From IMG/VR virus record IMGVR_UViG_3300037421_000187, positions 1 through 29,273 of that record: a DNA stretch of 29,273 nt. One strand, given 5' to 3'. A program made the position numbers and the translations under genes. Positions 1-29,273 of this stretch are shown here, piece by piece. Numbering within the stretch: the first letter of the stretch is position 1; each line of letters begins with the position of its first letter. The stretch comes from a virus. The notes beneath the pieces were generated by a model, which saw only the letters and a list, made by a program, of their open reading frames with translations, ran no database searches and was not told the DNA's origin.

Positions 1-67
1 GAAAAATGAAGCACCATAAAAGTTCAAAAGAAGCCCGCGAAGCTGAAGACAGCGCCACGGGTGAGAG

Positions 68-1234
68 TCAAACGGGCAAAGAAAGCTGCTGCCCGCTAGA
101 ACGCCCCTTGATCGCATCATAGGGGTTAGGTGCCATCGTTCTATCGAGACATTTTTCTCTAATCGCCTCAAGCGGCTTGGCCGCGATATAGTAACGGCCG
201 CGCTTTTCGCCGACTGGCATAAGCAACCCAAGTTCGGATAATCGTTTCAAATCGCGGCTAGCTACAACATCGGAAATTTCGTTTTCGTGTCGATAGCGAC
301 CGTTTCTTACTTTGTAGTGGAACGCGGCATCCATTAGGGCAAGCTCCGTTCGCTCTGGGAGATCATACTCCTTTCTTAGTTTTTCCATTTCGCCCCACAT
401 GCGACCAATAACAGCGTTTCTTTTCATTAGGGTTGCTGCTTGCTGATAGTGGGCCACTAGGCAGAAGCGAACCCAAGGGAGGGCGTTATTTTTCGGGTTC
501 CATTTTCCTTTGCCGACTTCGCCTAAAATTTTGTAATAGGCATCGGTGTTGCGTCCTAGCCATTCTTCGATACTGCAAAATACGGGACTCACAACATCAT
601 TGCGGGTAAGCACAAGAGTTTGTAGCGCCCGCGACATGCGCCCGTTGCCGTCTCTGAACGGATGGATCATAGCCAAATTCAGATGTGCCATCGCCGCCAA
701 CACAGTAGAAGAATCAACACTGTCGTGATCTGTGATCTGTTCGACGAGTTCATCGACGAGTTTTGGAACATCTTGCGGGTCGGGACCGTCATAAACGGTT
801 TTGCCTGTTGGCTCGTGGACAACACGTATTGGTCCCGGCCTCCATTGGCCCGGAAGCATTGTCATGTCGTAGTTGAGCATCATGAAATGCAGACTGCGGA
901 TAAGTTGTGCGTTTATCTCCGCGTATGGATCGTCATGAAGCCGCAGGATGTAGGTTAAGGCCGTCCGATAACAGGTAAGCGCCTTTTCGGCTTCTTCCTC
1001 CAAGGTTTCTGGCTTTTCCTCGTCCACGATTGCCACGGCCTCGGATAAGTCCGCGTTGATTCCTTCGATGCTGTTTGAGCCCTGCAATGCTCGTGCAAAC
1101 GTGTTCCTGCGGAGGAAACCAGTCCATCGAACAGGGTTAACATTTACTTGGTGACGCAGATCGCGACGTAATTGCCTGATCATTTCCAAGACGTCTTGAT
1201 CCTGCTGTTCCAATTGTGGGTACTGGTGGATCAT
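68..1234 (-). CDS. Fic domain protein (probable AMP transferase)
   Basis: A 388-residue Fic-family protein, expected to transfer AMP (or another nucleotide-derived group) from a nucleotide to a hydroxyl side chain of a target protein in the cytoplasm. The catalytic motif HPFRDGNGR is intact at residues 191-199, including the histidine base and the anion-binding GNGR loop. Residues 53-58 read SNSIEG, which matches the (S/T)xxxE(G/N) inhibitory helix motif of class II (self-inhibited) Fic proteins, so no separate antitoxin is needed. The C-terminal third (about 290-370) looks like a winged-helix region, as in many stand-alone Fic proteins. The gene stands alone and runs leftward. Its start lies in a palindromic region shared with the IS remnant to its right. 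The target is unknown. Confidence 0.93.
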   Translation of the reverse strand: MIHQYPQLEQQDQDVLEMIRQLRRDLRHQVNVNPVRWTGFLRRNTFARALQGSNSIEGINADLSEAVAIVDEEKPETLEEEAEKALTCYRTALTYILRLHDDPYAEINAQLIRSLHFMMLNYDMTMLPGQWRPGPIRVVHEPTGKTVYDGPDPQDVPKLVDELVEQITDHDSVDSSTVLAAMAHLNLAMIHPFRDGNGRMSRALQTLVLTRNDVVSPVFCSIEEWLGRNTDAYYKILGEVGKGKWNPKNNALPWVRFCLVAHYQQAATLMKRNAVIGRMWGEMEKLRKEYDLPERTELALMDAAFHYKVRNGRYRHENEISDVVASRDLKRLSELGLLMPVGEKRGRYYIAAKPLEAIREKCLDRTMAPNPYDAIKGRSSGQQLSLPV

Positions 1235-1235
1235 A

Positions 1236-1312
1236 GTCGGTTATCCTGTTTTTGTTCGTCGTTACGACGATATATAATTGACTTTACGACGAAGTCAATC
1301 TATATAACCGAC
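1236..1312. promoter_or_regulatory. Nested inverted repeats in the fic / IS-remnant divergent promoter
   Basis: The 78 bases between the two divergent start codons are full of symmetry. TATATAATTGACTT (1271-1284) is mirrored by AAGTCAATcTATATA (1292-1306) around a 7-base centre. GTCGGTTAT (1236-1244) is mirrored by ATAACCGAC (1304-1312), so both start codons are preceded by nearly the same ATAACCGAC sequence. CGTCGT/ACGACG repeats lie between them. This looks like an operator with AT-rich -10 elements on both strands. The binding protein is unknown. Confidence 0.55.
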
Positions 1313-1547
1313 ATGAACCAGCTCTCGCTACAAACCCGCGTCCAAATCCTCACGATCCTCTGTGAGGGTTCCAGCATGCGCTTTGTTTCGCGGGTGACCG
1401 GCGTTTCGTTCAATACCGTCGTGAAGCTGTTGATCGATGCCCGGGCTGGCTTGCGCCGCTTTCTATGACACCACGGTGCGCGGTATTACCACTAAGTCCA
1501 TACAGGCGGACGAAATCTGGTCGTTCAGCAGCGCTCAGAGCTTTTAG
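1313..1547 (+). pseudogene. IS1-family transposase remnant, frameshifted and truncated
   Basis: The first 52 codons, starting MNQLSLQTRVQILTILCEGS, match the N-terminal helix-turn-helix of IS1-type transposases common in Rhizobiales (RVQIL..LCEGSSMR..SR..GVSFNTV.KLL). That frame stops after RRFL at about 1468. The family sequence resumes in another frame (AFYDTT...) and reaches QADEIWSFSSAQSF before a stop at 1545-1547; DEIWSF is the conserved motif that follows the DNA-binding domain. The whole catalytic DDE region is absent, so it cannot be active. It is a scar of an insertion between fic and the dehalogenase gene. Confidence 0.8.
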
Positions 1548-1569
1548 TTTTCAGGCAAGGTGAGGGCCG

Positions 1570-2412
1570 ATGAATACAACCGATCTACCCCGCGACCCGG
1601 TTCCCGCCATTTCCGAGAGTGATGCGCCGCCGGCGATCGCCGAGATGTTCGCCGACATCCGGACGACCCTCGACTCTGGCGTCGTGAATCTGATCTGGCG
1701 GCACCTCGCGACCATGCCGGGCGCTTTGGAGTGGGTGTGGACGAGCGTCAAGCCGCTCTACGTCGAACATGCCCCGGCTCGCGCGGGCCAGCTTCGTGCG
1801 CAATTGGGGCTCCCGTCGATTCCGGCCTTCTCGCACGACGTGCTTGAGAGCGCCGGCTTAGATGAAGATGCCCGTGCCAGCATTCGCGCCATACTCGATA
1901 GCTATCATCATACGAATGCGCTGGCGCTCGTCTGTCTTTCGGCGTTTCTTTCGCGTTTCGAAGATCAACGGACGAATGTTGCTTCGATTTTTCGATTGGA
2001 TTCACCGGCGGCGGCTCCTGCCTCTCGCCGGGTTACGCTTCCAGCGCTTCCCGCGATGTCGGATTTGGCGCCCGCGGTCCGTCGTCTTGTCCAAGAGCTG
2101 AACGGTTTTGGCGAGGACGCTGATACCGAGCTTGTCGCGAGCATGTATCGGCACCTTGCGTACTGGCCTACATACCTTTCGCTTGCACGCACTCTGCTCG
2201 TGCCGCTTCATGCGAGGGGTGAATTGATCGGCTTAGTTGCCGCCGTTCGTCAGCAGGGGGAAGTGCACGGGCGCGAATTGGCTCAACGGCTCCCCTCGAC
2301 CAAGCCTGTCGTAGAGCTTGATCCGGTCTTGAGCGCAGTGCGGCGCTTCGTTCGCCACCCGATTGCACGGATGACCGCGATCTGTGCAATCCTGCGGGAG
2401 GCCACCTTATAG
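1570..2412 (+). CDS. DehI-type (group I) 2-haloacid dehalogenase family protein
   Basis: A 280-residue protein of the halocarboxylic acid dehalogenase DehI family, close to the roughly 296 residues of the Pseudomonas enzyme. These enzymes replace halogen on C2 of short haloacids with hydroxyl by direct attack of activated water and accept both D and L forms. The hallmark internal duplication is visible: VVNLIWRHLATMPGALEWVW near residue 38 and MYRHLAYWPTYLSLAR near 192 occupy equivalent helices. The start is preceded by a purine-rich AAGGTGAGG. It stands alone between the IS remnant and the phage genes and is probably host or island cargo. Substrate and activity are not shown by the sequence. 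Confidence 0.85.
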   Translation: MNTTDLPRDPVPAISESDAPPAIAEMFADIRTTLDSGVVNLIWRHLATMPGALEWVWTSVKPLYVEHAPARAGQLRAQLGLPSIPAFSHDVLESAGLDEDARASIRAILDSYHHTNALALVCLSAFLSRFEDQRTNVASIFRLDSPAAAPASRRVTLPALPAMSDLAPAVRRLVQELNGFGEDADTELVASMYRHLAYWPTYLSLARTLLVPLHARGELIGLVAAVRQQGEVHGRELAQRLPSTKPVVELDPVLSAVRRFVRHPIARMTAICAILREATL

Positions 2413-2484
2413 CCCCTGGCTTTTCCAGACTTCGCCCACGGTTGCGCTGGCGCGCGAAGCGAGCTCTCGCCGATTGACGCCAAT

Positions 2485-2513
2485 TTGACATGTCGGGCAA
2501 ATCACCTTCATAA
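2485..2513 (+). promoter_or_regulatory. Promoter-like repeat, copy 1
   Basis: TTGACA (2485-2490) is followed by a 17-base spacer containing GTCGGGCAAATCACC and then TCATAA. The same arrangement, with the same spacer sequence, recurs at 14350 and 15767. The spacing fits a sigma70-type promoter. The conserved spacer suggests an added protein-binding or RNA function. This copy lies between the dehalogenase and the portal gene. Confidence 0.55.
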
Positions 2514-2540
2514 ATTCAACCTTGCATAAAAGCCTTTGAA

Positions 2541-2578
2541 AGCCTGCGCGCCGCAAATTTGCGGCTCGCGGGCTTTTT
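2541..2578 (+). terminator. Rho-independent terminator-like hairpin, copy 1
   Basis: AGCCTGCG (2541-2548) pairs with CGCGGGCT (2567-2574), enclosing the perfect inner palindrome GCCGCAAATTTGCGGC (2550-2565), followed by five T. It lies about 30-60 bases downstream of the promoter-like repeat and 40 bases before the portal start. It could end the dehalogenase transcript or act as a leader attenuator for the phage genes. Confidence 0.75.
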
Positions 2579-2619
2579 GTTTCGTGCGGCCACATTTTCA
2601 AACGTGAGAACGCCAGCCC

Positions 2620-3195
2620 ATGCCAAAAATGTCCATTTCCGATCTCAAAGCCATGCTTTCCGCCGAAAAGGCCGACGCGCTTGCAGCGGTCTCCGCCGCA
2701 GAGCTCGCCGAAGAGCGGGCGGACGCGATGGACTATTATCTCGGCCACATGAATAAGGACATGCCGGTGCAGGAGGGCCGCTCGCGCGCGGTCTCGACCG
2801 ATGTCGCCGACACCATCGAAGGGTTGATGCCACATCTGATGGATATCTTTGCCGGCTCTGATGAGGTCGTCCGTTTTGAACCGGTCGGCCCCGAGGACGA
2901 GGCCGCGGCCGCGCAGGAGACCGATTACGTCAACCACGTTTTCATGCAGCAAAACCCCGGCTTCATAGTCCTCTATTCCTTCATCAAGGATGCGCTGCTT
3001 TCAAAAGTCGGCATTGTGAAAGTGTGGTGGGAGGAGCGCGAGGAGGAAGAGCGCGAGACCTATTATGATCTCACTGACGATCAATTCGCGCTGCTCGCGC
3101 AGGCGGTCGAAGAATCCGAAGGCGCGATGAAGATCGTGGCGCATTCCGTGCACGAGATAGGCGAGGCGCCGGAAGAGTCGGAAGCGACGAGCTGA
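2620..3195 (+). pseudogene. Phage portal protein, N-terminal part
   Basis: This 191-residue reading frame is the N-terminal third of a podovirus-type (P22/SU10-like) portal, the dodecameric ring that forms the DNA gate at one vertex of the capsid. Recognisable segments are the helix with MDYYLGHMNKDMPVQEGRS, VADTIEGLMPHLMDIFAGSD, and VLYSFIKDALLSKVGIVKVW, which are typical of this family's N-terminal clip/stem region. It ends at a TGA after an acidic stretch where intact relatives continue into a proline-rich linker and the core. The core is found in a different frame from 3414. The gene is therefore split, although the two parts could be made separately. No terminase large-subunit gene precedes it here. 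Confidence 0.85.
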
Positions 3196-3413
3196 GAGGT
3201 ACGTGCGGCTTTCTTTTTCGAATCAAAAGCGTCAGGGCATCTCATCCTCGAGCAGAACCTCTTCAAATCGCATTGCTCGTCGCTCAAGCAGCCGCTGAGT
3301 TCGTGCGCTGCTCAAGCTTGCATCACAATTCCAATCCCAACCCGTAACGGCGTCTCGCGCGAACGCGAGCGCGCGATCTCCTCATCATCTTTGGAGGCAA
3401 TGAGCTGAACATC
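3196..3413 (+). other. Unexplained spacer splitting the portal gene
   Basis: About 218 bases separate the two portal parts. They do not look like portal sequence in any frame. The frame of the N-terminal part is open again after its TGA up to a second TGA near 3405. The other forward frames contain stops. I see no IS ends, no intein motifs and no clear intron structure. GGAGG at about 3394-3399 lies 15 bases before the ATG at 3414 and could serve as a ribosome site for the second part. Confidence 0.5.
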
Positions 3414-5069
3414 ATGGCTACTCCCTTGCTTGCGCCACCGCTCCCGCCGCCGCCTCAGCCCGCGGTCACGCATGACGTCACCATCGTCACGACGAGAAAG
3501 CTCGCCCAAGCGAGAGTGCTCGGTGTGCCGCCGGAAGAATTCGGCATCGAGCGCGGCGCGCGCTCCATCCGCGAGTGCAATTATTGCTTTCATGAGGTGG
3601 TCACCAAGACCGAGAGCCAACTCATTGCCGAGGGCTTTGATGCCGAGCAGATCAGGTCGCTCAGTGATTACACCGGCACGTCCGAGATCGAGACGCTGGC
3701 GCGCGATACCGTGCAGGAGCATTTCGGCGCCGCCGACGGCGAGCCGAACAAGGCCGCGCGCCTCGTGCGCATCACCGAGCATTACGTGCGGATGGACTAT
3801 GAGGGGACAGGTCGCGCGAGCCTCTATCAGGTCATTACCGGCGGCGATGAGGACGAAATCCTGCGTCAGAACGGTCGCGAAAGCATCACGCCCTTCGACG
3901 TGATCCCGTTTGCGGCAACCACACCGGTGCCGGTCACCCATCGCTTTTTCGGCCGCTCGATCGCCGACCTCGTGATGCCGTTGCAGCGCGAGAAGACCGC
4001 GCTCAAACGTGGCGCGCTGGACAATCTCTATCTGCACAACAATCCGCGCGTGGAAGTCGCCGAAAGCAATGCAGGGCCGAACACGCTCGACGATCTCTTG
4101 GTGTCGCGGCCGGGTGGGGTGGTGCGCACCAAGACGCCGGGCGGGCTGAACTGGCAGGAGGTGCCCGATATCACCACCTCGATCTACCCGATGCTGCAAT
4201 ATCTCGATGCGGAGCTTGAAACCCGCACGGGGCTCGCCAAGCAGACGCAGGGGCTCGACGCGAACGCGTTGCAGAACCAGTCGGCCACCGCCGTGGCACA
4301 GGTTTTTTCGGCGTCCCAAATGCGCATCAAGCTGATCGCGCGGATCATGGCGGAGGGCGTGCGCGATATCTTTGCGCTGCTGCACGGCACGATCCGCAAA
4401 CATGGCCAGCAGATCCAGACGGTGCGTTTGCGCAACGCCTGGGTGAATGTCGATCCGCGCAACTGGAAAACCCGCGACGACATGACGATCAATGTCGGGC
4501 TTGGCACCGGTGGCAAGGCGCAGCAATTCGCACAGACCATGGCGATTGCCAATGTGCAGAAGGAATTGCTCTCCGCCGGCAAGGTGAACCTCGTCGGCGA
4601 CCTCCAGCTTTACAACACCGCGGCCGAGCTGACGCGGATCATGGGGCACAAGAACGCAAGCCAGTTCTTCAACGACCCTTCTGCGATCAATCCGCAGACC
4701 GGGCAGTTGCTCAATCCGCCGCCGGCGCCGCCTTCGCCGCCGCCCGACCCGAAATTGCTCGCCGCGCAAGCGCGTGCGCAAACTGACGCTGCGATTGCTT
4801 CACATCAGGCGCAGCTTCAAGCGCAAAAAGCGCAGAACGAAGCAATCCATTTGCAGGTGAAGACGCAAAGCGAGATCGCGCTCGCCAAGGTCAAGGCCGA
4901 CCTCGATGCAAAACTGTCAGTGCTCGACGCGCATCTGAAGGCGGCAACGGAAGCAGCGAAGACACCGCGCTCTTATCCACCCGGTGCGCGAAGAGCGAAA
5001 GACGGCCACCATTATGTGGCCGATCCGAACCGGCCCGGCAAATATCTGCTGGTCGTGCATCATGCCTGA
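3414..5069 (+). CDS. Phage portal protein, core and C-terminal part
   Basis: A 551-residue frame carrying the portal core. It starts with a proline-rich linker (PPLPPPPQP) and continues into VTTRKLAQARVLGVPPEEFG, a conserved step of the podovirus portal family. It then shows the FGRSIADLVMPLQREKTALK helix and the TRTGLAKQTQGLDANALQNQ and SATAVAQVFSASQMRIKLIA segments typical of the wing and crown. Residues about 430-530 form an Ala/Gln/Lys-rich coiled-coil tail. The last eight bases overlap the start of the toxin gene at 5062, so the two are translationally coupled. The 3' end of this gene is present in degraded copies at 6640-6864 and 10353-10633. Because the N-terminal third is in another frame, whether a functional portal is made is uncertain. 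Confidence 0.88.
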   Translation: MATPLLAPPLPPPPQPAVTHDVTIVTTRKLAQARVLGVPPEEFGIERGARSIRECNYCFHEVVTKTESQLIAEGFDAEQIRSLSDYTGTSEIETLARDTVQEHFGAADGEPNKAARLVRITEHYVRMDYEGTGRASLYQVITGGDEDEILRQNGRESITPFDVIPFAATTPVPVTHRFFGRSIADLVMPLQREKTALKRGALDNLYLHNNPRVEVAESNAGPNTLDDLLVSRPGGVVRTKTPGGLNWQEVPDITTSIYPMLQYLDAELETRTGLAKQTQGLDANALQNQSATAVAQVFSASQMRIKLIARIMAEGVRDIFALLHGTIRKHGQQIQTVRLRNAWVNVDPRNWKTRDDMTINVGLGTGGKAQQFAQTMAIANVQKELLSAGKVNLVGDLQLYNTAAELTRIMGHKNASQFFNDPSAINPQTGQLLNPPPAPPSPPPDPKLLAAQARAQTDAAIASHQAQLQAQKAQNEAIHLQVKTQSEIALAKVKADLDAKLSVLDAHLKAATEAAKTPRSYPPGARRAKDGHHYVADPNRPGKYLLVVHHA

Positions 5070-6105
5070 TTTCTCGCTGGTGCCGGTGGAGCATCAGCCG
5101 GATTTCGACGCCGTCTCGCTCGTTCCGGTCGATCACGATCCGTTTGGCGATAGCGGCGCGGTTCAGCAGGCGCAGCTTCAACCGGTGCAGTTTCAGCAGC
5201 CGCAGACCGAGACTCAAACAGCGCAGCCTGTGCCGCAAACTCAGGCACAACAGCTTGCGGCAGGGGCCGACGACTTCTTTAGGTCAATCCCTCGCGGGAT
5301 CGTCTCTGGCTTCAATAGCGCGGCGAGCGCATTGGCACGCGCCACGCAGGCCGAAATGGGACAAGAGGTGGATGCGCCGACCCCAGAACAGGGGATGCAG
5401 ATTGTTGAGAAAGAAGTCACCGGACCGATGCACAGGCCGGAAGGCCGAGCGGGCAAATTCGGCGCATCTGTCGGAGAGTTTCTTGGCAACCCCGCTTCCT
5501 ATCTCGTGCCTGGAAGCCTGCCCTTCAAAGTCGGAACGGCTGTGTTGGGGGGCTTGGGGAGCGAAGCGGGAGGTCAACTTGGTGAGGGGACACCCTTAGA
5601 GGCGCCTTTTCGGTTCGCCGGCGGCGCGCTCGGGTTCGGTGCTCCCAGTGTAGCCAAGTTGGGAGCAGGTGTACGTACCGCGCAGACTCTGGTGCCCGCC
5701 GTCGAGGAGACAGGCGCGGGGCTTCAAACGCTGACGGATGCGGTCCCACGCTCTCCAGCGTCCCGGGCAGCCGAAAAGGGATACCCGGGTATCGGTACCA
5801 CGGCGAACGGTGGGCCTACCTTTGTTGGGACCGATTATCTATATCCTGCCGCAAGGGGGCAGCAGAGCGTTGTGCGAATAGGACTCACGGGTAGCCGAAG
5901 GAATGATAAAGTTCTCGCGAACGAGGCGGGTGGGTTCACTGAAAAGCCGGAGGGATATACGTGGCACCACGTCGACGACTTCGATCCACAAAGTGGTATG
6001 AGTTCTCTTGAGCTTGTAGATGAGTGCGCGCATGTCGCCACCAACCGTCATACTGGTTCGGTTGCGCAGTACGAGAAGCACCACGGTGTACGGTACAAAC
6101 GTTGA
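5062..6105 (+). CDS. Phage-encoded polymorphic toxin with C-terminal WHH-type HNH/EndoVII nuclease domain
   Basis: A 347-residue protein. The N-terminus carries two SLVPVxHxP motifs (SLVPVEHQPDF, SLVPVDHDPF), followed by a Gln-rich linker to about residue 70. A hydrophobic Gly/Ala-rich middle (about 135-215, with FLGNPASYLVPGSLP) resembles membrane-active parts of phage ejection proteins. The C-terminal 90 residues are a nuclease domain: YTWHHVDDFDP with W301-H302-H303, then LELVDECAHVATNRHTGSV and QYEKHHGV, which is the WHH pattern of HNH/EndoVII toxins in polymorphic toxin systems. An immunity gene of the SUKH family follows 14 bases later. The ATG at 5062 was chosen because the same start and N-terminus recur at 10634. 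I infer a DNA-cutting toxin whose N-terminus may target it to the virion. Confidence 0.85.
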   Translation: MPDFSLVPVEHQPDFDAVSLVPVDHDPFGDSGAVQQAQLQPVQFQQPQTETQTAQPVPQTQAQQLAAGADDFFRSIPRGIVSGFNSAASALARATQAEMGQEVDAPTPEQGMQIVEKEVTGPMHRPEGRAGKFGASVGEFLGNPASYLVPGSLPFKVGTAVLGGLGSEAGGQLGEGTPLEAPFRFAGGALGFGAPSVAKLGAGVRTAQTLVPAVEETGAGLQTLTDAVPRSPASRAAEKGYPGIGTTANGGPTFVGTDYLYPAARGQQSVVRIGLTGSRRNDKVLANEAGGFTEKPEGYTWHHVDDFDPQSGMSSLELVDECAHVATNRHTGSVAQYEKHHGVRYKR

Positions 6106-6119
6106 CAAAAAGACAGGTA

Positions 6120-6572
6120 ATGGTTGTGTTTGAAAGGACTGCTCCGCCACTTTCTGAGTTAGATATCGAGCGCGTAGAGCGTCGCTTAGGTGTTCGCTTG
6201 CCGCAGGATCTCAGGGAACATTACCTCCTGCACAACGGTGGAAGACCTCGTCCTCGATTTTTTGTCAAGGATGGAGAGGCATATGATGTCGTCTGTTTCC
6301 ATTCCATGAACACAGGGGATAAGGGATCAAGCTTCGAGCGGATCTATGAAATATTGGTGGATCAGTCGCCCGAGTTTCCTCGGGGATATATACCATTCGC
6401 AAACAGCTCGTGTGGTGATCTGTTCATCTATAGCGTGAATCCAGAGTCTTTCGGGAATATAATGTTCTATCAACACGAATATTTTGGAGACGATGATCGA
6501 TACGTGGTGTTTCTCGCTCCAACCTTCAGAGAATTTATCGATTCTCTCTCCGAAGAACCTGACGCGTTGTAG
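6120..6572 (+). CDS. SUKH (SMI1/KNR4) family immunity protein
   Basis: A 150-residue protein of the SMI1/KNR4 (SUKH) superfamily, the commonest immunity family in bacterial polymorphic toxin systems; it binds and blocks nuclease toxins in the cytoplasm. The diagnostic pattern is present: an N-terminal helix ELDIERVERRLGVRLPQDLR, the NGG turn in YLLHNGG, and a core strand FANSSCGDLFIYSVN, with an acidic C-terminus. The ATG at 6120 was chosen because upstream codons overlap the toxin end in another frame. It lies 14 bases after the WHH toxin stop. Base composition is more AT-rich than the capsid genes, fitting acquisition together with the toxin tip. Confidence 0.92.
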   Translation: MVVFERTAPPLSELDIERVERRLGVRLPQDLREHYLLHNGGRPRPRFFVKDGEAYDVVCFHSMNTGDKGSSFERIYEILVDQSPEFPRGYIPFANSSCGDLFIYSVNPESFGNIMFYQHEYFGDDDRYVVFLAPTFREFIDSLSEEPDAL

Positions 6573-6639
6573 CCGCGGTAGAGCGAAGCGGGTCGCGGGC
6601 CCGCAGTTCGTAGAACCGAATAGCGCAGCGTATTCGCCA

Positions 6640-6864
6640 TGTTCAAATCGTGCGCAAACCGATGCCGCGATCGCCTCACATCAGGCACAGCTTCAAGCCC
6701 AGAAAGCGCAGAACGAAGCAATCCATTTGCAGGTGAAAACGCAAAGCGAGATCGCGCTCGCCAAGGTCAGGCCGATCTCGACGCCGGGCTCTCACTGCTC
6801 GATGCGCATCTGAACGCCGCGACCGAAGCACGGAAGACAGAACCTTCGTATCCGCCGGGCGCGC
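6640..6864 (+). repeat. Degraded copy of the portal 3' end (cassette B arm)
   Basis: From about 6645, the sequence repeats the portal coiled-coil tail (compare 4770-4990) with scattered substitutions and a frame-breaking deletion near 6765. It keeps the reading TEARKTEPSYPPGAR. It stops abruptly at 6864, where the terminal inverted repeat of the mobile element begins. In cassette C this segment continues into a toxin N-terminus, so the expected toxin start here was lost. It shares substitutions with the copy at 10508-10570 that the intact portal lacks. Confidence 0.85.
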
Positions 6865-7000
6865 GGGTACTGGCCCCTTATGCACGTCCCGCGCCCGATA
6901 GGGGCCACTCTTCATGAGTGAAAGGGACCACTCCGGGCGTCGGCCATTAACTAATCCGAAACCATACCCGCGCGACTCTGGCGAGTCGGCTTCGATTCCG

Positions 7001-7019
7001 AGTTCCGCTTCGCGGAACT
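7001..7019. other. Small perfect hairpin before the 82-residue ORF
   Basis: AGTTCCGC (7001-7008) pairs with GCGGAACT (7012-7019) around a TTC loop, about 47 bases ahead of the start at 7066. It has no T tract, so it is not a terminator. It may be a 5' leader structure or part of the mobile-element end. Confidence 0.4.
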
Positions 7020-7065
7020 GGAACGTCGGCAGCGATGGCGACTTGTCTCACCCAAGGAGATTGAA

Positions 7066-7314
7066 ATGGCGTTGAAACCGCAGGGCGGTGTTTGTTCGAT
7101 TCGAGAACAGATCATCGATGACCCGGCATCGGGTCTGACGTTTCAATTTATCCACAAGCCGGGATCGGACGCGCCGTATCGGCTAGTGATATTCGGCGAT
7201 CTCCCTCACGGCAACCGGGAGATTCTTTTCAACGAAGATGGAGCGGAAGCGGGGGCAGGAACCGCACTCACTAGTTCCTGCCGCCCGACATGGTTGCGAG
7301 AGGTCGCGGATTAA
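7066..7314 (+). CDS. Hypothetical protein, 82 residues
   Basis: A small protein I do not recognise. It has a strong ribosome site (AAGGAG, 7 bases before ATG). The middle reads SGLTFQFIHKPGSDAPYRLV and IFGDLPHGNREILFNEDG, suggesting an all-beta fold. There is no signal peptide or membrane segment. It converges on the GIY-YIG gene, with a 4-base overlap of the two 3' ends. It lies inside the mobile element, so it is cargo. Confidence 0.6.
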   Translation: MALKPQGGVCSIREQIIDDPASGLTFQFIHKPGSDAPYRLVIFGDLPHGNREILFNEDGAEAGAGTALTSSCRPTWLREVAD

Positions 7315-7613
7315 GCGCGCCTTTCGTTGCAGCGAGGAAGCCGCTTGTTTTCACGCTCAAACCATTCCAGCAATTCCTTTTCGCGGGAGATAGGCCGCGA
7401 ATTGGTTTCCGCCAAGAATTGCGTTGATGCTTTGGTACAAGGGCCTTCGTTGCCGCTGAGATGGCTTTGCAGCCGGCTACGAATTGTCACACCGTCGCCG
7501 GCCGCGCGGCCGATATAGGTGATTTCATTGCCGGTGTACAAAACATAGATGCCATGCGTGGCTGGCGCCGCGTTGACATTGGTTTGAGTGAACGCATAGA
7601 TATTATTGCTCAT
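7311..7613 (-). CDS. GIY-YIG nuclease superfamily protein, 100 residues
   Basis: A single-domain GIY-YIG protein. The signature GIYVLYTGNEITYIGRA (residues about 21-37) contains both GIY and YIG strands with the usual spacing. A conserved arginine follows in TIRSRLQSHL, and a glutamate in EKELLEWFERENK can supply the metal ligand. The length is close to the minimal GIY-YIG domain, so there is no separate DNA-binding part. Such proteins cut DNA or are involved in repair, restriction or homing. Its upstream region contains a long perfect hairpin (7640-7674). Cargo of the mobile element. Confidence 0.82.
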   Translation of the reverse strand: MSNNIYAFTQTNVNAAPATHGIYVLYTGNEITYIGRAAGDGVTIRSRLQSHLSGNEGPCTKASTQFLAETNSRPISREKELLEWFERENKRLPRCNERRA

Positions 7614-7639
7614 AAGAATACTTCCTTCTGTTGAGAGAA

Positions 7640-7674
7640 TCGCCCCTAAGCATCTGGAACATGCTTAGGGGCGA
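7640..7674. promoter_or_regulatory. 14-bp perfect hairpin upstream of the GIY-YIG gene
   Basis: TCGCCCCTAAGCAT (7640-7653) is exactly mirrored by ATGCTTAGGGGCGA (7661-7674) with a 7-base loop. It starts 27 bases upstream of the leftward GIY-YIG start codon. There is no T tract in the direction of either neighbour, so a terminator is unlikely. It may be an operator, an mRNA leader hairpin, or a cruciform that the nuclease itself recognises. Confidence 0.6.
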
Positions 7675-7790
7675 CCTTTAACTGATGCTGAGTCGTGGCT
7701 TTCACACAAGTTCCCGCATCAGGTTTTCCCGCCATTAATTACAGTGAAACGTCGGCGTTAGGCGGATTTTCAGCGGTCTAGTTTGAGTAC

Positions 7791-7851
7791 TATCGCAAAT
7801 TTGCTATATCGCCGCAAGGGCTATTTAATCTTTTTATCGCAAAAATGCGAT
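7791..7851 (+). promoter_or_regulatory. Two operator-like palindromes at the toxin/antitoxin-like operon start
   Basis: GCAAATTTGC lies at the centre of TATCGCAAATTTGCTATA (7791-7808), and ATCGCAAAAATGCGAT (7836-7851) is a perfect 6+4+6 palindrome overlapping the start codon at 7850. Both share the half site ATCGCA. Paired operators like these are usual for autoregulated toxin/antitoxin operons with an Xre-type repressor, here probably the product at 8235. The TATATCG between them could be a -10 region. Confidence 0.6.
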
Positions 7852-8269
7852 GGCCATCTGGATTTTTAGGTGTTACGATCCATCTACACCCAGTCGTGGC
7901 GGCTTCCACGAGTGGTACGATGTGTTGCCCCCGGCAATTGCTGCGGAGGTCGATCAAGCCCTGAACGTGCTCTCGCGGGAAAAGAAATGGGGTTTGCCCG
8001 AATACAAAGACCTAGATGGAAAATGCTCCGGCCTCGGCGAAATCAGAATCGATATTGCGCAGGCTTCAGATGATCCAGAGAAAGAATTACCGCCGCTTTG
8101 TTTTCGAATTTTGGGATTTGAAGGGCCTGAAAAGAGGCAGTTCACTTTACTCGTCGGATTTCAAAAGATCACAGGCTCAGAGTACTCAGTCGAATGCCCT
8201 AAGGCCCTTCAGCGTAAGAAGGGAGTGTTAAAAGATGGAAGCCGCGCCCCACAATGCTATTTCCCATAG
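7850..8269 (+). CDS. RelE/HigB-like toxin candidate of a type II-like module
   Basis: A 139-residue protein with the layout of RelE/HigB-type toxins: an N-terminal helix with ALNVLSREKKWGLPEYKDLD, a central strand GLGEIRIDI, then CFRILGFEG and FTLLVGFQKI strands, and a basic C-terminus (ALQRKKGVLKDGS). Such toxins cleave mRNA on the ribosome. The match is by pattern rather than by a strict signature, so the assignment is tentative. It overlaps the Xre-type gene at 8235 by 35 bases and is preceded by two palindromes, the usual genetic set-up. AT-rich for this window, as expected for cargo. Confidence 0.6.
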   Translation: MAIWIFRCYDPSTPSRGGFHEWYDVLPPAIAAEVDQALNVLSREKKWGLPEYKDLDGKCSGLGEIRIDIAQASDDPEKELPPLCFRILGFEGPEKRQFTLLVGFQKITGSEYSVECPKALQRKKGVLKDGSRAPQCYFP

Positions 8270-8936
8270 ACTAGCTCGTCTCGCGAGTAAGCTGAAAGAC
8301 AAGGTCTATCGCGACTCGTTTGTTGCCGCTCGCTGCCGTCGCTTCTTGGCTCATCAAATTCGCGCGCTTCGCGGTGACATGTCTCAAACTGAGTTTGGCA
8401 AGTTGCTAGACACGACGCAGAGCGTGGTCTCTAGGCTTGAAGATCCAACTTATGGGAAGATGACATTAAACTCGCTACTCGATGTTGCGGCGAAAACAGA
8501 TCGTGCGCTTCTAGTCCAGTTCGTCGATTGGAAAGTTATGTTGAAAATGGTCGCCGATGAGTCGGAAGAATCTTCCGCGCCGGCCCGTTATGATCAACTG
8601 GATATTCAATCGTTCGTGCAAGCGGAGGCGGTCAAGGATGCTGCACTTGGTTTGCAGACCGCCGTAGAAGATTGCTCGCCACGATTTCTATCATTGATTT
8701 ATCCAAGATTTTGGAAAGTGGATAGATTGTCTACCATCCATGCGACCTGTCGTGCGGAGCGCGAGCATTTATACGGGGCAAATCTCAATCGGTTGTTCCA
8801 ATTAGAATTACTAGATAATTCGATTGAGCAAGTTGGCGCGCCTGCGCGCATTCCTGGCGCTGAGATTTCGTCCTCGACGGAGGCTTACGTCAACAAGACT
8901 ATGTACATTCAACGAGCCGCAGGACTCGTGCAATGA
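8235..8936 (+). CDS. Xre-family HTH protein with long C-terminal extension (antitoxin candidate)
   Basis: A 233-residue protein. Residues about 32-85 form an Xre/Cro helix-turn-helix (MSQTEFGKLLDTTQSVVSRLED, split as MSQTEFGKLL and TQSVVSRLED), followed by TLNSLLDVAAKTDRALLVQF, a common continuation in HigA-like antitoxins. The remaining 130 residues have no family I recognise. It overlaps the toxin candidate upstream by 35 bases and the next gene by ATGA. It probably binds the palindromes at 7791-7851 and represses the operon. Confidence 0.8.
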   Translation: MEAAPHNAISHRLARLASKLKDKVYRDSFVAARCRRFLAHQIRALRGDMSQTEFGKLLDTTQSVVSRLEDPTYGKMTLNSLLDVAAKTDRALLVQFVDWKVMLKMVADESEESSAPARYDQLDIQSFVQAEAVKDAALGLQTAVEDCSPRFLSLIYPRFWKVDRLSTIHATCRAEREHLYGANLNRLFQLELLDNSIEQVGAPARIPGAEISSSTEAYVNKTMYIQRAAGLVQ

Positions 8937-9631
8937 AAACAATAAAGGTATTTCAGGGCACGGTTGCTTGCAGAGTGGCTAGTGATGACGTTGTGCCGTC
9001 GCCAGCGCCGCCGATGCAAGATGTTATTTCAGCAATTCAATCTAGGTATCAATTCGCCGCACCTGCGGAGCCGTTTGGGGTACAATTTGTTCCGGGGCAG
9101 GCTTTGAGCCAATACGCTTTTCAAAGTGGAAAGTTTGAGATCAACGGCGAGGCACATGCGATTGCGCAGTTAATCATGGAGCCAAACGGGGATGTGATAA
9201 CATCAACATCTACCGACGTTGCAAATTTGATTATGGATGACCTAACTCACTTCCTCGACGAAACATTCAAATACAAATTTCGCGAATCCAGCCAAAAAAG
9301 AAGCTTCGTAAGCACCGTCATAGTTCAATTCGATAATCGTCTCGAAGAAAAAATTTCTGCGCTTTCGGCAATCATCAAGATCGTCAATCAGGCAAAAAAC
9401 AGCAAAGACGAGGAGTTTAGCCTGAATAAATTGGCGTTCTCGACAGGTCCACGTCCTCCCGCAGTGGCAATGCCCTTTCAGTCTCACCTAAACATAATTG
9501 AAAAGGCGGAATACCTAATCGAGAGAAGGGCTAGCGCTGCTTTTTCCGAGAATAGGTACTTTTGCAGCGCTCCATTACACACTGCCGATCATATCAAGAC
9601 TCTTGAAGATATTGAGAAGATACTTTCGTGA
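8933..9631 (+). CDS. Third gene of the toxin/antitoxin-like operon, unknown function
   Basis: A 232-residue protein whose family I cannot name. It has mixed alpha/beta character: a strand-rich first half (LSQYAFQSGKFEINGEAHAI), a central FVSTVIVQFDNRLEE strand, and a helical stretch to the end (ADHIKTLEDIEKIL). It faintly resembles the sporadic TIGR04255 proteins found with defence genes, but I cannot support that from sequence alone. Coupled to the HTH gene by an ATGA overlap, so it is part of the same transcript. A third partner beside a toxin and an HTH antitoxin may be a chaperone or sensor. Confidence 0.65.
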   Translation: MKTIKVFQGTVACRVASDDVVPSPAPPMQDVISAIQSRYQFAAPAEPFGVQFVPGQALSQYAFQSGKFEINGEAHAIAQLIMEPNGDVITSTSTDVANLIMDDLTHFLDETFKYKFRESSQKRSFVSTVIVQFDNRLEEKISALSAIIKIVNQAKNSKDEEFSLNKLAFSTGPRPPAVAMPFQSHLNIIEKAEYLIERRASAAFSENRYFCSAPLHTADHIKTLEDIEKILS

Positions 9632-9787
9632 TTGGGTCTAAGAGGCAGCCTTTGTTTGTTCTGTGGTGCCGTTCTCCTTTGATCTATGTCAAAGGTCCGG
9701 ACATCTGGCGAGCGCGGACCAAAAGGGACCACTCCTAAAATCTAAAGGGACCACTAACCATCAAGCGGGATGGAAAGGGGCCAGTAC

Positions 9788-9850
9788 CCGATGGTGCGCG
9801 GCACGAAACTCTATGATGCATTGCTCAAAAACGGGTTCACTGCGCCATGA
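9788..9850 (+). pseudogene. C-terminal tail of a lost toxin (cassette B)
   Basis: Immediately right of the mobile element, one frame reads MVRGTKLYDALLKNGFTAP and stops at a TGA that overlaps the next start as ATGA. Exactly this overlap joins the toxin and immunity gene of cassette C. I infer that these 19-20 codons are the tail of a toxin whose body was removed with the mobile-element insertion. The toxin family cannot be told from the tail. Confidence 0.5.
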
Positions 9851-10332
9851 CCGAGAACATCAAGCCGGCTGAGGCGCTGACGGTGGCCGACTTCCAGGCT
9901 CATCCTGTCTGGGAGTTTCTGTACGACGATGAAATTGGCGAGACAATGGTCAAGCCGGTGGAGAAGCTTCCGGTTGAGACCCTCGACAACAGGTTAATAG
10001 GTACGCGGGTTCGCCTCGCGAACGGGTCACAGGTGTGGGCATTCATCGGAAATTTCAATGTCACAAATCCGCGCGACACCCAACACTTTCTGACTCTCTC
10101 GATCGAACACGGCGGGAAGTTGTTTCCTCTTGCGCGTTATCACGATGTCGGCTTTGAGGAGCATAGTCCAGACATGCTTGCCCGATTTCTGGGCTTGCAT
10201 GTTGACGATGTATTTCCAATTACCGTGGACGTTCGGCGATACGTTCGGGGAAATCCTGCAGCACTTACAGCCATCGTGTTGAAAGAGCCGCAAGAGAAGC
10301 TGACAGACGCAGAACTCATAGCGCTGCGGTAA
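9847..10332 (+). CDS. Immunity-like protein of the lost cassette B toxin, 161 residues
   Basis: A soluble 161-residue protein with conserved-looking blocks FQAHPVWEFLYDDE, LIGTRVRLANGSQVWAFIGN, HFLTLSIEHGGKLFPLARYH and ARFLGLHVDDVFPITVDVRR. I recall similar stand-alone proteins encoded after variable toxin tips, but know no function. The cassette position supports an immunity role: its start overlaps the toxin-tail stop by ATGA, and a portal 3' copy follows 20 bases after its stop. It could now serve as an orphan immunity gene protecting against related strains that keep the toxin. Confidence 0.72.
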   Translation: MTENIKPAEALTVADFQAHPVWEFLYDDEIGETMVKPVEKLPVETLDNRLIGTRVRLANGSQVWAFIGNFNVTNPRDTQHFLTLSIEHGGKLFPLARYHDVGFEEHSPDMLARFLGLHVDDVFPITVDVRRYVRGNPAALTAIVLKEPQEKLTDAELIALR

Positions 10333-10352
10333 ATCGGCTCTATATTCGACGT

Positions 10353-10633
10353 GAAAACCGCGGCCGAGCTGACGCGGATCATGGGTTACAAGAATCCGGA
10401 CATATTCTTCGACGACCCGTTCGCTATCAAACCGTAAACCTGACAGTTGCTGTATTCACCGCCGTCACCGCCGCCCGCCCCGAAGCTGCTCGCCGTTCAA
10501 GCGCGTGCGCATCTGAACGCCGCGACCGAAGCACGGAAGACAGAACCTTCGTATCCGCCGGGCGCGCGCAACGCCATGGATGGTCATCATGACGTGGCTG
10601 ACCGGCCCAGCAAATTTTTAATGGTCGTTTATC
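10353..10633 (+). repeat. Degraded copy of the portal 3' end (cassette C arm)
   Basis: Starts at the portal segment AAELTRIMG (compare 4617) and runs through NPQTG-like and proline-rich parts to the portal's end, directly into the toxin start at 10634. A stop codon at about 10435 and an internal deletion of most of the coiled coil (from AQARA straight to HLNAATEARK) show that it cannot encode portal function. It retains the junction between portal end and toxin start. Together with the first 130 bases of the toxin gene it forms a homologous arm of about 400 bases with the region 4617-5190. Confidence 0.88.
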
Positions 10634-11107
10634 ATGCCTGATTTTTCTCTGGTGCCGGTCGATCACCAGCCGGATTTCGAAGAGGCCTCGCTCGTCCCTG
10701 TCGAGCACGACCCATTCGATGCGGACGGCGCAGCGCAGCAGGCGCAAGCACAGCCTCAACAGCCGCCACCACAGATTCAACCGGCGCAGACCCAACCGCA
10801 AAGCCCGCCGCAACAGGCGGTGACCGGAGCGGGCCAGCCGAATGCCGGTGTGCTGACGAACAACGGGCAGCGTGACGTCGCTGGTGATCCCAACGCCTCG
10901 TCATCTCCTTTCGCATCTGATATTCAGGTTGCTGCCAATGATGGTGCGCCTGGAAATAATCAGGCCCAGAATGCGCAAGCCAGAGCTGTTGTAGTTGAAC
11001 TTGGCCTCGACAAAAATCAAGCTCGACAGTTTCACGAGGCAATCAGCGGACAAGGGCTTGGGTACCATGATATACGCCAGATCGCGATAGAGATGTTTGG
11101 GAAATGA
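10634..11107 (+). CDS. Toxin cassette C: SLVPV N-terminus with short unknown C-terminal domain
   Basis: A 157-residue protein sharing its first 45 residues with the WHH toxin at 5062 (MPDFSLVPVDHQPDF, SLVPVEHDPFD). A Gln/Pro-rich linker follows to about residue 60 and a low-complexity stretch to about 105. The C-terminal 50 residues, with VVVELGLDKNQARQFHEAIS and YHDIRQIAIEMFGK, form a small helical domain unlike cassette A. I recall similar tails at the ends of secreted polymorphic toxins but cannot name the activity. It lacks the hydrophobic middle of the full-length toxin, as expected for a displaced toxin-tip cassette. Its stop overlaps the next gene by ATGA. Confidence 0.75.
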   Translation: MPDFSLVPVDHQPDFEEASLVPVEHDPFDADGAAQQAQAQPQQPPPQIQPAQTQPQSPPQQAVTGAGQPNAGVLTNNGQRDVAGDPNASSSPFASDIQVAANDGAPGNNQAQNAQARAVVVELGLDKNQARQFHEAISGQGLGYHDIRQIAIEMFGK

Positions 11108-11637
11108 AGATGGCGGCATCGGTTGTGGAACGTGAAAGAGAAATCAGGGAGCTGTTACAGCAATTAGTTGGCCAACTGGTTTGGTTAGCCAAGAGGGGGC
11201 ACGGTACGTTTATAACGATAGAGTTTGGCGAGCCGCATCTCGTCGTGCGCGAGCCGATAAAAAGCAAATCGGAAATGCCACGGGTCGTACGGCTATTGGC
11301 GCGCAGGCAGGTGTTCATCCATGGGGATCTCTCCTTGTTTATTCAGGACTCACGATGGTCGATTTCTACAAAGGATCGGACCGTCGGCCTGGATACCAGC
11401 GAAACCGAAGTGGCGGAAATGCTGCGGGATGTGGATGGCCAGAGAGTAACAGCGGTCAACTTCGCTGAAGCTGACACGACACTGGAGTTCGATCTGGGCG
11501 CAACCGTTCGATTGGGAAAATCAATATTTCCGACCGACGCAAGATCCCCTCTCTGGTCGCTTACACGGTTTGGGAGCCCAGGCCTAAGCCTCTTGAATGA
11601 TGGCTCAATCGTCAGAGGCGATGAGGTGAGGTCCTGA
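11104..11637 (+). CDS. Immunity-like protein of cassette C, 177 residues
   Basis: A 177-residue soluble protein. Blocks GTFITIEFGEPHLVVREPI, VVRLLARRQVFIHGDLSLFI and TTLEFDLGATVRLG belong to a widespread uncharacterised family that I recall as FGEPHLEIREP...LLARR.V.VHGEW.LWI proteins, often encoded next to toxin tips. It starts with an ATGA overlap on the cassette C toxin (an ATG two codons later is also possible). From this position I infer that it neutralises that toxin. It is the last gene of the cassette array and converges on a small leftward gene. Confidence 0.75.
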   Translation: MKMAASVVEREREIRELLQQLVGQLVWLAKRGHGTFITIEFGEPHLVVREPIKSKSEMPRVVRLLARRQVFIHGDLSLFIQDSRWSISTKDRTVGLDTSETEVAEMLRDVDGQRVTAVNFAEADTTLEFDLGATVRLGKSIFPTDARSPLWSLTRFGSPGLSLLNDGSIVRGDEVRS

Positions 11638-11668
11638 TCAATTCGACTTGCGTGATCGAAAGCGACTC

Positions 11669-11839
11669 TTACGGCGCCAGATGAAACTGGTCTATGGCGG
11701 TAAAGAGAAAGGCCGCCAGGACGATCAATCCAAAAAGAATTATGATGTTTCTTGGTCGTGTCGTGGGACCGCCAAAGTAGAGTCCACTGACGATGGCCAA
11801 GCCAGCCAGTACGGCGGCGATTTTTACAAATATCGCCAT
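11669..11839 (-). CDS. Small membrane protein, 56 residues
   Basis: Starts at MAIFVKIAAVLAGLAIVSGL and contains two hydrophobic helices (about 4-21 and 31-49) separated by a short polar turn GGPTTRPRN, with a short C-terminal tail. This hairpin layout suggests a small inner-membrane protein. It converges on the cassette C immunity gene and has no recognisable family. It could be an accessory immunity or phage exclusion factor, but nothing proves that. Confidence 0.5.
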   Translation of the reverse strand: MAIFVKIAAVLAGLAIVSGLYFGGPTTRPRNIIILFGLIVLAAFLFTAIDQFHLAP

Positions 11840-11927
11840 GCTCTTGGCCTCATCTACGATGATCTACGTATCGCGTCTACCGAACGATCGAATGAAGTCG
11901 TCCCGTGGGACCGATGAGAAAATTACG

Positions 11928-12644
11928 CTACTTTATAATATCGAACCTGATCGCCTTGGCGATGGCCTGCTCGAGAGTGGCGCATTCCAGTTTTTGTCGG
12001 GCCGTCCGCAAATAGGCGTGCACGGCGCTCGCCGACAGGCCGAGATCCGCGGCCACCTGGCCGGGCGTGCGTCCCCGCAAAATGTTTTCGAGGCACTGCT
12101 TTTCGCGCGGCGAAAGCGGCCGCATCACATGATCATGGCGTAGTCCCGAAAGCCGCATGGCGCGCTCGTGAAAAGAATCGGCGAGTAAACGAAAATCTCT
12201 GAGATATGTGTATCGCCAACGATGCCAATGCTCGTCGGCGGCATTGGTGGTGATGGTAAAAAGCGCGCGCTCACCGAGAGGACCGCGAATCGGCAGCGTG
12301 AAACCGTGGCGTCCGACGCCGTATCGCTCCGCTTCCGCGAAGAAATGCCTCGCCTGTGTGGTGTGATGTTCGACCGTCATCCAGTCGATCGGCAGGAAAC
12401 CTTTGGACCCCTCAAGCACCACCGGATCGATCTGAAAATAATCGCGCTCATGATAACGCTTGATCCATGCGTCGTCATAGGTCAGCACAAGCAGTGCATT
12501 TGTCTTGTCAAATGCGGGGATATGCACCGCGTGATAAACAAGGTGCGCGAGGCCGCTTTCATCGCGCAGATTGGCTAGGACATTGTAAAGCCCATCGATG
12601 TCCTTGGCTTGCTCGATGTCTCTGCGCGCGTATTCGAATTCCAT
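11928..12644 (-). CDS. LuxR-family quorum-sensing transcriptional regulator (orphan)
   Basis: A 238-residue LuxR-type regulator. The N-terminal autoinducer-binding domain keeps the acyl-homoserine-lactone pocket residues in order: W60, Y64 (AWIKRYHERDYF), D73-P74, W88 and a glycine near 114 (GRHGFTLPI). The C-terminal GerE-type helix-turn-helix runs from about 176 (PLSPREKQCLENILRGRTPG) through QVAADLGLSASAVHAYLRTA. It should therefore bind an acyl-homoserine lactone and regulate transcription. No luxI synthase lies in the window, so it is a solo or its partner is elsewhere. It is divergent from the gene at 12874; no clear lux box was found between them. Confidence 0.93.
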   Translation of the reverse strand: MEFEYARRDIEQAKDIDGLYNVLANLRDESGLAHLVYHAVHIPAFDKTNALLVLTYDDAWIKRYHERDYFQIDPVVLEGSKGFLPIDWMTVEHHTTQARHFFAEAERYGVGRHGFTLPIRGPLGERALFTITTNAADEHWHRWRYTYLRDFRLLADSFHERAMRLSGLRHDHVMRPLSPREKQCLENILRGRTPGQVAADLGLSASAVHAYLRTARQKLECATLEQAIAKAIRFDIIK

Positions 12645-12873
12645 TCGTTTCCCCCGGGGACGGACGACGGGCCGCGTGATTCGAATTCACAACAGGAGAC
12701 CTCACCTCCCTGCATTGTTGCAATAGGAAAGGGGAGCGCTTTCGAGACACGTGGCGGGCTGCTTTAACACTTCATTCACGAACGAGGGCCAACCCTATTG
12801 TATTTCTTCAGATTGTCGGCAGTGGGCCTTTCGGTATGCTGACGTCATGGTTTGCAGAAACTAGGGAAGTGAC

Positions 12874-13782
12874 ATGAGCGCGATTGCTTCATCAGGTTCC
12901 TCGTCCGGCTTGAGCGCGGTTGCGCAGCTTTTGAATAACAGTACGTCGCCGAAAGCCGAAGGCAGCGCACAGGCCGGCCAAGCCTCAGCTTCCAACGCGC
13001 CCGCTACGAGCGCGGATGATGGCACCGGGCCCGCGGCTTTCGTCACCCTGTCTAATCAGGCGAAGGCGGTGGCCGCGGCAAGGATCAAGTCCGGTCAGGC
13101 CGCGGCCGCGAGCCTGCAGGCCTTTGTCGAGGCGCATCACGTCAACATCTCGGGTAACGGCGCTAAAACACCTGCGGCCGGCAGCTTGCAGAGCATTCTC
13201 AGCGCGAACACCCAGCCCGCGGCCGCCCAGCCCGGGGATGCATCATCGACAACAAGCGGCGCGAAGGTTGATGCGATCGTGGCGCAAATAGCGACGCTCA
13301 CCGCCGCCAATGAGCCGCCGCCGTTCCAGCCATTTACGCCGACAAAGAGCCTGTCGAATAGTTTGACCGTCGATGGCTTCACTCTGACGCTCGACACGAA
13401 TGCCGGCACGCAGTTTTATGGGTTCAATGTAAGCGGAAACGGCATTGAAGCTTTTACCGATCATTTCGGCCCAAGCGATGGTGGCGGTGGTAGTCGCGGC
13501 GTAACTCCTGGCGTTACGGTCAGCAGCGAAAATGGCATCAATAACAACGAGGCCGTAGATTCCATCACGATCACCCAGAACGTGGCGGCGACAAGCAGCG
13601 CGTCGATATCTTCATCCGCGGGTTCAGCCTCGGCAAGCTCGGTGAGCGCCCAATCGTCGTCCGTCACGTTCCTGGTCAATTATGCGACCGGCCAGATCAG
13701 CGCCAAGGAAACCGCCTTGTCCGTGTCCGCGCAGGCGACACAGATCACGCCGCCCGGATCGACGGTTTCGACGCTGGCGTGA
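12874..13782 (+). CDS. Low-complexity Ala/Ser-rich protein, 302 residues, unknown
   Basis: I do not recognise this family. The N-terminal 100 residues are Ala/Ser/Gln-rich, with a KAVAAARIKSGQAAAASLQA helix. A central part (about 165-200) reads LSNSLTVDGFTLTLDTNAGT and continues with strands, suggesting a beta domain. The C-terminus is Ser/Ala-rich. There is no signal peptide, consistent with export by a non-Sec route or with a virion or flagellar-associated role, but both are guesses. It is divergent from the LuxR gene and could be its target. Confidence 0.65.
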   Translation: MSAIASSGSSSGLSAVAQLLNNSTSPKAEGSAQAGQASASNAPATSADDGTGPAAFVTLSNQAKAVAAARIKSGQAAAASLQAFVEAHHVNISGNGAKTPAAGSLQSILSANTQPAAAQPGDASSTTSGAKVDAIVAQIATLTAANEPPPFQPFTPTKSLSNSLTVDGFTLTLDTNAGTQFYGFNVSGNGIEAFTDHFGPSDGGGGSRGVTPGVTVSSENGINNNEAVDSITITQNVAATSSASISSSAGSASASSVSAQSSSVTFLVNYATGQISAKETALSVSAQATQITPPGSTVSTLA

Positions 13783-14008
13783 GCGGCGACTTCAAAGCCA
13801 GTGGTCCAATCGAACATTGAGTAAGTCCGCCTGGCTCCAGAGGCGGTTGACGAACTTCGTCCCGTCCGAATTTCTGACGCGAAACGATGCCGACGTCGCA
13901 GGTCCGACGCTTAGTGGCTCGCAAAGTACCGCCCACCATGCGTGCCTCACGTAGATATTCGACGGCGCTCCCTAAAGACTCCAAAACCAAACTCAAGAAA
14001 GCAGTGTG

Positions 14009-14305
14009 ATGGACGAAACCAAACTCGGTGAAGCCATGGCCAAAGCCATGCGCGCGCAAGACCTTCTCGACCATGAATTGTTGAGCGAGGCCTTCAAGGG
14101 ATTGGAAGAGAGTTACACCGCGGCCTGGCGCGCGACCGGAATCGATGACACCGCCGCGCGCGAGAAACTGTTCCTTGCGATCAACATTGTCGGCAAGGTG
14201 CGCGATCATCTCAACTCGATCGTCACCAACGGCAGGCTCGCGCAGGCCGAGCTGAAGGAACTCGCGCGCACCGCGGAGCGAAGAAAGCGGTTCGGGATTG
14301 TCTGA
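14009..14305 (+). CDS. Small helical phage protein, 98 residues
   Basis: Starts MDETKLGEAMAKAMRAQDLL at the ATG directly after a GTG codon. It is all-helical and charged, with a core VGKVRDHLNSIVTNGRLAQA and a basic end AERRKRFGIV. I recall proteins of this type next to terminase and portal genes in rhizobial prophages; the role is unknown, possibly packaging. Here it is separated from the portal by the cassette array, suggesting that the original head operon was broken up. A promoter-like repeat follows 45 bases after its stop. Confidence 0.78.
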   Translation: MDETKLGEAMAKAMRAQDLLDHELLSEAFKGLEESYTAAWRATGIDDTAAREKLFLAINIVGKVRDHLNSIVTNGRLAQAELKELARTAERRKRFGIV

Positions 14306-14349
14306 GCCTGAACCTGATCCTCTTCTCGTCGCGGACTGTTATTTTCGGT

Positions 14350-14378
14350 TTGACACGTCGGGCAAATCACCCGCATAA
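14350..14378 (+). promoter_or_regulatory. Promoter-like repeat, copy 2
   Basis: TTGACA (14350-14355), a 17-base spacer with GTCGGGCAAATCACC, then GCATAA. It has the same spacing and spacer as the copies at 2485 and 15767. It lies upstream of the duplicated membrane-protein genes and downstream of the 98-residue phage protein. Confidence 0.55.
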
Positions 14379-14400
14379 ATCCAACATAGAAAAATTCTGA

Positions 14401-14435
14401 AGCTCGCCGCCGATTTTCATCGCCCGCGGGCTTTT
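14401..14435 (+). terminator. Rho-independent terminator-like hairpin, copy 2
   Basis: AGCTCGC (14401-14407) pairs with GCGGGCT (14425-14431, one G-U pair), enclosing an inner CGAT/ATCG stem, followed by a five-T run. It lies at the same distance from the promoter-like repeat as in the other two copies. No gene is seen between it and 14612 (about 180 bases). Confidence 0.7.
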
Positions 14436-14611
14436 TCATGCCCCGTGCCATCCCACAGCATGCTTGACTAACGCAGTGCGATTGGGTCGATTTGTTTTCA
14501 CGCTTGGGTTATGAAGGCTTAATCTCCGCAACTCTTTGAAGTTGCGCAGCGACGTGGCCACTACGAAGGGAAGGCGGAAGAGGTTTTTTCGAACTCGAAA
14601 GCGAGGAGACA

Positions 14612-14737
14612 ATGACTGCCCTGTTTGCTATTCCATGTGTGGCTCTCGTCATCTACTCTGCCTTGCAATATCAAACGGCCCATAATGCTTTGATCGATTC
14701 GTGTCCGCCGGAATGGAAGGGTGGGAGACAAAATTGA
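14612..14737 (+). pseudogene. Truncated duplicate of the following membrane-protein gene, 41 residues
   Basis: Starts MTALFAIPCVALVIYSALQY with a good AGGAG site and ends after ALIDSCPPEWKGGRQN. The sequence closely repeats the start of the next gene (ALIDSFPPEL), including the ribosome site and start region (GGAGACAATGACTG against GGAGACAAAATTGACTG). It is one hydrophobic helix plus a short tail. It is best explained as a tandem duplication in which the first copy keeps only the N-terminus. It might still be translated and couple translation to the next gene, since its stop overlaps the probable TTG start. Confidence 0.6.
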
Positions 14738-15114
14738 CTGGTCTGTTTGTCATTCTAGCAATTGTCTCCTTCATTTATTGCGCCGCACAGGAAGGGAGTG
14801 TCCGCTCCGCTTTAATCGATTCATTTCCGCCCGAGCTGCAGGACGAGATGACCGCGAAATTCGCGCTTCACAGCAAGGCGCTAAGGCGATCGACACCTTT
14901 GCCGATACAGGAAAAATATGTGAGCTCACTCATAGCCGGAGCTATCTTTGGACTTTGCCTATCGCTGACTTGTTTTTCTGCGGGGGAGGTAGTGGGAGGC
15001 TGGGCTTTGTTTGGTGTTTCTGTCCTTGTTGCCGGTTCGGCGATCAAATCGTGGCGGACTTATAAAAAAAATGTCGCTTGGCAAGCCGCGCGTGATGACC
15101 AGGAGGAAGCGTGA
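14734..15114 (+). CDS. Membrane protein with three hydrophobic segments, 126 residues
   Basis: An uncharacterised membrane protein. Hydrophobic helices lie at LFVILAIVSFIYCAA, at SSLIAGAIFGLCLSLTCF and at WALFGVSVLVAGSAI, with a charged C-terminus (YKKNVAWQAARDDQEEA). I chose the TTG at 14734 because it aligns with the ATG of the upstream truncated duplicate and has a GGGAG site. An in-frame ATG at 14713 is the alternative. Its stop overlaps the next gene's GTG, so the two form a pair. Its function is unknown. Confidence 0.65.
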   Translation: MTGLFVILAIVSFIYCAAQEGSVRSALIDSFPPELQDEMTAKFALHSKALRRSTPLPIQEKYVSSLIAGAIFGLCLSLTCFSAGEVVGGWALFGVSVLVAGSAIKSWRTYKKNVAWQAARDDQEEA

Positions 15115-15770
15115 AAAAGGGACTGTATGGTGGCGGAACGATCGGTAGTCCGTTCGGTGCTGGAATCGGATTGTACGCGGATAGCGATGGAAATCTGTAT
15201 CCTCAACTTTACTTTGGCTCACCCAAAACGAGTATTTCAGGCGGCTACTCTAACGACCTTGAAGGGCTGCTGACCGGTTTATCCGTATCGGGCACTTTCG
15301 GTGGAGTTAACGCCGGACCGAACATTGGCACGAGTGGAGGTGCCACCGGGTTTGGATTCGGAACGCCCGGGGTTGGTGCAACCTATGGATTTGGTCCGAT
15401 CCCGGCTAGAAGCCTTCTCGATTTTCGGCCGAGAACCGACGAATTCGGTCAACCGTTTCCGGGAAGCGAAGCGCTTGCGCCGTCTCCCAACAGTAAGGAC
15501 TCCGGAAGCCAGGGCGAAGCGCCGGCCAGCGGAAATCCCGTTCTCAAGTTCTTCGATTCACTTCGGCCAACAACGGACGAATTTGGCACTCCATTTCCCG
15601 GGCCGCAGAGTTCGGGTGGTGTTTTGAAGTATGGTCCTGGTGATGCGCCGTCCATTGCGCAAGAAACGGCTCAGCTTTTCCCTGGCTTATCGGTCAATCC
15701 CAATTCCGAGACTGAAGCTGACGCCTCGCCGGATATAAGGCGATTGGGAAGCCGCATTATTTTCGCTTGA
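15111..15770 (+). CDS. Gly-rich protein with RPxTDEFGxPFPG repeats, 219 residues
   Basis: GTG start coupled to the membrane protein before it. The first 100 residues are Gly/Ser/aromatic-rich (GIGLYADSDGNLYPQLYFGS, GGYSNDLEGLLTG), a style seen in the barrel-like segments of secreted polymorphic toxins. The motif RPRTDEFGQPFPG (about 105) is repeated as RPTTDEFGTPFPG (about 150). There is no nuclease or other catalytic motif. I do not know its function. Because of the pairing with a membrane protein, an envelope-related role is possible. The stop codon lies inside the third promoter-like repeat. Confidence 0.65.
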   Translation: MKKGLYGGGTIGSPFGAGIGLYADSDGNLYPQLYFGSPKTSISGGYSNDLEGLLTGLSVSGTFGGVNAGPNIGTSGGATGFGFGTPGVGATYGFGPIPARSLLDFRPRTDEFGQPFPGSEALAPSPNSKDSGSQGEAPASGNPVLKFFDSLRPTTDEFGTPFPGPQSSGGVLKYGPGDAPSIAQETAQLFPGLSVNPNSETEADASPDIRRLGSRIIFA

Positions 15771-15795
15771 TCCGTCGGGCAAATCACCCGCATAA
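15767..15795 (+). promoter_or_regulatory. Promoter-like repeat, copy 3
   Basis: TTGATC (15767-15772), a 17-base spacer with GTCGGGCAAATCACC, then GCATAA. The -35-like box overlaps the stop codon of the preceding gene. It stands about 320 bases before the major capsid gene and is the most likely head-operon promoter in the window. Confidence 0.55.
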
Positions 15796-15820
15796 GCCCA
15801 TCATCGCAAGAATTTTGAAA

Positions 15821-15859
15821 AGCCCGCCGCCGCAGTGAAAGCTGTCCGCGGGCTTTTTT
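15821..15859 (+). terminator. Rho-independent terminator-like hairpin, copy 3
   Basis: AGCCCGC (15821-15827) pairs with GCGGGCT (15848-15854), flanked by A-run and a six-T run. It is the clearest of the three copies. It lies between the promoter-like repeat and the capsid gene, so transcripts from the repeat must read through it to express the capsid. Confidence 0.8.
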
Positions 15860-16113
15860 CATGCGCCGCGTTAGTTGGCGGCGCCAACGCTGACCCTCGT
15901 TCAAACAGACGAGGCGCCCGGCGACAATGACCATGGAGAGAAGCGAACCGGAAAGAGTGCTTTCCGCGCCATCGCGAAATCCCGCAGGTCGAAGACGTAA
16001 AACACACCCATCAACCCAAGCCTCACTGCGAGGCTTACGTCGGCCAGCGCTTCATCGGTGCAAGACACCCACGGCGAAAGCTTTCGGCCGGCTCATCTTC
16101 AGGAGTCATTTGC
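15860..16113 (+). other. Capsid gene leader without a gene
   Basis: No convincing gene lies in these 254 bases. It holds a 7-bp hairpin AAGCCTC/GAGGCTT (16018-16036) and the capsid ribosome site AGGAG (16101-16105), eight bases before the ATG. An open frame from 15927 has atypical Arg-rich codon use and looks spurious. Confidence 0.6.
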
Positions 16114-17076
16114 ATGGCTTTGCCAGCTTCAACCTTCACCACCTACCAGGCGGTCGGCAATCGCGAAGATCTCTCCGACGTGGTCTATCGCATCGATCCG
16201 ACCGATACGCCTTTCATGAGCGGCGCCGAGAAAGAAAAGGCGACCGCCGTCAATCACGAATGGCAAACCCAGGCGCTCGCAGCGCCCAATCCTGCGAACG
16301 CTCAGCTCGAAGGCGACGACCCTACTACCAACGTGACCACGCCGACGGTTCGGCTCGGCAATCTCTGCCAGATCTCCTACAAGGTCGCGCAGGTGTCGGG
16401 TACCCAGCAGGCGGTCGATCATGCCGGCCGCGACAACGAGCTCGCTTATCAGGAATTGCTCAAGGGCCTTGAGCTGCGGCGCGATCTCGAAACCATTCTG
16501 GTCGGCACCAACCAATCCAAGGTTTCTGGCAACAGCACGACGCCGCGCCAGACGGCCTCGATCCTGTCATGGATTGCATCCAATACGTCGATGAGCACTT
16601 CCGGTTCGCCCGCCAATCCTTCGCCGGTCGACGGCACCAGCACCCGCACGGACGGAACGCCGATCGCGTTCACCGAAGCGCGGCTCAAAAGCGTGCTGTC
16701 TTCGATTTGGACCAATGGCGGCAAGCCAAGCGTGATCCTGACGGGCGCCTTCAACAAGCAGGTGTTCTCCACCTTCACCGGCCGTGCCACCGCGATCGAG
16801 GAGGCGCAGTCGAAAAAAATCGTGGCGTCGGTCGATGCCTATGAGTCCGACTTCGGCAAGCTCAAGGTGGTGGCGAACCGCTTCCAGCGCTCGCGCGACG
16901 TGCTGGTGCTGGAGATGGACAAATGGGCGGTCGCCTATCTCAACGGCCGCAACGTGATCTCTATTCCGTTGGCGAAAACCGGCGATTCCGATCGTCGCCA
17001 AATCCTGGCCGAATACGCGCTCGTTGCCCGCGCCGAAAAGTCGAGCGGCGGCGTGTTCGACAACACCTCGTCCTGA
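16114..17076 (+). CDS. Major capsid protein, SU10 type
   Basis: A 320-residue capsid protein of the family named after the podovirus SU10 major head protein (formerly DUF5309), with an HK97-like fold. Typical segments are MALPASTFTTYQAVGNREDL, VVYRIDPTDTPFMSGAEKEK, VNHEWQTQALAAP, the P-domain stretch RRDLETILVGTNQSKVSGNS, and LVLEMDKWAVAYL near the end. It would self-assemble into the icosahedral or prolate head together with the portal. No scaffold or protease gene is seen next to it. Strong AGGAG ribosome site; first gene of the compact virion operon. It is intact, unlike the portal. Confidence 0.93.
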   Translation: MALPASTFTTYQAVGNREDLSDVVYRIDPTDTPFMSGAEKEKATAVNHEWQTQALAAPNPANAQLEGDDPTTNVTTPTVRLGNLCQISYKVAQVSGTQQAVDHAGRDNELAYQELLKGLELRRDLETILVGTNQSKVSGNSTTPRQTASILSWIASNTSMSTSGSPANPSPVDGTSTRTDGTPIAFTEARLKSVLSSIWTNGGKPSVILTGAFNKQVFSTFTGRATAIEEAQSKKIVASVDAYESDFGKLKVVANRFQRSRDVLVLEMDKWAVAYLNGRNVISIPLAKTGDSDRRQILAEYALVARAEKSSGGVFDNTSS

Positions 17077-17103
17077 GCCTTTACCTCCGCTTGAGCTTTC
17101 AAG

Positions 17104-17143
17104 TGATGACGTCATGGCCGGTTAACGGCCGGTCATGACATCA
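17104..17143. other. Hairpin after the capsid gene
   Basis: GGCCG/CGGCC with a GTTAA loop (17116-17130) and outer GTCAT/ATGAC and TGATG/CATCA arms, with a short bulge. There is no T run. Such a hairpin after a capsid gene may stabilise its mRNA or partly reduce downstream transcription. Confidence 0.5.
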
Positions 17144-17192
17144 GGCTTCGTGCTCATCCGCCGACCTTTCGAAAACGCTTCCGGAGACTTCG

Positions 17193-17555
17193 ATGTCGCT
17201 ACCTAACGTGCACACCCTCAACACCATTGATCTGACGGCCTACACGCCGTCTTGCGGGACCGCGCCGGTCCCGGCCTTTATCCGCGCGCCCTTCCGCAGC
17301 CGTCTTTTGAAGGCGACCGGCATTCTTGGCGGCGCCATCACCACCGCGAACGCCACCATCACGATCACTGTCAACAACATCGCGGTTGCGAGTTTTACCG
17401 TGCCGCAAGCTTCATCGGCCGCCGGCCAATTGTTTTCAGTCGTAATCCCGTCGCCGACCTATCTCAACGAAGACGACGTCATCGCGCTGACGCCGTCCGG
17501 CGCTTCGGGCGCCGCGGTGCCGATGCATTTCTCCATCGTTGTGAGGGCTGCATAA
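17193..17555 (+). CDS. Probable small virion structural protein, 120 residues
   Basis: Beta-rich protein starting MSLPNVHTLNTIDLTAYTPS, with a Thr/Ala-rich core (TTANATITITVNNIAVASFT) and a hydrophobic end. It lies directly after the capsid gene and overlaps the next start by one base (TAATG). Position and composition suggest a head decoration or fibre-like protein. No family recognised. Confidence 0.8.
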   Translation: MSLPNVHTLNTIDLTAYTPSCGTAPVPAFIRAPFRSRLLKATGILGGAITTANATITITVNNIAVASFTVPQASSAAGQLFSVVIPSPTYLNEDDVIALTPSGASGAAVPMHFSIVVRAA

Positions 17556-17866
17556 TGGCGTTCTTTCCCAAACATCCCGCATCGCGTACGGCTGTGACGC
17601 AGACGATTGCGTACAACTCCAGCACGGCGATTGCCAATCCGTTCGGACCGGAGACGTTTCAGATTCGCCTCGTGGCAGATTCGGCGTGCTGTTATCGGAT
17701 CGGCGATGGTCCGCAGACGGCGACGGTTTCCGATGTTTTCCTGCCGGCGAACACGGTGGAATACGTCACCGTCAATCCCGGACAGCGCATCTCGGCGATC
17801 GCGGCCGCCACCAACGGGCTTGTCACCGCCACGGCGGGCACGCTGTGGGTCACGGAAATGTCGTGA
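17555..17866 (+). CDS. Probable small virion structural protein, 103 residues
   Basis: Starts MAFFPKHPASRTAVTQTIAY; beta-rich, with FQIRLVADSACCYRIGDGPQ and VEYVTVNPGQRISAIAAAT. This layout (a small jelly-roll-like protein with a QRI/GTLWVTEMS end) is common in rhizobial phages after the capsid gene. It is coupled on both sides by overlapping start and stop codons. Its exact role is unknown. Confidence 0.8.
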   Translation: MAFFPKHPASRTAVTQTIAYNSSTAIANPFGPETFQIRLVADSACCYRIGDGPQTATVSDVFLPANTVEYVTVNPGQRISAIAAATNGLVTATAGTLWVTEMS

Positions 17867-18198
17867 TGGATGGCGTTCTGATCCGGCCTCATTTCGATAG
17901 CAACGGCAAAGACCTTGCGATCGAACACGTCCAGGACGTTGAGCCGATCCTGCGATGGAATCGGGAATCGCGGCGCGACGAGCAGCCGAGCGATTGGGGA
18001 CGCCACATCGCGCGTATTCCGAACGTCATCTATGTCCGGTGGCTGCATGAAGAGCATGCAAATGGAAACTCCGGTTTGCGGATGTTTTCGCCGGAGTTCG
18101 ACCTGATCGTGCAGAAGAAGCTCGCCGATCCCGAATGGGCCTATTTGCGAACCGATAGGCCGAAGCTTCAGACCGGCTGGTCAGGAGAGGGTGCATGA
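17866..18198 (+). CDS. Conserved phage protein, 110 residues
   Basis: Starts at the ATG within TGATGG after the previous stop. Contains VEPILRWNRESRRDEQPSDW and IARIPNVIYVRWLHEEHANG. I recall proteins with this WNR...W...IP.V...RW pattern between the capsid and adaptor genes of podoviruses, with no known function. It overlaps the adaptor gene by four bases. Confidence 0.8.
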   Translation: MDGVLIRPHFDSNGKDLAIEHVQDVEPILRWNRESRRDEQPSDWGRHIARIPNVIYVRWLHEEHANGNSGLRMFSPEFDLIVQKKLADPEWAYLRTDRPKLQTGWSGEGA

Positions 18199-18848
18199 CC
18201 GAGATCGTCGATTATACCTCGCTTCAGAACGCCGTGACCGAATATCTCGCGCGCGATCAGGACACGACGTTGATCGCGCGCATTCCGAGCTTCATTCAGC
18301 TCGCGGAGGCCAAGTTCAACCGGCAATTATTCGTTCGCCAGATGGAAAGTCGCGCCGTAGCGGTGGTGGATCTCACATCGAGCGAAGCTGAGTTCATCGC
18401 GCTGCCGTCCGATTTCCAATCGATGCGCAGGGTTCGCCTTTCAAGCGTCATCGGCAAGCCTCAACTGGAATTCAGATCGGTTACACAGATCGACGAATTT
18501 CGGGCCCGGACCGGCGACGCCACAGGGCAGCCGCTTTACTTCACTGTGTTCGGAAACGAGATCGAGTTGGCGCCGACGCCGGACCAGGCCTACGCCATTG
18601 AGATGATCTACCGGGCCAACGTTCCACCCTTGGCCACCAACGGCAGCAACTGGCTGCTTGCTTTTGCTCCCGATCTCTATCTCTACGGCGCGCTGCTCGA
18701 GGCTGCGCCCTACATCAAGGAAGACGCGCGCATTCAGACCTGGGGCCTCGGCTTTACCGCCGCGATGAACGATCTGAACAATCTCGGGCTCACTTCGGCC
18801 TTCAACGCCGGACCGATGACGGTGCGAATCTCCGGGCAGGTAATTTAG
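18195..18848 (+). CDS. Head-tail adaptor protein (SU10/P22 gp4-like)
   Basis: A 217-residue head-tail adaptor that would bind the portal ring and connect it to the tail hub. Typical features are the N-terminal helix with LQNAVTEYLARDQDTTLIAR, then IPSFIQLAEAKFNRQL, the ALPSDFQSMRRVRL strand, and the C-terminal YLYGALLEAAPYIKEDARIQ helix followed by W. The length is usual for the family. Coupled to the previous gene by ATGA. Intact. Confidence 0.88.
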   Translation: MTEIVDYTSLQNAVTEYLARDQDTTLIARIPSFIQLAEAKFNRQLFVRQMESRAVAVVDLTSSEAEFIALPSDFQSMRRVRLSSVIGKPQLEFRSVTQIDEFRARTGDATGQPLYFTVFGNEIELAPTPDQAYAIEMIYRANVPPLATNGSNWLLAFAPDLYLYGALLEAAPYIKEDARIQTWGLGFTAAMNDLNNLGLTSAFNAGPMTVRISGQVI

Positions 18849-18858
18849 GGAATCTGAC

Positions 18859-19278
18859 ATGGCGGCATTCAACAAATTCAATTCGTTTGTCTCCGATCTG
18901 GCGCAGAAGGTGCACAACCTCAATTCCGATTCGCTCAAGATCATGTTGACGAACACCGCGCCGGTTGCGAGCAACACGATCAGGAGCAATCTGACGGAGA
19001 TCGCCGCTGGCAATGGCTACACAGCAGGCGGAACTGTCGCCAGTTTTGTGTCGGGCACTGACGCGGCTGGAACTTACCGGCTGATCTTGTCGCCGGTCTC
19101 TTGGACGGCTTCGGGCGGTTCAATCGGACCGTTCGAGTTTGCGGTGCTCTACAATTCCTCGACCGCGAACGGGAATTTGATCGGCTGGTGGGATTACGGC
19201 ACCACGGTCACGTTGACGAACGGCAACACCTTTACCGTTGCGCTCGACCAGACCAACGGCGTTTTGACGTTGCAGTGA
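18859..19278 (+). CDS. Probable virion/tail structural protein, 139 residues
   Basis: Starts MAAFNKFNSFVSDLAQKVHN, with LKIMLTNTAPVASNTI, and ends in beta-rich Thr/Gly sequence (GWWDYGTTVTLTNGNTFTV). Short phage proteins with this FN.F...LA.K.HNL...LK..LTN.AP pattern are common in tail regions. They are uncharacterised but clearly structural in style. Good spacing to both neighbours. Confidence 0.8.
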   Translation: MAAFNKFNSFVSDLAQKVHNLNSDSLKIMLTNTAPVASNTIRSNLTEIAAGNGYTAGGTVASFVSGTDAAGTYRLILSPVSWTASGGSIGPFEFAVLYNSSTANGNLIGWWDYGTTVTLTNGNTFTVALDQTNGVLTLQ

Positions 19279-19279
19279 C

Positions 19280-19624
19280 ATGGCGGGAAAAGCTGCAAAT
19301 CGCGTCAACGTCAATGTCACGACGACAGGGACGTCCTCACCCTTCACATGCGGCGCGGCGATCGCGGGTTTCGATCTGCTTTCGGCGATGTGCAACAACG
19401 GCGATATCGTCGAATACGCCATCACCGACGGCGTCAATGCGGAGGTCGGCTGGGGCGTCGTCGGCGGGAGCGGGACCACGATCACGCGGAATATCTGGGA
19501 ATCGACCAGCGCCGGAAGCGCCATCAACCTATCGGGCTCTGCAACCTGCATCGTCACGCTGACGGCGCAGGGATCGCAAGCGATGTTGTCGCTGGCCGTC
19601 CAGCGTCTTGCGGGAGGATTGTAA
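19280..19624 (+). CDS. Probable tail-associated structural protein, 114 residues
   Basis: Starts MAGKAANRVNVNVTTTGTSS. It carries YAITDGVNAEVGWGVVGGSG and TTITRNIWESTSAGSAINLS, a pattern found in tail fibre or baseplate proteins of many alphaproteobacterial phages. It lies one base after the previous stop and directly before the next start. Its exact role is unknown. Confidence 0.8.
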   Translation: MAGKAANRVNVNVTTTGTSSPFTCGAAIAGFDLLSAMCNNGDIVEYAITDGVNAEVGWGVVGGSGTTITRNIWESTSAGSAINLSGSATCIVTLTAQGSQAMLSLAVQRLAGGL

Positions 19625-20044
19625 ATGACTTTCACGCCGAATGTATTTCCGACGATGCTGAGCCAGCCATTGAAGGGGCTGGCGCAGATCCTCAATGCGA
19701 CGGGAACGGCGCAGGTGATAATCGTCACGGCTGGCAATAACGGGTCGAAAGTTCTCAATCTCGCCGCGTCATCGACGGACACCGCCGCGCAAACGATCGC
19801 GGTTTCTCTGGTGAGAAGTGCTGCGACCTACCTTCTGGCGACAACTTCTGTCGCTGCAAGCTCCGGCAACGCCAATGGTACGGCGCCGGTCGATCTATTA
19901 GCGATCGTTCCGAACCTCCCGCGCGACCAGGACGGGCAGCCCTATCTGTTCCTGAACAGCGGTGATACGCTGGTTGTGAACTCGGCGGCCGCGATCACTT
20001 CGGGAAAAACCATTTCCGTTCACTCCGATTACGCGAATTTCTGA
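19625..20044 (+). CDS. Probable virion structural protein, 139 residues
   Basis: Starts MTFTPNVFPTMLSQPLKGLA. Beta-rich, with VIIVTAGNNGSKVLNLAASS and RDQDGQPYLFLNSGDTLVVN, ending in HSDYANF. It resembles small fibre-like or decoration proteins. It overlaps the next start by one base. No named family. Confidence 0.78.
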   Translation: MTFTPNVFPTMLSQPLKGLAQILNATGTAQVIIVTAGNNGSKVLNLAASSTDTAAQTIAVSLVRSAATYLLATTSVAASSGNANGTAPVDLLAIVPNLPRDQDGQPYLFLNSGDTLVVNSAAAITSGKTISVHSDYANF

Positions 20045-20472
20045 TGTTTGGGCCGACACCAGGGTCAAAGTCCAAGATCGGGCAGAGTTTTCCGCGCGGG
20101 ACGACGATGCTGTTTGTCCAGGCGGCGGCCCCAATCGGGTGGACGCGCGTGACGACAAGCGATGACGCGTTGTTGCGCATCAACGGCAGCACGACGCCGT
20201 CAACGGGCGGCACCAATGGATTCGTCGCCACGTTCAATTCGCAGACGACGACCGGTAATTTCACGATCACATCGAGCCAATTACCGACGTTGAGCGCGAC
20301 ATCTGTTTTTGAAAATTTCAACTCTGGCAGCTCGTCCGGCCAGACGGGGAGCTCCGGGGGGAGCGCGTTGCTTCAGTCTACACCGCAATTCAGCGGTGGC
20401 GGCGGCGCTCACAACCACAGCATCACGACGGCGATCAAATATGTCGATGCGCTCGTTGCCAGGAAAAACTGA
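20044..20472 (+). CDS. Tail fibre / tail collar-like protein, 142 residues
   Basis: Contains MLFVQAAAPIGWTRVTTSDD followed by ALLRINGST, the pattern of the phage tail collar domain (FF...AP.GW......D..LR). A Gly/Ser-rich middle follows, and then the C-terminal GAHNHSITTAIKYVDALVAR, where the H-N-H motif resembles the metal-binding histidines at fibre tips. It is short for a fibre, so it may be a tip or an accessory collar protein that binds receptors. The Gly-rich linker varies most in such proteins. Confidence 0.82.
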   Translation: MFGPTPGSKSKIGQSFPRGTTMLFVQAAAPIGWTRVTTSDDALLRINGSTTPSTGGTNGFVATFNSQTTTGNFTITSSQLPTLSATSVFENFNSGSSSGQTGSSGGSALLQSTPQFSGGGGAHNHSITTAIKYVDALVARKN

Positions 20473-20474
20473 CC

Positions 20475-20738
20475 ATGAAACACGTCACCATCCTGCCGTT
20501 TGAAGGGCATGTTTATGTTGATGGCGTATCTCAGAATGTCGAGCTGACCGGCTTCGATCCGGCCATCCGTGCCATTCAGTGGAGCGAAATAAATCAGACC
20601 GGCGAAATCGAATTCGTGAATGATCCTTACGCGCCGCCGGAAAAGTATCGACCCAATCAGGTGATTACCTCGCTCGGTCCGTATCAGCGATATGTCGATG
20701 CGTGGAACGCGGCCTCGACGCCAACGCAAACGAGTTGA
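20475..20738 (+). CDS. Small phage protein, 87 residues
   Basis: Starts MKHVTILPFEGHVYVDGVSQ, with IRAIQWSEINQTGEIEFVND, and ends with a Thr-rich tail. I recall similar short proteins following collar-type fibre genes, perhaps fibre assembly or tip proteins; the role is unproven. It starts two bases after the collar-like gene's stop. Confidence 0.78.
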   Translation: MKHVTILPFEGHVYVDGVSQNVELTGFDPAIRAIQWSEINQTGEIEFVNDPYAPPEKYRPNQVITSLGPYQRYVDAWNAASTPTQTS

Positions 20739-20741
20739 CGT

Positions 20742-21053
20742 TTGGCTCAAATACCTCATGCCGATCCCGGTCTGATCTGTCCTTTGCACAAAAAGGACGT
20801 CTCCAAGGTCTGTCATCGATGCCCGTGGTGGATATCGGTGATGGGCACCAACAAGAACACCGGCGAAGATATCGACAATTGGGGCTGCGCGATCGGATAT
20901 CTGCCGCTTCTCTTGATCGAGAACGCCCAGATGCAAAATCGAACCGGCGCCGCGGTCGAGTCGTTTCGCAACGATCTGGTTTCAGGTGTTGTGGAGGCGG
21001 TCGGCGTCGCAGCCGATGCCGCCTCGCACCTGATCGAATTCGGCAAGAGGTGA
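20742..21053 (+). CDS. Cys-rich phage protein, 103 residues (probable metal binder)
   Basis: Probable TTG start. The motif CPLHKKDVSKVCHRCPWW (C, H, C and C residues) looks like a zinc-knuckle, followed by DNWGCAIGYLPLLLIENAQM and a helical end. Proteins with this CPLH...C..CPWW...W.C...LPLLL.E pattern occur widely in phages of Rhizobiales. Their function is unknown. The TTG was chosen because the only nearby ATG is out of frame. Confidence 0.8.
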   Translation: MAQIPHADPGLICPLHKKDVSKVCHRCPWWISVMGTNKNTGEDIDNWGCAIGYLPLLLIENAQMQNRTGAAVESFRNDLVSGVVEAVGVAADAASHLIEFGKR

Positions 21054-21060
21054 ACGGCAA

Positions 21061-21705
21061 ATGTTTGACGGCTTTGGGGGGTGGGCGAGATTTCCTTGGG
21101 CAGCCTATATCCCGCCGTCAGGCAATTTGCTCCTGGCGGCTTTGCCGGGCGCGGTGGCGTTCACGGGCAAAGCTGGGGCCTTCGCCGTCTTGGAAAAAGG
21201 CGGCGTTGGACCGTTCTCGCTGAGCGGCGTGACGACAGCCTTTGGCGCCGCTGTAACCGAGACGCCAGGCGCATTTTCTTTTACCGGGGTGGCGTCCGCT
21301 TCTTTTGGGATTTCGAAAGCCGGCCAGGTTGGCGGAGCCGTTCTGAGCGGCGTTGCGACAACCGATATGATTGGCGAGGCCGTCAACCCAAATGGGGCTT
21401 TCGCCACGGGTGGAATCTCGGCGGGCTTCAATATCTTCGCCAATGATCAAGCCGGCGCTTTCACGCAATCGGCATTCTCGCAAGTCTTGACGCGCGATTT
21501 CGTCAATTGGGTCAATCTGCCCTTCGAAGCCGGATCGTGGAGCAGAGAAGCATCGCCTTCGTCGCCCTGGACGGTTTCCGGTTCTCAAGCGCCTTCGTGG
21601 AATGTTGAGAACGTATCAACGCCCGTTTGGTCGCCGCTCGCGCCGCCAATCCCGAATTGGACGATCGATCCCGCACAACAAATCTTGCCTCCGGTGTCTG
21701 AATAA
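21061..21705 (+). CDS. Tail/fibre protein with internal repeats, 214 residues
   Basis: A Gly/Ala/Phe-rich protein built of short imperfect repeats such as GAFAVLEKGGVGPFSLSGV, GAFSFTGVASASFGISKAG and GAFATGGISAGFNIFA, roughly 20-25 residues each. The C-terminal 50 residues are Trp/Pro/Ser-rich (WTVSGSQAPSWNVE, VWSPLAPPIPNW). Repeats of this kind suggest an extended fibre or shaft. It overlaps the next start by one base. No catalytic motif. Confidence 0.75.
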   Translation: MFDGFGGWARFPWAAYIPPSGNLLLAALPGAVAFTGKAGAFAVLEKGGVGPFSLSGVTTAFGAAVTETPGAFSFTGVASASFGISKAGQVGGAVLSGVATTDMIGEAVNPNGAFATGGISAGFNIFANDQAGAFTQSAFSQVLTRDFVNWVNLPFEAGSWSREASPSSPWTVSGSQAPSWNVENVSTPVWSPLAPPIPNWTIDPAQQILPPVSE

Positions 21706-23408
21706 TGCCGCTCCTTGCTACCGGCGATTATCGCCCCGACGTCAGCGACTATGAAGGGCAAGCCACACAGAATGTCCTCAACGTCATTCCGCGCGGCGAC
21801 GGCTATGGGCCATTTCCTTCATTCTCGGCTTATACCGCCGCGCTGCCTTCGGCGTGTCGCGGTGCGTTCTACGCGCTGAAATTCGATGGAACGGTGATTA
21901 CATTTGCGGGCACCGCCAACAAGCTTTACAGGCTCGACAACACGAATTTCACCTGGATCGACGTTTCGTTGGGCGGCGGCACTTACGGCGCGCTGACGGC
22001 GACGGCCCAGTGGCAATTCGCACAAACCGGCAATCTGGTGTTTGCCACGCAAGCCAACGCGGTGTTGCAGGTCTTCGATCTCACCTCGTCCACGACATTT
22101 TCGAATGCGCTCGGCTCGCCGCCGCAAGCCGCCTATATCAGCGTGGTCGGGCAGTTCCTTGTTCTCTCCGGTCTTTTGGCGACGCCTTATCGGATTCAAT
22201 GGTCGGGACTCGACAGCTTCAATGCCTCGACGAGCTGGACCAGCGGCGTCAACTCGTCGGATTTCCAGGACTTTCCCGACGGCGGCATCGTCCGTGGCGT
22301 TGCGGGCGGGGAATCCGGAATCATCTTTCAGGATCAGGCCATCCGGCGCATGTCCTTTGTGCCGGGCTCGCCGATCATCTTTCAGATCGATCGCATCACC
22401 CAGGACAAGGGATTGTTCGCGCCCTATTCGATCATTCGCGCGGGCGAGCGCATCTTCTTCTATGCCGGGCAAGGTTTTCACAAGATCGAACCGGGCGGTG
22501 TGCCGGTGCCGATCGGACTGGAAAGGGTCGATCGCACGTTTCTTGCCGATCTCGACAAGGGCAATCTGCAACTTTTCATCGGCGCGGCGGATCCGCGCGC
22601 CTCGCGGGTCTATTGGGCCTATAAGTCGGTCGCGGGCTCGAGCGGCACTTATGACAAGCTGCTCGGCTATGATTTTCTGCTCGACCGTTTTTTCCCGATC
22701 TCGATGACCGGCGAATATCTGCTCGGCATTTCGCAAACCGGTCTCACGCTGGAAAATCTCGATGCGCTGGCGCCGGGTGCGCTTGCGATTACGGGTGCGG
22801 CCAATAACGGATCGGGGCTCATCCGCATTTCGGTTGCTTCCACCGCCACGCTTGCGACCGGCCAGATCGTGTCCATCAGCGGTGTGGTCGGAACCGTGGA
22901 AGCCAATGCGGAGAAATGGAAGGTCACGGTGATCGATGGCACGCATTTCGATCTCGTCGGATCGGTCTTCACGAATGCTTATGTCTCGGGCGGGGTGGTC
23001 GGCGGCTCGCTCGATGCCATGACGCTGAGTCTGGATGCTTACGCGACCGCCGTGCAGCCGGAAATCGGCCAGTTCAACAACACCCACGGGCTCGGATTTT
23101 TCCGTGGCGCCAATCTCGAGGCCACGATCGAAAGCGCCGAGCAGGGGACGGACGAAAACCGCATTACCATCCGCGGCTTTCGCCCCATCACGGATGCTGC
23201 CTCGCTGTTTGGTTCGCTCGCCTATCGGGACGCGCCTTCGCAAACTCCAACGCCAGGGCAGGAGGTCGCGGTGAGCGCGCGAACCGGACGCTGCGATGTG
23301 AGGCGTGATACGCGTTATGCGCGTTTCAAGGTTCGCATTCCCGCAGGCACTCCGTGGTCGTTCTTTGCGGGTGTCGTGCCTGATCTGGTGACGGGCGGCA
23401 CGCTGTGA
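21705..23408 (+). CDS. Tail hub / stabilisation protein (P22 gp10-like), 567 residues
   Basis: The largest tail gene. Segments typical of the podovirus packaged-DNA stabilisation/nozzle family include MPLLATGDYRPDVSDYEGQA, AFYALKFDGTVITFAGTANK, WQFAQTGNLVFATQANAVLQ, FLVLSGLLATPYRIQWSGLD and GESGIIFQDQAIRRMSFVPG. It would form the hexameric tube below the adaptor. Residues about 360-440 (SGLIRISVASTATLATGQIV; VIDGTHFDLVGS) form an inserted domain similar to the FCCH-like inserts in phage tail proteins. It is coupled at both ends by overlapping start and stop codons. Confidence 0.88.
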   Translation: MPLLATGDYRPDVSDYEGQATQNVLNVIPRGDGYGPFPSFSAYTAALPSACRGAFYALKFDGTVITFAGTANKLYRLDNTNFTWIDVSLGGGTYGALTATAQWQFAQTGNLVFATQANAVLQVFDLTSSTTFSNALGSPPQAAYISVVGQFLVLSGLLATPYRIQWSGLDSFNASTSWTSGVNSSDFQDFPDGGIVRGVAGGESGIIFQDQAIRRMSFVPGSPIIFQIDRITQDKGLFAPYSIIRAGERIFFYAGQGFHKIEPGGVPVPIGLERVDRTFLADLDKGNLQLFIGAADPRASRVYWAYKSVAGSSGTYDKLLGYDFLLDRFFPISMTGEYLLGISQTGLTLENLDALAPGALAITGAANNGSGLIRISVASTATLATGQIVSISGVVGTVEANAEKWKVTVIDGTHFDLVGSVFTNAYVSGGVVGGSLDAMTLSLDAYATAVQPEIGQFNNTHGLGFFRGANLEATIESAEQGTDENRITIRGFRPITDAASLFGSLAYRDAPSQTPTPGQEVAVSARTGRCDVRRDTRYARFKVRIPAGTPWSFFAGVVPDLVTGGTL

Positions 23409-23689
23409 GCATTTTCCCGGATCGCCAATTTCTGACGCCCTTTGGCGAGGCGATTTGCGGGGAGCGCGTCGATCTGCCGGACAATTCGTACTGGATCTGC
23501 TGGCAGAAGGAGACCTGCATCTGCTTCTGGTGGACCAATGACGAGGTCAGGTTGATCACCGACTGGAGCGACGGGCGCTATCGACAACTGCCCTTCAAAT
23601 TATCACGCGCGCGAATTGCGGCGCTCGATCCGCTCGGCCAACATCACCGCTATTGGCGGGAAAACATCAAGAAGGGTGCAGTCGAATGA
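23405..23689 (+). CDS. Small phage protein, 94 residues, Trp- and Cys-rich
   Basis: GTG start overlapping the tail hub stop. Contains SYWICWQKETCICFWWTNDE and RLITDWSDGRYRQLPFKLSR. Cysteine and aromatic residues are concentrated in the middle. No known family. It overlaps the next gene by ATGA. Expression with the virion genes suggests a structural or assembly role. Confidence 0.75.
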   Translation: MSIFPDRQFLTPFGEAICGERVDLPDNSYWICWQKETCICFWWTNDEVRLITDWSDGRYRQLPFKLSRARIAALDPLGQHHRYWRENIKKGAVE

Positions 23690-24000
23690 CGGCCTTCGTT
23701 CCCGGCATCACCGAGACCGATCTCAAGAAGATCATTCTCTCGCTTCAGCATCTGGCGGCCGGCCGCTCGAACGCCACCGGCACGGTCACGTTGGTCACGG
23801 GCGCCTCGAGCACCGTTGTGACCGACGTCAATTGCGCCGCTGGCACCGTGCCGCTGCTCACGCCGGCCACCGCGAGCGCGGCAACGGAGTTGGGCAACGG
23901 CACGATGTATGTTTCGTCGGTGACGAGCGGTTCATTCACGATCACGCACGCCAATTCGACGATTGCGGGTCGCACCTTTCTCTATGGGCTCCAGGGCTAA
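23686..24000 (+). CDS. Small virion protein, 104 residues
   Basis: Starts MTAFVPGITETDLKKIILSL with an N-terminal helix (QHLAAGRSNATG), then a beta-rich Thr/Val/Ala part ending in NSTIAGRTFLYGLQG. This pattern (helix plus a fibre-like beta domain ending in YGLQG) is common after the tail hub gene in rhizobial phages. Its precise function is unknown. Confidence 0.78.
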   Translation: MTAFVPGITETDLKKIILSLQHLAAGRSNATGTVTLVTGASSTVVTDVNCAAGTVPLLTPATASAATELGNGTMYVSSVTSGSFTITHANSTIAGRTFLYGLQG

Positions 24001-24099
24001 TGCGACAAAGGCTGAGCTCGCTCTATTGTCATCTCCAAGCGGTGATTTACAATCGCCCGAATTCCATCGGTGTGTAGGTCAATGCACGGGGCACCTCTA

Positions 24100-24348
24100 A
24101 TGGACAAGAAATCCGCGACACAATTTAAAAACCATATGGAGGCAGCAGTCAGGGAACTGTCTTTATCGCTCTTCCTCACGCAAGCCGTCGCCACCCAGGA
24201 GGAATTCGTTACGATCAGACGATCGATAGGCCATATCATGGCAGCGATCGAGGTAATGTTGCAGGAGTCCATTTACCCGGATCATCCAGAACTCAATAAG
24301 CTGCGCGGGGATGATGATGGATCTACCTATTCGTGTCCTGTACGATGA
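24100..24348 (+). CDS. Small helical protein, 82 residues
   Basis: Starts MDKKSATQFKNHMEAAVREL; all-helical, with FVTIRRSIGHIMAAIEVMLQ and DHPELNKLRGDDD. The ATG at 24100 was chosen over 24082 because it fits the helical start. No clear family. It continues the direction of the virion operon after a 100-base gap. Confidence 0.6.
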   Translation: MDKKSATQFKNHMEAAVRELSLSLFLTQAVATQEEFVTIRRSIGHIMAAIEVMLQESIYPDHPELNKLRGDDDGSTYSCPVR

Positions 24349-24377
24349 ACGGACTTTCTTAAGCGAGCGACGGAACG

Positions 24378-24473
24378 ATGGTTATCTCGGCTCTTGCCAG
24401 CAACTCCTTCACAACCATGTACGCCAATTTCGCAACAGCCGAGCGCGCGCTCCTTGATCCCCTCGAGGGCTGA
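24378..24473 (+). CDS. Very short ORF ahead of the GNAT-like gene, 31 residues
   Basis: Reads MVISALASNSFTTMYANFAT and ends in LLDPLEG. It overlaps the probable TTG start of the next gene at 24454, in another frame. It could couple translation of that gene. Evidence is only the open frame and position, so it may not be real. Confidence 0.3.
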   Translation: MVISALASNSFTTMYANFATAERALLDPLEG

Positions 24474-24870
24474 ACTGATTTGTATCGATCCAGCGCGGAT
24501 TCATGAAATTTGGTTGCATGTCAGGGGACTGCTGAAGACAGCCTGTCGCCGCACCGAACTCAACGCCTTCGCCGATTTTGAGGCGGAAATTATTTCCGGC
24601 CGCAGTCTCCTGTGGGTCGCATGGAACGGGTGCGCGATCGAGGCGGCCGCGGCAACCGTGCTCACCAATTCCGAGATCGGCAAAGTGTGCGTGATCACGT
24701 TGTGCGCTGGGCACGGCATGAAACGCTGGCTGAAGCTGATCGAGTGGATCGAGGCTTACGCGAAAGACGAAGGCTGCGCCCGCATTCGTATCTTCGGCCG
24801 TAAAGGTTGGCTGCGCGTGCTCGAGGGATTTGAGAGCAAGCATGTCGTTATGGATAAGGTGCTCGCCTGA
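24394..24870 (+). CDS. Phage GNAT-like acetyltransferase-fold protein
   Basis: A protein of about 139-158 residues, depending on which TTG is used (24394 or 24454; no ATG fits). IHEIWLHVRGLLKTACRRTE, EAEIISGRSLLWVAWNGCAI, KVCVITLCAGHGMKRWLKLI and RIRIFGRKGWLRVLEGFE follow the order of the GNAT-like proteins common at the ends of tail operons in alphaproteobacterial phages. The usual acetyl-CoA loop (Q/RxxGxG/A) is only partly visible (CAGHG), so activity is uncertain. I favour 24454 because upstream residues do not look conserved. Confidence 0.75.
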   Translation: MPATPSQPCTPISQQPSARSLIPSRAELICIDPARIHEIWLHVRGLLKTACRRTELNAFADFEAEIISGRSLLWVAWNGCAIEAAAATVLTNSEIGKVCVITLCAGHGMKRWLKLIEWIEAYAKDEGCARIRIFGRKGWLRVLEGFESKHVVMDKVLA

Positions 24871-25028
24871 GCATTCGTTGACGTGAACGATGGGGAACAG
24901 CGGACGCTTACGATCAAGGGCGGAGCTGGCAAGCGTCTGACGTATCGTTTACCTAATTAAGCCTGATTTCAAGAGGCTGCCCCGGCGCTTCCTGCGCTGG
25001 CCGGCGAAGTAATCACAGCAACTAAAGC

Positions 25029-25077
25029 AGACAGCACGACTCGCCAAACACTGGCGGGCGCGCTAGGCTGTCTTTTT
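25029..25077 (+). terminator. Terminator after the virion operon
   Basis: AGACAGC (25029-25035) pairs with GCTGTCT (25067-25073), followed by a T run. An inner stem CGCCA/TGGCG lies in the loop. It is about 160 bases after the last virion-operon gene and probably ends its transcript. Bases 24871-25028 hold no convincing gene. Confidence 0.75.
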
Positions 25078-25105
25078 ACTGCGTTGCAACCAAGGGTAGC
25101 CGCTC

Positions 25106-25231
25106 TCATTTGCGGAGCTTTTTCTTCCGGGTAATTTTCTTCGCCGCCCGTACTCGGGAACCTCGTAGTGCTACTATGAAGCGGTCTGCCGCTTCCTTTG
25201 CGCTATATTCGTCGTTCGAATCTTTCGCCAT
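25106..25231 (-). CDS. Small basic protein, 41 residues
   Basis: Reads MAKDSNDEYSAKEAADRFIV, then a basic tail AAKKITRKKKLRK. The helix EYSAKEAADRFIVALRG resembles short antitoxin-like or DNA-binding proteins of rhizobia, which often read EYS..E...R...AL. It is divergent from the toxin-like gene at 25310, sharing an 80-base promoter region. It may be an extra regulator of that module. Confidence 0.5.
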   Translation of the reverse strand: MAKDSNDEYSAKEAADRFIVALRGSRVRAAKKITRKKKLRK

Positions 25232-25309
25232 GGCTATTAACTACCTTCATTTGTATCGGAAGTGTAAGTTGACTTTTAACACAACAACACTACCTTTGGG
25301 AGGGTAGGG

Positions 25310-25792
25310 GTGCCGCTGACGATAGTCGAGCGGAGGCCCCTGCGCCCGTTGGGTGCGACTGTTCGGCGACTCTCAGTGAGTACGGATGTTGCGGACCTCC
25401 TAGACGGTCGGACTGCTTTCGGAGATTTCCCGGCTGTCGAAGCAGAAAGGATGATCGGCATCTTCTGTGCAGGACAGTACCTCCGGATAAGCCGCAAGAA
25501 AAATAAGGTCCGTCCAGATTTGGAGAAGCTTGAAGGATTCGACGAAATTTGGAGTTTTTGTCTTCGCCGCCCAGTACCAGGTTGGCGGTTACTCGGGAGG
25601 TTTATTCAGAAGGACCATCTAATCCTGCTGCGAGGATGGGACAAACATAAGCTTGCCAAGCAGTATGAAAAGGCATCGGCGCAAATTATCGAAGACTGGG
25701 ACGCTCTATTTGGTACAAAGGTTGCGCATGGTGGCGATTGGTATTCAGGATATCTTAGTGGAGTGATCAGAGATGCCGACGAACCGTTCTAA
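25310..25792 (+). CDS. Toxin-like protein (RelE/HigB-type candidate), 160 residues
   Basis: GTG start with a GGGAGG site. Central blocks RISRKKNKVRPDLEKLEGFD, IWSFCLRRPVPGWRLLGRFI and HLILLRGWDKHKLAKQYEKA follow the order of phage-derived Gp49/HigB-like toxins (a basic patch, the EI.EFR-type strand, a hydrophobic strand, then a helix with K..K). The fit is by pattern only. It overlaps an HTH-type gene by 20 bases, the usual toxin-antitoxin arrangement. Confidence 0.55.
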   Translation: MPLTIVERRPLRPLGATVRRLSVSTDVADLLDGRTAFGDFPAVEAERMIGIFCAGQYLRISRKKNKVRPDLEKLEGFDEIWSFCLRRPVPGWRLLGRFIQKDHLILLRGWDKHKLAKQYEKASAQIIEDWDALFGTKVAHGGDWYSGYLSGVIRDADEPF

Positions 25793-26201
25793 GGCCAACG
25801 ACCCTAAATTTGAGCGGGCGTATTATCGCGCCATGCTTCGCTCCGCTTTTCTGAGCATGTTTTGGGCCGTCATTTCCGAGCGAAAGAAAAGTGGCCTTAC
25901 GCTCATGTCTTTCGCAAAAGCAGTCGGTTCTTCAAAGCATGAAGTTTCTCGATGGTTTAATGGAGATCCAAACTGGACCATCAATACCATTGCCGCTATC
26001 GCGCATGCTCTCAAGCTTAGGCTTCAAATTCAGGCTATAGATGAACATGGAAATGTCTACGGATCGAGCGGACCCCAGTCCGCGCCGACGAAGACTCCTA
26101 TAGCGACCTCTGGAGGCGCTCCAAAGCCCGTGAATGTAACGCGGAAGCCCGCCGGGGCGTCCGTTGTCGCATCCGATATTGCCTCGTCGGAGGCGGCTTG
26201 A
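25773..26201 (+). CDS. Xre-like HTH protein (antitoxin candidate), 142 residues
   Basis: Residues about 25-80 form a helix-turn-helix (SGLTLMSFAKAVGSSKHEVS followed by RWFNGDPNWTINTIAAIAHA), with LKLRLQIQAIDEHG after it, similar to antitoxins of HigA type. The C-terminal 50 residues are Ala/Ser/Pro-rich and disordered. It overlaps the toxin-like gene upstream by 20 bases and the next gene by one base. It probably autoregulates the operon. Confidence 0.8.
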   Translation: MPTNRSKANDPKFERAYYRAMLRSAFLSMFWAVISERKKSGLTLMSFAKAVGSSKHEVSRWFNGDPNWTINTIAAIAHALKLRLQIQAIDEHGNVYGSSGPQSAPTKTPIATSGGAPKPVNVTRKPAGASVVASDIASSEAA

Positions 26202-26701
26202 TGGTTAAGCTGGCCGATACTCCCGATGTATTCGGCAGTACCGTATTCTGTGATGATACCCGGATTGAGGCGAGCGGGAAGCTCATTCATATCGGTGTTT
26301 ATCACGGCGTCATGTCCATCCATGTTCCGTTTCCAGTTCGTCTCGCCACATTCTCGTTTGCAATTTCTCTTATACAGAAAGCTGACATTTTTAATCCAAA
26401 AATCACCTATAGAATTTTCCTACCCGGTGATCCCGATGATGCCTCTTCGGATGAAGCGTCGATAGTGGCTGAGATGAATGAAGCTAATCCCGGCGACCTT
26501 ATCAAACAGACCTACACGGCCGCAGATACTATGGGAATCCCGGGAGAGAGCCGCAAACTCGTCCGTTTGTTTGCAAACATGGCATTTCAGACGCTCGAAA
26601 TAAAACAGCCCGGCACGATCAAGGTACGGGCTGATATTGGCGATACTCGATATCGGCTGGGCACTCTTATGGTGGTCCCCGCCTCCGCGCCCCACGCTTG
26701 A
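26201..26701 (+). CDS. DUF6941-like protein, third gene of the module, 166 residues
   Basis: Starts MVKLADTPDVFGSTVFCDDT. The FCDDTRIEASGKLIHIGVYH segment matches the pattern of the DUF6941 family (C.D.R.E..GK....GVY), followed by a beta-sandwich-like remainder. The function of that family is unknown. The start overlaps the HTH stop (TGATG), so the three genes form one operon. It is the last gene before a 220-base gap. Confidence 0.7.
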   Translation: MVKLADTPDVFGSTVFCDDTRIEASGKLIHIGVYHGVMSIHVPFPVRLATFSFAISLIQKADIFNPKITYRIFLPGDPDDASSDEASIVAEMNEANPGDLIKQTYTAADTMGIPGESRKLVRLFANMAFQTLEIKQPGTIKVRADIGDTRYRLGTLMVVPASAPHA

Positions 26702-26924
26702 ACTACGTTCCAGCACCGGCTGTCAGCATCAAACTACCGGTTGGACTTGGGATGTGGCGCGATTTCACACAAGCCGCGTGATCTACGATCCATAGCGCAC
26801 TGGATCGCAGAGCGGATCACGATCGAGGCGGCTGAATTTATAGGGCGCGGCCCATCACTGCATCGAGTAGCCGGCCTTTGCAGCCAAAATTCCAACTCAC
26901 CATTCAAGAAGGAAACCCAATCCC

Positions 26925-28031
26925 ATGGGCGGTCAATCCACGTCGACACAAACGCAGCAGTCGCAAACGGCGCCCTGGCAAGCGGCGCAGCCGGACCTGC
27001 AAAGTATTCTCGGCCAGCTCAATCCGCTGATTCAAAATAGCGGCCTCACGCCGGCCGAAAGCGGCGCGATCAACCAATTGTCGCAAAACGCCGCGCAAGG
27101 AAATCCTTTCACGGGCCAGATCACCGACCTTGCGAACAACCTTTTGAACGGTGGCGGCGCTACCGCGCAGGCGCCGAATTTGCAAAGTGGACTGTCTTCC
27201 TTGCAGAGCCAGCTCACGCCGTTCGCGAACGGCAGCCAGGTCGGCAACGATCCGGCGTTGCAGGCTCAGCTTGCGCAGATCGCGAGCGACACGACCAACC
27301 AGATCAACGGCCAGTTCGCGGCGGCGGGAAGGGAGTTTTCCGGCGCCAACCAGCAGGCGCTTGCCCGCGGCATTGCGCAAGGAGAAGCGCCCGTGATCGC
27401 GTCGCAATATAATCAGGATGTCGCCGATCAGTTGAACGCGGCGAATACGCTGTTCAACGCGCAGAATGCGACGAGTGGGTTATTGTCGGGTTTGAATCAG
27501 CAGGCGCTCGGCAATCAGCAACAGGGCGTCACCGCCGCGCAAAATGCGCTTTCGGCGCAGAATTTCGGTCCTCAGCAGCAATTGGCGCTGGCGCAACTGG
27601 CGCAGAGCATCCCTGCGCAAAATCTGCAATTGCTCGCGCAGATCGGCGTTCCCATCGCGAAGCTCGGCTCGCAATCGAACGGCACCACGCAAGGCACGCA
27701 GGATTTATCCGGCGCGCAGCAGTTTGGAACGATTGCGCAAGGTCTTGGCAGCCTGGCCAAGTTTCTGCCTTCTGATGCGCGCCTGAAGGAAGAGATCACG
27801 CCGGTCGGCAGCCTGTTCGATGGCACGCCGGTCTATGGCTATCGCTACAAGGGAGCGGGCGCCTATCACATCGGCCTGATGGCGCAGGATGTGGAGAAGG
27901 TCAGCCCGCATGCGGTGATCGAAATCGGCGGCTTCAAGGCGGTTGATTATCGCGCTGCGACCGAAGCCTCGCGCCGTACATTTACGCGGACAAAGATTAC
28001 GATTTTGAATCCGAGGGAAAGCCCTTGTTGA
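26925..28031 (+). CDS. Fibre-like virion protein with C-terminal S74 intramolecular chaperone
   Basis: A 368-residue protein. Residues 1-270 are Gln/Asn/Ala-rich helical sequence (STQTQQSQTAPWQAAQPDLQ; IASDTTNQINGQFAAAGREF), like other phage internal or fibre proteins. Residues about 285-345 match the S74 chaperone: SDARLKEEITPVGSL (with the catalytic Ser and Lys of the self-cleaving dyad), VYGYRYKGAGAYHIGLMAQD, EKVSPHAVIEIGGFKAVDYR. After ATEAS the sequence RRTFTRTKITILNPRESPC does not resemble the family, and another frame continues (YIYADKDYDFESEGKPLL) to a stop at 28112-28114. A frameshift near 27970 is likely. RBS AAGGAA at 26907. Confidence 0.85.
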   Translation: MGGQSTSTQTQQSQTAPWQAAQPDLQSILGQLNPLIQNSGLTPAESGAINQLSQNAAQGNPFTGQITDLANNLLNGGGATAQAPNLQSGLSSLQSQLTPFANGSQVGNDPALQAQLAQIASDTTNQINGQFAAAGREFSGANQQALARGIAQGEAPVIASQYNQDVADQLNAANTLFNAQNATSGLLSGLNQQALGNQQQGVTAAQNALSAQNFGPQQQLALAQLAQSIPAQNLQLLAQIGVPIAKLGSQSNGTTQGTQDLSGAQQFGTIAQGLGSLAKFLPSDARLKEEITPVGSLFDGTPVYGYRYKGAGAYHIGLMAQDVEKVSPHAVIEIGGFKAVDYRAATEASRRTFTRTKITILNPRESPC

Positions 28032-28171
28032 TCGAGCCGTTGAGGAGATCGTTGCCAGGACCGAGTTATATTTGCCGCGGTACGCGAAGCCTGATTAATG
28101 AGGCCAGCGCTTGACATAGTTCTTGTTTTGTTCTATGCGCACCCGATAGTTGTAACGTACGGGCTAAAGCG

Positions 28172-29122
28172 ATGCGGCGATGGAAGCCTGAACCTCACCA
28201 ATGCGGGGCGCGTAACTTTGAGATACGCGCTTTCACAGACGTTCGCTTTGCACGTCGGCGTTGCGCTCGATTGTTCGAGAAGAAAACCTCCAACGTCCTT
28301 CGCTCTTTCGTCCTGCTCTGCATATTCGCGTTGGCGTGCTTGAGTCTTGAGAGGGTGAACGCCCAGGCTCCGCAATTTCAAGTGCCGGATGCAGAGAGGG
28401 CAAGTTATGCTGGGGCGCTCGCCTACTGTCGCGGGTTGACAGTTCGTGAGACGAAACTCCGGGACGACAAGCGGGTGCTATGTCTCGACGGTCCGATTAA
28501 TGTTCCGCGCGATTTCATAGTAACCCAAGACCTCGAGCAGGGCGGCATTCTTGTGGTTCGCAGCCACGGCATCGCGAATAATGTGCAACTCAAGGCCACC
28601 ATTACGCTCGCCGAAAAGCTCCGGGAGAAAAACGCAACGGTTGTTATTCGAGATTATTGTCTTGGCATCTGCGCCAACTACCTTTTCATGGCGTCAGTGA
28701 AGACCTTTGTACCGGGCGGCGCTCTTGTTGCCTGGTCGAATCACCCGACGGGGCCGGATAACTGCATTGATTTTTATCCGGCGAAAGACAGCGATGTGCC
28801 GTTCCTTGGGCAATACCCATGCGATAAGGAAGTAGACCCGGATACGTGGGAGGTCATTCAGTTCAAAATAAACTTCTATGAACTGAGGACGACGTTGATG
28901 GTCGAGCCACCGGAAAGCATCACGATTAGAAAAGAGCTGAAACGCCGGTTTGACGCAACCGGCAAGTACCCGATGGATGTCGACTGGACCTGGAATCCTC
29001 GATTCTACCCCGGCATGATCCCGACAAAAGTCGTTTACGAATCCTATCCTAAAAGTCAGGAAGAAGTTGACGCCATCGTGGCACGATTGGGTCTGACACG
29101 TCCGGTCATTTACGATCCATAG
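28172..29122 (+). CDS. Secreted ClpP/crotonase-fold-like protein (COG3904-like)
   Basis: The hydrophobic stretch SFVLLCIFALACLSL followed by VNAQA looks like a Sec signal peptide with cleavage after VNA. The long N-terminus before it suggests that the true start is the in-frame TTG at 28271. The mature part has ITLAEKLREKNATVVIRDYC and LGICANYLFMASVKTFVPGG, a pattern shared with periplasmic proteins of the ClpP/crotonase fold (COG3904), in which C-x-C-type residues follow a helix. Classical protease Ser/His/Asp residues are not evident. Function unknown, probably periplasmic. Confidence 0.72.
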   Translation: MRRWKPEPHQCGARNFEIRAFTDVRFARRRCARLFEKKTSNVLRSFVLLCIFALACLSLERVNAQAPQFQVPDAERASYAGALAYCRGLTVRETKLRDDKRVLCLDGPINVPRDFIVTQDLEQGGILVVRSHGIANNVQLKATITLAEKLREKNATVVIRDYCLGICANYLFMASVKTFVPGGALVAWSNHPTGPDNCIDFYPAKDSDVPFLGQYPCDKEVDPDTWEVIQFKINFYELRTTLMVEPPESITIRKELKRRFDATGKYPMDVDWTWNPRFYPGMIPTKVVYESYPKSQEEVDAIVARLGLTRPVIYDP

Positions 29123-29254
29123 GCGGCATTCGCCTTCAAATCCCATCATGCGCACTGCTCTTTCCAAGTGAAAGCCGGCAGCGCAGCGTCCTATCCAAAA
29201 TTTTACACGCCAAAATCCGGCCCTCGAGAGAGGAGTCGGCGTTAGGGCTATCTG

Positions 29255-29273
29255 AAAAAGGGAAACATATGAG
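29255..29273 (+). other. Possible start of a further gene at the window edge
   Basis: AAAAAGGG is followed seven bases later by ATG (29269-29271), which would fit the start of a rightward gene truncated by the window end. Only one codon and a bit are visible, so this is a pointer rather than a gene call. Confidence 0.25.

Follow-up and report, generated by a model that had tools for sequence, protein, structure and literature searches.

A conserved three-component toxin-antitoxin-like module with an unusual third component, found in a viral genome and in other phages, plasmids and bacteria

The window analysed here, a virus record of 29,273 bases, contains three genes on one strand which encode, in order, a toxin-like protein (gene 1), an HTH protein (gene 2) and a third protein of uncertain family (gene 3), with a conserved 18-bp element and a small divergent ORF ahead of them (Table 1). 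Genes 1 and 2 overlap by 20 bases and genes 2 and 3 by a single base (TGATG), or by 4 bases if the alternative TTG start at 26198 is used for gene 3. A toxin gene upstream of an overlapping XRE gene is the HigBA layout, the toxin assignment itself coming from a predicted fold. An earlier sequence-only reading of the window had described these reading frames, a neighbouring gene for an S74 protein and the recurrence of a three-gene form in the same record. All of the reading frames that it described are present, the gene 3′ of the module (26925-28031) encodes a Pfam Peptidase_S74 domain, and the recurrence is real. Its view of the locus as a toxin-like/HTH/DUF6941-like unit also stands for the three genes, but not for the 41-aa divergent protein that it had added as a fourth element. 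No Rfam RNA family was found in the window at gathering cut-offs, and positions 24850-27000 gave 0 matches to a sigma-70-type promoter compared with 1.9 in shuffled sequences.

Table 1. Positions of the module, of its candidate operator and of related features in the window.
Feature	Position	Strand	Details
First three-gene module	7850-9631		weak matches to Gp49-like (E 0.0025) and HTH (E 0.016) families; third gene of 232 aa
Divergent 41-aa basic ORF, probably outside the module	25106..25231	-	
Conserved 18-bp element GTTGACTTTTAACACAAC, imperfect inverted repeat, probable operator of the HTH protein (candidate)	25268..25285	+	
Gene 1, toxin-like, divergent HigB/RelE fold (predicted)	25310..25792	+	GTG start, 160 aa
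Gene 2, XRE/HTH_3 antitoxin-like repressor	25773..26201	+	142 aa; Pfam HTH_3, E 2.1e-6
Gene 3, DUF6941-like, predicted Ig-like beta sandwich	26201..26701	+	ATG at 26201, 166 aa

The closest relative that we found, the virus record IMGVR_UViG_3300028786_000159 (L002), encodes counterparts of genes 1, 2 and 3 with protein identities of 87, 87 and 67%. Between the two records dN was 0.07 for the toxin, 0.07 for the HTH protein and 0.22 for gene 3, while dS was 1.15 for the toxin and 1.68 for the HTH protein, both near saturation, and was not estimable for gene 3; the resulting dN/dS values of ∼0.06 (toxin) and ∼0.04 (HTH protein) indicate purifying selection on both. Since all three genes are kept in L002 and dN/dS is low for the toxin and the HTH protein, the three-gene grouping is real and goes beyond chance. 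The module follows a truncated SU10-like portal fragment in L002 and lies just upstream of the S74-domain gene in the window, and because its neighbours differ in this way it behaves as cargo. We do not count the 41-aa ORF as belonging to the module: the corresponding frame in L002 (52.5% identity over 40 aa) is interrupted by an in-frame stop, and no convincing counterpart was seen in the other loci of the set L001-L071.

Gene 1 had no family match at E values up to 1 in Pfam, NCBIfam, PHROGs or PADLOC, and two profile searches of the PDB gave no toxin match. Its AlphaFold2 model, built from 29 aligned sequences, has a pLDDT of 92.5 and a pTM of 0.88. The best Foldseek matches of this model were toxin chains (6af4_C, E 0.044, probability 0.92), with nothing at E 0.001 or better. 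With VIA-align the best Z was again that of 6af4_C (Z 10.3, rmsd 2.9, 104 aligned), and 7nbu_Y, the M. tuberculosis HigB1 of a TAC (toxin-antitoxin-chaperone) system, and 5ja9_C (HigB2) reached Z 9.0 and 8.0 respectively. Rows 1-40 of the 44 VIA-align rows were toxins of the RelE/HigB/YoeB/YafQ/ParE types, except for 8phb (Cami1, matched at residues 263-369), and a few of them, such as HP0894 and HP0892, are counted as toxins although their titles do not name them so; unrelated rows appeared only after row 40, from Z 2.8. The protein is thereby predicted to have the RelE/HigB fold of the RelE/ParE (BECR) superfamily, and judging by this model its activity is most likely that of a ribosome-dependent mRNA interferase. 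It is this predicted model that carries the toxin assignment, since no significant sequence link to known toxins was found and a profile comparison of the gene 1 class (the first class) with a HigB-2-like class (the second class, discussed below) showed no similarity (probability 0.2%). The profile of the second class, for its part, matches five HigB-2 chains at E 0.018-0.027. The gene 1 class would be a class of toxins that the sequence searches used here missed.

Gene 2 has a C-terminal tail of ∼60 residues, the end of which appears by eye to be rich in S, T, P and A. Of 47 first-class antitoxins, 25 could be measured with our pattern, and in these the HTH core is followed by 53-83 residues. 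In the nine second-class antitoxins listed the extension is N-terminal; its length is an upper bound, because the first in-frame start was taken. The HTH proteins of eight second-class loci all match Pfam HTH_3 at E 2.9e-11 or better. By eye, antitoxin tails are also present beside other third genes (L022 and L028). An assignment of gene 2 to the PADLOC model PDC-M64 was rejected because among the proteins scanned only HTH proteins match this model, alongside many other HTH models, and the toxins and DUF6941 proteins in the scan do not; our literature search found no paper naming PDC-M64.

Gene 3 matches the Pfam family DUF6941 (PF22091) with an E value of 2.6e-5 and 25.0 bits, which is under the gathering cut-off of 27. 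The label “DUF6941-like” given to it in the sequence-only reading is nevertheless apt, and we count gene 3 as a borderline member of the family because its relatives L069 (39.2 bits) and L050 (28.1 bits) pass the cut-off. In profile comparison the divergent third genes of L018 and L031 also match DUF6941, at 98.1%. The curated PF22091 model returned one match, under the cut-off, from 398 genomes of the phylum and is therefore too far from the gene 3 subfamily to serve in a survey; as our own queries reach only this subfamily, nothing is claimed here for PF22091 at large. For gene 3, AlphaFold2 gives an all-beta model (pLDDT 86, from 41 sequences) in which helices do not exceed 4 residues. In VIA-align its best Z was 6.7, and it matched many beta-sandwich chains, including Ig-like ones of middling Z; these matches name no family, since the arrangement is common. 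The best match among viral structure predictions was an uncharacterised protein from a phage with a Gram-positive host, Anoxybacillus phage A403 (BFVD A0A2P1JU14, E 1.3e-6, TM 0.59/0.70), and no sequence relative was found in the PDB at E values up to 1. Kinship with SecB was looked for by profile comparison and not found, the DUF6941 profile (41 rows) giving a probability of 0.3% against three SecB proteins. The structure of SecB is unlike the all-beta model of gene 3, and SecB is not among the structural matches listed for that model, an observation that excludes nothing by itself. No paper naming DUF6941 was found in our literature search, and in the literature on tripartite systems a DUF6941 or Ig-like third component appears in no title or opening of an abstract among the matches listed. 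In 30 of 35 module pairs conservation is lower for the third gene than for the toxin; the pairs overlap in membership and include one pair of 100% identity and some short third-gene alignments. This lower conservation would suit a sensor but would also suit weak constraint.

The 18-bp element ahead of gene 1 is the sole match in the window to GTTGACTTTTAACACAAC at up to 3 mismatches (chance expectation 0.06) and lies within a 22-bp block that is identical in the window and in L002. In both records the frame of gene 1 meets a TAA stop within the element (at 25277-25279 in the window), so it is as DNA, and not as gene 1 protein, that the element is kept in the two. Most first-class toxin genes have their start inside, or immediately behind, an 18-bp element that approaches the palindrome GTTGACATATATGTCAAC. 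Scored against a reference site, 40 of 44 first-class regions and none of 9 second-class regions reach at least 13 of 18, a threshold that was chosen after the scores were seen; as shuffled sequences reach 12-15, a lone site at 13 is no evidence by itself. The four first-class regions below the threshold comprise two that score 12 (L016 and L017) and two cut by contig ends (L035 and L041). One locus, L009, has two copies of the element, one of them ∼100 bases upstream. The symmetry and covariation of the palindrome arms were not significant against partner shuffling, with 162 of 2000 shuffles reaching the observed value.

We also scanned the DNA of the viral collection blindly with the family consensus GTTGACWTATATGKCAAC, an exact pattern that the copy in the window does not fit. 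The scan returned 26 stretches, in 14 of which a toxin starts at the element; 10 had no module gene and 2 had less than 40 bases of downstream sequence. All three genes were present in 13 of the 14 stretches with a toxin, the other (L096) showing the toxin within a stretch of 274 bases. Nine of the 14 lie on already known contigs, which had helped to shape the pattern, and five (L086, L087, L095, L102 and L109) are new modules among 15 assessable new stretches. In the cultured phage MinM1 the first-class toxin has its annotated start codon within a TTGAC-N6-GTCAA site, and the modules on plasmids of Bosea and of Rhizobium CCGE532 have, by eye, only degenerate versions of the element. We regard the element as the probable operator of the HTH protein, a candidate role suggested by sequence, and it provides a DNA signature for finding more modules.

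For the viral survey of gene order we used nine gene 3 sequences alone as the query, which identified 38 loci. Toxin, HTH and DUF6941 genes follow one another in this order in 35 of them, two of the others being cut by contig ends and one differing. By class, 25 loci have a first-class toxin and HTH gene and 10 a second-class (HigB-2-like) toxin and HTH gene; the remaining three have an HTH gene at the contig end (L057), no room upstream (L039) or two other proteins (L049). After clustering of gene 3 at 90% these numbers become 24 and 8, with one each of the L057, L039 and L049 types. One of the loci, L032, is on the L002 contig, and in L035 and L041 the contig end truncates the toxin. Many of the loci counted had also contributed to the final class profiles; with an earlier toxin profile of nine sequences, a set of 36 proteins still gave matches at E 0.01 for 21 of the 25 first-class toxins, and the full ORF set for 16. 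The sequence-only reading had proposed to look for DUF6941-like genes behind this type of HTH gene, and to regard random association in other genomes as evidence against a module. With the gene 3 query, and hence for the subfamily of gene 3, an HTH gene precedes the DUF6941 gene in 36 of the 38 viral loci, an association that is not random.

The other queries were applied to genome collections. An HTH-only query gave all three genes in 5 of 5 confirmed genome contigs. Gene 1 as the query had matches in 8 of 347 genomes of an order and in 12 of 337 genomes of a class, two of these 20 being seed genomes, and toxin, HTH and DUF6941 genes were found in order in 13 of the 20 loci. Among the others, L026 has the HTH fused in one frame with a DUF429-like part that is below the cut-off, L027 and L030 are cut by contig ends, and L019 is probably a false match; L022, L028 and L031 are considered below. 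Gene 3 as the query identified 12 loci in 337 genomes, 10 of them with an HTH gene directly upstream, and 7 of the 12 had already been found via gene 1 (L073, L074, L075, L076, L080, L081 and L084). Plasmids of Rhizobium and Bosea also carry modules. Since the same three genes adjoin one another in other phages, plasmids and bacteria, the cassette probably represents an overlooked family of three-part toxin-antitoxin systems.

Compared with known systems, the module resembles type II HigBA in having the toxin gene first and an XRE antitoxin second, and in that the predicted fold of gene 1 is best matched by HigB-type structures (6af3/6af4 of S. pneumoniae, M. tuberculosis HigB1 and HigB2). It differs from HigBA in showing no detectable sequence kinship, in having a third gene at nearly every locus, and in a shared DNA element into which the start codon of the toxin often falls. 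With the TAC systems (HigBA1-SecB of M. tuberculosis, HigBAC of E. coli and CmdTAC) it shares the order of toxin, antitoxin and accessory genes, an accessory common to unlike toxins, and antitoxins with tails; the accessory here, however, is a predicted Ig-like all-beta protein without a match to SecB in profile comparison. The chaperone-addiction tails of TAC antitoxins are described as ∼30-47 residues long, as lacking significant similarity to one another and as working at either end of the proteins onto which they are grafted (PMC5105189). The E. coli system HigBAC is reportedly triggered when a lambda tail protein disrupts the contact of antitoxin and chaperone (PMC11980606). In the E. coli defence system PD-lambda-2 a HigB-like gene and an HTH gene are likewise reported with a third gene that is required for defence, but its second protein is an HTH-peptidase fusion and its third is related to a P4 phage antitoxin (PMC9519451).

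Also among the closest known systems are gp52 and gp51 of Pseudomonas phage MD8 with the gene that follows them, which encode HigB-like, HigA-like and DUF6941/Ig-like proteins in the same order and match our profiles at E 4.8e-36, 7.9e-42 and 1.5e-37 (in a set of 12 proteins). The toxin and HTH protein of MD8 belong to the HigB-2-like class, unlike the first-class pair of the window. The depositors of the MD8 genome had independently named the products a HigB-like toxin, a HigA-like antitoxin and a putative Ig-domain containing protein; where the MD8 paper treats this system it describes the two genes HigB-HigA, and there the third gene is not linked to them (PMC8508860). The cassette is a conserved toxin-antitoxin-like module of three components, the third of them unusual.

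We consider it fairly probable that the module is a phage-borne, tripartite type II-like toxin-antitoxin system of HigBA layout, in which gene 3 encodes an accessory protein with the antitoxin as its target, in the manner of the SecB-like chaperones of TAC systems. Toxicity, neutralisation, autoregulation and the role of gene 3 are here inferred. Gene 1 would be a divergent toxin of the HigB/RelE fold, with an mRNA interferase activity suggested by that fold. Gene 2 would be an XRE antitoxin that binds GTTGAC-N6-GTCAAC-like elements at the head of its own operon and represses it. The Ig-like DUF6941 protein probably binds the flexible tail of the antitoxin and keeps the antitoxin stable. By analogy with TAC, an infecting phage, or loss of the genetic element, would remove this protection, whereupon the antitoxin would fail and the toxin would halt translation; the likely benefit is maintenance of the prophage together with exclusion of competing phages. 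Cultured phages such as Pseudomonas phage MD8 offer a direct test of this reading. If it is true, it gives a function to a domain of unknown function, and Ig-like DUF6941 proteins add a second, unrelated class to the third components which, as the TAC systems have shown, can turn a toxin-antitoxin pair into a phage alarm.

The alternative that survives best, although we think it unlikely, is that toxin and HTH protein form an ordinary two-component HigBA and that the DUF6941 gene encodes a separate defence or sensor protein which is merely co-transcribed. An HTH antitoxin is usually enough in HigBA, the third gene usually diverges more than the toxin, and other genes can take the third place: a first-class toxin and HTH gene are followed by a 217-aa protein in L022 and by a DUF3467-like protein in L028 (E 2.2e-5, 24.8 bits against a cut-off of 25). 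C-terminal similarity (15 of 34 identities, pairwise E 4e-8, the rest unaligned) links the L022 protein to the 232-aa third protein of the first module in the window; as L022 joins this toxin class and HTH to such a protein, third genes look exchangeable between modules. Against a mere neighbour, however, a protein of the gene 3 type holds the third place, overlapping or nearly abutting, behind two unlike toxin/HTH classes, the first class and the HigB-2-like class of 10 of the 38 viral loci, and it stays with the toxin where the HTH gene is missing. The latter is the case in L031 (1441-2317; the same locus as L084), in which a first-class toxin gene is directly overlapped by a DUF6941-like gene with no HTH gene between them, and because of this locus the third protein may act directly on the toxin.

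An alternative that takes this further, with DUF6941 itself neutralising the toxin and the HTH protein serving mainly as a transcriptional switch, has a known parallel in HipBST, a tripartite system described as having neutralisation split off from the HTH protein. We think it a good deal less likely again, as L031/L084 is the one such locus among those examined and a single subfamily would then need to bind toxins of two unlike classes. Least likely of all, and improbable in our view, is a lysogeny-control cassette with the HTH protein as phage repressor and a RelE-fold protein that is no longer toxic, for although 11 of 30 assessable viral loci have an S24-like ORF ([GA][DNCE]SM) in the 1.5 kb upstream, compared with 2 of 30 downstream (7 of 36 loci with a stricter pattern) and the module follows cI in phage MD8 and an S24-like gene in phage MinM1, the module of the window lies just before an S74-domain gene and others are on Rhizobium and Bosea plasmids.

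Returning to the tripartite, TAC-like system that we favour, a more specific form of it, which we think less likely than not, would make DUF6941 a second, SecB-independent kind of third component, namely an Ig-like clamp on a disordered antitoxin tail, perhaps by addition of a beta strand. Such a clamp would serve unlike toxins, would be exchangeable, and would be a phage sensor whose capture by an invader frees the toxin, making it a convergent counterpart of the TAC chaperones that has spread through temperate phages and plasmids.

Several further features were noted at the surveyed loci and in the window. In L004 (Rhizobium plasmid pMK-2) the module lies between genes for a large ATP-binding protein and a HEPN-domain protein, a possible defence neighbourhood. 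At L079 (538-2007) an HTH gene (Xre-like, below the cut-off) and a DUF6941 gene follow a 142-aa ORF that belongs to neither class of toxin, and a variant of the 18-bp element lies upstream. At L049 (3181-4456) the DUF6941 gene lies behind a 130-aa protein with a weak match to the Tse2 ADP-ribosyltransferase (E 0.0057, below the cut-off) and a family-less 144-aa protein; the locus may represent a third type of toxin that shares this third component. The SU10-like portal gene of the window (2620-5069) is split into two ORFs that cover profile positions 2-163 and 172-580, with ∼220 bases between them in which Rfam revealed no RNA family; in L002 (3897-4553) the N-terminal portal ORF ends at about the same place as in the window, and the toxin module begins ∼450 bases later. 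Elsewhere in the window a WHH (HNH/Endo VII) nuclease-domain protein and, next in order, an overlapping SUKH (SMI1/KNR4) protein (4984-6572) resemble a polymorphic toxin/immunity pair, a Fic/DOC-family protein is encoded on the minus strand at the start of the contig (68-1234), and a LuxR-type regulator with an autoinducer-binding domain (E 3e-29) is encoded at 11928-12644, also on the minus strand.
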